64,000 nucleotides of DNA from Halorussus pelagicus (GTDB lineage Archaea; Halobacteriota; Halobacteria; Halobacteriales; Haladaptataceae), in contig NZ_CP035119.1 in NCBI RefSeq assembly GCF_004087835.1, forward strand, positions 2,480,001 through 2,544,000, in the 5' to 3' direction. Both the position numbers and the translations under genes were made by a program. Positions 1 through 64,000 of the stretch are shown here, piece after piece; within the stretch, counting starts at the first letter, position 1; every line of letters begins with the position of its first letter. The notes beneath the pieces were generated by a model. That model did not search any database. It was not told the origin of the DNA and worked only from the letters and a program-made list of their open reading frames with translations.

Positions 1-2
1 GC

Positions 3-104
3 CGAGTCGTCGCTGGCCCCGCGCCGCCGCCCGACGCCGACGTGTACGCGGCCGCGGTAGCGGTCCGGGAGGTCCGCCTGACCGTCAGGACGTGGTCGAG
101 ATGA
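3..104 (+). CDS. C-terminal fragment of a small pilin/secretion-associated protein
   Basis: The window opens inside an open frame that ends with TGA at 102-104. The visible C-terminus reads roughly VAVREVRLTVRTWSR. Its stop overlaps the ATG of the next gene in an ATGA arrangement, so the two are probably translationally coupled. In haloarchaea, large proteins like the next one follow short N-terminally hydrophobic proteins in type IV pilus or type II secretion clusters (families around DUF7283-DUF7288). Only about 33 residues are present, so the family assignment is inference from position. Confidence 0.5.
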   Translation, partial: RVVAGPAPPPDADVYAAAVAVREVRLTVRTWSR

Positions 105-3100
105 GACTGGCCGAGGACCGCAGGGGCCGGGTCCCCTTCGCGCTCGTCGGCGTCCTCCTGCTGGTCGGGAGCGCGGGCATCAGCGCCTCGTTGGCGGGCG
201 GGCCGACCCCCCGAACGGACGACTCGGTGGGGGTCGCCGTCGAGCGCACCACTGCCGCGACGAACACCGCGCTCCGCGGCGCGGTCGCGCGCGCCGGGCG
301 AGCGGCCGCCAGCGCGCCGGTCACCGCGCCCGGAAACTCCACCGCGGGACGCGCGCTCAACGACTCGACGCCGTTCCGCGACGCGCTCCGACTCCGCATC
401 TATCTGGCGGCCCGCGAGGACCTCTCGGCGGTCGGCGTCGGGCGGTCCGACATCGGCCAGTCCGAGGGCGTTCGCACCTCGGTCTCGCTTCCGGCGATTC
501 GGAACGCCTCGGACCTCCGGGCGGCCAAGCGCCGAGTCGAAATCGAACCCGCGGGCGGCGCGGACCGCGCGGAGAACGCCGGACTGCGGGTCCGCATCCG
601 GAACGTTACCGTCACGGCGACCCGCGGCGGCCGGGTAGTCGAGCGCGAGCGAATCGCGCCGGAGTTGGTCGTGGCGACGCCCGCGCTGGCGCTCCACGAG
701 CGCACGGTGCGCTTCGAGTCCCGGCTGAATCGCGGCCCGCTCGCGCCCGGTCTCGGCCGCCGACTCACCGCGCGACTCTACGTCGCGGCGTGGGCGCGAG
801 GGTACGCCCAGTACGGCGGCGCGCCGGTCCAGAACGTCGTGGCGAACCGCCACATCGAACTCGCCGCGAACGGCGCGCTCCTGCGCGAACAGCGAGACGC
901 CTTCGGGAAGAGCGACCCGCGAGCGCGGCGCGCGCTCGGGTGGGCGACCGCCAGAATCGGCGCGACAGACCTGTTGACGGCCGCTGACAACCAACGCGGG
1001 TCGGCGTGGACCGGGCGACTGCTGGCGACGGCAGAGCGGTACCAGCAGGACAATCCGATGCCCGGCGGGGTGACGAGCAAAAATCTGACCGAGAATCCGC
1101 GCGAGACCCGGCGGTCCCTCCGCGTCGGCGTGAATCGGACGGCCGACCGCGCGTTCACAGACCTCGTGTCGGGTGCGGACGGTCCCGGCCTCTCGGAGGT
1201 CCTACGTTCGGCCTACACCGCCGACGCGCGCGTCGTGGCCGCGGTTCGGGAGAACCCCGCAGAGAGCGAGGCACGACCTGCGCTCGAATCGCCGGGCGCG
1301 AACTGGACGCTCCGGTCGAGCGAGGTCCGGACGCGGACGGCGGTCGAGCGGTCGGCAGATGGTCCCGCAAGCGCGCCGACGCTTGGCGCTCCGGAGGAGT
1401 GGCACCTGCTGGACACCGAATCGCACCGAGTCGTACGGAGGCACGCGCTGGTCGCCGAGTGGGAGCGAGAGGGCGGCATCGAGGGCAACGACGGCAACGA
1501 TGGCGGGGAACGCGGCAACGAGACGAACACTCCCGAAACGCGCCAAACGGTCCAGCGGTGGACCGAGACGTTCGCGGTGCGCGTCGGCGTCGCGGGCGAC
1601 CACAGCATCGAATCCGACCTCGCGCCCTCGCGGCCGGTCTCGGGAATCCACGAGCACGGCGGCGCGCTCGACGGACCGAACTTCCGGGAGTTTGGCGAGC
1701 GAGCGACCGAGCAGGTGGTCGGTTCTCGCGGTGGGTTCGACGCACTCGCCGAGCGAGCGGTCGCTGGAACGCTCGATACTCGCTCCGAGGAAGTCGCAAG
1801 TCGCCGACCCGCCGACCTCCGGGAGTGGGTCTATCGAGACCTCGTGGCACTGCGCGAGCGCGTCCGGAACCTCTCGGTGACCGTCTCCCGGAATCGGGCG
1901 GTCGGCGGCGAACCGCCGACCGCCGAACTCGCTCGGACGGTCCGGAGTCGGCGCGCGGCGCTCCTCGACGCGCCCGCCCGCTACGACGGCGTGGCCGACC
2001 GGGCGCGAGTCGCGGCGCGGGCCGCGTACCTCGACCGAGTGGTTTCTCGATTGGAGACGCGTGCCGACCGCGAGGAGCGGACTCGGACGGGCGTCGAGGG
2101 TGCGCTCGCCGACGCGGGGGTGTCGCTAGACCGCGCTCGGAAGATTCTCCGCGAGCGGACGACGCCGGAGACGCCGCCGCCGCGGCCCCTGCCCGCCGAC
2201 GGGCCGGGGCGCTCGCTCAACCTGAGCGTGTCAGGCGCGCCGCCGTACCTCACGCTGTCCTCGCTCGACCACGAGCAGGTCGCCGCGATTCCGGACGGCG
2301 AGACGGCCCATCCGCTCGCCGCTCGGAATCGGAACGTCTTCACGGTCCCCTACGGCGATGCCGCGAAGTCGGTCGCCTCGGCGGTGGTCGGCGACGGCGA
2401 GTCGGGCCGGACCGACCTCCGAACCGCCGCGCTGGCGCTCCGGGCCGCGAACCGGACGCTCGCGGAGGAGGACAACCGGAGTCTGGCGCGGCGGCGCGAC
2501 TCGCTTCAGCAGTCGCTCGCCTCGTCGATGGCGGACGTTCGCCGGGAGTTGGTCGCCGGGATGGCGCTGTCGCGCTTCGACCTGACCGAGACCGAGCGCC
2601 GGGCCGCCGTCGCGTCGGGACTGGCGCAGTGGGACACGACCGCTGGGCGGGCGCTCGCGGTGGCGAACGGGTCGGCCGCGGAGGCCATCGCCGAGGCTGT
2701 GGTCCGGAACCGGCCCGCCCTCCGGCGCTCCGACCGACGCGACTGGGTGGACCTGCGGACCGAGTTGGCCGTCGAGTCGGTCCGCGAGGAGGTCGAAGGA
2801 CCGCCGCGCTCGACGGTGAACGGGACGGCGAGTGAGACCCGGAACGTGGCGAAGACCGCGCTGAAGCGCGCGGTGAAGGCCGGTCTCGGAAACGCGACGG
2901 AGGTCGCCAGCAAGCGGTGGTTCGGCGAGGTGTTGGGCGCGGTCCCCTCGGGTCTGCCCGTCGCGCCCGTACCGGGCTACTGGTACGCGACACTCAACGT
3001 CTGGTCGGTCGGCGTGGAGGGCGAGTACGCCCGCTTCGCGGTGAGCGCGCCCCAAGGGCCACCCGGCGAGTCGGTGGCCTACGTCCGCGAAAACGGGACC

Positions 3101-3268
3101 GTGAGTCTCGACTGGGACGAGGACGGCGAGTCCGAAGTCCTCGGGCGCACGACGCCGGTCTCCTTCGAAACGGAGACGACCGTCGTGGTGGTCGTGCCGC
3201 CCGGTCCGCCGGGCGTCGGCGACAGGGACGGCACTCGGGACGAAACCTCGCCGGGGTGGTCGTCGTAA
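101..3268 (+). CDS. Large secretion-cluster surface protein (DUF7286-like)
   Basis: A protein of 1055 residues starting at the ATG at 101, which overlaps the upstream stop; the GTG at 92 is the alternative. Residues about 8-32 form one hydrophobic segment after a basic stretch (RRGRVPFALVGVLLLVG), typical of a membrane-anchored archaeal pilin-like or signal-anchor N-terminus. The rest is a long Arg/Glu/Ala-rich extracytoplasmic region with many N-x-S/T sequons (for example NSTAG, NRTAD, NGTAS), compatible with N-glycosylation. A hydrophobic patch near residues 965-985 (LGAVPSGLPVAPVPGYWYAT) precedes a C-terminal beta-rich part. Length and position match haloarchaeal DUF7286-type proteins linked to type IV pilus-like systems. 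Biochemical function is unknown. Confidence 0.7.
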   Translation: MRLAEDRRGRVPFALVGVLLLVGSAGISASLAGGPTPRTDDSVGVAVERTTAATNTALRGAVARAGRAAASAPVTAPGNSTAGRALNDSTPFRDALRLRIYLAAREDLSAVGVGRSDIGQSEGVRTSVSLPAIRNASDLRAAKRRVEIEPAGGADRAENAGLRVRIRNVTVTATRGGRVVERERIAPELVVATPALALHERTVRFESRLNRGPLAPGLGRRLTARLYVAAWARGYAQYGGAPVQNVVANRHIELAANGALLREQRDAFGKSDPRARRALGWATARIGATDLLTAADNQRGSAWTGRLLATAERYQQDNPMPGGVTSKNLTENPRETRRSLRVGVNRTADRAFTDLVSGADGPGLSEVLRSAYTADARVVAAVRENPAESEARPALESPGANWTLRSSEVRTRTAVERSADGPASAPTLGAPEEWHLLDTESHRVVRRHALVAEWEREGGIEGNDGNDGGERGNETNTPETRQTVQRWTETFAVRVGVAGDHSIESDLAPSRPVSGIHEHGGALDGPNFREFGERATEQVVGSRGGFDALAERAVAGTLDTRSEEVASRRPADLREWVYRDLVALRERVRNLSVTVSRNRAVGGEPPTAELARTVRSRRAALLDAPARYDGVADRARVAARAAYLDRVVSRLETRADREERTRTGVEGALADAGVSLDRARKILRERTTPETPPPRPLPADGPGRSLNLSVSGAPPYLTLSSLDHEQVAAIPDGETAHPLAARNRNVFTVPYGDAAKSVASAVVGDGESGRTDLRTAALALRAANRTLAEEDNRSLARRRDSLQQSLASSMADVRRELVAGMALSRFDLTETERRAAVASGLAQWDTTAGRALAVANGSAAEAIAEAVVRNRPALRRSDRRDWVDLRTELAVESVREEVEGPPRSTVNGTASETRNVAKTALKRAVKAGLGNATEVASKRWFGEVLGAVPSGLPVAPVPGYWYATLNVWSVGVEGEYARFAVSAPQGPPGESVAYVRENGTVSLDWDEDGESEVLGRTTPVSFETETTVVVVVPPGPPGVGDRDGTRDETSPGWSS

Positions 3269-3325
3269 GCAGGCGTCTCTGGGTGGTTCGAGAGTCGGTG
3301 GCGTGACGGCGGTATTCTCCACTCC

Positions 3326-3551
3326 GGCGCGTGCGGGCGCGACGCCGCCGGGCGTCGCGCCGTTCCGCGCGAGGTCGTCGTGAACGGACGTGAACGACGG
3401 CTCGTCGGACGGGGTTTGTCCGACGGTGGATGAGTAGCGCAGGTCGGAGCGAAGCGGAGACCGAGCAACGCAGGCGGTTGGGGAGGCGTGAGGCTTGCTG
3501 TCGCGGTGCGGTGCCGTGCGGGCGACTCCATCGCTCACGCCTGAAGCTAGC
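3326..3551 (+). repeat. Left copy of a hairpin-rich inverted repeat flanking the DUF5791 gene
   Basis: About 226 bp that reappears, inverted, at 4190-4403. Shared blocks include the outer GGCGCGTG, a long central block around 3369-3432, GGTTGGGGAGG near 3477, and the inner end CTCACGCCTGAAGCTAGC. It holds several perfect hairpins: 3336-3361 (11-bp arms GGCGCGACGCC), 3376-3399 (arms CGTCGT, loop GAACGGACGTGA) and 3403-3425 (arms CGTCGGAC, loop GGGGTTT), plus a weaker GGTC/GACC stem around 3452. No gene is seen in 3269-3667. The gap also holds a small hairpin CCCCT-TTCAATC-AGGGG at 3636-3652, just ahead of the DUF5791 start. Confidence 0.9.
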
Positions 3552-3667
3552 TTCTTCCCCGCCTTCCAGACAGCTGCCCCGCGGACAACATCAACCCCAC
3601 CGAACCACCGAGAACACCCGTCTATCGAAGTGAAACCCCTTTCAATCAGGGGACCCTCGCTTCGACC

Positions 3668-4102
3668 ATGATTTACGACGACATCGAGGACCCCGAATCG
3701 ACCTCTGCCGACGAGGTACGCGCGAACTACGTCACGGACCTCGCCGCCATCGTCGCGGCCCGCGGCGTCGATTCGGTCGCCGAGGAGACCGGCGTGGACC
3801 GCGAGACGATTGCTATGCTGGCCGACGAAGACGCCGGGGTCGCCGACGAGCTGACGCTGGAGGACGCCGCCGCCGTCGCCGCGCTCGACGAGGATGCGCC
3901 GCCCGCCGACGCCATCGTCGCCGAGATTCGAGACACGCTCCTGATGGGGATGACCACGGCGGTCCTCGATGTGGACACCATCGCCGCAGAAATCGACGAA
4001 TTGGACGGCAAGCAGGTTCACCAGAAGGTCGAGGGGCGCGCGCCGATGACCCTTGACGAGTACGCGACGCTTCACCACTTCATCGCCAGTCGCCAGCGGT
4101 AG
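3668..4102 (+). CDS. DUF5791 family protein
   Basis: 144 residues, acidic, cytoplasmic, without a signal or membrane segment. The sequence (MIYDDIEDP... LLMGMTTAVLDVDTIAAE ... HHFIASRQR) matches the haloarchaeal DUF5791 family over its whole length. A helix-turn-helix-like stretch (SVAEETGVDRETIAMLAD, about residues 38-55) suggests it could contact nucleic acid, but no function is established. The ATG at 3668 lies about 28 nt after a weak TATA-like CCCTTTCAA, consistent with a leaderless transcript. The gene sits alone between two long inverted repeats, so an invertible or mobile context is possible. Confidence 0.85.
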   Translation: MIYDDIEDPESTSADEVRANYVTDLAAIVAARGVDSVAEETGVDRETIAMLADEDAGVADELTLEDAAAVAALDEDAPPADAIVAEIRDTLLMGMTTAVLDVDTIAAEIDELDGKQVHQKVEGRAPMTLDEYATLHHFIASRQR

Positions 4103-4189
4103 CGTTCTGGGTGGTTTGGGTCGTCTTGCTGTTTGCTGATTCACGATTCGTTTCTGGTCGGCCTCATGGGCGGTCGAACGAGACAGTGG

Positions 4190-4403
4190 GCTAGCTTCAG
4201 GCGTGAGCCAAGGAGTCACCGCAACCGCACAGCACCGCGACGGCCAGGTCCTCCCCAACCGATTGCGGTCCTCGGTCGCTTCGCTCCCTGCGGTCCTCAT
4301 CCACCGTCGGACAAACCCCGTCCGACGAGCCGTCGTTCACCTCCGTTCACGACGACCTCGCGCAAATGGGCGCGACGCCGTGGGCGTCGCGCCCCCACGC
4401 GCC
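4190..4403 (-). repeat. Right copy of the inverted repeat flanking the DUF5791 gene
   Basis: About 214 bp; its reverse complement aligns with 3326-3551 with small indels and substitutions. The inner end GCTAGC (4190-4195) pairs with 3546-3551. The outer hairpin has 12-bp arms (GGGCGCGACGCC 4368-4379, GGCGTCGCGCCC 4383-4394). The CGTCGGAC/GTCCGACG hairpin is fully conserved and the CGTCGT/ACGACG hairpin keeps its stem with one loop change. The 4103-4499 gap contains no convincing gene; apart from this repeat it holds a TATA-like AGTTATCCC near 4469-4477 that fits the start of the next gene. Confidence 0.9.
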
Positions 4404-4499
4404 AAGTCGGAAACTCAATCCTACGAAAAACAGAAACGAAATCTCACAGAATGCTCCTACGCCGCGGGAGTTATCCCGGCCACGGCCCAACGCCCGAGC

Positions 4500-5387
4500 A
4501 TGCACGTTGCGATACTCGGGTGTGGCTACGTCGGTCTCGAACTCGGCCGCCAACTGACCGAGGCGGGCCACCGCGCGGTGGGTGTCCGGCGCTCCGACGA
4601 CGGTCTCGCCGCCATTGAGGACGCGGGGTTCGAGGCGGTCCGGGCCGATGTGACTGACGCGGACTCGCTGACCGCGGTGCCCGACGTGGACGCCGTGGTC
4701 TTCGCGGCGAGTTCGGGCGGACGCGACGCGGCGGCCGCACGCAAGATATACGTCGAGGGGTTACGCACCGCTATCGAAGAGTTCGGCGGGCGAGAGAACC
4801 CGCCCGAGCGATTGGTCTACACGTCCAGCACGGGCGTCTACGGCGACCATAGCGGTGACTGGGTGGACGAGGAGACGCCCCTCGACCCCCGGACCGACAA
4901 GACCGAGGTGCTGGCGGAGGCCGAGCGCGTGGCGCTCGAAGAAGCCCCCAAGCACGGCATTGACGGCACCGTCGCGCGCCTCGCGGGAATCTACGGTCCC
5001 GGCCGGACACGACTGGAGCGCTATCTTGAGGGACCGGTCACGGAGGGCTACCTGAACATGATTCACCGCGACGACGCCGCTGGCGCGGTCCGGTTCCTGC
5101 TGGACGAGGACCTCGCGCGCGGTGAGGTCGTGCTGGTCGCGGACGACGAACCGGTCTCGAAGTGGGAGTTCGCCGATTGGCTGGCCGAGGAGTGCGGGGA
5201 GCCGACCCCGCCCAAGCAGACTGCCGAGGAGCGACTGGCCAACGACGACCTCTCCGAGCGCGTCCGACGCCGGATTCTGACCAGCAAACGATGCGACAAC
5301 GAGACGTTGCGGACGCTCGGCTATGAGTTCAGCTATCCGACCTATCGGGAGGGCTATCGGGACGCAATCGAGACCTACCGGAACTAA
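4500..5387 (+). CDS. NAD(P)-dependent epimerase/SDR family protein (YeeZ-like)
   Basis: 295 residues. The N-terminal Rossmann motif is MHVAILGCGYVGLELGRQL (glycine-rich loop at about residues 7-13). The mid region has the extended-SDR catalytic-like signature YTSSTGVYGD followed by a conserved LAGIYGPGR. The C-terminal domain would determine substrate. The family includes nucleotide-sugar epimerases/dehydratases and YeeZ-type proteins of unknown substrate. The canonical YxxxK is not evident here, so catalytic activity as an epimerase is uncertain. ATG at 4500 is about 28 nt downstream of a TATA-like AGTTATCCC. An extended frame upstream runs through the inverted repeat and is not credible. 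Confidence 0.85.
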   Translation: MHVAILGCGYVGLELGRQLTEAGHRAVGVRRSDDGLAAIEDAGFEAVRADVTDADSLTAVPDVDAVVFAASSGGRDAAAARKIYVEGLRTAIEEFGGRENPPERLVYTSSTGVYGDHSGDWVDEETPLDPRTDKTEVLAEAERVALEEAPKHGIDGTVARLAGIYGPGRTRLERYLEGPVTEGYLNMIHRDDAAGAVRFLLDEDLARGEVVLVADDEPVSKWEFADWLAEECGEPTPPKQTAEERLANDDLSERVRRRILTSKRCDNETLRTLGYEFSYPTYREGYRDAIETYRN

Positions 5388-5448
5388 CTCGGCCGAATCG
5401 CTCAACGTTCTACATTTCGGGAAAATTTCTTGTTCGTCGGGACCGTCC

Positions 5449-6642
5449 ATGCGAGTCATGCAACTGCCAGCCCTTCCGCAACTGCGGGTTCGGGAGTTCA
5501 TTCGGGCCGCCGAGGCGTGGGGCCTGAGTTCGCCCGAACTCGCGGGGGCCGTTGCCCTCGGCGCGATTGCGCTGGTGGCGTCGCTCTGGTTGGTCGTCCG
5601 CTGGATTCGGCGGCCGATGGGGACCCGTCTGAAGCGCGCGCTGGCCAAGCGCGAGGCGGTCGCCATCCTGATGCACCCGAATCCCGACCCCGACGCGATG
5701 GCTTGTGCCATCGGCGTCGCCCACTTGGCCAGCGAGGTCGGCACCGACGCGACCCTCCAGTTCGCTGGCCAGATTCGCCACCAGCAAAACCGGGCGTTCC
5801 GAACCGTCCTCGACCTCGAACTCGACCAAATCGACCACGTCAGCGAGGTCGCCTGCGAGGACGTGGTTCTGGTTGATCACAACACGCCCCGCGGGTTCGA
5901 GGGGGCCGAGGGACTCGAACCCTACGCGGTCGTGGACCACCACCCCGGCAACGGGACCGGCGAGCGCTTCACCGACCAGCGAACCGACTACGGGGCCTGC
6001 GCGACCATCGTCGCGGAGTATCTGGAGGACGTGGGCGCGACTCCGGTCGGTCCCGACGACGAGAGCGCGAACGACTTCGAGGTCCCTCCGGAGATCTCGA
6101 CGGGCCTGCTCTACGGTATCCAGTCGGACACAAAACATCTCACGAACGGGTGTACCGAGGCGGAGTTCCACGCGGCGGCGTACCTCTACGGGGGCGTCGA
6201 TGAGGACCTGCTCGACCGAATCGCCAACCCGCAAGTCAGCGCCGAAGTGCTGGAGGTCAAGTCCCGCGCTATCACGGGCCGCGACGTGCGCGGGTCGTTC
6301 GCGGTCAGCGACGTGGGGCGAGTGAACAACGTTGACGCTATCCCCCAAGCGGCCGACGAACTCCTCCAACTGGAGGGCGTGACCGCGGTGGTCATCTACG
6401 GACGGCGCGACGAGACGGTCCACCTCTCGGGCCGGTCGCGCGACGACCGGGTCCACATGGGGAAGGCCTTGGAGAGCGTCGCCGACGAGATTCCCGGCGC
6501 GAGCGCGGGCGGCCACGCCCGCATGGGCGGCGGACAGCTTCCCGTCGAGGGCGCGACGTTCGCCAGCGGCGGGGAGACGGCGATGTGGTCGCAGGCCGAA
6601 CTCGCCGACGACGTGTTCTCGGCGCTCAACGGCGACGTGTGA
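5449..6642 (+). CDS. Membrane-anchored DHH family phosphoesterase
   Basis: 397 residues from ATG 5449 (ATG 5458 is an alternative). One membrane segment lies at about residues 25-47 (LAGAVALGAIALVASLWLVV). A DHH domain follows, with motif ILMHPNPDPDAMACAIG, then VLVDHNTP and VVDHHPGNGTG, the Mn-binding signatures of the superfamily. A DHHA1-type C-terminus ends with GGHARMGGGQLP. DHH-DHHA1 enzymes hydrolyse short oligonucleotides, pAp or cyclic dinucleotides. The membrane anchor recalls GdpP-type c-di-AMP phosphodiesterases, though PAS/GGDEF parts are absent. A paralogue with an N-terminal TrkA-N domain lies at 53320-54810. Substrate is inferred, not shown. Confidence 0.9.
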   Translation: MRVMQLPALPQLRVREFIRAAEAWGLSSPELAGAVALGAIALVASLWLVVRWIRRPMGTRLKRALAKREAVAILMHPNPDPDAMACAIGVAHLASEVGTDATLQFAGQIRHQQNRAFRTVLDLELDQIDHVSEVACEDVVLVDHNTPRGFEGAEGLEPYAVVDHHPGNGTGERFTDQRTDYGACATIVAEYLEDVGATPVGPDDESANDFEVPPEISTGLLYGIQSDTKHLTNGCTEAEFHAAAYLYGGVDEDLLDRIANPQVSAEVLEVKSRAITGRDVRGSFAVSDVGRVNNVDAIPQAADELLQLEGVTAVVIYGRRDETVHLSGRSRDDRVHMGKALESVADEIPGASAGGHARMGGGQLPVEGATFASGGETAMWSQAELADDVFSALNGDV

Positions 6643-6709
6643 ACCGGGCTACCGTCCGAGGGTCCCGGCCGTACGCCGTGACTTTCGCGCGACTCTAATG
6701 ACGGATGCG

Positions 6710-9148
6710 CTACTCCACGACGATTTTCCCCGTCATGCCCGCGGCCTCGTGCGGGATGCAGAAGTACTCGTGGGTCCCGGTCGTCTCGAAGGTGTGGACG
6801 AACGATTGGCCCGACTGGACGGCGCCGCTCCCGTTCTCCCAGCCCTCAGCGGCCGCTTCTTGGGAGTCGAAGTCACCCGACGCCCAGTAGTTCGCCCCCT
6901 CCGGAATCTTCTCTCCGTAGGCAGTGACCGAGTGGGGTTCACCGGCGGCGTGTTCGAAGGCCACCGTGTCGCCCTGCTGGACTGTCAGTTCCGCCGGGTC
7001 GAACGCGACGGCGTTCAGTTTCACCACATGGTCGGCGTCGTCCGGAACGCCCTCGACGACGTTCGGACCGCCGCTCAGTTGCTCGTCGCTCTCGCCGTCG
7101 CCGCCGGACTCGCCCTCGCCGACCGGTGCCTTCTCTGTCGCTCCCGCCACGGCGAACTCGGCCCGGACCGAGGCGCGCGCGAACGCTTCGAGCGCGTCGG
7201 ACACGCCCGACTCGTCCGCCAGTGCCCCGATTAGCGCTTCGAGACTGCCCTCGAAGCGCTCGTAGGCGTCGCCGTCGGCCTCCTCCAGCGTCTCGTGGAC
7301 GTTCGCTTCTTCGAACCCGGCGAAGGCGTCCTGCGCGACGCTCTCGGCCGCGCCGCTGAAGTCCCCGCCCGCGTTGGCGACGACGTCGTAGCTCGCGGCG
7401 ACGGCCTCCTCGTTGAACGATTTGGCTTCTGCGTACGCTCGCCCGTTTTCGCCGCCCTTCGCCGCGCTTCCCGCGGCGTTCAGCGCGCTCTCGAACGACT
7501 CGTATCTCGATTCGTTGGCGCTTTCGAGCGCCTCGTGGAACCCGCCCGCGCCCGCCTCGAAGTGCTGGAACGCCGACTGGACGACCGTCTTCGCGCGGGC
7601 CGACTCTCCGAACGCCGAAAGTGCCGCGGCGTCGAAGACGCGGGCGCTCATCAGGCCGCTCTCGGCGGGACTCACCTGCGCCGCGGACCCGACCTGCGTC
7701 TCGAACTGGAACAGCGCGTCGGTCGCGCCCTCGAAGTGGGTCGCCACGCCCTCATCGTCTCCGTTCTCGAACGCCGGAATCAGCCCCTCCTTGAGGTGTT
7801 CGTGTTCGAAGGTCTCGTAGAGGTCCTCGCTCGCGCCTTCGAGCGTCTCGTGGAAGCCGAGTTGGTCCGCCTCGAATCGCTCAAAGAGACCGCTTGCGAC
7901 GGTCGCCGCCGCCTCGCTCTCGCCGAGCGCGTGCAGTTCGCGGGCGTCGCCGAATCGCGCCCGGAAGAACGCTGCCTGCAGGACCGCAGCCTCGGTGTCG
8001 GTGGCGAGCGCCGAGATGCCCGCCCGGAGGTGCTTCTCCACCGAGTCGGCGGCCTTCGCGGCGGCCTCCGCGTCGCCGTTCCCGGCCGCGCTGGCGAGGT
8101 CCTCCAGTCCGCTCTCGAACCCCTCGTAGGCTTCGCCGTCCGCCTCTTCGAGCGCCTCGTGGGCCTTCGCGCCCTCGAAATGCGCGAACGTGTCCTCGGC
8201 AACCCGCTTCGCGCGCTCGGTCTTCCCGCGTGCGGTCAGCCACGCGGCGTCGTACGCTCTCGCTCGGTAGCCGTTGAGCGCGGCGGCGTGCGCGAAGTCT
8301 ATCGACGGGCCGCCGAGCGAGGCCAGCGCCCCGGCGTCGTAACCGCGGGCCTGCACAGCTGCGAGGTGGCCCGCTCCGGCGGCGCGCTCGCTGTCGGCCA
8401 GGGCGTACGCGCCGGTCGCCGCGGCGTCGAGCGCCGCGCTCGCCTGCTCGCGGAGGTCTCCCGCCCGCTCGTCGCTGGCGGCGTTCTTCGCCGCTTCGAG
8501 CGCGGTCTCGAAGGCCTCGTAGCTCTCGGCGTCGGCGTCTTCGAGCGCGCCGTGAGCGTCGGACTGCTCGAAGTCCTCGGCGGCGTCATCGACCACTGTC
8601 GCGGCGGCGTCGAACTTCCCCGCGCCAGCGAGTGCGGCTGCCGTGGACGCCCGCGACCCGAGCGCCAGCAGGTCGAGCGCGCGGGCGTTCGCCTCGCCGA
8701 CGCGCTCGGTCTGGGCCGCCCCGAGGTGCTTCGAGACGAGGTCGGCCTCGACGCGCATCTCCTCGATGTTCTCGCCGGTCGCTTGCTCTCGGAGTTGACC
8801 GAGCGCCTCCTCGAACTCCTCGTAGTGGTTCCCCTCGGTCGATTCGAGCGCTTCGTGCGCGCCCCACTCGCCGGACGCCTTCTCGAACTTCTCGAAGGCG
8901 TCGGCCGACCGCCGCGCCCCGGCGTCGAACTCACCCGCCGCGCCGAGCGCGAGCGCGTCGCGGGCCACCGACCGGTAGACGTTCCACTCGGCCGCGACCG
9001 CGAGGGCGGCAGAGTCCGGCGCGCTCGCCTCCCCGTCCTCGGAGGACGTCGGAGCCGCATTCTCCAATTGACCGCCACAACCAGCCAACGATACGCCTGC
9101 AAACAGTGCGCTCCCCGCTTTCAGCAGATCGCGTCGATTCGTCGCCAT
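6710..9148 (-). CDS. Tat lipoprotein with DUF5059-like repeats and C-terminal plastocyanin-type copper domain
   Basis: 812 residues, exported. The N-terminus MATNRRDLLKAGS is a Tat signal ending in the lipobox LAGC (Cys24). The body holds six spaced copies of a helical motif of the form FE..xxHExLExA....YExFExxL (for example HEALEEADGEAYEGFESGL), about every 105-130 residues, as in DUF5059 proteins. The last about 115 residues are a cupredoxin/halocyanin-like domain with ligands visible as PHSVTAYGE (His) and YFCIPHEAAGM (Cys, His, Met). It would act at the outer membrane face, binding copper or carrying electrons. A palindromic metal-repressor-type operator lies 4 nt before the start codon. 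Confidence 0.88.
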   Translation of the reverse strand: MATNRRDLLKAGSALFAGVSLAGCGGQLENAAPTSSEDGEASAPDSAALAVAAEWNVYRSVARDALALGAAGEFDAGARRSADAFEKFEKASGEWGAHEALESTEGNHYEEFEEALGQLREQATGENIEEMRVEADLVSKHLGAAQTERVGEANARALDLLALGSRASTAAALAGAGKFDAAATVVDDAAEDFEQSDAHGALEDADAESYEAFETALEAAKNAASDERAGDLREQASAALDAAATGAYALADSERAAGAGHLAAVQARGYDAGALASLGGPSIDFAHAAALNGYRARAYDAAWLTARGKTERAKRVAEDTFAHFEGAKAHEALEEADGEAYEGFESGLEDLASAAGNGDAEAAAKAADSVEKHLRAGISALATDTEAAVLQAAFFRARFGDARELHALGESEAAATVASGLFERFEADQLGFHETLEGASEDLYETFEHEHLKEGLIPAFENGDDEGVATHFEGATDALFQFETQVGSAAQVSPAESGLMSARVFDAAALSAFGESARAKTVVQSAFQHFEAGAGGFHEALESANESRYESFESALNAAGSAAKGGENGRAYAEAKSFNEEAVAASYDVVANAGGDFSGAAESVAQDAFAGFEEANVHETLEEADGDAYERFEGSLEALIGALADESGVSDALEAFARASVRAEFAVAGATEKAPVGEGESGGDGESDEQLSGGPNVVEGVPDDADHVVKLNAVAFDPAELTVQQGDTVAFEHAAGEPHSVTAYGEKIPEGANYWASGDFDSQEAAAEGWENGSGAVQSGQSFVHTFETTGTHEYFCIPHEAAGMTGKIVVE

Positions 9149-9152
9149 AGTG

Positions 9153-9170
9153 TTTTAGGGGCACCTAAAA
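9153..9170 (-). promoter_or_regulatory. DtxR/SirR-type palindromic operator upstream of the copper lipoprotein
   Basis: Perfect 7-bp inverted repeat TTTTAGG-GGCA-CCTAAAA, ending 4 nt before the start codon of the minus-strand gene at 9148. It resembles the TTAGG...CCTAA operators of DtxR-family metal-dependent repressors (SirR/Idr in haloarchaea, by memory). A TATA-like CTTTTAGT lies about 23-30 nt before the ATG, so a bound repressor would cover the transcription start. Metal regulation is inference. Confidence 0.65.
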
Positions 9171-9277
9171 ACTAAAAGCGTTCTGATTTTGGCGAGACTA
9201 AAAATTACTCGGACTCGTTTCGGTTCGCGGGCGCGAAATCCTGCGGGCTTATCCCGATAGAACTGCTACGCTCGGAC

Positions 9278-10366
9278 ATGGCCACCGACGACGGCGCGTA
9301 CCAGTACAAACAGGAACACGGCGACGACTTCGGACGGACCTACTTCCGGCGGTTCGACGGGTTAGCCATCTCCTCTATCGGTCTCGGTACGTACCTCGGC
9401 GACCCGACCGACGAGGTGGACGCGCGCTACCGCGACGCCATCGCCACCGCACTCGAACGCGGCGTCAACGTCGTGGACACCGCCAGCAACTATCGGTGCC
9501 AGCGGAGCGAGCGCGCGGTCGGTCGGGCCATCGAGGACGCCGACGTGGACCGCGATTCGGTGTTCGTCTCCACGAAAGGTGGCTTTCTGCCCTTCGACGG
9601 GTCCCGGCCCGAGGACCCTGGCGAGTACGTCAAACGGGAGTTCGTCGATTCCGGACTCGTGGAGCGCGAGGAGTTGGCCCGCGGGAGCCACTGCATCGCG
9701 CCCGAGTTCATCGACGACCAGTTAGACCAGTCGCTCGACAACCTCGGCGTCGAGGAAATCGACCTCTACTACGTCCACAACCCGGAGACGCAACTCCACG
9801 CTCGCTCGCGCGAGGAGGTCTACGACCAACTGGAAGCGACCTTCACGCGCCTCGAAGAGCGCGCCGCGGCGGGCGACATCTCGAAGTACGGCGTGGCGAC
9901 GTGGAACGGTCTCCGGGTGCCCGAGGGAGACGACGAGTATCTCTCGCTGCCCGAAATCGTCTCGCGCGCCCGGAAGGCCGCGAAGGCCGCCGAGAACACG
10001 GCGACTCACCTCCGCGCAATTCAGTTGCCGTTCAACGTCTTCATGGCCGACGCGTTCACCGTCGAGTCCCACGAGGGACCGGAGGGTCCCCAGAGCGCGC
10101 TCTGGTTCGCTCACGAGGCGGGCCTGAACGTCTTCACCAGCGCCAGCATCGCGCAGGGCGATTTGGCCGCCGAGATTCCCGCCGACGTGGGCGAGCGCTT
10201 GGAGGGCGACACCACGGTCCAGCGCGCCATCAACTTCGCCCGGAGCGCGCCCGGCGTCACCTCCTCACTGGTCGGGATGAGTCGCCCGGCACACGTCGAG
10301 GAGAACGTCGAGGCGGGCCGGTTCGAACCCCTCGGGGCGGACGCCTTCGACGCCGTGTTCGAGTAA
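9278..10366 (+). CDS. Aldo/keto reductase family oxidoreductase
   Basis: 362 residues with the aldo/keto reductase barrel pattern: GLGTYLGDP near the N-terminus, NVVDTASNYR (catalytic Asp/Tyr region), a Lys in VFVSTKGGFLPF, and a conserved LGVEEIDLYYVHNPE. The cofactor-binding C-terminal part (VTSSLVGMSRPAHVEENVEA) fits NADPH binding. It would reduce an aldehyde or ketone in the cytoplasm; the substrate is unknown. ATG 9278 lies about 28 nt after TATA-like GGCTTATCC. It is divergent from the copper lipoprotein, sharing a 129-bp intergenic region. Confidence 0.88.
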   Translation: MATDDGAYQYKQEHGDDFGRTYFRRFDGLAISSIGLGTYLGDPTDEVDARYRDAIATALERGVNVVDTASNYRCQRSERAVGRAIEDADVDRDSVFVSTKGGFLPFDGSRPEDPGEYVKREFVDSGLVEREELARGSHCIAPEFIDDQLDQSLDNLGVEEIDLYYVHNPETQLHARSREEVYDQLEATFTRLEERAAAGDISKYGVATWNGLRVPEGDDEYLSLPEIVSRARKAAKAAENTATHLRAIQLPFNVFMADAFTVESHEGPEGPQSALWFAHEAGLNVFTSASIAQGDLAAEIPADVGERLEGDTTVQRAINFARSAPGVTSSLVGMSRPAHVEENVEAGRFEPLGADAFDAVFE

Positions 10367-10391
10367 TCGCGGCCGCGACAGCAGACCCACA

Positions 10392-10589
10392 CTACCCGCC
10401 GGTCGTCCGCCAGCGCGGAGTCGCCCTCGTCTTCCACGCGCGGTCGCAGTCGGGACACCACCGAACGACGCCGCCGTCCTCGGTCTCGGAGTGCGCCGCC
10501 AGACGCTCCCGGCAGATGCGACACGAGAACCTGCCGCGGGGGTCCTTGGCGACTTCGCCGTCCCAGAGACCGCGACGGATTGATTTCAT
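10392..10589 (-). CDS. HVO_0758-type small zinc finger protein
   Basis: 65 residues from the ATG at 10589, beginning MKSIRRGLWDGEVAKDPRGR. Two CxxC knuckles (CRIC and CPDC) about 26 residues apart form a likely single zinc site, and the N-terminal KSxRxGLxDGExxKDxxGR pattern is the hallmark of haloarchaeal HVO_0758-like micro-proteins. Such proteins in Haloferax are linked to biofilm and swarming phenotypes. A longer frame starting at 10688 overlaps the divergent MFS gene start region and is less likely. Confidence 0.75.
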   Translation of the reverse strand: MKSIRRGLWDGEVAKDPRGRFSCRICRERLAAHSETEDGGVVRWCPDCDRAWKTRATPRWRTTGG

Positions 10590-10681
10590 GGCCAGATATC
10601 TACGACCAGAAGAATGAAAAGAGTACGGGCCACTTCGCCGGATTCGGAAGGTTTGACTGTCCCCTCGGAATAGCCTCGTGT

Positions 10682-11908
10682 GTGTCACGTGGTCGGGTCT
10701 TCGCGTCGATGTGCTCGATGGTGTTTCTGGTCAACCTCGGACGGGTGGTGTTCGCGCCGCTGTTGGAACCGCTCTCGACGGCGTTCACGCTCACTGAGTC
10801 CACGGCAGGACTGATAGCCACGCTGGCGTGGTTGGGGAGCGCGACGCCGCGGATTCCGACCGGCTATCTGCTGACTCGCGTCGAGCGCCACAAGGTCGTC
10901 CTCGGAACCGGCGCGGTGCTGACCGGGTCGGCGGCGTTCATCGCCCTTGCGAACTCCGTGGTCATGCTCGGTCTCGGCGCGTTCCTGATGGGCGTGGCCA
11001 GCGGCGCGTACTTCATCGCCGCGAACCCGCTCATCTCGGAACTCTACCCCGAGCGAGTCGGTCGGACGCTCGGGATTCACGGCACCGCAAGTCAACTCGC
11101 CGCGGTCGCCGCGCCGCTGTTCGTCGGCGCGGTCCTGACGGCCGGTCTCTGGCAGGACCTCTTCGGAACCGTGCCGTTCGCCCCGTGGCGGGGCGTCTTC
11201 GTCATCGTCGCGGTCGTCGCGGCGACCGCGACCGGAGTATTCTACCGGACCGCCAAGCGGACCGAGATGCCCGACGCCGGGTCCGAGGACCGTGCGCTCC
11301 TCGCCGCGGCCCGCAGGCAGTGGCCCATCATCGTGAGCGGCGTCGCCATCCTCGGGATGGCCGGGTTCGCGTGGAACGGTCTGTTTAACTTCTACATCAA
11401 GTACGTCACGGCGACGAAGGGAATCGACCCCGGAACCGCCAACACGCTCCTGACGGTCGTGTTCGCGGCGGGCGTCCCGGCGTTCTGGCTCACGGGGCGA
11501 CTCGCCGACCGACTGCCCCACGTTCCGCTGATGCTGTCGATTCTCGGCGGGTTCATCGCCTGCCTGTTCGCGCTGACCGCGGTACAGGGACTCCTCGCGC
11601 TCGCGGTCGTCACGGCGATTCTGGGCTACGTCATCCACAGTCTCTTCCCCGCGCTCGACACCTATCTGCTCGACTCGCTCCCCGACGAGAACCGCGCGAG
11701 CGCCTACTCGCTGTACAGCGGCGCGATGATGATCGTCCAAGCCACCGGGAGCGTCGCCGTCGGGACGCTCGTGGACGCCGGGTTCGCCTACGACACGGTG
11801 TTTCGGACGTTCGGCGGCGTGTTGGTCGGCGTGCTGGCCGTGCTGGTGGTCCTCTGGGCGGCCGACAAGTTGCCGAAGGGCAAGGAGGACCCCTCGGTGG
11901 CTGGCTAA
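10682..11908 (+). CDS. Major facilitator superfamily transporter
   Basis: 408 residues from the GTG at 10682 (MSRGRVFASMCSMVFLVNLGR), chosen because family members begin at this point; an open frame extends back to 10580 but overlaps the divergent zinc finger gene. About 12 hydrophobic segments are visible. The loop after TM2 carries SATPRIPTGYLLTRVERHK, the MFS motif A region. Substrate is unknown. Its stop codon overlaps the converging hypothetical gene by 4 nt. Confidence 0.88.
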   Translation: MSRGRVFASMCSMVFLVNLGRVVFAPLLEPLSTAFTLTESTAGLIATLAWLGSATPRIPTGYLLTRVERHKVVLGTGAVLTGSAAFIALANSVVMLGLGAFLMGVASGAYFIAANPLISELYPERVGRTLGIHGTASQLAAVAAPLFVGAVLTAGLWQDLFGTVPFAPWRGVFVIVAVVAATATGVFYRTAKRTEMPDAGSEDRALLAAARRQWPIIVSGVAILGMAGFAWNGLFNFYIKYVTATKGIDPGTANTLLTVVFAAGVPAFWLTGRLADRLPHVPLMLSILGGFIACLFALTAVQGLLALAVVTAILGYVIHSLFPALDTYLLDSLPDENRASAYSLYSGAMMIVQATGSVAVGTLVDAGFAYDTVFRTFGGVLVGVLAVLVVLWAADKLPKGKEDPSVAG

Positions 11909-12189
11909 GTGTCGTTAGGGGAATCGGGAAGTCGAGAAACGATACGGTTGGCGTCGTCGTCCCACGGTGTCGTCTCCTCGCAGAGGCGCGCGACGTACTC
12001 CTCGGTGGCGTACTCCAACTCGAACGCGAGTTGGCGCATTGCATCGACCTGCTCGGGGGTCACGTCGTGACTCCAATAGACGGTATCTGCTACGGGTTCG
12101 ATAGTTGACGCCGTGTCGTCGAGGAGACAATCCAATGAGTGGGCCACCGTCCGACGAGCAACTTGTTCCCAGTCGTCGGTGTTAGTCAC
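11905..12189 (-). CDS. Conserved-looking hypothetical protein
   Basis: 94 residues, acidic, cytoplasmic, no recognised domain. The GTG at 12189 was preferred over an upstream TTG at 12222 because it has an excellent Shine-Dalgarno GGAGGT with 7-nt spacing. Visible features are two predicted helices (TVAHSLDCLLDD, PEQVDAMRQLAFELEYATEEYVARL) and no cysteine pairs. It converges on the MFS gene with overlapping stops. I do not recognise the family. Confidence 0.65.
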   Translation of the reverse strand: MTNTDDWEQVARRTVAHSLDCLLDDTASTIEPVADTVYWSHDVTPEQVDAMRQLAFELEYATEEYVARLCEETTPWDDDANRIVSRLPDSPNDT

Positions 12190-12352
12190 GGGTCGGACCT
12201 CCTCGGGATGTTTGGTTAGCAATCAATACCCTCGAACGTTGGGAAGGTAGCGCGTACATGATGATGTGGAAGCAGACTGCCCTGAGTGGTAGCGCCGAGT
12301 TTCATCATCGGACCGAGACTGCTCCCATCGTTGGGTTATCCCCTGAGTCAAA

Positions 12353-12407
12353 TATAGTTTACTCATAGTCTGTAAAATACCTACAAAGACAGTATAGTTT
12401 ACTATAC
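12353..12407. promoter_or_regulatory. Repeated operator-like motif before the phiH1-type regulator
   Basis: TATAGTTTACT occurs at 12353-12363 and exactly 40 bp later at 12393-12403. The second copy is part of a perfect palindrome GTATAGT-TT-ACTATAC (12392-12407), 36 nt before the regulator start. It lies in an AT-rich stretch that would also supply the TATA box. The 12190-12443 region holds no other credible gene. Confidence 0.6.
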
Positions 12408-12443
12408 GCCGCAAATATACGACTTTCAGCTAAATCGAGGGGC

Positions 12444-12701
12444 ATGCGTCTCTCCGCCGAGTGGATGTCTATCGCCGACGACCGGATTCTGGAGTTCGTG
12501 AACGAACACGGTCCGGCGACCCCGACCAAGATGTACGAAGACGACCGAGTGCGGTTCTCACGACAGCACATCAATACGCGCTGTCAACGATTAACGGAGT
12601 ACGGCTTACTCGTGAATTTGGGGAACGGGGTCTATTCGATCACCGAAGACGGGAAGCGGTATCTGAACGGCGACTTGGACGCCGCGGAGATAGAAGAGTA
12701 A
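12444..12701 (+). CDS. PhiH1 repressor-like winged-helix regulator
   Basis: 85 residues forming one winged helix-turn-helix: ILEFVNEHGPATPTKM (helix 1-2), SRQHINTRCQRLTEYGLL (recognition helix), then the wing NGVYSITEDGKRYL. This is the haloarchaeal phiH1-type/MarR-like family known as repressors in viruses and chromosomal regulators. It starts at ATG 12444. The repeated palindromic motif 36 nt upstream suggests autoregulation. Local base composition is more AT-rich than the surroundings, consistent with an acquired patch. Confidence 0.85.
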   Translation: MRLSAEWMSIADDRILEFVNEHGPATPTKMYEDDRVRFSRQHINTRCQRLTEYGLLVNLGNGVYSITEDGKRYLNGDLDAAEIEE

Positions 12702-12796
12702 GACGCGAAATCGACAGTCGTTGAACTGGGCGAACAGTGTCGTAGATGACCCTCGCGCGACGTTCGAAGCCGACGAGGCGCGTGGGAAGATTCATT

Positions 12797-12825
12797 CATA
12801 TACGAACCTAAAGCATCCGTATATG
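12797..12825 (+). promoter_or_regulatory. Inverted-repeat operator spanning TATA box and start codon of the RHH gene
   Basis: CATATACG (12797-12804) and CGTATATG (12818-12825) are perfect 8-bp inverted arms separated by 13 bp. The left arm sits where the TATA box of a leaderless gene is expected (20-27 nt before ATG 12823) and the right arm includes the start codon. This is the expected geometry for antitoxin autorepression. Confidence 0.65.
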
Positions 12826-13119
12826 TCCGATGCCGCCACCGGGACTGGCAACGACGGGCCGGAGATGGTCCAAATCAACCTCCGGTTGAGCAAAGCGTTC
12901 CTCGAAGACATCGACACGACGTGGGAGGAACAGGGCTTCAGCTCTCGTAGTGAGTTCCTTCGCTACGCGGCCCGTGACGCGGTGAAGCACCCGAACTTCT
13001 CGCGTGAAGGATGGAAGAAAATTGCGGCGAGCGAACACGAACTGCGGTCGGGTAGCGCGGAGTTGGTCTCACGAGAGGAAGTCGCCGAGATGATGGGCCG
13101 GGACGAGGATGACGAGTGA
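12823..13119 (+). CDS. Ribbon-helix-helix antitoxin-like DNA-binding protein
   Basis: 98 residues from ATG 12823. A clear ribbon-helix-helix domain lies at residues about 14-55 (VQINLRLSKAFLEDI for strand and helix A; SSRSEFLRYAARDAV for helix B). The C-terminal tail (ELVSREEVAEMMGRDE) is acidic and probably the toxin-binding region. In haloarchaea such genes usually precede a RelE/ParE-type toxin that overlaps the antitoxin stop. Here the overlapping frame at 13109 is short and breaks off. The start was chosen because the operator arm overlaps this ATG and the upstream extension lacks conserved character. Confidence 0.8.
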   Translation: MSDAATGTGNDGPEMVQINLRLSKAFLEDIDTTWEEQGFSSRSEFLRYAARDAVKHPNFSREGWKKIAASEHELRSGSAELVSREEVAEMMGRDEDDE

Positions 13120-13267
13120 CGAAGACTGGACGCGGAGACTGACCGAAAATCGAGACGCCGAGAAGCCACCCGCCCGTCGCCGCTTTCGCTCCCTTTTCAA
13201 TCCCTCCTTCCTAAGCCCCACGCGATGGAGTACGGACAGGAGCGAGTCGCCACGCTACACGACCTGA
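13109..13267 (+). pseudogene. Probable truncated toxin remnant after the RHH gene
   Basis: A frame starting with ATG 13109 overlaps the antitoxin stop by 11 nt, as toxin genes usually do. Its first residues MTSDEDWTRRLTENRDAEK resemble the N-terminus of haloarchaeal RelE-like toxins. The similarity stops after about 19 residues and the frame then runs into the next gene and ends at 13267, only 52 residues in all. The rest of the toxin appears deleted. This is a tentative call from pattern memory. Confidence 0.4.
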
Positions 13268-14325
13268 CGGGCCACGTTCCGGATGCGCCGACCGACCGCG
13301 CCGCGGTGGTCGTGCCGATGACCGAGCGCGAGTACGCCGGACTCGCCGCTGAGCGCGTCCTCTCGGAGTTGGAAACGGTCGCGCCCGGCGAGGTGGTCGT
13401 CGCCCTGCGCGCGCCCCCCGAGAAGGTCGCGCCGTTCTTGGACTGGTTGGAGGGGTTCGACCTGCCGCTGTCGGTGGTCTGGTGCAACGGACCGGGCGTA
13501 ACCGACCTGCTGGGCGAGTGCGGCCTGAACGGCGAGGCCGGGAAGGGCCGGGACGTGTGGCTTGCGCTCGGGGTCGCCGCCGCGCGCCGCGAGTACGTCG
13601 CGGTCCACGACGCCGACGCCGAGACCTACGAGGGCGGCGACGTGGCGCGTCTCCTCTATCCGCTCGCGTCCGGCTACGAGTTCTCGAAGGGGTACTACGC
13701 GCGCGTCGAGAACGGGAAGCTCTACGGGCGGCTCTGTCGGTTGTTCTACGCACCGCTCGTGCGCGCGCTCGCCGACGCCCAGCCGGACGCGGCGGTGTTG
13801 AAGTATCTCGATTCGTTCCGGTACGCGCTTGCTGGCGAGTTCGGGGCGACGGCGGACCTCGTGAACTCGCTCCGGGTCGAGCGCCACTGGGGGTTAGAGG
13901 TCGGCACGCTCGGCGAGGCGTTCGCCCACGCCGGGTTCGAGGCCAGCGCGCAGGTAGACCTCGGGCGTTACGAACACGACCATCGCGCCGTCTCGGGACC
14001 GACGGGTCTCTCGGACATGAGCCGTCACGTCGGGGCGGCGCTCCTGCGTGCGGTCGAATCGCACGGCGTGACTCCCGACTACGAGACCCTGCCGGACCGC
14101 TACCGGGCGGTCGCCGAACAGTTCGTCGAGCAGTACGCCGCCGACGCGGGGTTCAACGGACTCGACTACGACCGGAGCGAGGAGCGCGAGCAGGTGGACA
14201 TCTACGCCGAAGCCATCGCTCCGCCAGAGGGCGACCGGCGGCTTCCGGCGTGGCGCGAGGTCGAACTGGCTCCCCGCGAGGTGCTGGACGCCTCCCGGCG
14301 CGACGTGGCGGACCTCCGTGACTGA
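13225..14325 (+). CDS. Family 2/GT81-like glycosyltransferase (glucosyl-3-phosphoglycerate synthase-like)
   Basis: 366 residues. A nucleotide-sugar binding N-terminal half (AAVVVPMTEREY ... GEVVVALRAPPE) leads to the metal-binding acidic motif AVHDADAETYEGG. This is followed by a conserved FSKGYYARVENGKLYGRLCR and an LSEFG-type region with HWGLEVGTLGEAF. The order matches GT81/GpgS-like enzymes that transfer glucose to 3-phosphoglycerate or related acceptors, giving compatible solutes. The actual acceptor is not visible. It is soluble and cytoplasmic. It overlaps the toxin remnant at its 5' end. Confidence 0.75.
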   Translation: MEYGQERVATLHDLTGHVPDAPTDRAAVVVPMTEREYAGLAAERVLSELETVAPGEVVVALRAPPEKVAPFLDWLEGFDLPLSVVWCNGPGVTDLLGECGLNGEAGKGRDVWLALGVAAARREYVAVHDADAETYEGGDVARLLYPLASGYEFSKGYYARVENGKLYGRLCRLFYAPLVRALADAQPDAAVLKYLDSFRYALAGEFGATADLVNSLRVERHWGLEVGTLGEAFAHAGFEASAQVDLGRYEHDHRAVSGPTGLSDMSRHVGAALLRAVESHGVTPDYETLPDRYRAVAEQFVEQYAADAGFNGLDYDRSEEREQVDIYAEAIAPPEGDRRLPAWREVELAPREVLDASRRDVADLRD

Positions 14326-14469
14326 GGGCGAACTCGGGCACCTTTTGAGGCGGGTATTTTCTCAGACCACGCGAGAGCGAATCTCCGCGAACCACGCGAG
14401 AGCGCATTTTCACGGACCACGGAACGCGCCGCGCTTGCGCTCGGCGAGAAGCGGGGAGGTTCGGGGCGC

Positions 14470-14563
14470 GGTGCCGTGCTGTTGCGGTGGGGTGCTGTGC
14501 TGTTGCGGTGGGGTGCTGTGCTGTTGCGGTGGGGTGCTGTGCTGTTGCGGTGGGGTGCTGTGC
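14470..14563. repeat. 21-bp tandem repeat in intergenic DNA
   Basis: Four contiguous units at 14470-14490, 14491-14511, 14512-14532 and 14533-14553, plus a partial fifth. Units 2-4 are identical and unit 1 differs at one base. The core is GTGCTGTTGCGGTGG. The 14326-14787 gap has no credible gene. It also carries ACCACGCGAGAGCG twice (near 14369 and 14391). The repeats read as Cys/Gly-rich or His-Pro-Thr-Ala-rich peptides depending on strand, which argues for non-coding DNA. Confidence 0.85.
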
Positions 14564-14787
14564 GGTCGCAGTCGGTGGCGGTGCGGTTGCAGTCTGAGTG
14601 GCGTCGGCAGTAGCTCGCTTCTCGGGTTTTCGACGGCGTTCGCGGTTGTCGGGCAAATCCTCGACTCCAACCGGCGTGACGACGTACTCCGACCGGGCCA
14701 ACAACACACCCAACTGACGCGACGATTTCGAATCCGTGAGGTGAGAGACCGACGAGTACACAAGTCCCGACTGACTACCCTCGGGCA

Positions 14788-15912
14788 ATGAGCCAACTCG
14801 ACGTTGAGCCGGTCGAACACATCGACGAGAGCGACGTGCCGAAGGGCGTTGACGCCCCCGAGTATGTCCTCTACGGGGGGAAAGGCGGCGTCGGCAAGAC
14901 CACGATGGCGGCGGCGACGGGACTGGCGAGCGCCCGCGACGGCACGCCGACGCTGGTCGTCTCGACCGACCCCGCACACTCGCTGTCGGACACCTTCGAG
15001 ACCGATATCCCGGCCGACCCCGAGCGCATCCGGGAGGACGTGCCCCTCTACGCCGCGGAGATAGACCCCGAGGCCGCGATGGAGGCGGGCGAGACGATGC
15101 TCGGCGGGACCGCGGGCGGCGAGGCGGGCGACGCCGCGACCGACGACGGTTCGGGGGCGGCGGGCGGCGCAGGACCGATGGGCGGCGACGGCGGTCCGCT
15201 CGGCGGACTACTCGGCGGCGACAACCCGATGGACGCGATGCTCGGCGGGCCGATGCCCGGCGCGGACGAGGCCGCCGCGATGCAGAAGTTGTTGGAGTTC
15301 ATGGACGACGAGCGGTTCGAGCGCGTGGTCGTGGACACCGCGCCGACCGGCCACACCCTCCGACTGCTCGAACTCCCGGAGATAATGGACACGATGGTCG
15401 GGCGAATCATGAAGCTCAAGCAGAAGTTTCAGGGGATGATGGAGGGGATGAAGGGGATGTTCGGCGGCGAGGATGCCGACCCCGAGCAGGGGTTAGACGA
15501 CCTCGACGAACTCAGCGAGCGCATCGAGCGCCTGCGGGCGACGCTTCAGGACCCGAGTCAGACCGACTTCCGGGTCGTGATGGTGCCCGAGGAGATGAGC
15601 GTTTTCGAGTCCAAGCGCCTGCTCGGCCAACTCTCGGAGTTCGGCGTCCCCGTCGGCACCGTCGTCGTCAACAAGGTGATGGAGGACCTGACCGACGTGG
15701 CGGGAAGCGCGGCCGGAACTGACACCGATACGTTCGTTTCGCCGAACCTCGACAGCTGTGAGTTCTGTCAGCGGCGCTGGTCGGTCCAGCAGGACGCCCT
15801 CGCGGAGGCCCAAGAGGTCTTCCGCGGCCACGACGTGAAGCGCGTCCCACTGTTGGCCGACGAGGTTCGGGGCGAGACGATGCTCGCGCTCGTGGCCAGT
15901 TGCTTGGAGTGA
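14788..15912 (+). CDS. ArsA/Get3 (TRC40) family ATPase
   Basis: 374 residues. The deviant Walker A is GGKGGVGKTT (about residues 31-40), followed by switch I VVSTDPAHSLSDTF and switch II VVDTAPTGHTLRLL. A CxxC pair (CEFC near residue 330) would bind zinc at the dimer interface as in Get3. The A-loop-like MVPEEMSVFE also fits. Haloarchaeal members may target tail-anchored membrane proteins or act in metal resistance; no ars genes are nearby, so a Get3-like role is favoured. It has an unusual Gly/Ala/Met-rich insert at about residues 105-160. Confidence 0.88.
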   Translation: MSQLDVEPVEHIDESDVPKGVDAPEYVLYGGKGGVGKTTMAAATGLASARDGTPTLVVSTDPAHSLSDTFETDIPADPERIREDVPLYAAEIDPEAAMEAGETMLGGTAGGEAGDAATDDGSGAAGGAGPMGGDGGPLGGLLGGDNPMDAMLGGPMPGADEAAAMQKLLEFMDDERFERVVVDTAPTGHTLRLLELPEIMDTMVGRIMKLKQKFQGMMEGMKGMFGGEDADPEQGLDDLDELSERIERLRATLQDPSQTDFRVVMVPEEMSVFESKRLLGQLSEFGVPVGTVVVNKVMEDLTDVAGSAAGTDTDTFVSPNLDSCEFCQRRWSVQQDALAEAQEVFRGHDVKRVPLLADEVRGETMLALVASCLE

Positions 15913-16001
15913 GGTCGGTGACGCCGCGGGGTCCCCGACGGCTTCGACCGCCCTAGTCATTTTGAAAGTTTTTGTATGTAGAGACGAAACCTCGATGCGA
16001 G

Positions 16002-18011
16002 ATGAGAATTGTTCGCGTAACTGCATTTTTGCTTACAATATCTGTATTAATATCCGCGCCGAGTGCATTTTTGACACCTAGCGCGGCGACGGCAACCGCG
16101 GCGAACGACACGCTGACCGCCTCGATTTCCTTCTCGCCGGACGACCCCGCGCCCGACGACACCATCACGTTCGACGGGTCGGACTCGACTGCCCCCGGCA
16201 CCATCGAGGAGTACGAGTGGGACCTCGACGGCGACGAGTACGTCGAGGAGGACGGCGCCACGGTCACGACAGCGTTCGACAGCGCCGGAACGTACACGGT
16301 GACGCTCTGGGTCACCGACGACGAGGGCGAAACCGACGAGACGACCGTCACGGTTTCGGTGGAGAACGACGCGCCGAAGGCGGCGTTCAGTTACTCGCCG
16401 AACGACCCCGCCCCGGACGACACCATCACGTTCGATGCCGGGGAATCGAGCGACCCCGACGGTCGCATCACCGACTACGAGTGGGACCTCGACGGTGACG
16501 ACTACGTCGAAGAATCCGGGTCCACCGTCACCACGTCGTTCGAGACCGGCGGAACCTACACGGTGACGCTCTGGGTCACCGACAACGGCGACCGCACGGT
16601 CAGGAAGACCAAAACCGTCGAGGTCGGGAACTCCGCGCCGAAGGCGTCGTTCGACTACTCGCCGGGCGAACCCGCGCCTGACGACACCATTACGCTCGAC
16701 GCGGGCGACTCCACCGACGCCGACGGTCGCATCACCGACTACGAGTGGGACCTCGACAACGACGAGTACGTCGAAGAATCCGGGTCCACCGTCACCACGT
16801 CGTTCGAGACCGGCGGAACCTACACGGTGACGCTCTGGGTCACCGACAACGGCGAACGGACGACGAGACAGACCAAAACCATCGAGGTGGACAACGCCGC
16901 GCCAAACACCACGTTCAGCTACTCGCCGTCGAACCCCTCGCCGGACGATACCATCGAGTTCGACGCGGGAAGTTCGGCCGACCCCGACGGGAAGATAACC
17001 GACTACGAGTGGGACCTCGACAACGACGAGTACGTCGAAGAGCACGGGTCCACGGTCACTACGTCGTTCGAGACGGCCGGAACGTACCCGGTGACGCTCT
17101 GGGTCACGGACAACGGCGACCGCACGGTCAAGACGGTCAAGCGGATTCGAGTCAACAACAGCGCCCCGGACGTGTCGGCCGACTACTCGCCGTCGAACCC
17201 CTCGCCGGGCGACACCGTCACGTTCGACGCCGGGGGTTCGACTGACCCCGACGGGAAGATAACCGACTACGAGTGGGACCTCGACGACGACGAGTACGTC
17301 GAGGAGTCCGGGTCGCAGGCCTCCTACACGTTCGAGGAGGAGGGCGTCCACTCGGTGACGCTGTGGGTCACGGACAACGGCGACCGCACGGTGAAAAAGA
17401 CGCTCCGGGTTCCGGTCGGCGACGTGACCACGACGCCCGCCGCGAGCGAGACGAGTTCCGGTGTCGCCTCCGAGTCCGGAACCTCGTTTGCGAACGGTGA
17501 GTGGTTCCAAGTCGCCCGCCTCTACACGCCCGAGAAGGTTGTCGAACCGGGTGACCCCGGCCGACTCGCGGGCGCGTTCACGGCGGACGTGACCAACCAG
17601 AAGCCGATAAAGGTCCAGATTACGCTCCAAGTTCCGAGCGGTCTCCGGGTTCAGGGCGGGAGCGACGTGCAGAGTAGCGGCGGCGGACTCCCGACCGCGA
17701 CGTTCGTCGTGGACCCCGGCGAGACCAAGGACATCTCGGCGGAAGTGAGCGGGTCCGACCCCGGCACGTACACGCTCCGGGCCGCCATCACGTACTTCCC
17801 GGTCGAGAACACCAGCGCCGCGCGCGAACACGACGACCTGACGATGAACTTCGAGGTGCGAGACGAGTCCGCGGAGGCCCCAATCGAGGACGAGTCGAAC
17901 ACCGGCACGGACGGCGAGGGTACGTCAAGCGGCGACACGCCGGGATTCTCCGTCGGCGCGACCGTACTCGCCCTACTCGCGGCCGCGATGGTCGCGCGCC
18001 GAGCGGAGTAG
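16002..18011 (+). CDS. PKD-repeat surface protein with PGF-CTERM anchor
   Basis: 669 residues from ATG 16002. A Sec-type signal (MRIVRVTAFLLTISVLISAP) is followed by five tandem PKD domains of about 89 residues, each with EYEWDLD and TVTLWVTD motifs. Then comes a beta-rich domain (ARLYTPEKVVEPGDPGRL) and an acidic linker. The tail TPGFSVGATVLALLAAAM plus basic residues is a PGF-CTERM signal, processed by archaeosortase A with lipid attachment. It is probably an adhesive or matrix surface protein. The second and third PKD repeats are nearly identical at DNA level over about 130 bp, spaced 267 bp, suggesting recent duplication or gene conversion. Confidence 0.88.
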   Translation: MRIVRVTAFLLTISVLISAPSAFLTPSAATATAANDTLTASISFSPDDPAPDDTITFDGSDSTAPGTIEEYEWDLDGDEYVEEDGATVTTAFDSAGTYTVTLWVTDDEGETDETTVTVSVENDAPKAAFSYSPNDPAPDDTITFDAGESSDPDGRITDYEWDLDGDDYVEESGSTVTTSFETGGTYTVTLWVTDNGDRTVRKTKTVEVGNSAPKASFDYSPGEPAPDDTITLDAGDSTDADGRITDYEWDLDNDEYVEESGSTVTTSFETGGTYTVTLWVTDNGERTTRQTKTIEVDNAAPNTTFSYSPSNPSPDDTIEFDAGSSADPDGKITDYEWDLDNDEYVEEHGSTVTTSFETAGTYPVTLWVTDNGDRTVKTVKRIRVNNSAPDVSADYSPSNPSPGDTVTFDAGGSTDPDGKITDYEWDLDDDEYVEESGSQASYTFEEEGVHSVTLWVTDNGDRTVKKTLRVPVGDVTTTPAASETSSGVASESGTSFANGEWFQVARLYTPEKVVEPGDPGRLAGAFTADVTNQKPIKVQITLQVPSGLRVQGGSDVQSSGGGLPTATFVVDPGETKDISAEVSGSDPGTYTLRAAITYFPVENTSAAREHDDLTMNFEVRDESAEAPIEDESNTGTDGEGTSSGDTPGFSVGATVLALLAAAMVARRAE

Positions 18012-18014
18012 CCG

Positions 18015-18857
18015 TCAGTCGCCGAACGGATTTTTCGTCACGAGCGAGAGCGCGAGGCGGTAGAACTTGTCGCGCAACTTCGCGGGCACGAACCGACCGA
18101 GCATCGCCACCTTCGCCACCTGTCCGACCGGGTAGCGCGCGGCGGGGTCGGTCAGGTTCGCGGCGTCGAGAATCGTCTCGGCGACTTCGCGGGGGTGGAC
18201 CGAACCGGGACCGCCGCCGCCGACGGCCTCGGTGTCGTCCAGAATCGAGTAGAGCGCGTCGTAGGCGTCCGAGCGCTCGATGCCGTCGATTTCCGACGAC
18301 GCGCGCTCGGTGAACGCGGTATCGACCGGGCCGGGTTCGACCAGCACCGCGTCGATGCCGTACTCAGCGACCTCGGGGCGGAGCGCGTCGGTGATGCCCT
18401 CCACGGCGAACTTCGACCCGTTGTAGATGCCCATGCCGGGCGTGGCGAGTCGCCCCGCGACGCTGGAGACGTTGACGATGGTGCCGGTCTGGCGCTGGCG
18501 CATGTGGGGCAGGACCTCGCGCGTGAGCCGGTGGACGCCGAAAACGTTCACCGCGAACTGGTCTTCGACGCTCTCGACGGGTACGTCCTCGACCGGGCCG
18601 AGTTGGGCGTACCCCGCGTTGTTCACGAGGCAGTCGATGCGACCCTCCTCGTCTATCATGCGTTCGACCACGCGCTCTACGTCGTCTTCGTCGGTCACGT
18701 CGAGCGAGGCGATGTTCGCCCCGGCCTCGCCGAGCGCTTCCACGTCGGCGGGATTCCGGGCGGTCGCGTACACGTCCCACCCATCTTCGAGAAAGGCGTG
18801 GGCCGTCTCGCGCCCGATACCCGACGAGCAACCAGTGATGAGAACGGTTTCGGTCAC
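18015..18857 (-). CDS. Short-chain dehydrogenase/reductase
   Basis: 280 residues from GTG 18857. Cofactor loop TETVLITGCSSGIGRETA, NNAGYAQLG and catalytic SVAGRLATPGMGIYNGSKFAV (Ser, Tyr, Lys present) define a classical SDR. The C-terminus is hydrophobic-basic (LRDKFYRLALSLV), as in SDRs that associate with membranes or act on lipids and retinol-like substrates. The substrate is unknown. The frame extends upstream to 18941 through a direct repeat, but the Rossmann motif begins right after the GTG. Confidence 0.9.
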   Translation of the reverse strand: MTETVLITGCSSGIGRETAHAFLEDGWDVYATARNPADVEALGEAGANIASLDVTDEDDVERVVERMIDEEGRIDCLVNNAGYAQLGPVEDVPVESVEDQFAVNVFGVHRLTREVLPHMRQRQTGTIVNVSSVAGRLATPGMGIYNGSKFAVEGITDALRPEVAEYGIDAVLVEPGPVDTAFTERASSEIDGIERSDAYDALYSILDDTEAVGGGGPGSVHPREVAETILDAANLTDPAARYPVGQVAKVAMLGRFVPAKLRDKFYRLALSLVTKNPFGD

Positions 18858-18891
18858 AGTTGCCCTGTCGCGGTACGGACAGTTAAATTTC

Positions 18892-18930
18892 GTCGGTTCG
18901 AGGCGTGGTGAGGTCGGTTCGAGGCGTGGT
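18892..18930. repeat. Short direct repeat upstream of the SDR gene
   Basis: GTCGGTTCGAGGCGTGGT occurs at 18892-18909 and 18913-18930, a 21-bp period. It lies between the SDR start and the endonuclease V stop. It could be a regulator half-site pair or slippage product. Confidence 0.7.
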
Positions 18931-19027
18931 AAAATCGGCACGCGGTCGAAGTCGAAATCGCAAGTCAGCGAGCGGTGACGAGTGTCGAAAAATCCGTTCG
19001 GTGCGGAGTGGAATCGCCGCGGGACGC

Positions 19028-19843
19028 TCAGTCGCCGACTTCGGCCTTCACCTCGTCGGCGTAGCTATCGGCGAGTCGGGTCGGTTCCGGGAGTTTGTAC
19101 CCCGCGCAGAGCCGACCCACGAGGTCGGTCGCGGTGTCGGCGCTCACGCGGTGGCCCGGACTCACGTAGAGCGGGTTCACGTAGCGTTTCTGCGGATTGT
19201 CGTACTGCCGGGACTGGTAGACGTGGCCGATGACGGTCCCCTCCGGCGCGGTCACGCTGTCGTCGGCGACGATGGCGACGCGCGCGCCCTCCGGCAGATG
19301 GTCGTCCAGCGACTCGGCGGGTCGCCCGCAGAGCAGGTTCTTGGCCACGCCGATTGCGGGCAGGTCGAGCATGACGCCGACGTGGGTGGCGATGCCCGCC
19401 TGCCGAAAGTGGATGCGCCCGCTCCCGTCCACGACCGCGAGGTCCGGGTCTACCGACAGCGCCTCGAACGCCGAGAGGACGGCCCCGCCCTCGCGGAACG
19501 AGAGCAGGCCGGGGATGTACGGAATCTCGGTCGGTTCGACCGCGTGGACGCGCTCGACGACTTCGCCGCCTTTCGAGGCGACGATGGCGCTGACCGCCTG
19601 CTCGCCGTCGGCGGTGAACGCTTGGTCCACGCCCGCGACGACCGGAGGTTCGCCGTCGGGGTCCGGACGGGACTGCTCGAACGTCGTCTGGGTCGCGTCG
19701 CCCGCCGTCGCGGACACGGCGGTCGGGTCGAAGTCGAACGCGTCTTCGAAGACGGCGACCGCGGCGAGGTCGTTCTGGAGTCGCTCCATCTCCGCGCGGG
19801 AGAGACCGGCGTCGGGCGCGAACTCAGGATGTACTGGGTTCAT
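19028..19843 (-). CDS. nfi: Endonuclease V
   Basis: 271 residues. It cleaves DNA (and in some lineages RNA) next to deaminated bases such as inosine. Diagnostic blocks are present: VVAGVDQAF with the first catalytic Asp, EIPYIPGLLSFREGG with the wedge tyrosine and Glu, LAVVDGSGRIHFRQAGIATH, and LDLPAIGVAKNLLCG. The C-terminal VNPLYVSPGHRVS is also typical. It is longer than bacterial Nfi because of acidic N-terminal and inter-motif extensions common in halophiles. It is transcribed alone. Confidence 0.92.
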   Translation of the reverse strand: MNPVHPEFAPDAGLSRAEMERLQNDLAAVAVFEDAFDFDPTAVSATAGDATQTTFEQSRPDPDGEPPVVAGVDQAFTADGEQAVSAIVASKGGEVVERVHAVEPTEIPYIPGLLSFREGGAVLSAFEALSVDPDLAVVDGSGRIHFRQAGIATHVGVMLDLPAIGVAKNLLCGRPAESLDDHLPEGARVAIVADDSVTAPEGTVIGHVYQSRQYDNPQKRYVNPLYVSPGHRVSADTATDLVGRLCAGYKLPEPTRLADSYADEVKAEVGD

Positions 19844-19955
19844 GGAAATCGAGGGGATGAGGTCGCGCTGAGGGGATTGTGTCCGTACCGACTTGGAGGT
19901 GGCGGGACGCGCGTGGTTATCTATCTCAACAGCTTAAATGAAGCACAATAGAAGA

Positions 19956-20052
19956 TTATAAATAATGCTAGTGCATGTGTATTACATGCATGATTCGAGT
20001 GATCTTCGGTAGCAATTATCCGTGCTGTGAGCTGCCTTACCCCGGCAACTGA
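19956..20052 (+). promoter_or_regulatory. Orphan strong TATA box with palindrome and tiny leaderless frame
   Basis: TTATAAATA at 19956-19964 is a near-consensus archaeal TATA box. A palindrome TGCATGT-GTATT-ACATGCA (19972-19990) covers the expected transcription start. The ATG at 19990 sits about 30 nt after the box centre and opens a 20-residue frame ending at 20052 (begins MIRVIFGSNYPCCE). Either a small protein or a non-coding RNA could start here. Nothing else is visible in 19844-20234. Confidence 0.35.
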
Positions 20053-20234
20053 ACGGACGGATGTAACCGGCGGCACTCCCGTCGGTCGTCGCGGCGCATC
20101 GAGCGGCATCACCAACCCACTTTTCCGAGCGGTCGGTCTCGACGTTAGCCGAGACCGGGTGCTCGAAACGTACCCTTCGCTACGCGGAGTCGGAGCGACC
20201 GCGAGAAAAATGACCGTACGACGGCGTCGATTCC

Positions 20235-21155
20235 TCAGAACCGTCCGCCCGGACCGCCCGGCCCTCTGCCGGGACCGCCGCGGCCGCCGCCGAGTTGGAG
20301 TTCCTGTGGCGCGCGCTCGCCCTCACGCTTGAGTTTCGCGCCGTAGGCCAACCCGATGCCGACGCCCGCGAGGTGGGCCAACTGGGCGACGCCGCCAGCG
20401 CCGATACCGCCGGTCGCGGAGACGAACACCGAGTAGCCGACGAAGAGTCCCGTCGCAACCCAGAGGGGCATGGGGAGGATAAAGTAGAGGTAGATGGTCA
20501 GGTTCGGGTTCAGGACTGTCAGCACGCCCAAGATTGCGGCGATGGCACCGCTCGCGCCGACGACGCCGCTCACGAGTCCGGGCGACATCACCGCCGAGAC
20601 GGCGACCTGTGCGAGACCCGCGGCCATCCCCGCGACGAGGAAGAGGGCGACGAACTTCTTGGTCCCGATGCGACGCTCGACTACCGGGCCGAAGAAGTAC
20701 AGCACGATGGAGTTCAGCGCGATGTGACCGAAGCCGCCGTGGGCGAAGATGGACGTGACCCACGTCCAAACTCGGAAGATGTGGTCCGACCGCAGGACGA
20801 ACAGCAACTCCGCGAGTCCCGGCAGTCCGAGGACGGCCGAGACCAGCAGCTGAAGGGCGAAAGTTATCCACATCACCCCGAGGAACACGAAACTCATGTT
20901 GTTCCGGAAGTAGCCCAGTGGACCGCCCGGTCCCGTGTTCAGGCCGATGCGGTCGGTGATGCCGTTCGACCCGCGGCCGTCGTCCACGCTGTCGTCGAAC
21001 CCGCTGTCGAACACGCCGTCGGGGTCGTTCCATTGGTTCAGCCCCGGACAGTCGTGACTCTCGGGGAGCCGATGGGCCGAGCAGTAGGTGCCGCCGCACC
21101 GTCGGCACTCGTAGGGCATGTTCTCGTGTTCGCCACACGCGTCGCACTGCGCCAT
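20235..21155 (-). CDS. Rhomboid intramembrane serine protease with N-terminal AN1-type zinc finger
   Basis: 306 residues from ATG 21155. Residues 4-38 carry an AN1-like zinc finger (CDACGEHENMPYECRRCGG then YCSAHR and HDC). After an acidic linker come about six membrane segments. The rhomboid signatures are FAHGGFGHIALNSIVLYFFG, the catalytic serine in VVGASGAIAAI and the catalytic histidine in AQLAHLAGVGIGL. It would cleave membrane proteins within the lipid bilayer. The C-terminus is a Gly/Arg-rich tail of about 20 residues. An open frame continues upstream to 21395, but homologous sequence begins at MAQCDACGE. Confidence 0.93.
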   Translation of the reverse strand: MAQCDACGEHENMPYECRRCGGTYCSAHRLPESHDCPGLNQWNDPDGVFDSGFDDSVDDGRGSNGITDRIGLNTGPGGPLGYFRNNMSFVFLGVMWITFALQLLVSAVLGLPGLAELLFVLRSDHIFRVWTWVTSIFAHGGFGHIALNSIVLYFFGPVVERRIGTKKFVALFLVAGMAAGLAQVAVSAVMSPGLVSGVVGASGAIAAILGVLTVLNPNLTIYLYFILPMPLWVATGLFVGYSVFVSATGGIGAGGVAQLAHLAGVGIGLAYGAKLKREGERAPQELQLGGGRGGPGRGPGGPGGRF

Positions 21156-21425
21156 TGGCAGACTCTTGGGGACCGGACCTGAAAGGGATTTGGGTCGTCT
21201 TCGGTCGGTCCGGGACGATGGACGCGAGAATTCGACCTGTCGAGCTACCGACTGGTAGGATACGCCGGTTAAAAAGTCATCTCGTTTATATTTAGGCGCA
21301 CAACCCCCGAGCTGTCGCCCGAGCGACCGGTTTCCCGCGGGGCGATTCCGACGTTCGCCACGCCGACGGCGTCCTGCCACTGGCGTTACGTTCATGACGC
21401 GTCGGGACGTAGAGCCAGATACGGA

Positions 21426-21899
21426 ATGAGGCGCGACTACTTCACGCTAGAGGTTCGGAACGTCGATTGGATCGAGGACGACGCCGAAGCCAAGCGACCG
21501 ACAGTAATCATCGACTTTGAGGGGCCGTCCTCGACGCTCCACGAGCGCCTCACGGGGACAGACGACGAACTGCTCGACGCCGGAGAGACCGACGTGGCTT
21601 TCCGGTTGCAAGGTCCCGTTGACGACGCCGACACCACAGGGGTCGTCAGCGTGACCAACCGCATCACGGGTGACTTCGTGCTCGAACTCAACGAGGACGC
21701 CGACGACGTGCTGAAGTTCATCACCGCGGCCCGCGAGTACGGGAAATCGACCGGGGATATGGACGGGCGCTACCACGTCGAAATCAGCATCAACGGCGAC
21801 GACCTCGTGGAGTACGACAAGAGTACCTTCCTCGTCTACGACGACGAGGGGAACCTCCTCCGCCAGCACAGTCTCATCCCGAGCGGCGTCGAACTCTGA
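21426..21899 (+). CDS. DUF5793 family protein
   Basis: 157 residues, strongly acidic, no membrane segment. The sequence (MRRDYFTLEVRNVDWIEDD ... RYHVEISINGDDLVEYDKST) matches the haloarchaeal DUF5793 family end to end. The pattern is all beta. Function is unknown. It is divergent from the rhomboid gene. The 270-bp gap between them also carries AT-rich GTTAAAAAG and TTTATATTTAGG stretches at 21268-21293 that are not positioned for either start. Confidence 0.85.
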   Translation: MRRDYFTLEVRNVDWIEDDAEAKRPTVIIDFEGPSSTLHERLTGTDDELLDAGETDVAFRLQGPVDDADTTGVVSVTNRITGDFVLELNEDADDVLKFITAAREYGKSTGDMDGRYHVEISINGDDLVEYDKSTFLVYDDEGNLLRQHSLIPSGVEL

Positions 21900-22014
21900 G
21901 TCCCCGCCGCCGCTCGTCGGCGACTCTACCTCCACCTGACCACTTCCGGCGAATCGCTATGCGACTCGCTAGTCGTCGGTTCGTCTCTCGATAGAAACTT
22001 CTCCGTCCGGCGAT

Positions 22015-22128
22015 TCACAGCGTACCGAACAGCAACAGGACCGCGAGGACGACGGCGGATAGCAGGACGATACTCCACAGAACGATGTCGAACAACCCTT
22101 GCGGGTCGGTGATGTCCGGAAATTCCAT
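22015..22128 (-). CDS. 37-residue single-pass membrane protein
   Basis: A very short gene, MEFPDITDPQGLFDIVLWSI... to LLLFGTL, stop at 22015-22017. Residues about 14-36 form one uninterrupted membrane helix after an acidic N-terminus. The codon use (GTC, CTG, CTC) and clean start suggest a real small protein, possibly a subunit or regulator of a membrane complex. A TATA-like GAAATACTCC lies upstream. It has no recognised family; support is structural only. Confidence 0.5.
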   Translation of the reverse strand: MEFPDITDPQGLFDIVLWSIVLLSAVVLAVLLLFGTL

Positions 22129-22275
22129 GTCTGAAGCTATGTCCGTTAGGAGTATTTCTTTCCTTGGAATTTGACCGAACTGTCCCGTTGTCGTGCGGAA
22201 CCGCCGGGCGTCTCACCTCGGACTCGCCGTGCCGAATCGCGGCAAGCTAAGTATCCCGCTCCCCGAAGTCGGGGT

Positions 22276-23637
22276 ATGACTCTCTTCGGGACCGCGGGAA
22301 TCCGCGGCAGCGTAGTCGAGACGGTGACGCCGGAACTCGCGCTGGCGGTCGGGCGGGCCGCCGGACGCGACGGGACCGAGTTCGTCGTCGCGCGCGACGG
22401 TCGCCAGACCGGGACCGCGCTCGCGGCCGCGATGGAGGCCGGACTCGAAAGCGCCGGGACCGACGTGCGCCGGGCGGGCCAACTTCCGACCCCGGCGTTG
22501 GCGTTCGCCTCGCGGGGCCGCCGCGGCGTGATGGTGACCGCCAGTCACAACCCGCCGACCGACAACGGCATCAAACTGTTCGTGGACGGCGAGGAGTTCG
22601 ACCGCGACGCCGAGCAGGCAATCGACTCGCGCGTCGAGACCGACGACCCGCCGGTCGCGTGGGACGAGTGGGGCGACAGCGAGCGCGTGAGCGTCCTTGA
22701 GGACTACCGAGACGCCGTTGTGGGGTACGCACAGGAACAGGGCGCGCCACTCGACGGCCTGCGCGTCGTGGTCGATTGTGGCAACGGGATGGCCGCCGTG
22801 GCGACCCCGCAGGTCCTCCGTGCGCTCGGCGCGGAGGTCGTCACCCTGAACGCCAACGTGGACGGCCACTTCCCCGGCCGGGAGAGCAAGCCGACGCCCG
22901 AAACGCTCGAAGACCTCCGGAACTTCGTGGAGAGCGACCCCGACGCGGACCTCGGCATCGGCCACGACGGCGACGCCGACCGAATCGTCGTCCTCGACGG
23001 CGCGGGCGAAGTCGTTCACGAGGACACCGTAGTCGCGGTTCTCGCGGAACACTACACAGACGGGAGCGACGCCGACGACCCCGTGGTCGTGACGACGCCC
23101 AACGCCTCGGGCCGAATCGACGAGCGAGTCGAGACCGCGGGGGGTCGCGTCGAGCGCGTCCGCCTCGGGGCGCTCCACGAGGGCATCGCCGCGGCGCGCG
23201 ACGCCGGGAGCGAGGATACCGAAGTCGTCTTCGCGGCCGAGCCGTGGAAGCACGTCCACACCCAGTTCGGTGGGTGGATAGACGGCGTGACGAGCGCGGC
23301 GGTCATCTCCCGACTCGTCGCGGACGCGGGCGGTCTCGCGCCGCTCCGGGAGCCGGTCACCGAGCGACCCTACCGGAAAGTCAGCGTCTCCTGTCCCGAC
23401 GACGCCAAGTCGGGGGTGATGGGCCGACTGGAGACCACGGTTCCCGAGCGGTTCCCCGACGCCGAGGTGGCGACCGAGTACGGCGTCCGGGCGACCCTGC
23501 CGGACGGGTCGTGGGTGCTGGTCCGACCGAGCGGCACCGAACCCTACGTCCGCATCTACGCCGAGAGCGACGACGTGGACGCGCTCGTGGCAACCGCCAG
23601 TGAGGTCGTGAAGAACGCGGTCGGCGAGGTGCAGTAA
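22276..23637 (+). CDS. Alpha-D-phosphohexomutase family protein (probable phosphopentomutase or phosphoglucosamine mutase)
   Basis: 453 residues from ATG 22276. Four family signatures are present: active phosphoserine loop VMVTASHNPPTDNGIK, metal loop GHDGDADR, sugar-binding loop AAEPWKH in place of the usual GExSGH, and phosphate-binding RPSGTEPYVRIY. Family members move phosphate between C1 and C6 of hexoses, or C1 and C5 of pentoses. Because nucleoside import and phosphorolysis genes follow, ribose-1-phosphate to ribose-5-phosphate is an attractive role. Annotation pipelines often call it GlmM. The altered EPWKH loop supports a substrate other than glucosamine phosphate. Confidence 0.85.
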   Translation: MTLFGTAGIRGSVVETVTPELALAVGRAAGRDGTEFVVARDGRQTGTALAAAMEAGLESAGTDVRRAGQLPTPALAFASRGRRGVMVTASHNPPTDNGIKLFVDGEEFDRDAEQAIDSRVETDDPPVAWDEWGDSERVSVLEDYRDAVVGYAQEQGAPLDGLRVVVDCGNGMAAVATPQVLRALGAEVVTLNANVDGHFPGRESKPTPETLEDLRNFVESDPDADLGIGHDGDADRIVVLDGAGEVVHEDTVVAVLAEHYTDGSDADDPVVVTTPNASGRIDERVETAGGRVERVRLGALHEGIAAARDAGSEDTEVVFAAEPWKHVHTQFGGWIDGVTSAAVISRLVADAGGLAPLREPVTERPYRKVSVSCPDDAKSGVMGRLETTVPERFPDAEVATEYGVRATLPDGSWVLVRPSGTEPYVRIYAESDDVDALVATASEVVKNAVGEVQ

Positions 23638-23706
23638 GCCTCGATAGATTCCGCGGCAGAACCGCTCGAAACAGTATTTTCCACGGTTTCAACTTTGAAG
23701 CGACGG

Positions 23707-23713
23707 TTTTATA
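23707..23713 (+). promoter_or_regulatory. TATA box of the nucleoside-binding lipoprotein gene
   Basis: TTTTATA centred at 23710. It is 31 nt before ATG 23741 but only 19 nt before the other in-frame ATG at 23729, so it favours the 23741 start for a leaderless transcript. Confidence 0.55.
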
Positions 23714-23740
23714 GCGCGGTGTCGAAGTATGTCGGATACG

Positions 23741-24871
23741 ATGGCGAAAATTGACACGGGTAGACGGCGGATGCTCAAGGTCGGCGGTGCTGGACTTCTC
23801 GGAACTGGACTCGCGGGCTGTCTTGGAGGAGGCAGTGGCGGCAACGAGACCACCACCGACTCCGACGACGGAACGACCGAGGACTCCGACTCGGAGACGA
23901 CCACCGAGTCCGATCCGCTGAACGTCGGCATGGTGTACGCGACCGGCGGTCTCGGCGACAACTCGTTCAACGACATGGCCCACCGGGGTATCCAGCAGGC
24001 CGAGTCCGAGTTCGGTACGACGTACAAAAACTCCGAACCGAGCAGTCCGAGCGACGTGGCGTCGCTCCAGCGCAAGTTCGCCCAGTCGGGCAACTACGAC
24101 CTCATCAGTTGCATCGGCTACGTGCAGGCGAGCGCGCTCAAGGAAAACGCCGACCGGTTCAGCGACCAGAAGTTCATGGTCGTTGACACGGTCGTCGAGA
24201 ACGACAACGTGGCGAGCTACACGTTCAAGGAACACCAAGGCTCGTTCCAGGTCGGCCACCTCGCTGGCCTGCTGACCGACATGGACTTCAGCGCGGGCGC
24301 GGGCGAGACCACCGACGACCTGAAGGTTGGGTTCGTCGGCGGCAAGGAGGTCCCGCTCATCAAGAAGTTCGAGACCGGGTTCAAGGCTGGCGTCGCACAC
24401 GCTAACTCCGACGTGGAACTGACGACCACCTACGCGGGGACGTATCAGGACCCCGGACAGGGCCAGTCTATCGCCAACTCGATGTACGACAACGGCGCAG
24501 ACATCATCTACCACGCGGCGGGCGGCACCGGCAACGGTATCTTCAAGGCGGCCCAGAACAAGGGCCGCTTCGCCATCGGCGTTGACTCCGACCAGTCCAA
24601 GAGCCTCTCGGACTACAGCGACGTGATTCTGGCCAGCATGGTCAAGTACGTTGACGAAGCCGTCTACCGCTCGGTCGAGCGCACCATGAGCGGGAACTTC
24701 GGCGGCGGCTCGGTCCAGACGCTCGGTCTCGAACAGAACGGCGTCGCCGCGGTGTACGGCGACGAACTCGGCTCCGAGATTCCCGACTCGGTCAAGTCGA
24801 AACTCGAAGAGTCCCAGACGAAAATCGCCGACGGCGACATCGAAGTTCCGTCCAGCCCCGACAACGCCTGA
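23741..24871 (+). CDS. BMP family ABC transporter substrate-binding lipoprotein
   Basis: 376 residues from ATG 23741 (ATG 23729 would add four residues). Tat-type N-terminus RRRMLKVGGAGLLGTGLAGC gives a lipobox cysteine, followed by a Thr/Asp/Glu-rich linker. The BMP domain (PF02608 type) starts at LNVGMVYATGGLGDNSFND. It also shows YHAAGGTGNGIFKAA and VILASMVKYVDEAVY. BMP proteins related to TmpC/PnrA and RnsB bind purine or other nucleosides. It is the first of two tandem BMP genes ahead of the ABC ATPase and permeases, so it probably delivers nucleosides to that importer. Confidence 0.9.
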   Translation: MAKIDTGRRRMLKVGGAGLLGTGLAGCLGGGSGGNETTTDSDDGTTEDSDSETTTESDPLNVGMVYATGGLGDNSFNDMAHRGIQQAESEFGTTYKNSEPSSPSDVASLQRKFAQSGNYDLISCIGYVQASALKENADRFSDQKFMVVDTVVENDNVASYTFKEHQGSFQVGHLAGLLTDMDFSAGAGETTDDLKVGFVGGKEVPLIKKFETGFKAGVAHANSDVELTTTYAGTYQDPGQGQSIANSMYDNGADIIYHAAGGTGNGIFKAAQNKGRFAIGVDSDQSKSLSDYSDVILASMVKYVDEAVYRSVERTMSGNFGGGSVQTLGLEQNGVAAVYGDELGSEIPDSVKSKLEESQTKIADGDIEVPSSPDNA

Positions 24872-24964
24872 GTCGCGGAGTCTCGGCTCTTTGCTCTCGG
24901 TTTCGGTGGGGACGGCGGGCAACAAAGCGTCGATTTCATCACGTTCGATAATGACGTAGTGGGT

Positions 24965-26038
24965 ATGCGGGGGAAAGACAAACGGCGGCGTCGGTTTCTG
25001 CAAGCGTTGGGCGGGGCGGCCGCGTTCGGAACGGTCGGGCGCTTACAGGAGACGACAACCGTCGGGATGGTGTATGCGACCGGTGGACTGGGGGACAACT
25101 CGTTCAACGACATGGCTTTCGCCGGAGTCCAGCGGGCGGCCGAGGAGTTCGCGGTGGCGTTCCAGAACGCCGAGCCATCAACGCCGAGCGATGTGGCGAC
25201 GCTCCAGCGGCGATTCGCCCGCTCTCGGAATCCTGACTACGACCTCATCTGTTGCATCGGATTCGTGCAGGCCGACGCGCTCCAACAGAACGCACAGCAG
25301 TTCTCCGACCAGAAATTCATGGTCGTGGACACGGTCGTCGAGATGCCGAACGTCGCCAGTTACGTCTTCGAGGAGCAACAGGGGTCGTTCCAAGTCGGCC
25401 ACCTCGCTGGCCTGCTGACGACGATGGAGTTCGGCGCGGGCGGGGGCGCGACCAACGACCGACCCACGGTCGGGTTCGTCGGCGGGCAGGAGGTGCCGCT
25501 CATCAAGAAGTTCGAGGCGGGGTATCTGGCGGGCGTCCGGTACGCGAACCCCGACGCGAACGTCTTGTCGGCGTACGCCGGGTCGTTCAGCGACCCCGCG
25601 CAGGGCCAGTCCATCGCCAACTCGATGTACGAGAACGGTGCCGACATCATCTATCACGCGGCGGGCGGCACCGGCAACGGCGTGTTCAGGGCGGCCCGGA
25701 ACAACGAGCGGTACGCCATCGGCGTCGATGCCGACCAGAGCCGGAGTCTCCCGGAGTTCGCCGACGTGATTCTGGCCAGCATGGTCAAGCACGTCGATGA
25801 GGCCGTCTTCCGGTCCATCCGTCGCGTCACGAACGGCAACTTCGAGGGCGGCGCGGTCAACCGCCTCGGACTAGGGGCCAACGGCGTCGAGGCGGTGTAC
25901 AGTTCGGAACTGGAGGGCGAGATTCCCCAAGCGGTCACGTCGGCGCTCGAACGGTCCGAGCAACGAATCGTGAGCGGCGAGATAACGGTTCCGACCACGC
26001 CAGCGGCAGTCGGTCAGGAAACGACCACGGGGCAGTAG
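24965..26038 (+). CDS. Second BMP family binding protein, lacking a lipobox
   Basis: 357 residues from ATG 24965 (GTG 24959 alternative). Closely similar to the preceding protein along its length (GMVYATGGLGDNSFNDMAF, FMVVDTVVEMPNVASYVFEE), so a tandem duplicate. The N-terminus has a Tat motif (RRRRFLQALGGAAAFG) but the region that carries the lipid-modified cysteine in the paralogue reads TVGRLQETTTVG, with no cysteine. It may be freely secreted or differently anchored. Its role with the downstream ABC genes is likely but its specificity may differ. Confidence 0.88.
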   Translation: MRGKDKRRRRFLQALGGAAAFGTVGRLQETTTVGMVYATGGLGDNSFNDMAFAGVQRAAEEFAVAFQNAEPSTPSDVATLQRRFARSRNPDYDLICCIGFVQADALQQNAQQFSDQKFMVVDTVVEMPNVASYVFEEQQGSFQVGHLAGLLTTMEFGAGGGATNDRPTVGFVGGQEVPLIKKFEAGYLAGVRYANPDANVLSAYAGSFSDPAQGQSIANSMYENGADIIYHAAGGTGNGVFRAARNNERYAIGVDADQSRSLPEFADVILASMVKHVDEAVFRSIRRVTNGNFEGGAVNRLGLGANGVEAVYSSELEGEIPQAVTSALERSEQRIVSGEITVPTTPAAVGQETTTGQ

Positions 26039-26207
26039 CGACCCGGTCGGGAAGACCACCGACCAGTAGCGACGAATCGCTAGCGGGCGAGCCTGCGGGC
26101 GGACCGAAAGAACGACCGACTGGGACTCTGAAAATAGGTATTCTCCTTGAACTCTCCTTCGCAAATCCGGGTTGCTTAAGCGGGCAGACCAAGAACACCG
26201 ACCAAAG

Positions 26208-27764
26208 ATGAGCGTAGCCGTCCACTTACAGGGAATCACGAAACGATTCCCCGGCGTCATCGCCAACGACGAGGTCACCCTCGAAGTCGAGGAGGGAAGC
26301 GTCCACGCCCTTCTCGGCGAGAACGGCGCTGGCAAGACGACGCTGATGAACGTACTGTACGGTCTCTACCAACCCGAGGGGGGGACCGTCAACCTGCACG
26401 GCGAACCACGCGAATTCGAGACGCCGCGGGACGCCATCGACGCCGGTGTCGGGATGATTCATCAGCACTTCATGCTGGTCGATACCCTGACCACCGCGGA
26501 AAACATCGTCCTCGGTCACGAACCCCGCAAGTGGGGCGGACTCGCCATGGACCGCCAGCAGGCCCGCGAGGACGTTCGGGAGTTGAGCGAACGCTACGGC
26601 TTCGACGTGGACCCGACCGCTCGTGTCGAGGACGTGAGCGTCGGCGTGCAACAACGCGTCGAAATCCTGAAGGCGCTGTACGGCGGCGCGGACGTGCTAA
26701 TTTTGGACGAACCGACCGCGGTGCTGACGCCCCAAGAGGTTGAGGACCTCTTCGGCGTCTTCGACGAACTCGCGGGCGAGGACAAGACGATTATCTTCAT
26801 CACGCACAAGTTGGGCGAGGCGATGGAGGCCGCCGACGACATCACGGTCCTCCGAGACGGCAGGAACGTCGGTTCCGTGGACGCCGACGCGACCAACCGT
26901 GAGGAACTCGCCGAGTTGATGGTCGGTCGGGAGGTCCTGCTCGAAGCAGACAAGGACCACGTAGAACCGGGCGACGTTGGCCTGTCGGTGTCGAATCTGC
27001 GGGTCACCGACGGCCGGGGCGTCGAGCAAGTCAGCGGCGTGGACATCACCGCGCGCGAGGGTGAGGTGTTCGGCATCGCCGGAGTGGACGGCAACGGACA
27101 GTCGGAACTCGTGGAAGCGATTACGGGCCTGACGACGCCCGAGAGCGGAACGGTCTCGATGGACGGACGAGACGTGACCGACCTCTCGCGGCGCGAGCGA
27201 ATCGACGCCGGGATGGCCTACGTGCCCGAGGACCGCCAAGAGCGCGGTCTCGTCATGGACTTCGACCTCGTGGAGAACGGCCTTCTCGGGAGCCAGCACA
27301 CCTCGGAGTTCGCCGAGGGCGGCCGCGTCGATTGGGACTACACCCGCGGTCACGCCGAGGACATCATCGAGGAGTACGACGTGCGCCCGCCGAACGCCGA
27401 CGCCGAGTCGAAATCGCTGTCGGGCGGTAACCAACAGAAGTTCGTCGTCGGCCGGGAGTTCGCCCGCGACCCGGAGGTCGTGGTCGCCTCCCACCCGACT
27501 CGCGGGGTGGACGTGGGGAGCATCGAGTTCATCCACGAGCGCATCCTCGACCTGCGCCGAGCGGGCAAGTCGATTCTGCTCGTCTCCTCGAAACTCGACG
27601 AGGTCCAACAGCTTTCGGACCGACTCGGCGTGATGCATGAAGGCGAAATCGTGGACGTGGTGGACCCCGACCGTGTGACTGAGGAGGAACTCGGCCTGTT
27701 GATGGCTGGCCAGATACCCGAGGACGCGCCGAGCATCGCCGACGCCGTGGGAGGTGACCGATGA
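26208..27764 (+). CDS. Nucleoside ABC transporter ATP-binding protein (double NBD)
   Basis: 518 residues with two nucleotide-binding domains, as in sugar/nucleoside importers of the RbsA/YufO type. Domain 1 has Walker A GENGAGKTT, signature VSVGVQQRVEIL and Walker B VLILDEPTAVL. Domain 2 has a degenerate Walker A-like GVDGNGQSEL, signature LSGGNQQKFVVG and a modified Walker B VVVASHPTRGVD, the usual asymmetry in this subfamily. It energises the two permeases that follow, its stop overlapping the first. A TATA-like TGCTTAAGC lies about 31 nt before ATG 26208. Confidence 0.92.
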   Translation: MSVAVHLQGITKRFPGVIANDEVTLEVEEGSVHALLGENGAGKTTLMNVLYGLYQPEGGTVNLHGEPREFETPRDAIDAGVGMIHQHFMLVDTLTTAENIVLGHEPRKWGGLAMDRQQAREDVRELSERYGFDVDPTARVEDVSVGVQQRVEILKALYGGADVLILDEPTAVLTPQEVEDLFGVFDELAGEDKTIIFITHKLGEAMEAADDITVLRDGRNVGSVDADATNREELAELMVGREVLLEADKDHVEPGDVGLSVSNLRVTDGRGVEQVSGVDITAREGEVFGIAGVDGNGQSELVEAITGLTTPESGTVSMDGRDVTDLSRRERIDAGMAYVPEDRQERGLVMDFDLVENGLLGSQHTSEFAEGGRVDWDYTRGHAEDIIEEYDVRPPNADAESKSLSGGNQQKFVVGREFARDPEVVVASHPTRGVDVGSIEFIHERILDLRRAGKSILLVSSKLDEVQQLSDRLGVMHEGEIVDVVDPDRVTEEELGLLMAGQIPEDAPSIADAVGGDR

Positions 27765-29044
27765 GCGACGCGCCCGACGGAGACGACTCGGGCAGTTCGT
27801 GGCGGACTCAAGCGAACCGCGCGCTCGCTCGCCTCGTGGACGCCTCGGCGGCCGAGCGCATTCTCATCAGTCTCGCGGCGCTCGTGCTGTCGGTCGTCAT
27901 CGGCGCGGTGATTATCCTCGTCTCGGGGTGGGTCGCAACGTGTGACTCGCCGTTCTTCGCGCTGTCTGGTGTCGGGTCGTTCTGCTACGACCCCATCGCG
28001 GTGTATCGGGTCATGCTGGTCGGCGCGCTGTGGCCGCCGTACAACTTCGCAATCACGCTCAAAGAGACCACACTGTTGCTGTTCACCGGTCTCTCGGTCG
28101 CCGTCGCGTTCCGCGCCGGGATGTTCAACATCGGGACGCAGGGCCAACTCGTGTTGGGCGCGCTCGGTACCGCGATGGCGGTTCTGTGGGTCGCGCCGTT
28201 CGTCCCCGCGAGCGTCGTCGGCGGACTGCTTCTCATCGCTGTCGGCCTGCTCGCTGGCGCGCTGGTCGGCGGCGTCTGGGGCGCGATTCCGGGCGCGCTG
28301 AAGGCCTACGCCGACGCGAACGAGGTTATTACGACCATCATGCTCAACTTCGTCGCCACGGGCATCGCGTTCACGCTCGTCTCGGAGGTGTTCAAAGACC
28401 CCAACAGCCAGACGGTCCAGACGCGCTCGATTCCTGAGTTCGCACAGTTACAGGCCGTCGTCTTCGACTCGACGGTCTTCTCGATGTTCGCGCTCGTCGG
28501 CGCGCTGGCGCTCGTCGTCGGCGTCTACTGGATGCTCAACAGCACGTCGTTCGGCTACGACCTCCGGACCAGCGGCGTCCAACCGGAGGCCGCCGAGTAC
28601 GGTGGCGTCGATTCGAAACAGATGACCGTCTCCAGCATGACCGTCTCCGGGGCGCTCGCTGGTCTCGGCGGCGCGGTGTACGTGCTGATGGTCGCCTCGC
28701 GCTGGCAGACCGGCATCCCGTCGCTTGGGTTCGACGGCATCACCGTCTCCATCCTCGCGGGTAACAACCCGCTCGGCGTGATTCCGGCGGGCCTGCTCTT
28801 TGGCGCGCTCAAGACGGGGAGCCTCGCCATCGAGTTCCAACTCTCGGTCCCCAAGCAGTTGGTCGGCGTCCTGCGCGGTCTCATCATCCTCTTTATCGCC
28901 ATGCCGGAGTTTTTCCGGATGGTCGGCTCGCGCTTCCGATTCGGCGACGAATCGCCCGCGGTCGCCACCGACGGTGGGAGCGAGCGAGCGGACGAGACGA
29001 CAGACGTAATTCCCGGCGCGGACGACGGAGGTGACGAGCAATGA
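27761..29044 (+). CDS. Nucleoside ABC transporter permease 1 (YufP-like)
   Basis: 427 residues in the membrane, about 8-10 segments. Contains the BPD_transp_2-type pattern FRAGMFNIGTQGQLVLGALG and the coupling loop ALKAYADANEVITTIMLNFV, followed by YGGVDSKQMTVSSMTVSGALAG. An insert of about 45 residues between the first membrane helices is variable in the family. It overlaps the ATPase gene (ATGA) and the next permease, indicating one transcript and coupled translation. It pairs with the next permease as a heterodimer. Confidence 0.92.
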   Translation: MSDAPDGDDSGSSWRTQANRALARLVDASAAERILISLAALVLSVVIGAVIILVSGWVATCDSPFFALSGVGSFCYDPIAVYRVMLVGALWPPYNFAITLKETTLLLFTGLSVAVAFRAGMFNIGTQGQLVLGALGTAMAVLWVAPFVPASVVGGLLLIAVGLLAGALVGGVWGAIPGALKAYADANEVITTIMLNFVATGIAFTLVSEVFKDPNSQTVQTRSIPEFAQLQAVVFDSTVFSMFALVGALALVVGVYWMLNSTSFGYDLRTSGVQPEAAEYGGVDSKQMTVSSMTVSGALAGLGGAVYVLMVASRWQTGIPSLGFDGITVSILAGNNPLGVIPAGLLFGALKTGSLAIEFQLSVPKQLVGVLRGLIILFIAMPEFFRMVGSRFRFGDESPAVATDGGSERADETTDVIPGADDGGDEQ

Positions 29045-30075
29045 GCTACGTCGAATCCGACCGCAAACGCCGCTGGCTCGCGGGAACCGCGGTGTTGGCG
29101 GTCGTCGCGCTGTTCGCCGTCGAACTGTTCTTCCCCGAGAGCCCCGTCTCCGAACTCGTCCGCATCGTGGACGCCAACTACGTTCGGTCAGTGCTTCGAC
29201 TCGCGGTTCCCATCGCGTTCGCGGCCCTCGGGGGTATCTTCGCCGAGAAGAGCGGCGTCATCAACATCGGGCTGGAGGGTCTGCTCATCATCTCGGCGTT
29301 CACCTCCATCGCGGTCGCCGGAACCATCGGCGGCGCGGACCCCACGCAACTGCACCTCTGGGTCGGCTTCGTCGCCGCCGTGCTGGCAAGCGTCCTCTTC
29401 GCGCTGCTGTTCGCGGTCGTCTGCATCGAGTTCAAGGCCGACCAGATTATCGCCGGACTCGCGGTGTGGCTCATCGCGCTCGGTCTCGCACCGTTCGCCA
29501 GCAAGGTCATCTGGGGGCAGGTCAACAGTCCCCCCGTCGCCACGCTGGGAAGTTTCGACTTCGGCTTCATCGAGGTGAGTCCGCCGGTCGTGATGATGCT
29601 CGTCTCGGTTCCGGCCGCGTGGTACGTGCTGAACCGGACGGCGTTCGGCCGCTGGATAGAGGCCAGCGGCGAGAACCCGAAGGCACTCGACACCGTGGGC
29701 GTGGACGTGCGGAAGGTCCGCTACTCGGGCGTCCTGCTGTCGGGATTCTTCTCGGGACTCGGCGGGGCCGGACTCGCGCTCGGCCGCGTCGGCCAGTTCA
29801 TCGGCGGCGGGGCGACGATGGTCAACGGCCGGGGCTGGATCGGCATCACGGCCTACCTGTTTGGCAACTACAACCCGCTGGGCGCGTTCGGCGCGTCGTT
29901 CCTCTTCGCCAGCCTCGATGCGCTCCAGATTCGACTCCAACAGCTCGGTTACAGCATCCCGAGCGAACTCATCGGCATCATTCCGTACGTGACGGTCATC
30001 GTCGTGCTGGCGTTCGTCGGTCGCACCCGGATTCCGGACGCGGCGGGCGACCACTACGAGTCGGGCGAGGAGTAA
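29041..30075 (+). CDS. Nucleoside ABC transporter permease 2 (YufQ-like)
   Basis: 344 residues, about 8 membrane segments. Signature stretches are ALGGIFAEKSGVINIGLEGL, the coupling region ALDTVGVDVRKVRYSG, and GRGWIGITAYLFGNYNPLGA. It is the partner permease; its start overlaps the previous stop by 4 nt. The family imports guanosine and related nucleosides in bacteria; for archaea the substrate is inferred from the deaminase and phosphorylase nearby. Confidence 0.92.
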   Translation: MSYVESDRKRRWLAGTAVLAVVALFAVELFFPESPVSELVRIVDANYVRSVLRLAVPIAFAALGGIFAEKSGVINIGLEGLLIISAFTSIAVAGTIGGADPTQLHLWVGFVAAVLASVLFALLFAVVCIEFKADQIIAGLAVWLIALGLAPFASKVIWGQVNSPPVATLGSFDFGFIEVSPPVVMMLVSVPAAWYVLNRTAFGRWIEASGENPKALDTVGVDVRKVRYSGVLLSGFFSGLGGAGLALGRVGQFIGGGATMVNGRGWIGITAYLFGNYNPLGAFGASFLFASLDALQIRLQQLGYSIPSELIGIIPYVTVIVVLAFVGRTRIPDAAGDHYESGEE

Positions 30076-30128
30076 CGACCTGCCCGAGCGGTCCCGAGTT
30101 TTACCACGCTGGCTCTCGACGTACTGGT

Positions 30129-30415
30129 GTGACAGTCGAATCAGCGATGCGCCGCATCGAGGAGACCGACGACTCCCGCACCGACGCCGACGACCGCGAC
30201 AGCAGTACGAGATGTACCGGAAGACGCTCCGGGCGCTCGAAGCCATCGACTCGGACGACGATGACGAGGGAATCGCGGTCGTGGCCGACTGGATAGTCGA
30301 GCGACTGGAAACCGACGGCAAGCGACCGGGGTCGAGGGAGGTCCGTCGCCGCGCGCGCAAGTTCTGCAACCGGAACGGCTACGACGTATCCGACAACGAT
30401 TGGCTCGGGAGCTAA
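30129..30415 (+). pseudogene. Small acidic protein gene with an apparent 1-nt frameshift
   Basis: Two frames look like one protein split by a missing base near 30200. The first starts at GTG 30129 (MTVESAMRRIEETDDSRTDA...). The second continues as QQYEMYRKTLRALEAIDSDD and ends with NGYDVSDNDWLGS at 30415. The second half has good helical character and alone would start at ATG 30212 (67 aa). A single extra base in GACAGCAG would join them at about 95 residues. It could be a genuine mutation, a sequencing error, or a shorter gene from 30212. Function unknown. Confidence 0.5.
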
Positions 30416-30525
30416 CGGGCGAACGAGTCGTCGGGGGCGAGCGTGGGCGTCGAACACAAGGGTTGAACGGGAGGATCGTCAAGCGACCGCGAGCGACGAC
30501 GGCGCAGACGGGAGATACTTGACCG

Positions 30526-30951
30526 ATGGCTGCCAACCTCGCCATCATGGACGAACTCATCGAGGCCGCCCGCGACGTGCAGGAGCAGGCCCACGTCCCC
30601 TACTCGGACTATACGGTCGGCGCGGCGCTCCAGACCGCCGACGGAAGCGTCTACGTTGGCTGTAACATCGAGAACGCCAACTACAGCAACAGCCTCCACG
30701 CCGAGGAGGTCGCCATCGCCGAGGCCGTCAAGGAGGGCCACCGCGAGTTCGACGCGCTGGTGGTTAGCTCCGGCGCTCGTGACGGCGTCACCCCCTGCGG
30801 GATGTGTCGCCAGACGCTCGCGGAGTTCTGCGAGGACGACCTGCCGATTGTCTGCGACGCGGGGCAGGGGGACGACGGGAGCGACGAAGTGACCGAGTAC
30901 ACGCTCGGCGAACTCCTGCCGGACACGATTACCGAGGAGATGTTGGAGTAG
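30526..30951 (+). CDS. cdd: Cytidine deaminase
   Basis: 141 residues. The zinc site is complete: HAEEVAIAEA (His and catalytic Glu) and TPCGMCRQTL (two Cys). Substrate loop YSDYTVGAAL and NIENANYSNSLHAE match nucleoside cytidine deaminases. It converts (deoxy)cytidine to (deoxy)uridine. An internal ATG at 30547 is possible. Placement between the nucleoside importer and the phosphorylase supports a salvage role. Confidence 0.95.
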   Translation: MAANLAIMDELIEAARDVQEQAHVPYSDYTVGAALQTADGSVYVGCNIENANYSNSLHAEEVAIAEAVKEGHREFDALVVSSGARDGVTPCGMCRQTLAEFCEDDLPIVCDAGQGDDGSDEVTEYTLGELLPDTITEEMLE

Positions 30952-30987
30952 CGCGAGGGTCGTTCAATTCTTCTCTATCGCCGGTGG

Positions 30988-31896
30988 TTAGGCCAACTGC
31001 CGACCCGCGAACGCGACCAGCGCGTCGCGTTTCACCAGCGAGAACCCGGCGAGAATGACCAGAAAGCCGCCCATCGTCGTCGCGGTCAGCGTCTCGCCGA
31101 GCAGGACCCACCCGGCCACCGCCGTCACCATCGGCACGAGGTAGGAGACGAGGTTTACCTGCACCGGACTGTGACGCTCCAGCAGTCCGAAGTAGGCGGC
31201 GTAGGCTCCCGCGGTGGCCACCACCGCGAGGTAGGCCAGCGGGACCGCGACCTGCGGAGCGAGCGCGTCGGCGACTCGCGGCGTCTCGCCCGAGGCGAGA
31301 CTCGCCGCGTGCATCAACAGCGCGCCGACGAACATTCCCCACGCGGTCGTCGCGGTGCTGTCCATACTGGGGCTGCGCCGCCGGAGGAGAACGCTCCCGA
31401 GCGCGACGCTGGTCGCGGACCCGACGACCAGCAGTTTCCCAGTCACGCCCGCGAGCAGGTTCGCGGGATCGGGTCGCACGACCAGCGCGACGCCCGCGAG
31501 TCCGACGAGCAGGCCGAGCAGTCCGACCGGCGACAGTGTGTCGTCGGGGAGTAGACTCCGAGCGAACCCCGTCGTCAGCACGGGGTTCAGGCTGTAGAGA
31601 ATCGCGGCGACGCCGCCGGTCGTGTACTGCTGGCCGACGAAGAGTAGTCCGTTCGCTGCGGTGATGAGGAACACGCCGACGACGAGGACTGCGAGGTAGT
31701 CGTCGCGGGTCCGGGGCACCCATCGGTCGCAGGCGAGTGCGGCGTAGACGACGAGAATGATCGCGCCGATGTCGTACCGGAGCGCCGCGAACAACAGCGG
31801 CGGGAGCGAATCCAATCCGATTTCGATGGCGACGAACGACCCGCCCCACGCGACTGCGAGGAAGACGAACAGTAGGGCATCTCGATAGCGCGACAC
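30988..31896 (-). CDS. EamA/DMT superfamily transporter
   Basis: 302 residues from GTG 31896, where the first membrane helix begins (SRYRDALLFVFLAVAWGGSF). About ten membrane helices in two EamA repeats; WGGSFVAIEIGL and LLGLLVGLAGVALVV are typical. It exports or imports small metabolites; the substrate is unknown. It interrupts the nucleoside gene set on the opposite strand. Confidence 0.88.
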   Translation of the reverse strand: MSRYRDALLFVFLAVAWGGSFVAIEIGLDSLPPLLFAALRYDIGAIILVVYAALACDRWVPRTRDDYLAVLVVGVFLITAANGLLFVGQQYTTGGVAAILYSLNPVLTTGFARSLLPDDTLSPVGLLGLLVGLAGVALVVRPDPANLLAGVTGKLLVVGSATSVALGSVLLRRRSPSMDSTATTAWGMFVGALLMHAASLASGETPRVADALAPQVAVPLAYLAVVATAGAYAAYFGLLERHSPVQVNLVSYLVPMVTAVAGWVLLGETLTATTMGGFLVILAGFSLVKRDALVAFAGRQLA

Positions 31897-32046
31897 GCAA
31901 TTCGCTCGGCGCGCACCGGAGAAAAATCTCTCGCTTCCGGCAGTTCGACCGCGATTTTGGCGACAAAAAGAGTTCAAGAAACGGTTCACGCGCGCCGTCG
32001 GCCGTGACCGCTGACGGCCCGACGGCCGCGATTCGACCGACGCGGA

Positions 32047-32619
32047 TTAATCCTTGTACCGGAAGGTCACGTTGGCGTCGCTGGAGAACGTCGAGGCGTC
32101 TTCGAGAGCGCCGATGACGCTGAACGTGTCTGTGTCACTGAAATCGAGCTTTCCGGCGACGTTGGCGTCGTTGCTCACCGACTCGGTAGACTCACAGTCG
32201 CTGGTCTTCTCGGCGCTGTAGCCGACGATGAACGCGTAGGACGAATTCGACCCTTCGACGACGAGGTCACCGTTCGGTGCGTCGTCGGTTCCATCTACGA
32301 TGGCGTCTAGATTGCCGTCGAGATTGAGGGTCGTGACCCACCCATCGAAGTCGATTTTATCCACGTCGCCGTTGACCGACCCCTCGACAATCGTCTTGTC
32401 GTCGTCGCTTCTGATGGAGTCGCCGGATTCTAGATTCCGTCCGGTGGCGTTCGGGTCGTTGACCACCGCGATGTAGTCGCCTTGCCCCTCGATGAAGAGG
32501 GTCTGCGGGGAATCGGCGGCGACCGACTGGGTGCTTCCGAGGACGCCACCGGTGAGTCCGGTAGCGACGACACTCTTCTTGACGAACGACCGACGCGAAA
32601 CGTTTCTTTCTCCAATCAT
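32047..32619 (-). CDS. Tat-exported hypothetical protein
   Basis: 190 residues from ATG 32619. The N-terminus SRRSFVKKSVVATGLTGGVLG is a strong Tat signal with an Ala-x-Ala-like cleavage area (SVAADS). The mature part is acidic and beta-rich (FIEGQGDYIAVVND, GWVTTLNLDGNLDAIVDG) and contains one Cys near residue 140. I do not recognise the family. A TATA-like ATAAAAATA lies about 34 nt upstream, and GAGGTG directly precedes the ATG. The upstream region 32620-32700 is AT-rich compared with the genome. Confidence 0.75.
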   Translation of the reverse strand: MIGERNVSRRSFVKKSVVATGLTGGVLGSTQSVAADSPQTLFIEGQGDYIAVVNDPNATGRNLESGDSIRSDDDKTIVEGSVNGDVDKIDFDGWVTTLNLDGNLDAIVDGTDDAPNGDLVVEGSNSSYAFIVGYSAEKTSDCESTESVSNDANVAGKLDFSDTDTFSVIGALEDASTFSSDANVTFRYKD

Positions 32620-32810
32620 CACCTCAATATTTATATCCACAAATATTGTATTTTTATGAATAAAATAAACATAAGAATAAATCAATACATGTGGAGCACA
32701 GGGGGAAACGTTGGCCGGAAGCGAGACACGCACGGGTACGCGGCGGCAAAACGACGACCCCCGGAGTGAACGCGAAGGACTTTTTATTCGGGGGAGCAAC
32801 CTGAGCGGGT

Positions 32811-33632
32811 ATGACCGGCGACAGCGAAGACCCGAACGACGACGTGCAGTACCACATCGAGGTCGGCGAGGGCGACGTGGCCGACGCCGTTCTCTTGCCC
32901 GGCAACCCCGAGCGCATCGAGAAGATAACCCAGTTCTGGGACTCGGCCGACGAGATGGCCAGCCACCGCGAGTACCGGACCGTCACCGGCGACTACGAGG
33001 GTGCGCCCATCAGCGTCACCTCGACGGGCATTGGAAGTCCCTCCGCCGCAATCGCCGTCGAGGAGTTGGCCCGAATCGGCGCTGACACCTTTATCCGAGT
33101 CGGCTCCTGCGGTGCCATCCAGCCCGAGATGGACGTCGGCGATTTGGTCATCTCGACTGGCGGCGTCCGCCAAGAGGGGACCAGCGACGCCTATGTCCGC
33201 GAGGACTACCCCGCCGTCGCCGACTACGAGGTCGTCTCCGCGCTCGTCGCGGCCGCCGAGCGACTCGGCTACGACTACCACACCGGCGTCACGATGAGCG
33301 CCGACAGCTTCTACGCCGGGCAGGGCCGCCCCGGTTTCGAGGGTTTCGAGGCCGCCGGGAGCGACGAACTCGTCGAGAATCTGAAGGAGGCGAACGTCAA
33401 GAACATCGAGATGGAGGCCAGCGCCATCATGACGCTCGCCAACATCTACGGACTCCGAGCGGGCGCGGTCTGCTCGGTGTTCGCCAACCGCGAGACTGGC
33501 GAGTTCCTGACTGAGGGCGAGAACCGCGCCGCGGAGACCGCAAGCCTCGCGGTGAAGCTTCTGGCGCAGATGGACGAAGTGAAGGCAGAGGCGGGCGTCG
33601 AGCGGTGGCATCCCGGTCTGAGTCTCGACTGA
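32811..33632 (+). CDS. udp: Uridine/purine nucleoside phosphorylase (PNP_UDP_1 family)
   Basis: 273 residues. Phosphate loop LLPGNPERIEKI, RVGSCGAIQPEMDVGDLVI, and the nucleoside-binding NIEMEASAIMTLAN define the family. It splits nucleosides with phosphate into free base and ribose-1-phosphate. In context it would act on uridine from the deaminase and feed the phosphomutase upstream. TATA-like CTTTTTATTC lies about 28 nt before ATG 32811. The last 49 bp before the final codons are repeated exactly at 33817-33865. Confidence 0.9.
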   Translation: MTGDSEDPNDDVQYHIEVGEGDVADAVLLPGNPERIEKITQFWDSADEMASHREYRTVTGDYEGAPISVTSTGIGSPSAAIAVEELARIGADTFIRVGSCGAIQPEMDVGDLVISTGGVRQEGTSDAYVREDYPAVADYEVVSALVAAAERLGYDYHTGVTMSADSFYAGQGRPGFEGFEAAGSDELVENLKEANVKNIEMEASAIMTLANIYGLRAGAVCSVFANRETGEFLTEGENRAAETASLAVKLLAQMDEVKAEAGVERWHPGLSLD

Positions 33633-33761
33633 ACGTTCGACAATTCGTTTCAGCGAACGAGCGAAGCGAGTGAGCGCACCACCAAACTGCGAGACGCGAG
33701 CGACCGGTGGGAGCGAGCGTCCCGTTTTTCATCCACGTTTTTACGAGGCGTGGTGCCCGCA

Positions 33762-33784
33762 ACGCCCGAGCGAAGCGAGGGCGT
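33762..33784. repeat. Hairpin with GAGCGAAGCGA loop
   Basis: Arms ACGCCC and GGGCGT around the 11-nt loop GAGCGAAGCGA. It belongs to the hairpin group also seen upstream and downstream of tRNA-Gly. It lies in the 33633-33883 gap, which has no gene. Confidence 0.7.
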
Positions 33785-33816
33785 GAGGACACCCAACGAA
33801 GTAAAAAGGTGGGATC

Positions 33817-33865
33817 GGACGAAGTGAAGGCAGAGGCGGGCGTCGAGCGGTGGCATCCCGGTCTG
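33817..33865 (+). repeat. Exact 49-bp copy of the phosphorylase 3' end
   Basis: Identical to 33572-33620 inside the phosphorylase gene, 245 bp apart. It is followed by a different stop-proximal sequence (reads CLE-stop rather than SLD-stop). It looks like a leftover or displaced 3' end of the same or a paralogous gene. Confidence 0.9.
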
Positions 33866-33883
33866 TGTCTGGAGTAGCTACTC

Positions 33884-35302
33884 TCAGTCGTCGCCGATGT
33901 CCGGCGACTCACCCGACGACCCACCGGCCGACGCGGTGCCGACGTTCTCGCGGAGGTCGGCCTCGATTTCTTCCAGCGAGCGGCCCTTGGTCTCGGGAAC
34001 AACGTAGTAGGTGAACACCAGCGCGATTGCGCTGAGTCCGCCGAACAGCCAGAACGTCGAGGAGGTGCCGACGTTTGCGGTCAGCATCGGGAACGTCAGC
34101 GAGACCAGCAGGTTCGCGCCCCAGTTGGCCACGGTGACGGCTCCCATCGCGGTCCCGCGGACCGACAGCGGGTAAATCTCGGAGATAATGAGCCAGAACA
34201 CCGGTCCGAGACCGATGGCGAAGAAGGCGACGTACAGCATCAGGCTCCCGGTGGCGAACCACCCGAGCACGCCCGAGAACCCCGGCATGTAGAACACCGC
34301 GCCGAGGATGCCCAGCGTCAGCACCATCCCGCCGACGCCGACGAGCAACAGCGCGCGCCGCCCGACGCGGTCGATGAGCGCGATTGCGACGACGGTCATC
34401 ACGACGTTGATGACGCCGATGCCGACCGTCGCCAGAATCGAGGTCGTACTCCCGAAGCCGGTCGATTCGAGGACGGTCGGTGCGTAGTACATCACCGCGT
34501 TGATACCCGTGACCTGCTGGAACACCGCGAGTCCCAGACCGACGACCAGCGCCGGGCGGAGCCACGGCTGAATCAGGTCGCCGAGTCCGGTGCCCGACTG
34601 CTCCTCGACGGTCTCCTCGATTTCCGCCAGCTCCGCTTCGACGCCGCCCTCGCGGGTGCGTTCGAGGACTTCGCGGGCCTCCTCTCGGCGGCCGTGTTCG
34701 AAGAGCCAGCGCGGACTCTCGGGCATCTTCAGCATGCCGACCGCGAGGATGACCGCCGGAACCATCCCGGCCCCGAGCATCCAGCGCCACGCGCCCGCGT
34801 CGGCGAAGGCGTAGTTGACGAAGTACGACGAGAGGATGCCGACCGTGACCATGAGTTGGTTGAGCGAGGTGAGCGCGCCCCGAATCTTCGGCGGCGCTAT
34901 CTCCGAGATGTACAGCGGCCCGACGATGGACGCGAAGCCGATGGCGACCCCGTCGATGAGTCGGCCCAGCACCAGTATCGGAACGTTCGGCGCGAGCGCC
35001 ATCGTCCCCGACCCGATGAAGAAGACGACCGCGCCGAGCAGGATGAGCCGTCGGCGACCGATGCGGTCGGCGAGTTTCCCGCCCAGCGCGGCCCCCACCG
35101 CAGCGCCCGCCATCGCACCGCTGACCACGATGCCCCGGACGAGCGGCGACATCGTGAACGTCTGTTTGATGTACAGGAAGGCACCCGAGATGATGCCCGT
35201 GTCGAACCCGAACAACAGTCCGTTGAGGGCGGCTAACGCGGCGGCGACGTAGATGAACCTGTTACGGCCAGCGCCGACACCCTCCGTATCTATCGTGGAC
35301 AT
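33884..35302 (-). CDS. Sugar porter family MFS transporter
   Basis: 472 residues, 12 membrane segments. Family signatures: FGFDTGIISGAFLYI in TM1, GGKLADRIGRRRLIL after TM2, PESPRWLFEHGR in the central loop, QQVTGINAVMYYAPT in TM7, and the C-terminal PETKGRSLEEIE. It is a proton- or sodium-coupled sugar importer. No sugar catabolic genes are next to it. Dense palindromes lie upstream at 35345-35374. Confidence 0.93.
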   Translation of the reverse strand: MSTIDTEGVGAGRNRFIYVAAALAALNGLLFGFDTGIISGAFLYIKQTFTMSPLVRGIVVSGAMAGAAVGAALGGKLADRIGRRRLILLGAVVFFIGSGTMALAPNVPILVLGRLIDGVAIGFASIVGPLYISEIAPPKIRGALTSLNQLMVTVGILSSYFVNYAFADAGAWRWMLGAGMVPAVILAVGMLKMPESPRWLFEHGRREEAREVLERTREGGVEAELAEIEETVEEQSGTGLGDLIQPWLRPALVVGLGLAVFQQVTGINAVMYYAPTVLESTGFGSTTSILATVGIGVINVVMTVVAIALIDRVGRRALLLVGVGGMVLTLGILGAVFYMPGFSGVLGWFATGSLMLYVAFFAIGLGPVFWLIISEIYPLSVRGTAMGAVTVANWGANLLVSLTFPMLTANVGTSSTFWLFGGLSAIALVFTYYVVPETKGRSLEEIEADLRENVGTASAGGSSGESPDIGDD

Positions 35303-35344
35303 GAAGGAGTTTCAATTCGGCGTGTTCTCGGCGGCGGGTAAGGA

Positions 35345-35374
35345 AAGTTTTGAAAACTTACTACGAGTGTAGTT
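35345..35374. promoter_or_regulatory. Palindromes upstream of the sugar porter
   Basis: AAGTTTT-G-AAAACTT (35345-35359) is immediately followed by ACTAC-GAGT-GTAGT (35360-35373). They sit 43-72 nt before the minus-strand start, just beyond the expected TATA position. The stretch TACT-N8-AGTT (35359-35374) is one base off the TACT-N7/8-GAGTA-like site reported for TrmB sugar regulators. The regulator identity is inference. Confidence 0.45.
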
Positions 35375-35459
35375 AATATTCTACAATTATGAATTTTGTC
35401 CGAGAAGTGGGGCAGACAAGTGGCCAGATTGATACGAACCGACGGCGAACTGCCGGGCG

Positions 35460-36056
35460 ATGACCGACCCCGAGACGATTTCGACCTACCAGTCGGTCGC
35501 CGACGAGTACCGAGAGCGCCACGGCGACCGGTCGGTAGTCCGCGAACTGGTCGAGCAGTTCCTCGACGCGCTCGAACCCGCGACCGGCCGCGAGTCGGCC
35601 CGAATCGCCGACGTGGGCTGTGGTCCCGGTTGGGAGTCAGCCACCTTCGCCGAGCGCGGCCACGAAGTCGTCGGCGCGGACCTCACGCCCGCGTTTCTCC
35701 GGGCGGCCAACGCCCGAGCGCCCAGCGCGTCGTTCGCCCGTATGGACATGCGCAACCTCGGGTTCGCCGCCGACTCGCTGGACGGACTCTGGGCCTGCGC
35801 GTCGTTCCTCCACGTCCCCCGCGCGGACGCTCCCAACACTCTTCGGGAGTTCCGGCGCGCGCTTCGACCCGAGGGCGTTCTCTGTCTCTCGGTCGCTCGG
35901 GGCGACGGCGAGACGGTCGGCGACACCTACGACGAGGACCACCGACAGTTCACGCTCTACCGGGCCGACGAACTGCGCGAACTGGTCGCTGACGCCGGGT
36001 TCGCGGTCGAATCGGTGTCGGACGGCGAGTGGATTCAGTTGTTCGGGCGAGCGTAG
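35460..36056 (+). CDS. Class I SAM-dependent methyltransferase
   Basis: 198 residues. Motif I IADVGCGPGWES, acidic end of strand 2 VVGADLT, motif post II ARMDMRNLGFAADSLDGLWA and motif III LRPEGVLCLSVARG are all visible. The acceptor substrate is not recognisable. Cytoplasmic, single gene, divergent from the sugar porter. Confidence 0.88.
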   Translation: MTDPETISTYQSVADEYRERHGDRSVVRELVEQFLDALEPATGRESARIADVGCGPGWESATFAERGHEVVGADLTPAFLRAANARAPSASFARMDMRNLGFAADSLDGLWACASFLHVPRADAPNTLREFRRALRPEGVLCLSVARGDGETVGDTYDEDHRQFTLYRADELRELVADAGFAVESVSDGEWIQLFGRA

Positions 36057-36089
36057 GTCGGCGACCCCGTTCCGTTTTCGGCGCTTGCC

Positions 36090-36995
36090 TTACTTCTCGT
36101 CTGCGCGCGGCGCGCGAACCGACAGCACGGGTACTTCGGAGGTTCGGACGACTTTCGCTGTCGTACTGCCGAGGAAGTAGCGGTCGATTCCGGTCCTGCC
36201 GTGCGTGCCCATCGTGAGTAAGTCTACCTCGCTGTCGTCCGCGTAGTCGAGCAGTCCCCTCGCAGGAACCCCCTTCTCGACCGCGGTTACGGCGTCCAGT
36301 CCCGCCTCGCGGGCGCGCTCGGCGACTCCATCGGCGGCGTCTTGGGCCTGCGCTTCGAGTTCGTCCAGTATCTGGGTCTCGCCCATCGCGTCGGACGGGT
36401 CGCCCGACGTGCCGACCGCGATTCGGATGTCCACGACGCTGACCGCGTGGACGGTCGCGTCGTACCGTTCGGCGACGGCGAGACCGTGTTCGACCGCAAC
36501 GTCGGCGCAGTCGCTGCCATCGGTCGGAATCAACACGTCGTCGTAGCCGTCCGCGACGCTCCGGTCGGTCGCCTGAACCGTGAACACGGGCACGTCCGCG
36601 AGACGGAGGACGCGCTCGGTCACGCTCCCGGTGACGTATCGGTTCAGTCCGGTCCGGCCGTGCGTTCCCATAAACACGAGGTCGGCGTTCGACTCCTCGG
36701 CGTAGTCGAGGATGCCCTCCGAGGGCTTGCCGTGGACGACTGCCGTGCGAACGTCGTCGTCCGAGTCGGCGAGCGCTTCGAGGTCCGAAATCGTCTCACG
36801 GGCGCGGTCTTCGAGTTGCTCGATGAACGCTTCGTCAACGCCACCCGCGCTGAAGAGACCGCCCTCGCTCTGTACGTCCACGACGTTGACGAGGTGGACC
36901 GCAGCGTCGAAGCGCCGCGCGAGGTCGAAGGCGTGTTCGGCGGCGCGCTCGGCGTGGTCGCTCCCGTCGGTGGGGACAACTACGGTGTCGTACAT
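36090..36995 (-). CDS. Tandem universal stress protein (two UspA domains)
   Basis: 301 residues in two repeats of about 150. Each has the ATP-binding signature: GTHGRTGLNRYVTGSVTERV and GTHGRTGIDRYFLGSTTAKV. The start of each domain is typical (MYDTVVVPTDGS; YDDVLIPTDGS). It would dimerise internally, bind ATP and act in stress responses. TATA-like CTCTTAAGAG (37025-37034), itself a palindrome, lies upstream. Confidence 0.93.
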   Translation of the reverse strand: MYDTVVVPTDGSDHAERAAEHAFDLARRFDAAVHLVNVVDVQSEGGLFSAGGVDEAFIEQLEDRARETISDLEALADSDDDVRTAVVHGKPSEGILDYAEESNADLVFMGTHGRTGLNRYVTGSVTERVLRLADVPVFTVQATDRSVADGYDDVLIPTDGSDCADVAVEHGLAVAERYDATVHAVSVVDIRIAVGTSGDPSDAMGETQILDELEAQAQDAADGVAERAREAGLDAVTAVEKGVPARGLLDYADDSEVDLLTMGTHGRTGIDRYFLGSTTAKVVRTSEVPVLSVRAPRADEK

Positions 36996-37079
36996 GATGA
37001 GTACCGGTAGCTACGACGGACTGACTCTTAAGAGGATTGGGAGGTTCTCGGCGGGCGAGAATCGTGAAAAAGGGTCAGT

Positions 37080-38222
37080 CTACAGCAGGTCGGCGTCCAC
37101 GAGTCTGTCCACGGCCTCACCGATGCGCTCCTTACTGTTGGCGTAGGAGATGCGGGCATACCCCGGCGCGCCGAACGCGCTCCCCGGCACGGTGGCGACG
37201 TGAGCCTGTTCTAAGGCGTCCTCGCACCACGTCTGGTCGTCCTCGGCGACCTCCATCATCAGGTAGAACGCGCCGTCAGGTTCGGGAGCAGCGACGCCCT
37301 CCGCGTCGAGTCTGTCGAGCAGGAACTCGCGGCGCTCGGCGAAGGCCTCGACCATCTCGTCTATCGCCTCGTCGGTGTTTTCGAGGGCTTCGACGCCCGC
37401 GTGCTGGACGAAGTTGGTCGCACAGGACACTGAGTGGGAGTGAAGCTTTCCGGCCTGCGAAATCAGTTCCTCGGGACCCGCGAAGTAGCCGAGTCGCCAC
37501 CCCGTCATCGAGTAGGCCTTCGAGAAGCCGTTGACAGTGACGGTCCGGTCGGCCATCCCCTCGAACGTGCCGAGACTGGTCGGGTCCGGTCCGTAGGTTA
37601 TCTCCCCATAGATTTCGTCGCTGATGACGGTCACGTCGTGTTCGACCGCGAGGTCGCGGACGCCCGCGAGCGCGTCGTCGGAGTAGACTGCGCCCGTGGG
37701 GTTGTTCGGGGAGTTGACGACCAGCAGTTCGGTCTCGTCGGACATCGCGTCGCCGAGTTCGTCCAGCGCGGGTTCGAGTTGGAAGTCGTGGGGCGCGAGA
37801 TCCACGCGGTTCAAGTCTCCGCCCGCGAGTTTGACCATCGCCTCGTAGGAGACCCACGCGGGGTCGAGCAGGACGACCTCGTCGCCGTCGTCCACGAGCG
37901 TCTGGACGGCCTCGTAGAGCGCCTGCTTCGCGCCCGGCGTCACGATGACGTTCTCAGCCTCGTGGTCGAGACCGTCGTCGCGCAACTTCTCGGCGACGAC
38001 TTCGCGGAGTTCGGCGATACCGTTCGAGGAGGTGTAGCCCGTGTGGCCCGCGTCCATCGCTTCCTGCCCAGCCGAGACGATGTTCTCGGGCGTCGGAAAG
38101 TCGGGTTCGCCGACGCTCAGGTCTACCACGTCCGCGCCCTCGGCTTCTAGTTCGGACGCGAGGTTGCTGATGGCGAGCGTCGCGCTCGGTTCGACTCGTT
38201 GGATTCTGTCTGAGAAATGCAT
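37080..38222 (-). CDS. Class I/II pyridoxal-phosphate aminotransferase (AspC/AspB-like)
   Basis: 380 residues from ATG 38222. PLP lysine in VNGFSKAYSMTGWRLGYF, NSPNNPTGAVY, and VSVGEP-like LSVGEPDFPTPENI identify family I aspartate/aromatic aminotransferases. It transfers amino groups between amino acids and 2-oxo acids; exact specificity is not determinable. It lies one nucleotide downstream of ribH on the same strand (ribH stop at 38224), so it is probably co-transcribed. Confidence 0.92.
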   Translation of the reverse strand: MHFSDRIQRVEPSATLAISNLASELEAEGADVVDLSVGEPDFPTPENIVSAGQEAMDAGHTGYTSSNGIAELREVVAEKLRDDGLDHEAENVIVTPGAKQALYEAVQTLVDDGDEVVLLDPAWVSYEAMVKLAGGDLNRVDLAPHDFQLEPALDELGDAMSDETELLVVNSPNNPTGAVYSDDALAGVRDLAVEHDVTVISDEIYGEITYGPDPTSLGTFEGMADRTVTVNGFSKAYSMTGWRLGYFAGPEELISQAGKLHSHSVSCATNFVQHAGVEALENTDEAIDEMVEAFAERREFLLDRLDAEGVAAPEPDGAFYLMMEVAEDDQTWCEDALEQAHVATVPGSAFGAPGYARISYANSKERIGEAVDRLVDADLL

Positions 38223-38223
38223 G

Positions 38224-38625
38224 TTAGAGTTCCTCCGCAAGTTCGATTGCTGCCGCTACCGCCTCGCTACCCTTGTCCGCGCGCTCGCGGGCCTCAGCAC
38301 CGGACATCCCCGGTCCGCTCACGCCGAAGGTGACGGGCGTGTCGCGGTCGAGGCTTACGTCGGTCAGGCCTTGAGCGGTCGCGTCGGCGATGACTCGGTC
38401 GTGGTCGGTGTCGCCGGTCACTATCGTCCCGACCACGGCCACGGCGTCGATTTCGTCGCGCCGGGCCAAGCGGTCGGCCGCGAGCGGCGAATCGTACGCG
38501 CCGGGGACGCGGAGCGTTTCGACCACTTCGACACCGCGGTCGGCGGCGGCCTCGTGGGCGTGTTCTTCCATCTGGTCGGTTACCTCGCGGTTGAACCGCG
38601 AGACGACGAGACCGAGCGAAACCAT
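38224..38625 (-). CDS. ribH: 6,7-dimethyl-8-ribityllumazine synthase
   Basis: 133 residues from ATG 38625. It condenses 5-amino-6-ribitylamino-uracil with dihydroxybutanone phosphate, the penultimate step of riboflavin synthesis. LGLVVSRFNREVTDQM, VPGAYDSPLAADRL, and GTIVTGDTDHDRVIADATAQ (active-site loop with His) match archaeal RibH. Directly upstream of the aminotransferase in the same operon. Confidence 0.9.
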   Translation of the reverse strand: MVSLGLVVSRFNREVTDQMEEHAHEAAADRGVEVVETLRVPGAYDSPLAADRLARRDEIDAVAVVGTIVTGDTDHDRVIADATAQGLTDVSLDRDTPVTFGVSGPGMSGAEARERADKGSEAVAAAIELAEEL

Positions 38626-38705
38626 ATCGTGATGAAGGTTTGGGCGAGTAAAAGAACTACCGTTCTCCGGAAAACTTGTATCCCTCGGGATGGTTTCGGA
38701 AAACG

Positions 38706-40481
38706 ATGACCGCAGACGAGAAGTCCGCCAACGCTCGGCGGTGGTCCCGCGAGTCCGCGACCGCGTTCGGCCGGGCGATTGGCGCGCGCACCGCCGTCGC
38801 CGTGCTGGCGGTGACGGCGCTGTCGCTGTCGCTCCGGTTCTTCGCGCTCGGGTCACGGGCGTTCCACTGGGACGAGGCGCGGGTCGGCTACTGGATTCTG
38901 CGCTACGCCGAGAACGGCATCTGGGAGTACCACGCCGTCATTCACGGGCCGTTCGTCTATCACGTCAACAAGTATCTGTTTCAGCTCTTCGGCGCGAGCG
39001 ACTTCGTGGCGCGCGCCCCGGTCGCGGTGGTCTCGGGCCTGCTCCCGCTGACCGCGTGGCTGTTCCGCGAGCGACTCAACCGCGTCGAGATGGTCACTGT
39101 CGGTCTCTTCTTCGCGGCCAACCCCATCGTCCTCTACTACTCGCGGTTCATGCGCAACGACGTGCTTCTGGCGGCGTTCATGGTGTACGCGCTGGCGTTC
39201 TACGTCCGCCTGTTCGACACCCGCAAACCGCGATACCTCTACGCCGGGACGCTGATGCTCGCGCTGGCGTTCACGACCAAGGAGAACGTGCTGGTCTACG
39301 TCGTGACGTGGGCGGGCGCGGCGGTCCTGCTGTTGGACCACCGATTGCAACTCGTCGCGGGGACCGACGACCGCAAGCAGTTCCTGCGCGAACAGGCCCG
39401 CGAGACGTGGACCGCGCTCTGGCACGGTCGCTGGGGACTCCACCTCGTGTTCGGCCTCCTGTTTTTCTTCGCCGTCGTCGTCTTCTTCTACGCGCCGCGG
39501 TCGCGGGGCATCCCCGAACCCGGTCTCTGGAAGGCATTCTCGAACCCCGGCATGTTCCCCGCGGTAATAGAGGAAGCGACGGTCGGGTCGTGGGAGTCGT
39601 TCATGGGGAAGTGGGGAGAGGGCAACCAGAAGTCGTATCTCGACACGTTCGAGTCGCTGGGAGGGGTCCTCCGGCGGAGTTCGCTCGCGCTCCTCGTGCT
39701 GGCGGGGGTCGGCTTCCTGACCGACCGCTACGTCGGCGACAAACCGCGCGACCTCGTAGCGTTCACCTTCTACTGGGGGTTCGTCAGCATCATCGGCTAC
39801 CCCGTCATCGTGGAGAACGCCTTCCCGTGGGAAGTCATCCACGCGGTCGTTCCGCTGGCGATTCCCGCTGGCGTCGGTCTCGCCATCCTCGTCCGGTGGG
39901 GAAGCGAGTCCGTGACCGATGGAGACGCCGTGAGCGCGACGCTCGCGGCCCTGCTCGTGTTGCTGGTCGCCGGACAGGTGGCGGCCACCGCGGCCAGCAC
40001 GACCTATATGCATCCGGCCGACCAGTATCTCGACGAGGGCGCGTCCGAACGGAACGCGCTCGTCCAGTACGGCCAACCCGCGGAGGGAATCCAGCCGACG
40101 CTCCAACGGGTGCGCTACGCCGTGACTAACAACGACGGCACCGACGTGCTGTACTACGGGTCGGACTTCTACGTCGCTGACGAGTCCGAGAACGACCGAT
40201 GGGCCGCGGGCGGCGGGTGGTACGACCGCCTGCCGATTCCGTGGTACACCGAAATGTACGGCGCGGAGGTAGACAGTACGGACGACGTGCAGGCGGTCGG
40301 GTCGAATCCGCCGCCGGTCGTCGTCGCACGCGCTGGTGACCGCGACGTGGTCGCCCAGCAACTCGACGGCTACCGGGCCTTCGAGGAGGGACTGACCCTC
40401 TGGGGGAGCGAGACGGTCTTCTTCGTGGACGAGGACGCCCTGCCGCCGGAACAGCGAGCGCAGCGAGGCGCGGTTAGTTGA
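38706..40481 (+). CDS. TIGR03663/Agl23-type membrane glycosyltransferase-like protein
   Basis: 591 residues from ATG 38706. About ten membrane segments with the GT39-like acidic motif RAFHWDEARVGYWILRYAE in the first loop and a C-terminal extracytoplasmic domain. This is the archaeal family annotated flippase activity-associated protein Agl23, linked to N-glycan assembly. The initial Asp-Glu motif resembles dolichol-phosphate-sugar utilising transferases. Glycan partners are not nearby. Confidence 0.85.
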   Translation: MTADEKSANARRWSRESATAFGRAIGARTAVAVLAVTALSLSLRFFALGSRAFHWDEARVGYWILRYAENGIWEYHAVIHGPFVYHVNKYLFQLFGASDFVARAPVAVVSGLLPLTAWLFRERLNRVEMVTVGLFFAANPIVLYYSRFMRNDVLLAAFMVYALAFYVRLFDTRKPRYLYAGTLMLALAFTTKENVLVYVVTWAGAAVLLLDHRLQLVAGTDDRKQFLREQARETWTALWHGRWGLHLVFGLLFFFAVVVFFYAPRSRGIPEPGLWKAFSNPGMFPAVIEEATVGSWESFMGKWGEGNQKSYLDTFESLGGVLRRSSLALLVLAGVGFLTDRYVGDKPRDLVAFTFYWGFVSIIGYPVIVENAFPWEVIHAVVPLAIPAGVGLAILVRWGSESVTDGDAVSATLAALLVLLVAGQVAATAASTTYMHPADQYLDEGASERNALVQYGQPAEGIQPTLQRVRYAVTNNDGTDVLYYGSDFYVADESENDRWAAGGGWYDRLPIPWYTEMYGAEVDSTDDVQAVGSNPPPVVVARAGDRDVVAQQLDGYRAFEEGLTLWGSETVFFVDEDALPPEQRAQRGAVS

Positions 40482-40569
40482 ACGCCACCGCCGATTATAT
40501 CCACATTCTTGAACATCTGCTGTCCGAGTTGGCAAATCTTATGCAGGGGCGTCTACAATCTTCGACCGA

Positions 40570-41742
40570 ATGACCGACACAGAGACGCTCGGCGTCGTCG
40601 GCGGGGGACAGCTCGGTCGGATGCTGGCGGAGGCGGCCGCGCCGCTCGGAGTCGAGGTGGTCGTCCTCGACCCCACGCCCGAGTGCCCGGCCTCGCCGGT
40701 CGCCCGCGACCAAATCGTCGGCGAGTTCGACGACGAAGAGGGCGTCCGAGAGTTGGCCGCGCGCGCGGACTACGTGACCTACGAAATCGAGTTGGCCGAC
40801 CCGGACCTGCTCGCGGCGGTCGAAGACGAGTACGACGTGCCCGTCAACCCCGACCCCGAGACGCTCCGGACGATTCAGGACAAGTTGGTGCAAAACGAGG
40901 CCCTGCGGGACGCCGGGGTTCCGGTGCCCGAGTTCCGGCGAGTCGGCGACCGCGAGGAGTTGGACGCCGCCGTCGAGCAGTTCGGCTACCCCGTCATGCT
41001 CAAGGCCCGCGAGGGCGGTTACGACGGCCGAGGTAACGTCCCGATAACCGACCCGAGCGAGGCAGACGACGCGCTCGATGCGGTCTCCGGCGGCGCGGTG
41101 GTCGAGGAGTTCGTGGACTTCGAGCGCGAGGTCTCGGTCATCGGCGTGAAGGGCGCGGACGGCGAGACGGCCGCCTTCCCGCTGGGCGAGAACGTCCACC
41201 GCGAGGAGATTCTGCGCGAGACGGTCGTTCCCGCCCGGACGAGCGAGACCGTCGCCGAGCGCGCCCGCGAGGTGGCCGAGGACGTGCTGGCGATGCTGTC
41301 GGGACGGGGCGTCTACGGCATCGAGCTGTTCGAGACGAGCGAGGGTGAGATTCTGGTCAACGAAATCGCCCCGCGGCCCCACAACTCGGGCCACTACACT
41401 ATCGAGGGCGCGCTGACCTCCCAGTTCGAACAGCACGTCCGCGCCGTGACGGGGCGACCGCTCGGCGCGACCGACCTCCGGAGTCCCACGGTGTCGGCGA
41501 ACCTGCTCGGTGGGGGCGACGAGCGCAGACCCGCCGACTGGTCGGGCGACGACGCGATTTTGCGCCATCCGGGCGCGAGTCTCCACTGGTACGGCAAACA
41601 CGAGGTCTACCCCCTGCGGAAGATGGGCCACTTCACGGTCGTCGGCGACCGTGAGGAGAACGATGCGAGCGGCGAGGGCACGACGACCGACCGCCTGCTC
41701 GATACGGCGCGCGACCTGCGCGACGAGGTGACTTTCGAATGA
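40570..41742 (+). CDS. purK: 5-(carboxyamino)imidazole ribonucleotide synthase
   Basis: 390 residues, ATP-grasp. N-terminal GVVGGGQLGRMLAEAAAPLG, ATP-binding FGYPVMLKAREGGYDGRGN, and EIAPRPHNSGHYTIEGALTS are diagnostic. It carboxylates aminoimidazole ribonucleotide with bicarbonate and ATP in purine synthesis. TATA-like AAATCTTATGC lies about 29 nt before ATG 40570. Its stop overlaps purE by 4 nt. Confidence 0.95.
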   Translation: MTDTETLGVVGGGQLGRMLAEAAAPLGVEVVVLDPTPECPASPVARDQIVGEFDDEEGVRELAARADYVTYEIELADPDLLAAVEDEYDVPVNPDPETLRTIQDKLVQNEALRDAGVPVPEFRRVGDREELDAAVEQFGYPVMLKAREGGYDGRGNVPITDPSEADDALDAVSGGAVVEEFVDFEREVSVIGVKGADGETAAFPLGENVHREEILRETVVPARTSETVAERAREVAEDVLAMLSGRGVYGIELFETSEGEILVNEIAPRPHNSGHYTIEGALTSQFEQHVRAVTGRPLGATDLRSPTVSANLLGGGDERRPADWSGDDAILRHPGASLHWYGKHEVYPLRKMGHFTVVGDREENDASGEGTTTDRLLDTARDLRDEVTFE

Positions 41743-42380
41743 GCGAGACCAAACTCCAGACACTCATCGACGACCTGCGAGCGGAGGCACAGCGCGACAG
41801 AGACCCCGAGAAGACGCCCGACATCGGCATCGTGATGGGGAGCGACTCGGACCTCGACGTGATGGCGGGGTCTGCGGACGGCCGACCCGGAGCCTACGAC
41901 GCGCTGACGGAACTCGGCTTCGAGGAAGTGACCGACTACGACGACCCGCCGGAAGCGCGGTTCACCTTCGAGACCTACGTGGTCTCGGCCCATCGGACGC
42001 CCGAGTTAATGTACGCCTACGCCGAGACCGCCGAGGAGCGCGGTCTCGATGTCATCATCGCGGGCGCTGGCGGCAAGTCCGCCGACCTGCCGAACATGAC
42101 CGCCTCGCTGGCCTACCCGCTTCCGGTCATCGGCGTCCCGGTCCAAGAGAAGTCTCTGCCCTCCGTCGTCGGGATGCCACAAGGCGCACCGCTTGTCGCG
42201 GTTGACGCGGGCAAGTCGTTCAACGCGGCGCTGTCGGCGGTTCAGATTCTCTCGCGCCAGCACGAGGCGTTGCGCGAGGAACTGGTCGCGTACCACGACG
42301 ACTTGCAGGAGGGCGTCGCCGACGTATCCCGACGACTCCACGAGGAGGGGACGCCGGGGTTCCGCGAATCGGAGGAGTGA
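41739..42380 (+). CDS. purE: 5-(carboxyamino)imidazole ribonucleotide mutase
   Basis: 213 residues; moves the N-carboxyl group of N5-CAIR to carbon 4. Class I signatures GIVMGSDSDLDVM, VVSAHRTPELMYAYAE and AGAGGKSADLPNMTASL are present. It is longer than the usual ~165 residues because of an acidic insert after GSDSDLDVM and a C-terminal tail. Coupled to purK by an ATGA overlap. Confidence 0.95.
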   Translation: MSETKLQTLIDDLRAEAQRDRDPEKTPDIGIVMGSDSDLDVMAGSADGRPGAYDALTELGFEEVTDYDDPPEARFTFETYVVSAHRTPELMYAYAETAEERGLDVIIAGAGGKSADLPNMTASLAYPLPVIGVPVQEKSLPSVVGMPQGAPLVAVDAGKSFNAALSAVQILSRQHEALREELVAYHDDLQEGVADVSRRLHEEGTPGFRESEE

Positions 42381-42424
42381 CCGACTCGCACGCAATCGCC
42401 ACTTGATTTCTTCGCGTGCGGGCG

Positions 42425-42692
42425 CGACGCCGCGGCGTCGAGAGCCGACCGACCCGACCCCGTATCCGACGGTCCGGACCGTTCCGCCCGGCATTTCGGC
42501 GGTGTGGTCGGGTTAACGTCAGCGAATCGGTATCGCGCTGTGACGGTTCCGAGAAGGCTCCCACTCGGAACACCGATTCCGAGTAGAAATATCCGGTTTC
42601 CCGACAGAATCTGTCAATCCGACGAACGGGGTGTGAGGCGGCCAGATTCGTCCGAATCGGAAGAATCAACGCTTATGAGGGTGCGCTCATAA
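42425..42692. promoter_or_regulatory. Cluster of five perfect palindromes upstream of the complex I operon
   Basis: In the gene-free 42381-42718 region: CGACGCC-GC-GGCGTCG (42425-42440), ACTCGGAA-CACCGA-TTCCGAGT (42563-42584), GACAGA-A-TCTGTC (42603-42615), GATTCG-TC-CGAATC (42645-42658) and TTATGAG-GGTGCG-CTCATAA (42673-42692). The last ends 26 nt before nuoA and overlaps the expected TATA position (CTCATAATC). The first shares 21 identical bases (42413-42433 versus 3328-3348) with the outer end of the DUF5791 inverted repeat. Confidence 0.7.
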
Positions 42693-42718
42693 TCTCGGGA
42701 TGGTAGGAGAATATCGGC

Positions 42719-43129
42719 ATGAATCCATGGATAGCTATTGGCGCGTTAGCGCTGGTGGGGCTGTTGATACCGTTCGGGATGATGACGGTGTCCAGCCTGC
42801 TCCGGCCGACCGTGCCCGAGAAAGGTAAATACGCCACCTACGAGAGCGGCGAAGTGCCGACGGGCGGCACGCGAATCCGATTCAACATACAGTACTACAT
42901 GGTCGCGTTGCTGTTCGTCGTCTTCGACATCGAGACCGTCCTCATCTTCCCTTGGACGGTTATCTACAGGAACGCGGTCTCGATGGAGAGCGTCGGCCTG
43001 ATGGGAGCCTTGTTCCCGATGCTTGTGTTTGTCGGCATTCTCATCGTCGGTCTCGGCTGGGCGTGGCGTAACGGTGCCGTACGGTGGGTTCGCAACCCCG
43101 ACCGTTCGCAACGGAGCGTGGATAGATAA
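42719..43129 (+). CDS. nuoA: NADH-quinone oxidoreductase subunit A
   Basis: 136 residues, three membrane helices. The conserved loop and TM2 sequence KYATYESGEVPTGGTRIRFN and QYYMVALLFVVFDIETVLIF is diagnostic. A membrane subunit near the quinone site of complex I. First gene of the nuo operon; its stop TAA shares a base with the nuoB ATG. Confidence 0.95.
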   Translation: MNPWIAIGALALVGLLIPFGMMTVSSLLRPTVPEKGKYATYESGEVPTGGTRIRFNIQYYMVALLFVVFDIETVLIFPWTVIYRNAVSMESVGLMGALFPMLVFVGILIVGLGWAWRNGAVRWVRNPDRSQRSVDR

Positions 43130-43830
43130 TGAGTAACGAACCACGGGACACGATTCACAGTAGTACAGACCCACAGACAAAGACCCGCGAAGCCCGGATG
43201 TCGGGCGTGGACAACCGGTTTAACTCGAAGCTTCGGGAGGCGTTCGGCTCGACGCCGTTCATCCTCACGAAGTTCGACAAGTTCATGAACTGGGTCCGGG
43301 GCTCGTCGATGTTCATGCTGCAGTTCGGTATCGCTTGCTGCAGCATCGAGATGATGCACACCTACGCGGTCAAGCACGACCTCGACCGATTCGGGTCGGG
43401 CGTGCCCCGCGCGTCGCCCCGACAGGCCGACGTGATGATCGTTCCGGGGACCATCGTCTCGAAGTTCGCCCCCCGGATGAAGCGGGTCTACGACCAGATG
43501 CCCGAGCCCAAGTTCGTCGTCAACATGGGGTCGTGTGCCATCTCCGGCGGCCCGTTCCAAGAGGGCTACAACGTCATCAAGGGTGCCGAGGAGGTCATCC
43601 CGGTGGACATCCACGTCCCCGGTTGTCCGCCCCGCCCCGAGGCGCTCATCTACGGCGTCGTGAAGATGCAAGAGCGCATCGCCAACGGCGAGACCTCGCC
43701 GGTGACGGTCAAGCCCTACGAGTTGGAGCAGTTCGGCGACCTCGAACGCGACGAACTCATCGACACGCTCGCAGACGACATCGACGAGGAAACCCTCGTC
43801 ATGCGCTACAACTGGGCTGATTCACCATGA
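43129..43830 (+). CDS. nuoB: NADH-quinone oxidoreductase subunit B
   Basis: 233 residues. Carries terminal cluster N2: cysteines in [30 protein letters not shown] and [15 protein letters not shown]. The N-terminal 50 residues and a C-terminal 40-residue acidic tail are halophilic extensions. Overlaps nuoA and nuoCD by 1 and 4 nt. Confidence 0.97.
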
Positions 43831-45503
43831 GTTCCCAAGAGAAAGCACCCGAGGGAGACCTTCCGCAGGTCGAGGGCGTCGATTACGACGCCATCGAGTC
43901 CCTGCTCGGTGAGCACGTTCTCGGACGCGAGACCCACCTCAATGCCGAGGGGTTCGTCGTCCGACCGGACGAGGTCGAGGAGACGCTCGAACTCCTCCGC
44001 GAGGAGGCCGGGTTCGATCATCTCTCGATGGTCACCGCGCAGGACTACGAAGACCGCTACGAGAGCGTCTATCACCTCAAGAAGTACGACGACCCGACCC
44101 AAGAGGTCAGCGTCGTCGTGCCCACCGACCCGGAGAATCCGACCAGCGAGTCGGCGGCGTCGGTGTACAAGACCGCAGAGTGGCACGAACGGGAGGCGTA
44201 CGACCTCGTCGGCATCGACTACGAGAACCACCCGGACATGCGGCGCATCCTCCTGCCCGAGACGTGGCAGGGCCACCCGCTGAGTTCCAACTACGATCAG
44301 GACAAGCCCCAGATCGTCACGCTGCAGGAACACGTCAACCCCATCGCCGAGAACCAGCGGGGCACCGACTCCGAGTCGGACACGATGTTCCTCAACATCG
44401 GTCCCCACCACCCCGCGACGCACGGCGTCCTGCACGTCAAGACGGTGCTGGACGGCGAGCAGGTCGTGGACGTGGACCCCGACATCGGCTATCTGCACCG
44501 CTGTGAGGAGCAGATGTGCCAGAACGGGACCTACCGCCACCAGATTATGCCGTACCCCGACCGGTGGGACTACGCTTCGGCGGGCCTGCTCAACGAGTGG
44601 GCCTACGCCCGCGTGGCGGAGGACTTGAACGACATCGAGGTGCCCGAGTACGCCCAGATAATCCGGACGATGAGCGCCGAGCTGTGTCGCATCGCGTCGC
44701 ACATGCTCGCGCTCGGAACGTTCTGTCTGGACATCTACGGCGACTTCACGGCCATATTCATGTACGCCATGCGCGACCGCGAGAAAATCCAGAACATTCT
44801 GGAGGACTTGACCGGCCAGCGCATGATGTTCAACTACTTCCGGCTCGGCGGAGTCGTCTGGGATCTGCCCGAACCCCGCGAGGAGTTCTTCGAGCAGATT
44901 CGGGACTTCATGGACGAACTCCCCGAAACTCTCGAAGAGTACCACGACCTCATCACGGGCAACGAGATTCTCCAGAAGCGGACCATCGGCACCGGCGTCC
45001 TCGACGCCGAGACCGCGAAGGAGTACGGCTGTACGGGACCGGTCGCCCGCGGATCGGGCGTCGATTACGACCTGCGCCGCGACGACTCCTACGGCTACTA
45101 CGACGAACTCGACTGGGACGTTATCACCGAGGACGGCGGCGACAACTTCGCGCGACTGCTCGTCCGGATGCGCGAGGTCGAAGAGTCCGCCAAGATAATC
45201 ACCCAGTGTGTCGATCTGCTCGAAGACTGGCCCGAGGACGAGCGCAACATTCAGGCGAACGTCCCCCGGACGCTCAAGCCCGACCCGGACACCGAGGTCT
45301 ACCGCGCCGTCGAAGGCGCGAAGGGCGAACTCGGCATCTACATCCGGTCGGACGGCACCGACAAGCCCGGCCGGTTCAAGATTCGGAGTCCGTGTTTCAA
45401 CAACCTCCACTCGCTGGAGGCGATGGCCGAGGGCGAGTACGTGCCCGACCTCGTCGCGGCGCTGGGTAGCCTCGACGTGATTCTCGGGGAGGTGGACCGT
45501 TGA
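43827..45503 (+). CDS. nuoD: NADH-quinone oxidoreductase subunit C/D fusion
   Basis: 558 residues. The first ~170 are a subunit C (30 kDa) domain (YESVYHLKKYDDPTQEVSVV, EWHEREAYDLVGIDY). The rest is subunit D (49 kDa): LNIGPHHPATHGVLHVKTVL, IGYLHRCEEQMCQN, and the C-terminal quinone-site region. The C and D domains are fused in one frame. It contributes to the quinone cavity together with nuoB. Stop overlaps nuoH by one base. Confidence 0.96.
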   Translation: MSSQEKAPEGDLPQVEGVDYDAIESLLGEHVLGRETHLNAEGFVVRPDEVEETLELLREEAGFDHLSMVTAQDYEDRYESVYHLKKYDDPTQEVSVVVPTDPENPTSESAASVYKTAEWHEREAYDLVGIDYENHPDMRRILLPETWQGHPLSSNYDQDKPQIVTLQEHVNPIAENQRGTDSESDTMFLNIGPHHPATHGVLHVKTVLDGEQVVDVDPDIGYLHRCEEQMCQNGTYRHQIMPYPDRWDYASAGLLNEWAYARVAEDLNDIEVPEYAQIIRTMSAELCRIASHMLALGTFCLDIYGDFTAIFMYAMRDREKIQNILEDLTGQRMMFNYFRLGGVVWDLPEPREEFFEQIRDFMDELPETLEEYHDLITGNEILQKRTIGTGVLDAETAKEYGCTGPVARGSGVDYDLRRDDSYGYYDELDWDVITEDGGDNFARLLVRMREVEESAKIITQCVDLLEDWPEDERNIQANVPRTLKPDPDTEVYRAVEGAKGELGIYIRSDGTDKPGRFKIRSPCFNNLHSLEAMAEGEYVPDLVAALGSLDVILGEVDR

Positions 45504-46585
45504 TGTTCGTCCCGCTGCAGGCCGAACCGACCCTGCTCCCCGAGACTATCGGGAAGGTGCTTTTCGGCTCCGAGATGGCCATCTGGCAGGAGGCCATCGC
45601 GGCGTTCCTTGGCGCGTTCCTCATCGCAAACATCATGCTGGCGAACGCCGGGGTCGCCGGACCGTGGGCCAAGCGGAAGATAACCGCGGCGTTCACCGAT
45701 CGCATCGCGGTTGACCGCATCGGACCGTTCGGTCTCCTCATCATTCCGGCCGCGGCGGTCCAGCTGATGGCGAAGGAACTCATCATCCCGGACGGCGCTG
45801 ACCGACCGGCCTACGACCTCGCGCCAATCGTGCTGGCGGGGTCGGCGCTGGTCGGGTTCGCGGTCATCCCGATGGGTTCGATCTTCGGAATCAATCTTCA
45901 GCTCGCCGACCCCGAAACCGGGTTGGCCTACGTTTTCGCGGTCGCGTCCATCGCCACGCTCGCGCTGACGATGGCGGGCTACTCCTCGAACAACAAATAC
46001 TCGCTGATGGGTGGTCTGCGGGCCATCGCGCAGAACATCGCTTACGAGATTCCGCTGGTCGTCACGGCGGCGTCGGTCGTGCTGTTCACGGGGACGCTCC
46101 AGACGAGCGAAATCGTCGCACAGCAGGCCGAACCGCTCGTGACGATTGCCGGTGTCACGATTCCGTCGTGGTTCGCGTTCGTGAACCCCTTCGCGTTCGT
46201 CCTGTTCATGGTCGCAAACCTCGCGGAAGTCGGGCGTAACCCGTTCGACATCCCGGAAGCGCCGACCGAAATCGTCGCCGGGTACATGACCGAGTATTCC
46301 AGTATTTACTTCGTCCTGTTCTACATGGGCGAGTTCATCCACATCTTCCTCGGTGGTGCCATCGTGGCGACGGTGTTCCTCGGCGGTCCGTCCGGGCCGA
46401 TTCTGCCGGGATTCATCTGGTTCATTATCAAGATATGGGCCGTCTTCCTGTTCACCCAGTGGGCGCGGTCGGCAGTTCCCCGCGTCCGCATCGACCAACT
46501 CATCGAAATCGGCTGGAAGGGTATGCTCGTGTTGAGCTTCGTTAACCTCGTCCTGACGGCCGTCATCGTTGGGGTGATGCTCTAA
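45503..46585 (+). CDS. nuoH: NADH-quinone oxidoreductase subunit H
   Basis: 360 residues from ATG 45503 (a TTG lies one codon upstream). Eight or more membrane helices; AFTDRIAVDRIGPFGLL corresponds to the usual QDRxGPNRVGPFG loop, and EVGRNPFDIPEAPTEIVAGY is the conserved acidic loop. The membrane anchor of the quinone module. Overlaps nuoI by one nucleotide. Confidence 0.95.
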   Translation: MFVPLQAEPTLLPETIGKVLFGSEMAIWQEAIAAFLGAFLIANIMLANAGVAGPWAKRKITAAFTDRIAVDRIGPFGLLIIPAAAVQLMAKELIIPDGADRPAYDLAPIVLAGSALVGFAVIPMGSIFGINLQLADPETGLAYVFAVASIATLALTMAGYSSNNKYSLMGGLRAIAQNIAYEIPLVVTAASVVLFTGTLQTSEIVAQQAEPLVTIAGVTIPSWFAFVNPFAFVLFMVANLAEVGRNPFDIPEAPTEIVAGYMTEYSSIYFVLFYMGEFIHIFLGGAIVATVFLGGPSGPILPGFIWFIIKIWAVFLFTQWARSAVPRVRIDQLIEIGWKGMLVLSFVNLVLTAVIVGVML

Positions 46586-47046
46586 TGATCGGAGTCCTCA
46601 AATCAATGGCGACGACGCTGAAGCACGCACTGGACGGGTCCACGTTCACGGTCGAGTACCCCGACGTGGCACCCGAAGTAAGCCCCCGATTCCGCGGGGT
46701 CCACAAGTTCAGCCAAGAGCGCTGCATCTGGTGTCGCCAGTGCGAGAACGTCTGTCCGAACGACACGATTCAGATCGTTCAGGACGACCAGCGCAACGGC
46801 GAGCAGTACAACCTCCACATCGGACAGTGCATCTACTGTCGGCTGTGCGAGGAGGTCTGCCCGGTGGACGCCATCCTGCTCACCGAGAACTTCGAGTTCA
46901 CGGGCGACACCAAAGACGACCTCGTGTACAACAAAGAGCAGCTAAAGAACGTCCCGTGGTACAAGGACATGGACCCCCTCGAATCCCGCGAACCCGACCG
47001 GGGCGCGTGGATCGGCGAGGGCGAGGGCGAGGTGGACTACCAGTAA
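46585..47046 (+). CDS. nuoI: NADH-quinone oxidoreductase subunit I
   Basis: 153 residues with two 4Fe-4S motifs, CIWCRQCENVCP and CIYCRLCEEVCP (clusters N6a and N6b). Transfers electrons to the N2 cluster in nuoB. Because nuoEFG are absent, this subunit is the likely electron entry point from an unknown donor such as a ferredoxin-like protein. Confidence 0.96.
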   Translation: MIGVLKSMATTLKHALDGSTFTVEYPDVAPEVSPRFRGVHKFSQERCIWCRQCENVCPNDTIQIVQDDQRNGEQYNLHIGQCIYCRLCEEVCPVDAILLTENFEFTGDTKDDLVYNKEQLKNVPWYKDMDPLESREPDRGAWIGEGEGEVDYQ

Positions 47047-47098
47047 GTCCGTCTCGAAACGTTAAAAGGACGAATACGAGAACTTCAAGGTGACTGAA

Positions 47099-47377
47099 AT
47101 GGTATACGAACTACTAACGTTCGGGCTGTTCGCTCTCGTCACGATAGCGAGTAGTCTGGGCGTCGTCCTGGTGCGGGACGTGTGGCACTCCGCGTTACTG
47201 CTGGGTGTCGCGTTGCTCTCCGTCGCGGTTCACTACGTGATGTTACAGGCGGAGTTCCTCGCGGCTATGCAGGTACTCGTCTACGTGGGCGGAGTGCTCA
47301 TCCTCATCACGTTCGCCGTGATGCTCACGCGCCAGGCTACGACAGATGAACAGAACGAGGAGGTGACCGACGTATGA
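47099..47377 (+). CDS. nuoJ1: NADH-quinone oxidoreductase subunit J, N-terminal part
   Basis: 92 residues from ATG 47099 (GTG 47090 alternative). Three membrane helices; LQAEFLAAMQVLVYVGGVLI is the conserved TM3 region of NuoJ where the pi-bulge occurs. In bacteria NuoJ is one protein of about 170-200 residues; here it stops after TM3 and a second gene continues. Confidence 0.9.
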   Translation: MVYELLTFGLFALVTIASSLGVVLVRDVWHSALLLGVALLSVAVHYVMLQAEFLAAMQVLVYVGGVLILITFAVMLTRQATTDEQNEEVTDV

Positions 47378-47760
47378 GTGATTACAACGACGACAGAGGT
47401 CGGAAGTTGCCCGGCATCGCCGCGCTCGCGCTCTTCGCAGTGATGGCGTGGGTCTTCGTCGGCGCGAACTTCGGCGACGCTGCCGGATTCCCCGAAGGCG
47501 CGTCCGTCGTGGCCAGCATCGGCTACGCGATGTTCAACATTCAGGCCCCCAACGCGATTCCGAGCGAGGGCTTTCTGGTGGCGTTTATCCTCATCGCGGT
47601 GGTGCTGGACGCGGCGCTCGACGGCGCAGTGTTGCTAGCCAGCCGCGAAGAGGACGGCCAAATCGTCTCGGCGCTCCGCTCGGGCGCGGTCGAGCAGGAG
47701 TCTGCAGACGGTGAAGTCGTCGCGGACGGTGGCGAGAGAACCGACGGAGGTGAGCAGTGA
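47374..47760 (+). CDS. nuoJ2: NADH-quinone oxidoreductase subunit J, C-terminal part
   Basis: 128 residues with two membrane helices (LPGIAALALFAVMAWVFVGA, VAFILIAVVLDAALDGAVLL) and an acidic tail. Starts on an ATGA overlap with nuoJ1. It supplies the remaining J helices; the sequence is weakly conserved, so the call rests mainly on operon position. Confidence 0.8.
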   Translation: MSDYNDDRGRKLPGIAALALFAVMAWVFVGANFGDAAGFPEGASVVASIGYAMFNIQAPNAIPSEGFLVAFILIAVVLDAALDGAVLLASREEDGQIVSALRSGAVEQESADGEVVADGGERTDGGEQ

Positions 47761-48062
47761 TGGTTCCGGCTCAGTATTACCTCCTGCTCTCGGCCGCCGT
47801 GTTCGCAATCGGCGTGTTCGGCATTCTGACTCGCCGGAACGCGCTGCTGTTCCTGATGAGCGTGGAGTTGCTGTTGAACGCGGCGAACATCAACCTCGTC
47901 GCGTTCTCGAACTACCACGGCAACCTGACGGGCCAGACGTTCAGCCTGTTCACGCTCGCGCTGGCGGCCGCGGAGGTCGCGGTCGGTATCGGCATCATCC
48001 TCGTGTTGTATCGTAATTTCAAGGACGTGGACGTAACCGAAGCGACGACGATGAGGTGGTAA
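47760..48062 (+). CDS. nuoK: NADH-quinone oxidoreductase subunit K
   Basis: 100 residues, three membrane helices; GIGIILVLYRNFKDVDVTEA and LFLMSVELLLNAANINLVAF contain the two conserved glutamates of the E-channel. ATG 47760 overlaps the previous stop by one base. Confidence 0.95.
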   Translation: MVPAQYYLLLSAAVFAIGVFGILTRRNALLFLMSVELLLNAANINLVAFSNYHGNLTGQTFSLFTLALAAAEVAVGIGIILVLYRNFKDVDVTEATTMRW

Positions 48063-48066
48063 ACGT

Positions 48067-50130
48067 ATGGCAGCACTCCCCTTCGAACTGGCACCGGTCA
48101 TCGCGGCCCTGCCGTTCGTATCGTTCCTGATCGCGTTGCTCGTCGGAGCGTTCGCTCCGCGACTGCTCCCGAAGGGCGGGGCAATTCCGGGCATCCTCGC
48201 CACGGCTGGCTCGCTCCTGCTGTCGGTGTGGGCGTTCGTGGCCGTTCGCGGCACTTCCGACGGCATGTACCACGAGTACGTGACGTGGGTTGCGGGCGCG
48301 GGCGAAGCCACGTTCGACCTGCATCTGGGCGTTCTACTCGACCCGCTCTCGACGATGATGCTCATCATCGTCTCGCTGGTCGCGCTGCTCGTCCACATTT
48401 TCAGCCTCGGCTACATGAACGACGAGGGCGAGACGGGCCTGCCCCGCTACTACGGCGGACTGGGCCTGTTCACCGCGAGCATGCTCTCGTTCGTCTTCGC
48501 GGACAACCTGCTCATGGCGTTCATGTTCTTCGAGCTGGTGGGTCTCTGTTCGTGGCTCCTCATCGGCTTCTGGCAGAGCGACGACGGCCCGCCGAGCGCG
48601 GCGAAGAAGGCGTTCCTCGTCACTCGATTCGGGGACTACTTCTTCCTCATCGGCGTCGTCGGCGTCTTCGCCACCTTCGGCACGTCGATGTTCGTCGGTA
48701 GCGAGAGCCTCCATTCGTTCCCCCACGTCGCCGAACAGGCTCTGCTCGGTGAGAGCGTCGAGGTGACGACCTACCTCGGACTCGACCCGCAGGCGTGGTT
48801 CGCAGTCCTCGGACTGCTTATCCTCGGCGGCGTCGTCGGCAAGTCCGCGCAGTTCCCCCTGCATACGTGGCTGCCCGACGCCATGGAGGGTCCGACCCCC
48901 GTTTCCGCGCTCATTCACGCGGCGACGATGGTCGCGGCGGGCGTCTTCCTCGTCGCGCGCATCTACGGGTTCTACGCCCTGCTACCGCAGGTGTTGGCCC
49001 TCATCGCGTTCATCGGCGGCTTCACGGCCCTGTTCGCGGCGACGATGGGCGTCGTCAAGAAGGAGATAAAGCAGGTGCTGGCGTACTCGACCATCTCCCA
49101 GTACGGCTACATGATGCTCGGACTGGGCGCTGGCGGCTACGTCGCCGCCTCCTTCCACCTGATGACCCACGCCTTCTTCAAGGCGCTGCTGTTCCTCGGT
49201 GCGGGGTCGGTCATCATCGCAATGCACCACAACGAGAACATGTGGGACATGGGCGGTCTGAAAGACCGGATGCCCGTGACCTACTACGCGTTCCTCTCGG
49301 GGTCGCTCGCGCTCGCGGGCATCGTCCCGTTCTCGGGCTTCTGGTCGAAGGACGAAATCCTCTACGAGGCGCTCGTCCACGGTCTCAACAGCCCGATACT
49401 GCTCGCAGCCTACGCGATGGGCCTGCTCGCGGTGTTCTTCACCGGGTTCTACACCTTCCGGATGGTCGCGCTGACCTTCCACGGTGAACCCCGGAGCGAC
49501 ACCGCGCGGGACCCCCACGGCGTTCGCTGGAACGTGAAGGGACCGCTCGCGGCCCTCGGGACGCTCGCGGCTGTCGCTGGCGTCGCAAACCTGCTTCCGG
49601 TCCAGAAGGTGTTGGGCGTGGAGAACATCGACTTCCTCCACCAGTGGCTCGACGCCGGTCCGGAGGCGCTGTCGGCTCACCACTACGGTGAACTGACGCA
49701 CGACTTCGCGCACTACTCGGCCGGATACGTCGGTTCGGAGGTCACGACGGTTCTCCTCGGTGCGGGCGTCTCGCTCGCACTCGCGCTCGCGGGTGCCGGA
49801 CTCGCGTGGAAGCTCTACGCGGTGCCGGACCCCAAGGAGCACACCGACAAACTGGGCGGCGCGAAGACAGTGTTGTTCAACAACTACTATCAAGACGAGT
49901 ATCAGGTCTGGCTGGCGACCGGCTTCACCCTGCCGCTGGCCCGCGCCGCGGACAAGTTCGACCAAGGCGTCATCGACGGCGTCGTGGACGGCGTCTCCAG
50001 CGTGAGCCTGTTCGGCGGGAGCCGCATCAAGCGCATCCAGACCGGCGTAGTGTCGAACTACGCCTTCCTGCTGACGGCGAGTTTCGTCGTCTTGCTCGTC
50101 GTTATCGGACTCGTGGGAGGTTGGTTCTGA
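48067..50130 (+). CDS. nuoL: NADH-quinone oxidoreductase subunit L
   Basis: 687 residues, about 16 membrane segments including the long lateral helix region at the C-terminus. Antiporter-like core: FFELVGLCSWLLIGFW, PLHTWLPDAMEGPTPVSALI and the lysine in GVVKKEIKQVLAYSTISQ. A proton- or sodium-translocating subunit at the membrane arm tip. Confidence 0.96.
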   Translation: MAALPFELAPVIAALPFVSFLIALLVGAFAPRLLPKGGAIPGILATAGSLLLSVWAFVAVRGTSDGMYHEYVTWVAGAGEATFDLHLGVLLDPLSTMMLIIVSLVALLVHIFSLGYMNDEGETGLPRYYGGLGLFTASMLSFVFADNLLMAFMFFELVGLCSWLLIGFWQSDDGPPSAAKKAFLVTRFGDYFFLIGVVGVFATFGTSMFVGSESLHSFPHVAEQALLGESVEVTTYLGLDPQAWFAVLGLLILGGVVGKSAQFPLHTWLPDAMEGPTPVSALIHAATMVAAGVFLVARIYGFYALLPQVLALIAFIGGFTALFAATMGVVKKEIKQVLAYSTISQYGYMMLGLGAGGYVAASFHLMTHAFFKALLFLGAGSVIIAMHHNENMWDMGGLKDRMPVTYYAFLSGSLALAGIVPFSGFWSKDEILYEALVHGLNSPILLAAYAMGLLAVFFTGFYTFRMVALTFHGEPRSDTARDPHGVRWNVKGPLAALGTLAAVAGVANLLPVQKVLGVENIDFLHQWLDAGPEALSAHHYGELTHDFAHYSAGYVGSEVTTVLLGAGVSLALALAGAGLAWKLYAVPDPKEHTDKLGGAKTVLFNNYYQDEYQVWLATGFTLPLARAADKFDQGVIDGVVDGVSSVSLFGGSRIKRIQTGVVSNYAFLLTASFVVLLVVIGLVGGWF

Positions 50131-51660
50131 ATGTGGATTGAAGCACTCATCGCGGTGACGCTGGCGAGCGCGTTCGCGGTGTTCCTCGCCCCGAACAAGG
50201 TGGCGAGCAAGCTCGCGTTCGCGCTCAGCCTGCTCCCGCTCGCCGGGAGTCTCTGGATGTACAGTACGTACGAGGCCAGCGGTAACGCCCTGTTGGCGGG
50301 CAGCGAACTGGCCTTCGAGACGAACTTCGAGTGGGTCACTGCCGGACCCTACACGCTGAACTGGCACGTCGGACTCGACGGCATCAGTATGCCGCTGGTC
50401 GCGCTGACCACGGTGCTCACGTCGCTGGCCCTGCTGGCGTCGTGGACGCCCATCGACGAGCGCCAGAGCCAGTTCTACGGGCTGATGCTGTTCCTCGAGG
50501 CCAGCCTGCTGGGCGTCTTCTCGGCGCTCGACTTCTTCCAGTGGTTCGTCTTCTGGGAGATGGTGCTGGTTCCGATGTACGTCCTCATCGGCGTCTGGGG
50601 CGGTCCGCGCCGCAAGTACGCCGCAATCAAGATGTTCGTCTACACGAACATCGCCTCGCTCGTGATGTTCATCGGGTTCATCGCGCTGGTGTTCGGACTC
50701 GGCGACTCGGTGACGAGTCTCGACATGCCCGCTATCGCCCAAGCGCTTCGCGCGGGCGAACTCGGCGGTCTCGGACCGCTCACCGCGGGCACGCTGAAGG
50801 TGGCGGCGTTCGTCGCCATGTTCGTCGGCTTCGCGGTGAAGGTTCCGATCGTCCCGTTCCATACGTGGCTGCCGGACGCCCACGTCGAGGCCCCGACGCC
50901 GGTGTCGATTATGCTGGCGGGGGTCCTGCTGAAGATGGGTACCTACGCGCTGCTCCGGTTCAACTTCACAATGTTGCCGGACGTTGCCCAGAACAATGCG
51001 CCAATTATCGCGCTGTTTGCGGTGATTAGCGTCATCTACGGCGCGATGCTGGCGCTGGCCCAGACCGACCTCAAGCGCATCGTGGCGTACTCCTCGGTCT
51101 CCTCGATGGGGTACGTCATCCTCGGACTCGTGGCGTACACGCTCTACGGCATGGGCGGTGCGACCTTCCAGATGGTCGCCCACGGTCTCATCTCGGGGCT
51201 GATGTTCATGTCGGTCGGCGTCATCTACAACACGACTCACACCCGGATGGTCTCGGACATGTCCGGGCTGGCGAGCAAGATGCCGTTCACCGTCGCGGTG
51301 TTCGTCGCGGGCGCGTTCGGATATATGGGCCTGCCGCTGATGGCTGGCTTCGCCGCGGAGCTGTTCATCTTCCTCGGCTCGTTCGGCGCGTTCGCTGGCT
51401 CGGTGTGGTTCACGGCCGCCGCGATGTTCGGCATCGTCGTGGTCGCGGGCTACCTGCTGTTCGCCATGCAGCGCACGCTGTTCGGGACCTTCGAGACTGA
51501 GACGGACTACGAGGTCGGTCCGGCCGCGTTCCACGACGTGGCTCCGCTCGTGGTCCTCATCCTGCTGGTCATCCTGTTGGGCGTGGACCCGAACATCTTC
51601 TACACGATGATTCAGGACGCAGTGAATCCGCTGGTTCCGGCGGCCGGAGGTGGTGTATAG
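50131..51660 (+). CDS. nuoM: NADH-quinone oxidoreductase subunit M
   Basis: 509 residues, about 14 membrane segments. FVFWEMVLVPMYVLIGVWGG, PFHTWLPDAHVEAPTPVS and LAQTDLKRIVAYSSVSSMGY are characteristic. A second antiporter-like proton channel. Directly abuts nuoL and nuoN. Confidence 0.96.
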   Translation: MWIEALIAVTLASAFAVFLAPNKVASKLAFALSLLPLAGSLWMYSTYEASGNALLAGSELAFETNFEWVTAGPYTLNWHVGLDGISMPLVALTTVLTSLALLASWTPIDERQSQFYGLMLFLEASLLGVFSALDFFQWFVFWEMVLVPMYVLIGVWGGPRRKYAAIKMFVYTNIASLVMFIGFIALVFGLGDSVTSLDMPAIAQALRAGELGGLGPLTAGTLKVAAFVAMFVGFAVKVPIVPFHTWLPDAHVEAPTPVSIMLAGVLLKMGTYALLRFNFTMLPDVAQNNAPIIALFAVISVIYGAMLALAQTDLKRIVAYSSVSSMGYVILGLVAYTLYGMGGATFQMVAHGLISGLMFMSVGVIYNTTHTRMVSDMSGLASKMPFTVAVFVAGAFGYMGLPLMAGFAAELFIFLGSFGAFAGSVWFTAAAMFGIVVVAGYLLFAMQRTLFGTFETETDYEVGPAAFHDVAPLVVLILLVILLGVDPNIFYTMIQDAVNPLVPAAGGGV

Positions 51661-53154
51661 ATGGCGGTGCAACTTCCGACGTGGACGGCGCTCGCACCCG
51701 CCTACGCGTTCGCGGCGACAGCGCTCCTGCTGTTCATCATCGATAGCATCGACCCCGGCTCCGAGAACCGGCCGCTAATTGCGGGAACCGCGACTCTCGG
51801 GTCGCTCGCCGCCGCGGGCGTCTCGGCGTGGTATCTGCTGGCTGGCACGGGGACAGAGCCGATTCGACTCTACGCGAACTCGGTCGTCGTGGACTCGATG
51901 AGCCTGTTCTTCGCGTTCGTCTTTGCGAGCGTGACCGTGCTGGTCTGTGCGGCCAGCTACGACTACATGCGCGACCACTCCTATCAGGCCGAATACTACG
52001 CGCTCGTCATGCTGGCGGCGACGGGGATGACGATGATGGCGACCGCGAACAGTCTCGCGGTCGTGTTCATCAGCCTCGAACTCTCCAGCCTGCCGTCGTT
52101 CGCGCTGGTCGCCATCCTCAAGAAGAACCGCGGGAGCGTCGAGGCAGGACTGAAATACTTCCTCGTCGGCGCGCTCTCGTCGTCTATCCTCGCCTACGGT
52201 ATCAGTCTGGTCTACGCGGTGACCGGATCGCTCCTGTTGCCCGAGGTCGCCAACGCGGTCGGCGAAACCGACCTGACTGGCGTCCTCGGTATCGGGATAC
52301 TGATGATACTGGGCGGGTTCTCGTACAAGGTCTCGGCGGTGCCGTTCCACTTCTGGGCACCCGAGGCCTACGAGGGCGCACCCGCGCCCATCTCGGCGTT
52401 CCTCTCGTCAGCCTCGAAGGCCGCCGGGTTCGCCGTGGCGTTCCGCGTGTTCATCGTCGCGTTCCCCGTTGACCAGTTGGTCACGAGCGCGACTGCGGGC
52501 GTTGACTGGGTCCTCGCGGCCCAGATTCTGGCGGTCGTGACGATGACGCTGGGCAACTTCGCGGCCGCGACCCAGGACACGGTCAAGCGCATGCTCGCGT
52601 ACTCCTCTATCGGTCACGCGGGCTACGTCCTCATCGCGCTCGCCGCGCTATCGGGCGGTAGCGACCAGTTCGTGCTGGCAGGCGGGATGGCCCACCTGCT
52701 CGTCTACGGGTTCATGAACACGGGCGCGTTCCTGTTCATCGCCCTGACCGAGTATTGGTCCATCGGCCGAAAGTTCGAGGACTTCAACGGACTGGCCGCG
52801 CGGGCACCGTTCGCCTGCGTCGCCATGACCGTCTTCCTGTTCAGCCTCGCGGGACTTCCGCCGTTCGGCGGCTTCATGAGTAAATACTTCCTGTTCGCGG
52901 GCGCGGTCCGCGCAGGGTTCTGGTGGCTCGCCGCGGTCGGTGCCATCAACAGCGCGCTGTCGCTGTACTACTACTCGCGGGTCGTCAAGGCGATGTGGAT
53001 AGAGGACCCGGTGGGCGAGTTCGACATCGAGTCCAAGCCCGTCGGTCTCTACGCCGCGCTGTCCGCGGCCGCCGTCGTGACCGTCCTGCTCCTGCCCGGA
53101 TTCGGTTCGGTTTGGCAGTACGCGACCGACGCCGCCGCCGCGCTCGTGGCGTAA
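51661..53154 (+). CDS. nuoN: NADH-quinone oxidoreductase subunit N
   Basis: 497 residues, about 14 membrane segments. VFISLELSSLPSFALVAILK, PFHFWAPEAYEGAPAPISAF and RMLAYSSIGHAGYVLIA match NuoN. Last gene of the operon; a third antiporter-like channel. Confidence 0.96.
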   Translation: MAVQLPTWTALAPAYAFAATALLLFIIDSIDPGSENRPLIAGTATLGSLAAAGVSAWYLLAGTGTEPIRLYANSVVVDSMSLFFAFVFASVTVLVCAASYDYMRDHSYQAEYYALVMLAATGMTMMATANSLAVVFISLELSSLPSFALVAILKKNRGSVEAGLKYFLVGALSSSILAYGISLVYAVTGSLLLPEVANAVGETDLTGVLGIGILMILGGFSYKVSAVPFHFWAPEAYEGAPAPISAFLSSASKAAGFAVAFRVFIVAFPVDQLVTSATAGVDWVLAAQILAVVTMTLGNFAAATQDTVKRMLAYSSIGHAGYVLIALAALSGGSDQFVLAGGMAHLLVYGFMNTGAFLFIALTEYWSIGRKFEDFNGLAARAPFACVAMTVFLFSLAGLPPFGGFMSKYFLFAGAVRAGFWWLAAVGAINSALSLYYYSRVVKAMWIEDPVGEFDIESKPVGLYAALSAAAVVTVLLLPGFGSVWQYATDAAAALVA

Positions 53155-53319
53155 TCGACGCCACCGTCTTCGATTCGACGATTCGCGGTTCATTTTTCTG
53201 ACGCCGACCTCCGAGACGCGTCTCTCGACGCTCCGAAGTGCGCTGAAACGCCCGACGCCGCGCGAAGGCGGGCGGTAGACGGTAGACTTTAGGCCGCGCA
53301 ACAGAAAGCCGCGGATAGA

Positions 53320-54810
53320 ATGGTTTCGCGGCTGGTACTGGGGTGTGGAACCGTCGGTCAGACCCTCGTGGAGGCGATAGCCGACGGCGAAAGCAACATG
53401 TTGGTCGTTGACGACGCCGAGAGCCGCGTCGATGCGCTCCGTGAGGAAGGCGTCTCGGCGACCGTCGGTGATCCGACCGACCCCGAGGCGATGCGAGAGA
53501 GCGTTGACGGGGCCGACGTGGTCGTGGTCGCCAACCGAGAACCCGAGACCAATCGGCAGGCCGCCGAACTCGCGGTCGAGTTGTTCCCCGAGGCGTACGT
53601 CATCGGCTACCTCGGCGAGGGGTGTGGTCCCGGCCAGCGCGAGCGTATCGAGACGCTCTCGGACCACGTCATCGACCCGACGCAGGCGTTGGTCGAACAG
53701 GTGCTGGCGGTCACGCTCGGCGAGTACGCGATTCGGACCGTCAACCTCCGGCGGACGATTCGGCGAATCGACGGTACCTTGGCGGTGTTCATGCACGACA
53801 ACCCGGACCCCGACGCCATCGCCAGCGCCGTCGCGCTGTGTCGGGTCGCCGAGGCGGTCGGTACCGAGGCGGTTCCCTGCTACTTCGGCGACATTTCCCA
53901 TCAGGAGAACCGGGCCTTCGTCAACCTGCTGGAGTTGGACCTCCGGAACTTCGCGGCCGACGAGGCGGTCGATCCCGAGGAGTTCGCCGGTATCGCGCTG
54001 GTCGATCACTCCCGGCCGGGCGTCAACGACCAACTGCCCGAAGACACCGCCATCGACATCGTCGTCGATCACCACCCACCCAAAGAGCCGCCGGAAGCCG
54101 AGTTCGTGGACCTCCGAAGCGACGTGGGCGCGACCTCGACCCTGCTTGCCGAACACATCCAGCGCCTCGGTATCGACTTCTCGGAAGACGTTGCGACCGG
54201 CCTGCTGTACGGCATCCGTGTCGATACCAAGGACTTCTCGCGCGAGGTCTCGACCGCCGACTTCGAGGCGGCCTCCCACCTGCTTCCCCACGCCAACGTC
54301 GGGACGCTGGAGCGCGTCGAGAGTCCGTCGGTCAGCGCCGACACTTTCGAGACAATCTCTCGTGCTATCCGGAACCGGCGCGTCGAGGGAACGGTGCTGG
54401 CGACTTGCGTCGGGGCGCTGTCGGACCGCGACGCCCTCGCGCAGGCGGCCGACCACCTGCTCAACATGGAGTCGATAACGACGACGCTGGTCTACGGGTT
54501 CCGCGACGGCACGGTCTACGTCTCGGCGCGCGCCCGCGGCACCGACATCGACCTCGGCGGGACGCTCCGGTCGGCGTTCGGCCAGATCGGAAGCGCGGGC
54601 GGCCACGCCGACATGGCTGGTGCCCAGATTCCGCTCGGCCTGCTCGGCGAGGTCGAAGACGAGGAGGAGGCGTCGCTGACAAGCGTCGTCAGCGAGGTCA
54701 TCACCGACCGCTTCTTCGAGACGATTCAGTCGCTACCGGAGGACGACGGCGAGTACGCTCCCGGCGGTGAGGCGAACTTCGAGGCGACGGTCGTGGACCC
54801 CGAGAACTGA
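53320..54810 (+). CDS. TrkA-N/DHH-DHHA1 fusion phosphoesterase
   Basis: 496 residues. Residues 1-125 are a TrkA-N (RCK) domain with MVSRLVLGCGTVGQTLVEAI and ADVVVVANREPE. A DHH domain follows (LAVFMHDNPDPDAIASAVAL, IALVDHSRPG, IVVDHHPPKEPP) and then a DHHA1 domain with GGHADMAGAQIP. Both catalytic Asp/His sets are complete. Such fusions could hydrolyse cyclic or linear dinucleotides under control of a nucleotide or c-di-AMP-sensing RCK domain. Haloferax makes c-di-AMP, so a second-messenger role is plausible but inferred. Confidence 0.9.
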   Translation: MVSRLVLGCGTVGQTLVEAIADGESNMLVVDDAESRVDALREEGVSATVGDPTDPEAMRESVDGADVVVVANREPETNRQAAELAVELFPEAYVIGYLGEGCGPGQRERIETLSDHVIDPTQALVEQVLAVTLGEYAIRTVNLRRTIRRIDGTLAVFMHDNPDPDAIASAVALCRVAEAVGTEAVPCYFGDISHQENRAFVNLLELDLRNFAADEAVDPEEFAGIALVDHSRPGVNDQLPEDTAIDIVVDHHPPKEPPEAEFVDLRSDVGATSTLLAEHIQRLGIDFSEDVATGLLYGIRVDTKDFSREVSTADFEAASHLLPHANVGTLERVESPSVSADTFETISRAIRNRRVEGTVLATCVGALSDRDALAQAADHLLNMESITTTLVYGFRDGTVYVSARARGTDIDLGGTLRSAFGQIGSAGGHADMAGAQIPLGLLGEVEDEEEASLTSVVSEVITDRFFETIQSLPEDDGEYAPGGEANFEATVVDPEN

Positions 54811-54932
54811 CGGTCAGGTCATCTCAAGCGCGCCGATGCGCGCGCAGGCGAGCATGGCGACCAGAAACTTTGTCGGAGACGGAGTCGTCGCGGCACGGTC
54901 GGCGGCGACGTGGCCACGATAGTTCCGCGAGT

Positions 54933-55151
54933 TCAGTTCAGCGTCTCGACTTCGTCGGTCAGGTCCTCCGCCCCGTCCACCGGCCCTCTGACGAACAGAC
55001 CGTGGGCGATGAGCAGGGCCGCGGCCACGCCCGCGAGGGTGACTGCGGTCGGGAGCGCGAGCGGCGTCAAGACGCCGATTCCGGTCCCCACCGCCATCGT
55101 GGCGAAGATGGCGACCAGAACGAGGTCGTAGTACTGGACGGTGTAGCTCAT
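54933..55151 (-). CDS. Small two-helix membrane protein
   Basis: 72 residues from ATG 55151. Two hydrophobic helices (LVLVAIFATMAVGTGIGVLT and LPTAVTLAGVAAALLIAHGL) and an acidic C-terminus (DLTDEVETLN). Similar short proteins occur across haloarchaea but I cannot name a family. It may be accessory to a membrane complex; nothing in the context decides this. Confidence 0.65.
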   Translation of the reverse strand: MSYTVQYYDLVLVAIFATMAVGTGIGVLTPLALPTAVTLAGVAAALLIAHGLFVRGPVDGAEDLTDEVETLN

Positions 55152-55189
55152 AGAGAAGCTAACGCGATACTCTTGGAAGAACATTGTGC

Positions 55190-55609
55190 TTAGCGTGGGC
55201 AGGCTCTTTCCGACTGAGTTAGGATCACTCCCTTGCCGTCGTCTTGTATACGGACGACGACGCTCAAACAGTCGCTTTCTTCCGGATTTTCGAGCGTTCG
55301 TTGTCGCCACGGACCATCGTCTATTTTTATGGCGACAGTGTGTTTCCCAGAGTCTTTTTCCCAGCCATCGGATAAGACGTAACCGCCTGTAACTTCGTCT
55401 TTCTGTGCACTCGCGGTCCGTTGGTCAGCAAAAATGACTGAATCTTCCCGAAGAAGGACGATACTCACTTCGTGCCGTTTTTCATTGGAATTTATAACTC
55501 TGATAAATTCAATATTTGTTCTAGAATTATGTTCCATGAATGAAGTACAACCGCTAAGCGCGAGACTACCTGCGAAAGTCGTGGTGAGAAATCTCCTCCT
55601 TGTTTTCAT
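55190..55609 (-). CDS. Tat lipoprotein of unknown function
   Basis: 139 residues from ATG 55609. Signal RRRFLTTTFAGSLALSGC has a Tat motif and lipobox. The mature part is beta-rich (EVSIVLLREDSVIFADQRTA, HTVAIKIDDGPW) and contains Cys pairs near the end. Codon use is more AT-rich than neighbours, suggesting acquisition with the adjacent amidase. A TATA-like TTATTTTAA lies about 28 nt upstream. Family not recognised. Confidence 0.75.
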   Translation of the reverse strand: MKTRRRFLTTTFAGSLALSGCTSFMEHNSRTNIEFIRVINSNEKRHEVSIVLLREDSVIFADQRTASAQKDEVTGGYVLSDGWEKDSGKHTVAIKIDDGPWRQRTLENPEESDCLSVVVRIQDDGKGVILTQSERACPR

Positions 55610-55688
55610 CAATATACAGCTTCCTTCTTTCACTTCTTAAAATAAATGATGTTTAAATATGAGCTGGGAAACGGTCGTCAATTTGGAA

Positions 55689-56297
55689 TTAGGAATGGTT
55701 GACGAGGTCGATGAAGTAGTCCCAGTCCCAGTTGTCGCCGGGGTCGGTGTGGGAACTGCCGGGAACTTGGTCGTGGCCGATGATGCCGCCCGTCTCGTTG
55801 TCTCCCGCGTTAGTAGGCACGTAGGTGGCGCGCTGTTTCGGGATGCCGTACTGCTCGCAGAGGTAGGCGACGAGGTCGGCCGACTTCTGGAGTTGGGCGT
55901 CCTCGTAGGTGCCGCTGACGTAGCCGCCGTGTTCGATGCCGACGGAGGACTGGTTGTAGCTCCAGTCGCCCGCGTGCCAGCCGACGTTGACCTCCGAGAG
56001 GCTCTGGTAGAGGTAGCCGTCTTCGGCGACGGTGAAGTGGGCGCTCACGTTGGCGTCGGGGTTCTGGAACCAGCTAACCGCACCGCTGGCCGACCCTTGG
56101 ACCGTGTGAATGATGATCCAGTCGATCTCGGCTCCACCGCGGTTCGCACTCGTGTAGTTGCTGGAGTCGGCTGGCACCCACTCGACATCCGGCATGTCCG
56201 CCGCCGCGATTCCCGAGAGGGCACTCGCGCCAGCGAGACCGGCCGTGCTTGCCGCACCGAGCTTCTTGAGGAAGTTTCTTCTGGAACTCATGCGCAT
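55689..56297 (-). CDS. Tat-exported N-acetylmuramoyl-L-alanine amidase (Amidase_2 domain)
   Basis: 202 residues. Signal SSRRNFLKKLGAASTAGLAG directs Tat export; no lipobox, so it is probably released. The amidase fold shows a zinc histidine in DWIIIHTVQG, the GWHAGDWSYN region, GIEHGGYVSG, and IIGHDQVPGSSHTDPGDN with the second His and the Asp. This enzyme class cuts between the sugar and peptide of bacterial peptidoglycan, which archaea do not have. A role against bacterial neighbours is therefore likely. TATA-like TTATATTA lies 26-32 nt before the two possible ATGs (56297, 56291). Confidence 0.88.
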   Translation of the reverse strand: MRMSSRRNFLKKLGAASTAGLAGASALSGIAAADMPDVEWVPADSSNYTSANRGGAEIDWIIIHTVQGSASGAVSWFQNPDANVSAHFTVAEDGYLYQSLSEVNVGWHAGDWSYNQSSVGIEHGGYVSGTYEDAQLQKSADLVAYLCEQYGIPKQRATYVPTNAGDNETGGIIGHDQVPGSSHTDPGDNWDWDYFIDLVNHS

Positions 56298-56398
56298 GAG
56301 AATAAGTGCAGCGACGAGTAATATAATTTTTTGATTTCTGAGTTAGAAATGAAATTGGTGCAGAGAAACGCCGCCAAGTCCCCACGGTCTCGTCCGAG

Positions 56399-58099
56399 CT
56401 ATGCGACGTTAACCGTCTCCTGATAGCTCCCATACTCGGTCTCGAAGACCTGCATGATTTCGCCCATCGTCGCGTAGGCCTTCACCGCGTCGATGATGGC
56501 GGGCATCACGTTCTCGTCGGCGTCGATGGCGTCCTGTAACTCGCCGAGCGCGGACTCGACTTCCTCGTCGTCGCGCTCTTCCTTGACCTCGGCGAGGCGG
56601 TCGAGTTGGCGCTCTTGGGTCTCCTCGTCCACTTTGAGAATGTCGGGTTGGGTGTCCTCCTCGATTTCGTACTTGTTGACGCCGACGACGGTCTCCTCGC
56701 CCTCCTCGACGCGCTCTTGGTACTCGTAAGAGGCGTCCTGAATCTCGCGGTGGAAGTAGCCCCCCTCGATGCCCTCCAGCACGCCGTCGCGGACCGAGCC
56801 GTCGCCCATCTCCTTTATTTCCTCGATGTAGGCCATCGCCTTCTGCTCGGTCTCGTCGGTCAGGCTCTCGACGGCGAACGACCCGCCGAGCGGATCCGCG
56901 ATGTCGGCCGCGCCCGACTCGTCGGCGATTATCTGCTGGGTCCGGAGCGCGACCCGGACGGCCTTCTCGGAGGGCAGGGCCAGCGCCTCGTCGAAGCTGT
57001 TGGTGTGGAGACTCTGAGTGCCGCCGAGGACGCCAGCCAAGGCCTGAATCGTCACGCGGACCACGTTGTTCAGCGGCTGTTGGGCGGTCAGACTCTGGCC
57101 CGCGGTCTGGGTGTGGAACTTGAGCTGTTTGCTGGCGTCCTTCTCGGCACCGTACCACTCGCCCATCACGTTCGAGTAGATGCGCCGCGCGGCGCGGAAC
57201 TTGGCGACTTCCTCGAAGATGGAGTTGTGGGAGTTGAAGAAGAAAGACAACTGGGGCGCGAAGTCGTCCACGTCCATCCCGCGGTCGAGACAGTCCTCGA
57301 CGTAGGCGAACCCGTCCGCGAGCGTGAACGCGAGTTCCTGAATCGCAGTCGAACCGGCCTCGCGGATGTGGTAGCCCGAGATGGAGACGGGCTTGATGTT
57401 CGGGGTTTCCTCGACGGCGAACTCGATGGTGTCGGTCACGATGTCCAGCGAGGGTTCGGGCGGGATAACCCACTCCTTCTGGGCGATGAACTCCTTGAGC
57501 ATGTCGTTCTGGAGGGTCCCCCGAATCTCCTCGCGGGGGACGCCCTGCTGGTCGGCCAGCGCGATGTACATCGCGTAGATGACCGGCGCGGAGGGGTTGA
57601 TGGTAAAGGAGGTCGAGACCTCATCGAGGTCGATGCCGTCGAACAGAATCTCCATGTCCTTGAGCGTGTCCACCGCGACGCCCTCCTTGCCGACCTCGCC
57701 GTCAGAGAGGGGGTCGTCGGAGTCTTTTCCCATCAAGCTCGGCATGTCGAACGCCGTCGAAAGACCGGTCTGGCCCTCGTCGATGAGGTAGTGGAATCGC
57801 TCGTTGGTCTCCTCTGCGGTGCCGAACCCAGCGAACTGGCGCATCGTCCACGTCCGACCGCGATACATCGTCGGGTACGGCCCGCGAGTGTACGGTTCCT
57901 CGCCGGGGAAGCCCAAGTCCTCGTCGTAGTCTACGTCGGCAACGTCCTCGGGGGTGTAGAGTCGGTCAACTTCGAGGTTCGACACCGTGGCGAACCGGTC
58001 TTTCCGCTCGCCGTACGCGTCGAGTACGGGGTCTAAGGTCTCCTCTTCCCACTCCTCTTTGGCGTCGCGTATCTCCGCGAGGTCGTCGTCGTCGTACAT
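56399..58099 (-). CDS. Methylmalonyl-CoA mutase, large catalytic subunit
   Basis: 566 residues. It forms the acyl-CoA-binding barrel that isomerises methylmalonyl-CoA and succinyl-CoA with adenosylcobalamin. YTRGPYPTMYRGRTWTMRQF, GLSTAFDMPSLMGKDSDDPL and FFFNSHNSIFEEVAKFRAAR are hallmark stretches. The B12-binding small subunit is a separate gene in haloarchaea and is not in this window. TATA-like CATTATCC lies about 25 nt before the ATG. Confidence 0.96.
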   Translation of the reverse strand: MYDDDDLAEIRDAKEEWEEETLDPVLDAYGERKDRFATVSNLEVDRLYTPEDVADVDYDEDLGFPGEEPYTRGPYPTMYRGRTWTMRQFAGFGTAEETNERFHYLIDEGQTGLSTAFDMPSLMGKDSDDPLSDGEVGKEGVAVDTLKDMEILFDGIDLDEVSTSFTINPSAPVIYAMYIALADQQGVPREEIRGTLQNDMLKEFIAQKEWVIPPEPSLDIVTDTIEFAVEETPNIKPVSISGYHIREAGSTAIQELAFTLADGFAYVEDCLDRGMDVDDFAPQLSFFFNSHNSIFEEVAKFRAARRIYSNVMGEWYGAEKDASKQLKFHTQTAGQSLTAQQPLNNVVRVTIQALAGVLGGTQSLHTNSFDEALALPSEKAVRVALRTQQIIADESGAADIADPLGGSFAVESLTDETEQKAMAYIEEIKEMGDGSVRDGVLEGIEGGYFHREIQDASYEYQERVEEGEETVVGVNKYEIEEDTQPDILKVDEETQERQLDRLAEVKEERDDEEVESALGELQDAIDADENVMPAIIDAVKAYATMGEIMQVFETEYGSYQETVNVA

Positions 58100-58202
58100 G
58101 ATTGTAATAATTGCTCGAAGGATAATGAAGTTGCGTGAATTGCGCCGTCACGGACAGCGTATCCAGAATCGAACGACGAGTCGGTGCAACGAACGCCGAG
58201 GC

Positions 58203-58982
58203 TCAGTATTCTCCCAGCACGCCGCGTTCTCGCGCCTTCGTCTGGATGACCCGGAAGATACCGTAGCCGAGACCGAGATAGACGACGCCCACCGCGACGA
58301 GTAGACCGAGGTCCGCGGTCGGCATCTCCAACAGCGTCTGCTGTTCGCTCATGGCCTGTCGGAGCAGATGGCTCCCCAGCGCGAACGGCGCGAACTTGAG
58401 CGCGGCGAACTGCTCGACGGGGGCCGCGATGAGTCCGATGAACGCGAACTGCATGAGTTGGAACGCGCTCTCGATTCGCTTGTAGAGCAGGGCGAGACCA
58501 CCGAAGATGTAACCCAATCCGACCGCGGGCGCGAGCGTCAGGACGATAATCGGCGTGATGGTGAGCAGATTGAAACTCAGCGTAACGCCGGTCGTCAACA
58601 GCATCAAGACCAGTAGCGTCGTCGCAATCAGCAGACTCACGAAGACGTTCACGATGGTCTTGATGCCCACGATTCGGTCGAACCCGAGCGGCGACATGTA
58701 GAGCTGTTCGAGCGTGCCCCATTGGGCCTCCTTTGTGATGTTGCCCGCGATGGACGAGTAGGAACTCATGATGAGCATCCAGAGGAAGTAGCCGACGACG
58801 ATGCCCTCTATCGAGTTGGTGATGGCCGCGCCAGCGAGTTGCTGGCCGCCGAAGAACATCACCGCGAACAGCAGGTACATGCTGACGATTTGGGAGAGCG
58901 TGTTGACGAGATACCGCTTCATCAGAATGAGCGACTTGTAGAACGAGGCGCGACTGAACAGATAGAGGTGGTGGAGACTCAT
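58203..58982 (-). CDS. ABC-2 type transporter permease
   Basis: 259 residues, six membrane segments. The intracellular EAQWGTLEQLYMSPLGFDRI loop is the conserved ABC-2 motif. It overlaps the ATPase gene by 4 nt and forms an exporter with it. Substrate unknown (lipids, drugs or polysaccharides are typical). Confidence 0.9.
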   Translation of the reverse strand: MSLHHLYLFSRASFYKSLILMKRYLVNTLSQIVSMYLLFAVMFFGGQQLAGAAITNSIEGIVVGYFLWMLIMSSYSSIAGNITKEAQWGTLEQLYMSPLGFDRIVGIKTIVNVFVSLLIATTLLVLMLLTTGVTLSFNLLTITPIIVLTLAPAVGLGYIFGGLALLYKRIESAFQLMQFAFIGLIAAPVEQFAALKFAPFALGSHLLRQAMSEQQTLLEMPTADLGLLVAVGVVYLGLGYGIFRVIQTKARERGVLGEY

Positions 58983-60022
58983 GCGCGGCCCTCCACTATC
59001 CGGGCCGCGTCCTCGGTCTCGCTCTCCTCTTTGTCTTCGGTCTCGTCTTCGTCCTCGTTTCCGCCGGTCACTTCGAGGAACACGTCTTCGAGGTCGGGTT
59101 GGACGACCGACACTGACCGAGGCGTCAGGTCGAACTCCGCTAAGGTCCCCATCAGGTCGTGGATTCGCTCGCGGTCGTCCAGCGACACCTCACAGACCGT
59201 CCAGTCGCCGCGCTCGCGCCACTCGTTCACGTCGAAGTCGCGTTCGAGCGCCTGTCGGGCCGTCGTCGAAACCGCCTCCTCGACGATGACTTCGTAGGCC
59301 TGCGTCTGGAACAGTTCCACTAACTCGGTCACGTCTTCGTCGGTGACGACCTCGCCCTCGTCCATGATGATGATACGGTCACAGAGGTCCTGCATCACGT
59401 CCATGTCGTGGCTACTCAGGATGACCGTCCGGTTCTCCTGCGTGACGAGGCGTTCGAGTTCCTGTCGGAGGTCGTGAGAGGCCTCCACGTCGAGACCGAG
59501 CGTCGGTTCGTCCAGAAAGAGAACGGGCGTTTCGCGGACGAGCGCGCAGGCGAGGGCGGTCTTCTGCTTCATGCCCCGCGAGAGGTCTTTGACCACCTCG
59601 TCGGCTTTGTGGTCGATGTTCAGCAGTTCCATCAACTCCTCGTGTTCCTCGCGGTGGTCCCGCGGGTCGATGCCCTGCAGGGACGAGAAAAAGGAGAGGT
59701 TCTCCTGTACCGTCAGTCGCCAGTAGACGTTTCGCGCGCCTTCGAGGACGGCACTCACTTTCTCGTACATCTTGCCGCCGCCCTCGTGGACGTTCACGCC
59801 ATCAACTTCCACCTCGCCTTCGTCCGGCAGGACGACGCCGAGGATGGACTTGATAGTTGAGGTTTTTCCGGCCCCGTTGGGTCCCAGAAGACCGACGACG
59901 GACCCTCTCTCGACCGAAAAGGAAACGTCGTCAACCGCGACGACACTGCCGTCGCCGTACGTCTTTCGCAGGTCCTCGACCGAGAGGACCGTCTGTTTCT
60001 GTCTCTGTTCCGGTGAATCCAT
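58979..60022 (-). CDS. ABC transporter ATP-binding protein (exporter)
   Basis: 347 residues from ATG 60022. Walker A GLLGPNGAGKTSTIKSI, Q-loop, signature DLSRGMKQKTALACALV and Walker B VLFLDEPTLGLDVEASHD. The signature is SRG rather than SGG. An extra C-terminal region (about residues 230-347) ends in a long acidic stretch (EDETEDKEESETEDA). It energises the ABC-2 permease. TATA-like AATTTTACAC lies about 28 nt upstream. The 60032-60232 gap has no gene; it holds a weak AGGCA/TGCCT hairpin near 60147. Confidence 0.92.
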   Translation of the reverse strand: MDSPEQRQKQTVLSVEDLRKTYGDGSVVAVDDVSFSVERGSVVGLLGPNGAGKTSTIKSILGVVLPDEGEVEVDGVNVHEGGGKMYEKVSAVLEGARNVYWRLTVQENLSFFSSLQGIDPRDHREEHEELMELLNIDHKADEVVKDLSRGMKQKTALACALVRETPVLFLDEPTLGLDVEASHDLRQELERLVTQENRTVILSSHDMDVMQDLCDRIIIMDEGEVVTDEDVTELVELFQTQAYEVIVEEAVSTTARQALERDFDVNEWRERGDWTVCEVSLDDRERIHDLMGTLAEFDLTPRSVSVVQPDLEDVFLEVTGGNEDEDETEDKEESETEDAARIVEGRA

Positions 60023-60232
60023 GCTTGTCAAAAGTAATCAATGGTGTGTAAAATTTTCTATCTCGATTTTTACTTGTCTTCGGCAAGCCGCGGGTTCGAT
60101 ATCGCTGCGGTCGGTACTCGCCATTTCGGAATACGAAACCCACGCAGAGGCATGCTAACTGCCTGCACGCCGCCGAAACGTGTTCGAGAGGAGACCGAGA
60201 CGACCGTCGAAAGAGCGCTCGGGCGAGCGCGA

Positions 60233-61060
60233 CTACTGCAATCGCTTCGTGGTCTCTACGAGCGGGTGGCGAGCGTAGTCCACGACTTTCACGTCGCCCA
60301 GACTGCCTAAACCCTCCTTCTCGGCAGTCTTGGCCATCCCGAGTTCCACGTCCTCGTCCACGAGGATAACGTAGGCGTCCATCGTGTCGAGGTCGATTCT
60401 GTCGGCGGCCATCACCCGATGGTGGCCGTCGGCCAGCAGGAAGTCGCCGTCGTCGCTGTTGGGCGCGCAGTCGATGACGACGAGCGGTTCGGCCAGTCCG
60501 CGTTCGAGTTCGTAGCTCCGTCCCTCCAACTCGTCGGCGTAGACTTTCCCCTGCGTCGGGGTGAGTTCGTCCAGCGGAACGTCTCGCCGGGTCTGCTCGA
60601 CCTCGGTGTCGTGGATGGATTCGAGCGTGCGCATGAGTTTCCCGACCTTCTCGGGCGTCGCGCGCTCGATTTGGGACCGAATCACATCCGTGTTCGAGAT
60701 GATGCCCACGAGGTTGCCCGCATCGTCAACGACGGGCAACTTCTGGATGCCCGACCGAAGGATGACGCGCGCGGCGTCGTTCACGTCCATGTCGGGGTGG
60801 GCGACGATGAGGTCTTGGCTCATCACCTTGAAAATCGGCTCTTCGCTGTCGGCCAACAGGAGGTCGCGGGCGCTGACGAATCCCTCGACCCGTCGGCCGT
60901 CACAGACCGGATAGCCGTTGTGTTCGTCGCTCTCGGCGATTTGATGCGACACCTGCTCGACGGTGGCGTCGGGCGACACCGTCACGACATCGCGGGTCAT
61001 GTAGTCTTTGACTTTCGCCTTGCCGCCGGTCGTCCCGCCGTCCGCTGCCGCCACGTCCAT
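60233..61060 (-). CDS. CBS-pair and ParB/Srx-like domain protein
   Basis: 275 residues. N-terminal CBS pair (about 18-130: VKDYMTRDVVTVSPDATVEQ, QKLPVVDDAGNLVGIIS) would bind adenine nucleotides or SAM. The C-terminal ParB/sulfiredoxin-like fold has DVPLDELTPTQGKVYADE and FLLADGHHRVMAADRIDL. The archaeal free serine kinase SerK shares this fold and a DGHHR motif, so a kinase or ATPase activity rather than partitioning is possible. No ParA-like gene is adjacent. Confidence 0.82.
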   Translation of the reverse strand: MDVAAADGGTTGGKAKVKDYMTRDVVTVSPDATVEQVSHQIAESDEHNGYPVCDGRRVEGFVSARDLLLADSEEPIFKVMSQDLIVAHPDMDVNDAARVILRSGIQKLPVVDDAGNLVGIISNTDVIRSQIERATPEKVGKLMRTLESIHDTEVEQTRRDVPLDELTPTQGKVYADELEGRSYELERGLAEPLVVIDCAPNSDDGDFLLADGHHRVMAADRIDLDTMDAYVILVDEDVELGMAKTAEKEGLGSLGDVKVVDYARHPLVETTKRLQ

Positions 61061-61197
61061 GCGTCCAACGACGCACCGGTCGGTGAAAAGGGTTCGCGGT
61101 TCGCCCCCGCTCGGAGCGGTGACCGGTCGGAGTTTGGAACGGTCTGGCGAGCGAGAGCCAACGGAGACGCCGTAGATTTACCACCACCATAACGTAT

Positions 61198-61219
61198 TTC
61201 GTGAAAGTTCGTGAACTTT
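61198..61219 (+). promoter_or_regulatory. Palindromic operator upstream of the acyl-CoA synthetase
   Basis: AAAGTTC-GT-GAACTTT (61204-61219) is a perfect palindrome ending 5 nt before ATG 61225. TTCGTGAA occurs at 61198-61205 and 61208-61215, one helical turn apart. A TATA-like CATAACGTATTTC precedes it. The geometry is that of a repressor covering the transcription start. Confidence 0.55.
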
Positions 61220-61224
61220 AGAGC

Positions 61225-62841
61225 ATGCAGAAACCGTTGCTGGTGACCGACTTCCTCGACCGGGCGCGGAGACATTACGGCGACCAAGAGGCCATCGTCG
61301 CCACGACCGGGGAGCGCTACACTTACGACGAGTTCGGGGAGCGGGCCGACCGCCTCTCGGCCGCGCTGGCCGAGCGAGGTATCGAGAAGGGCGACCGGGT
61401 GGCCGTCCTCGACCCGAACACCCATTACCAACTCGAAGCAGCCTACGGAATTATGCAGTTGGGTGCGGTCCACACCCCGCTGAACTATCGGTTGACGCCC
61501 GACGACTACGAGTACATCCTGTCGGACGCGGGCGTTGACGCGATAATCGCCGACTACGCCTACGCCGAGAAAATCGAAGCTATCCGCGAGGAGGTCCCGA
61601 CGAAGGTGTTTGTCTCCAACGACGCCGAGGCGACGGCGGGCGACTGGGAGGACTTCGATGCTGTCGTCGCCGACGCCAACCCCGACGACTACGAGCGCCC
61701 GGAGATGGCCGAAGACGAGATTATCACCATCAACTACACTTCGGGCACCACGGGCGACCCGAAGGGCGTGATGCGGACCCACCGCACCGAAACTCTCCAC
61801 GCCTACATCCTCTCGGTCCACCACGAACTCTACGACGACGACGTGTATCTCTGGACCCTCCCGATGTTCCACGTCAACGGGTGGGGCCACATCTACGCGA
61901 TTACCGGCGTCGGTGCCAAACACGTCTGCACACGGGGCGTGGACGCCGCCGACGTGGTCGAGACGATTCGGGCCGAAGACGTGTCGTTCCTCTGTGGCGC
62001 GCCGACGGTCCTCAACATGCTCGCGGACTACTACGAGGAGAACGACCGTCCGGAGATGAGCGGTGACAATGACGTTCGGGTGACGACTGCGGGGTCGGCT
62101 CCGCCGGAGGCGACCATCCGGACCGTCGAGGACGAGTTCGACTGGTATCTCAAGCATCTCTACGGCCTGACCGAGACCGGCCCGCTCGTGACCATCTCGG
62201 ACGCGCGCCGCCTGATGGACGACGACGATAGTCGCTTCGCAATCAAGAAACGGCAGGGTATGGGCGTCCTCGGCACGGAAGTCGCGGTCGTGGACGACGA
62301 CGGCGAGGAGGTGCCCCGCGACGACTCGACGCTCGGCGAAATCGTCGTTCGGGGCAATCAGGTGATGGACGGCTACTGGAACAAACCCCAAGCGACCGAG
62401 GCGGCGTTCAACGAGAAGTGCGAGGGGTGGTTCCACACCGGCGACCTCGCGGTCGTGGACGACCACGGGATGGTGTCGATTCAGGACCGTAAGAAGGACA
62501 TCATCATCTCGGGCGGCGAGAACATCTCCAGCATCGAAATCGAGGACACCCTCTTCGACCACGACGAGGTCGCCGCGGTCGCCGTCGTCCCGGCCCCGAG
62601 CGACCAGTGGGGCGAGACCCCGAAGGCCTTCGTCGTTCCGGCGTCGGGCGACCCCGAAAACCCCGGCGTGACCGAACAGGAGATTCAGGAGTTCACGAAC
62701 GAGCGCATGGCCTCCTACAAGACGGTCCACCGCGTGGAGTTCGTCGCCGAACTCCCCCAGACAGCCACGGGAAAGATTCAGAAGTACGAACTCCGCCAGC
62801 GCGAGTGGGACGACGAGGAGCGGATGGTCGGACAGGGGTAG
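61225..62841 (+). CDS. Acyl-CoA synthetase (AMP-forming)
   Basis: 538 residues. Adenylation motifs: ITINYTSGTTGDPKGVMRTH, YGLTETGPLVTISD, GWFHTGDLAVVDD, QDRKKDIIISGGENISS and the C-terminal lysine in LPQTATGKIQKYELR. It activates a fatty or short/medium acyl acid with ATP and CoA. Chain-length specificity is not visible. The palindromic operator overlapping the promoter suggests substrate-responsive control. Confidence 0.92.
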   Translation: MQKPLLVTDFLDRARRHYGDQEAIVATTGERYTYDEFGERADRLSAALAERGIEKGDRVAVLDPNTHYQLEAAYGIMQLGAVHTPLNYRLTPDDYEYILSDAGVDAIIADYAYAEKIEAIREEVPTKVFVSNDAEATAGDWEDFDAVVADANPDDYERPEMAEDEIITINYTSGTTGDPKGVMRTHRTETLHAYILSVHHELYDDDVYLWTLPMFHVNGWGHIYAITGVGAKHVCTRGVDAADVVETIRAEDVSFLCGAPTVLNMLADYYEENDRPEMSGDNDVRVTTAGSAPPEATIRTVEDEFDWYLKHLYGLTETGPLVTISDARRLMDDDDSRFAIKKRQGMGVLGTEVAVVDDDGEEVPRDDSTLGEIVVRGNQVMDGYWNKPQATEAAFNEKCEGWFHTGDLAVVDDHGMVSIQDRKKDIIISGGENISSIEIEDTLFDHDEVAAVAVVPAPSDQWGETPKAFVVPASGDPENPGVTEQEIQEFTNERMASYKTVHRVEFVAELPQTATGKIQKYELRQREWDDEERMVGQG

Positions 62842-62899
62842 TGGGACTCCCGCGAGGAAACCCGGAGTCGTTTTCACGGCCCGGCGTCGAACCGAACGC

Positions 62900-63559
62900 A
62901 TGGACGAGGCGGAGGACCCAGTCGAGCGCCGCGAGGTTCGCGCGACGTACGACTACATCGCCGACCACTTCGCGCAGACCCGCGAGTACGCGTGGCCCGA
63001 GGTCGAATCGTTCGTACAGGACGCGCCGCAGGCCGCGACGGCGCTCGACCTCGGCTGTGGCAACGGCCGTCACGCCGAACTGCTCGCGGGCCACGCCGAC
63101 CGCGTCGTGGCCGCGGACGCGAGTCGTGGGCTGCTCGACACCGCCCGCGAGCGCGCCGCCGAGCGGGGGTTCGACGCCGACCTCGTGCAGGCCGACGCCG
63201 CGCGACTCCCACTCCGGGACTCGACGGTCGAACTGGCGGTCTACGTCGCTACGCTTCACCACCTGCCGAGTCGGGCCGCCCGCGTCGGGAGTCTGGACGA
63301 ACTGGCGCGCGTCCTCGCGCCCGAGGGCCGCGCGCTCGTCAGCGCGTGGAGTACCGCCCACGACCGATTCGACCGCGAGAAAGGCTTCGACACCGAAGTC
63401 GAGTGGACCCTGCCGGGCGGCGAGACGGTCGAGCGATTCTATCACATCTACTCGCCCGACGAGTTCGAGGACGACGTGGCCGCGAGCGGACTGGAACTGA
63501 TTGATTTCGAGGTGTCGAGCGGGAACTGCTACGGCGTCGTTCGTCCGGTCTCGGAGTAA
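62900..63559 (+). CDS. Trm9-like class I SAM methyltransferase
   Basis: 219 residues. ATYDYIADHFAQTREYAWPE at the N-terminus and ATALDLGCGNGRHAELLAGH as motif I resemble Trm9/ALKBH8-type tRNA uridine methyltransferases. Motif II-III: YVATLHHLPSRAARVGSLDE, LAPEGRALVSAWS. The C-terminal RFYHIYSPDEFEDDVAASGL also fits. In eukaryotes the family methylates wobble uridine modifications. A tRNA-Gly(UCC), with wobble U, follows. The tRNA role is inference. Confidence 0.85.
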   Translation: MDEAEDPVERREVRATYDYIADHFAQTREYAWPEVESFVQDAPQAATALDLGCGNGRHAELLAGHADRVVAADASRGLLDTARERAAERGFDADLVQADAARLPLRDSTVELAVYVATLHHLPSRAARVGSLDELARVLAPEGRALVSAWSTAHDRFDREKGFDTEVEWTLPGGETVERFYHIYSPDEFEDDVAASGLELIDFEVSSGNCYGVVRPVSE

Positions 63560-63635
63560 TGTCGTCGCTCCCGCGTGCGCGCGAGAAGAAATAGACAGAA
63601 ACTCGCAGTTAGCTCCTCGACCGAAACAGTAAGGC

Positions 63636-63799
63636 CCTTAATGCAGGGCGGCCAACGACCAAACACGACGCCGCACGCCGGTGGTGAGAAAACGCGATGC
63701 GTTTTCGAGCCTCGGCGCGCGAGCGAACGAAGCGCGCCGGTGTCTTGCCGAACGAAGTGAGGCAAGGCTCGGGGCACAACCAAACGAAGTGAGCGCAGT
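63636..63799 (+). repeat. Hairpin-rich insert between a displaced promoter and tRNA-Gly
   Basis: CCTTAATGC (63636-63644) looks like the TATA region of a tRNA promoter, but the mature tRNA begins 160 nt later. The sequence CGCCGGTGGT of the tRNA 5' end occurs at 63676-63685 and again at 63801-63810 (125-bp spacing), with a third CGCCGGTG at 63735-63742. Between lie perfect hairpins: GAAAACGC-GAT-GCGTTTTC (63688-63706), GGCGCGC-GAGCGAACGAA-GCGCGCC (63714-63738) and CTTGCC-GAACGAAGTGA-GGCAAG (63744-63766). Confidence 0.75.
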
Positions 63800-63870
63800 G
63801 CGCCGGTGGTCTAGTGGTATGACTATGGCCTTCCAAGCCATTGACCCGGGTTCAATTCCCGGTCGGCGCA
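63800..63870 (+). tRNA. tRNA-Gly(UCC)
   Basis: 71 nt. Acceptor stem GCGCCGG/TCGGCGC with discriminator A, D-arm with AGTGGTA, anticodon stem ATGGC/GCCAT with loop CTTCCAA (anticodon TCC), T-arm CCGGG-TTCAATT-CCCGG. CCA is not encoded. It reads GGA and GGG codons. Both of its ends are duplicated in flanking DNA. Confidence 0.95.
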
Positions 63871-63874
63871 TTTC

Positions 63875-63893
63875 TGTCGAACGCAGTGAGACA
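63875..63893. repeat. Hairpin with GAACGCAGTGA loop after tRNA-Gly
   Basis: TGTC-GAACGCAGTGA-GACA with an 11-nt loop like those upstream of the tRNA and behind the phosphorylase gene. Confidence 0.6.
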
Positions 63894-63961
63894 AAATACG
63901 CAGGGATTGAACCCTGCCAGTCGCACGCCCACGAGCGAAGCGAGTCGGAACGTCTGGCTCC

Positions 63962-63995
63962 GGTTCAATTCCCGGTCGGCGCATCTCTGTCGAAC
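63962..63995 (+). repeat. Duplicate of the tRNA-Gly 3' end and its flank
   Basis: 34 nt repeating 63849-63882 with one mismatch (T at 63872 versus C at 63985), covering the T-loop, 3' acceptor strand and 11 nt beyond. Spacing is 113 bp. This is the usual form of an attachment-site duplication. DNA beyond the window could hold the rest of an element. Confidence 0.85.
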
Positions 63996-64000
63996 TAACT

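Follow-up and report, generated by a model that had tools for sequence, protein, structure and literature searches.

A conserved Amidase_2 enzyme of Halorussus pelagicus with a Tat signal, and homologues in a haloarchaeal gene cluster that looks like peptidoglycan catabolism

The amidase locus

The window, a stretch of 64,000 nucleotides from the Halorussus pelagicus chromosome (NZ_CP035119.1, positions 2,480,001 to 2,544,000), contains a gene for a putative exported amidase and, next to it, an AT-rich open reading frame (ORF). The features of the locus, in window coordinates, are the following:

55190-55633, minus strand: AT-rich ORF for a Tat lipoprotein (GC 0.46, MKTRRRFLTTTFAGSLALSGC lipobox)
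55689-56297, minus strand: predicted Tat-exported, single-domain zinc N-acetylmuramoyl-L-alanine amidase (Amidase_2) of 202 aa, assigned by profile, fold and conservation
56199-56297, minus strand: Tat signal region, residues 1-33 (SRRNFLK ... SGIAAA), recognized by TIGR01409, with an inferred cleavage site
55692-56198, minus strand: mature catalytic domain, residues 34-202, with a predicted AmpD/PGRP fold (AlphaFold model, match to AmpD, conservation)
55782-55823, minus strand: haloarchaea-specific insert, residues ~159-172, directly before zinc ligand H175 (alignment)

The amidase ORF starts with ATG. The gene was recovered at the same chromosomal place in eight other Halorussus genomes (loci L176-L180 and L182-L184), where it adjoins the methylmalonyl-CoA mutase gene in all eight cases and the same 69-aa ORF in seven; several further Halorussus genomes are without the amidase. 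The window amidase is a resident chromosomal gene. Comparison with four orthologues (Nei-Gojobori) yielded a dN of ~0.10-0.13, a dS of 0.37-0.52 and a pairwise dN/dS of ~0.2-0.3, and, judged by these rates, the gene is under purifying selection. The orthologue of H. litoreus (genome G003; L184:8855-9449, minus strand) is split across two frames, owing either to decay into a pseudogene or to a sequencing error. Scans for bacterial promoters and terminators are poorly suited to archaea.

The AT-richer Tat lipoprotein that the first-pass annotation had pointed out as a possible partner or surface anchor of the amidase is a real ORF. It lies within an AT-rich insertion of ~0.5 kb that is missing from the two loci that were compared in detail, and the eight orthologous amidase loci yielded no homologue of the lipoprotein. 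The nearest homologue (68% identity) is encoded in genome G014, on another contig than the amidase of that genome, and the family as a whole is widespread at low identity, with homologues in 45 of 98 haloarchaeal genomes. By these comparisons the insertion and the lipoprotein it carries are species-specific, and a role as partner of the amidase was ruled out because the orthologous loci hold no homologue; one as surface anchor is likewise unsupported.

Sequence and structure of the amidase

Residues 56-188 match Pfam family PF01510 (E 7e-33; 114.2 bits against a cut-off of 26), and residues 5-33 match the Tat signal model TIGR01409 (E 3e-4; 21 bits against a cut-off of 16.7); the signal boundary was drawn without a dedicated prediction tool and the cleavage site is therefore an inferred one. 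All three zinc ligands (H64, H175 and D185) are present, as is the catalytic glutamate, E122. Among 132 homologues, H175 and E122 were found in every one, H64 in 131, and either Asp or Cys at position 185 in all 132, the Cys occurring as third zinc ligand in one haloarchaeal subgroup of the alignment. Cys is also the third zinc ligand in T7 lysozyme and in PGRPs. The catalytic residues had initially been described as intact; this holds for the zinc ligands and E122 and needs correction at the position of the catalytic Lys of AmpD, which is occupied by His (H183, in the motif SHTDPG). Since His is found at that position in 54 of 56 bacterial relatives as well, it reads as a feature of the family and not as a defect. 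The original proposal, that an archaeon of a murein-free group encodes an exported Amidase_2 protein whose metal site is intact, was in this way confirmed by PF01510, TIGR01409 and the residues H64, H175, D185 and E122.

The mature protein is strongly acidic (pI 4.1, 24 D/E versus 4 K/R) and the GC3 of its gene (0.85) is similar to that of the neighbouring genes. An AlphaFold model built from 79 homologues reached a pLDDT of 96.9 and a pTM of 0.93, and superseded an earlier model that was based on 23 close sequences only (pLDDT 66). The best structural match of the model was AmpD (2y2c; Z 19.6, 2.0 A over 149 residues, 28% identity) and T7 lysozyme matched with a Z of 13.8; the solved structures recovered in a profile search were those of AmpD, AmpDh2, AmiD and XlyA. 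Profile, zinc ligands plus Glu, and the fold common to AmpD, T7 lysozyme and PGRPs all place the protein in the Amidase_2 family. It falls outside the AmpD equivalog of cytosolic recycling amidases (NF008758), with 49.8 bits against a cut-off of 143 and a Tat signal present. A Pfam scan of the protein recovered the single Amidase_2 domain and no wall-binding domain. The gene is the only one with PF01510 in the 3.49-Mb genome. Altogether, the sequence and the model suggest that the window gene probably encodes a conserved, exported and active amidase.

Distribution and origin

PF01510 was found in 65 of 392 Halobacteriales genomes, leaving 327 without it, and in 4 of the 247 genomes of a phylum-wide sample, three of which are Halobacteriales. 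The bacterial relatives of the amidase are actinobacterial, or belong to the phylum of genome G395 (probably Myxococcota) or to WOR-3. In a tree of 83 domains, from which the columns of the insert were left out, all haloarchaeal rows fell on one side of a branch with 100/99 support. When phage outgroups were added the archaeal group was again obtained with 100/99 support and was nested within the bacterial diversity, in a tree whose long outgroup branches make the root unsure. The sampling was seeded from the window protein, and bacterial branches outside the sample could split the archaeal clade. The insert before the second zinc ligand is present in 76 of 76 archaeal rows, with variable length and an invariant G171; that column is a gap in 53 of the 56 bacterial rows.

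The bacterial ancestry that had been proposed for the gene is supported by this phylogeny and can be refined: because the haloarchaeal sequences form one strongly supported clade and have the insert in common, the simplest reading of the sequences is a single old transfer from bacteria, followed by duplication. A recent transfer was ruled out by the host-like GC3, the acidic composition, the common chromosomal position and the monophyly. A viral origin was considered as well and rejected: no relative was confirmed among viral contigs, and the phage endolysins among the matches listed showed ~29-34% identity.

The haloarchaeal clade is a mix of modular and single-domain forms, and includes longer paralogues of which some carry PG_binding_1 or SH3_3. 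A twin-arginine motif (SRRxxLK-type) occurs in 63 of 76 archaeal homologues. Very long open frames (~730-870 aa) in which Amidase_2 is fused to further regions were observed at loci L047, L073, L074 and L115 (genome G226), the last of these having SH3_3 repeats and a DUF900 alpha/beta hydrolase beside Amidase_2.

A NamZ-NagZ-AnmK cluster around close homologues

Plasmids of H. limi, H. vallis and H. aquaticus carry homologues that are 62-63% identical to the window amidase, each within a conserved cluster. Encoded there together with the amidase are NamZ, NagZ, AnmK, a serine hydrolase of the beta-lactamase fold, a peptide ABC importer, GH18 and a creatininase, and this genomic association of an amidase with NamZ, NagZ, AnmK, the hydrolase and the importer in haloarchaea is what is new here. 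One example is:

H. aquaticus plasmid NZ_CP100402.1, 242026-260613: NamZ-NagZ-AnmK cluster (L191; further examples are L185, L190 and L235-L249)

NamZ belongs with the muropeptide rescue system of Bacillus subtilis. Pfam confirmed AnmK, both NamZ domains, GH3, the beta-lactamase fold, GH18 and SBP_bac_5 in the cluster, where NagZ is a GH3 enzyme by annotation. The same cluster recurs in Haladaptatus and other haloarchaea, mostly without an amidase inside it, and genomes G059 and G380, which belong to other families, have the amidase within ~3-12 kb of NamZ. Most of the clusters examined also have, close to NamZ, a gene for a 391-aa protein with no Pfam match (L191:10901-12076, plus strand), which is annotated as a putative glycoside hydrolase in H. 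limi and is possibly a new muropeptide-sugar enzyme. In the literature searched we found no published report of a haloarchaeal NamZ or muropeptide pathway; the 2011 ten-genome survey (PMC3102087) mentions a beta-N-acetylhexosaminidase in connection with chitin only.

The association extends to whole genomes: 21 of the 26 genomes with NamZ also have PF01510, against 65 of 392 across Halobacteriales (Fisher p 7e-14), and the co-occurrence was also recovered outside the family of the window species (Fisher p 5e-4), in tests that count related genomes as independent. Within that family, NamZ was found in 15 of 28 genomes and AnmK in exactly those 15. Since NamZ is missing from 8 of the 23 amidase-bearing genomes of the family and from the window genome itself, the amidase is independent of the cluster. 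AnmK is likewise absent from the window genome, so that a complete muramate pathway was ruled out there and the species falls outside the NagZ-AmiE-NamZ system.

None of the 28 family genomes encodes a match over the cut-off of the curated MurQ etherase (TIGR00274). Candidates for a classical MurQ were rejected as sub-threshold matches of ~70-100 residues that are likely to reflect shared sugar-isomerase domains. As far as the family's gene content shows, the muramate branch as it is known is incomplete; cleavage of the lactyl ether may fall to another member of the cluster in place of MurQ. In H. aquaticus the amidase has a Tat motif and NamZ, GH3 and AnmK have none within their first 60 residues, a pattern that fits cutting outside the cell, import, and breakdown inside. 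From its gene content, the haloarchaeal cluster looks like one for peptidoglycan catabolism.

Putative role of the amidase

The archaea of this group lack murein (PMC12352652), and an exported murein amidase therefore has no known substrate in its host. The explanation that we favour, with moderate confidence, is that of a salt-adapted, Tat-exported murein amidase with a mainly nutritional role and possibly a secondary role in killing. The exported enzyme would hydrolyse the MurNAc-L-Ala bond to the stem peptide of bacterial peptidoglycan outside the archaeal cell, and so strip stem peptides off wall fragments and off dead or weakened bacteria. The freed peptides would be imported and used, as would the muropeptide sugars in relatives with the full cluster; living bacteria may also be killed, as a by-product or in a second use of the enzyme. 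That the window amidase acts on murein, does so outside the cell and serves peptide salvage is what we infer, its substrate and activity being read from the family; for the window species the support extends to the salvage of peptides only, as its genome has neither NamZ nor AnmK.

The cluster and the co-occurrence of NamZ with Amidase_2 point to feeding on bacterial peptidoglycan, and the gene neighbourhoods of the related species suggest that wall material is eaten at least as much as bacteria are fought. For the close relatives of the window amidase the cluster is specific evidence on the side of scavenging, and it moves the likely role of the enzyme away from weapon and towards food. Somewhat more tentatively, we consider it plausible that the Haladaptataceae and some of their relatives feed on peptidoglycan by means of a dedicated cluster, in which a secreted amidase and GH18 would act outside, a peptide-type ABC importer would take up the products and NamZ, NagZ and AnmK would process them inside, the window gene then providing the exported first step, retained for stand-alone peptide salvage in a lineage without NamZ and AnmK.

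It had first been proposed that the enzyme targets bacterial competitors, and lysis is indeed possible, but the cluster context of the close homologues favours the catabolism of peptidoglycan. A secreted antibacterial weapon that lyses living halophilic bacteria, like Woldo and Danwoldo of Halogranum salarium, has a haloarchaeal precedent, as killing was shown for these two Tat-exported hydrolases (PMC12352652), and would agree with the PG_binding_1 or SH3_3 domains in sister clades of the family and with the patchy distribution (65/392 genomes). We nevertheless regard it as unlikely to be the main role: the window protein lacks a wall-binding domain, its gene is a stable chromosomal one, syntenic in nine Halorussus genomes and not plasmid-borne, it has no neighbouring gene for immunity, regulation or delivery, and the close homologues neighbour catabolic and import genes. 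For the window copy taken by itself, the absence of NamZ and AnmK makes weapon and scavenger inseparable.

A substrate other than murein, of the host or the environment, such as an S-layer glycan amide or a peptide conjugate, appears improbable. Some peptidoglycan-type catalytic domains are able to cut other bonds (PMC12352652), and the haloarchaeal insert is next to the metal site in the sequence; however, the lack of the gene in 327 of 392 haloarchaea and in several Halorussus genomes speaks against a housekeeping wall enzyme, and the linkage is with NamZ and AnmK, families that have murein sugars as their named substrates. A non-catalytic, muropeptide-binding sensor of the PGRP kind is most improbable, for although some relatives are annotated as peptidoglycan recognition family proteins and PGRPs have the same fold, conservation covers the glutamate and all three zinc ligands, and AmpD, the top structural match, is a catalytic amidase and not a receptor PGRP.

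Comparison with known systems

Archaeal secreted peptidoglycan hydrolases that kill bacteria have already been published by Strock et al. 2025 (PMC12352652). Their survey took in only proteins that combine the catalytic domain with one or more wall-binding domains, because catalytic domains may act on other bonds, and left scavenging open, with an Opp-type uptake pathway enriched in the hydrolase-bearing archaea (PMC12352652). Measured against their modular hydrolases, the window amidase has the export signal (TIGR01409) and no binding domain; since the latter was required, single-domain enzymes of this kind lie outside that survey. The clade described here adds such enzymes, which a modular-only survey would miss. 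The NamZ-NagZ-AnmK cluster makes the question of weapon or feeding raised by Strock et al. directly testable, within one culturable genus whose species differ in whether they have the cluster and in whether they have the amidase. Woldo and Danwoldo are, like the window protein by prediction, Tat-exported haloarchaeal peptidoglycan hydrolases; they combine an M23 peptidase or a glucosaminidase with PG_binding_1 and their killing was shown, whereas the window protein is a lone Amidase_2 domain with a sequence-based assignment.

With the AmpD/Amidase_2 amidases (AmpD, AmiD, AmpDh2, XlyA) the window protein has the fold, the H-H-D zinc site, the catalytic Glu and the TDPG motif in common, and it differs from them in its predicted Tat export, its very acidic composition, the His in place of Lys and the insert ahead of zinc ligand H175. 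Secreted amidases of actinobacteria, for instance a Streptomyces plasmid protein, are 42-49% identical over most of the window protein, have the same HTDPG motif and include single-domain copies, but they lack the haloarchaeal insert and fall on the other side of the 100/99 branch.

The muropeptide rescue of Bacillus subtilis by NagZ-AmiE was reported by Litzinger et al. 2010, as cited in PMC3102087. As in the NagZ-AmiE-NamZ rescue, the haloarchaeal relatives encode an amidase, a GH3 NagZ-type enzyme and NamZ, to which an importer is added. They differ in that AnmK is present and a curated MurQ was not found, and the window genome has neither NamZ nor AnmK. The archaeal hosts make no peptidoglycan, and what serves recycling in B. 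subtilis would consequently serve feeding in them.
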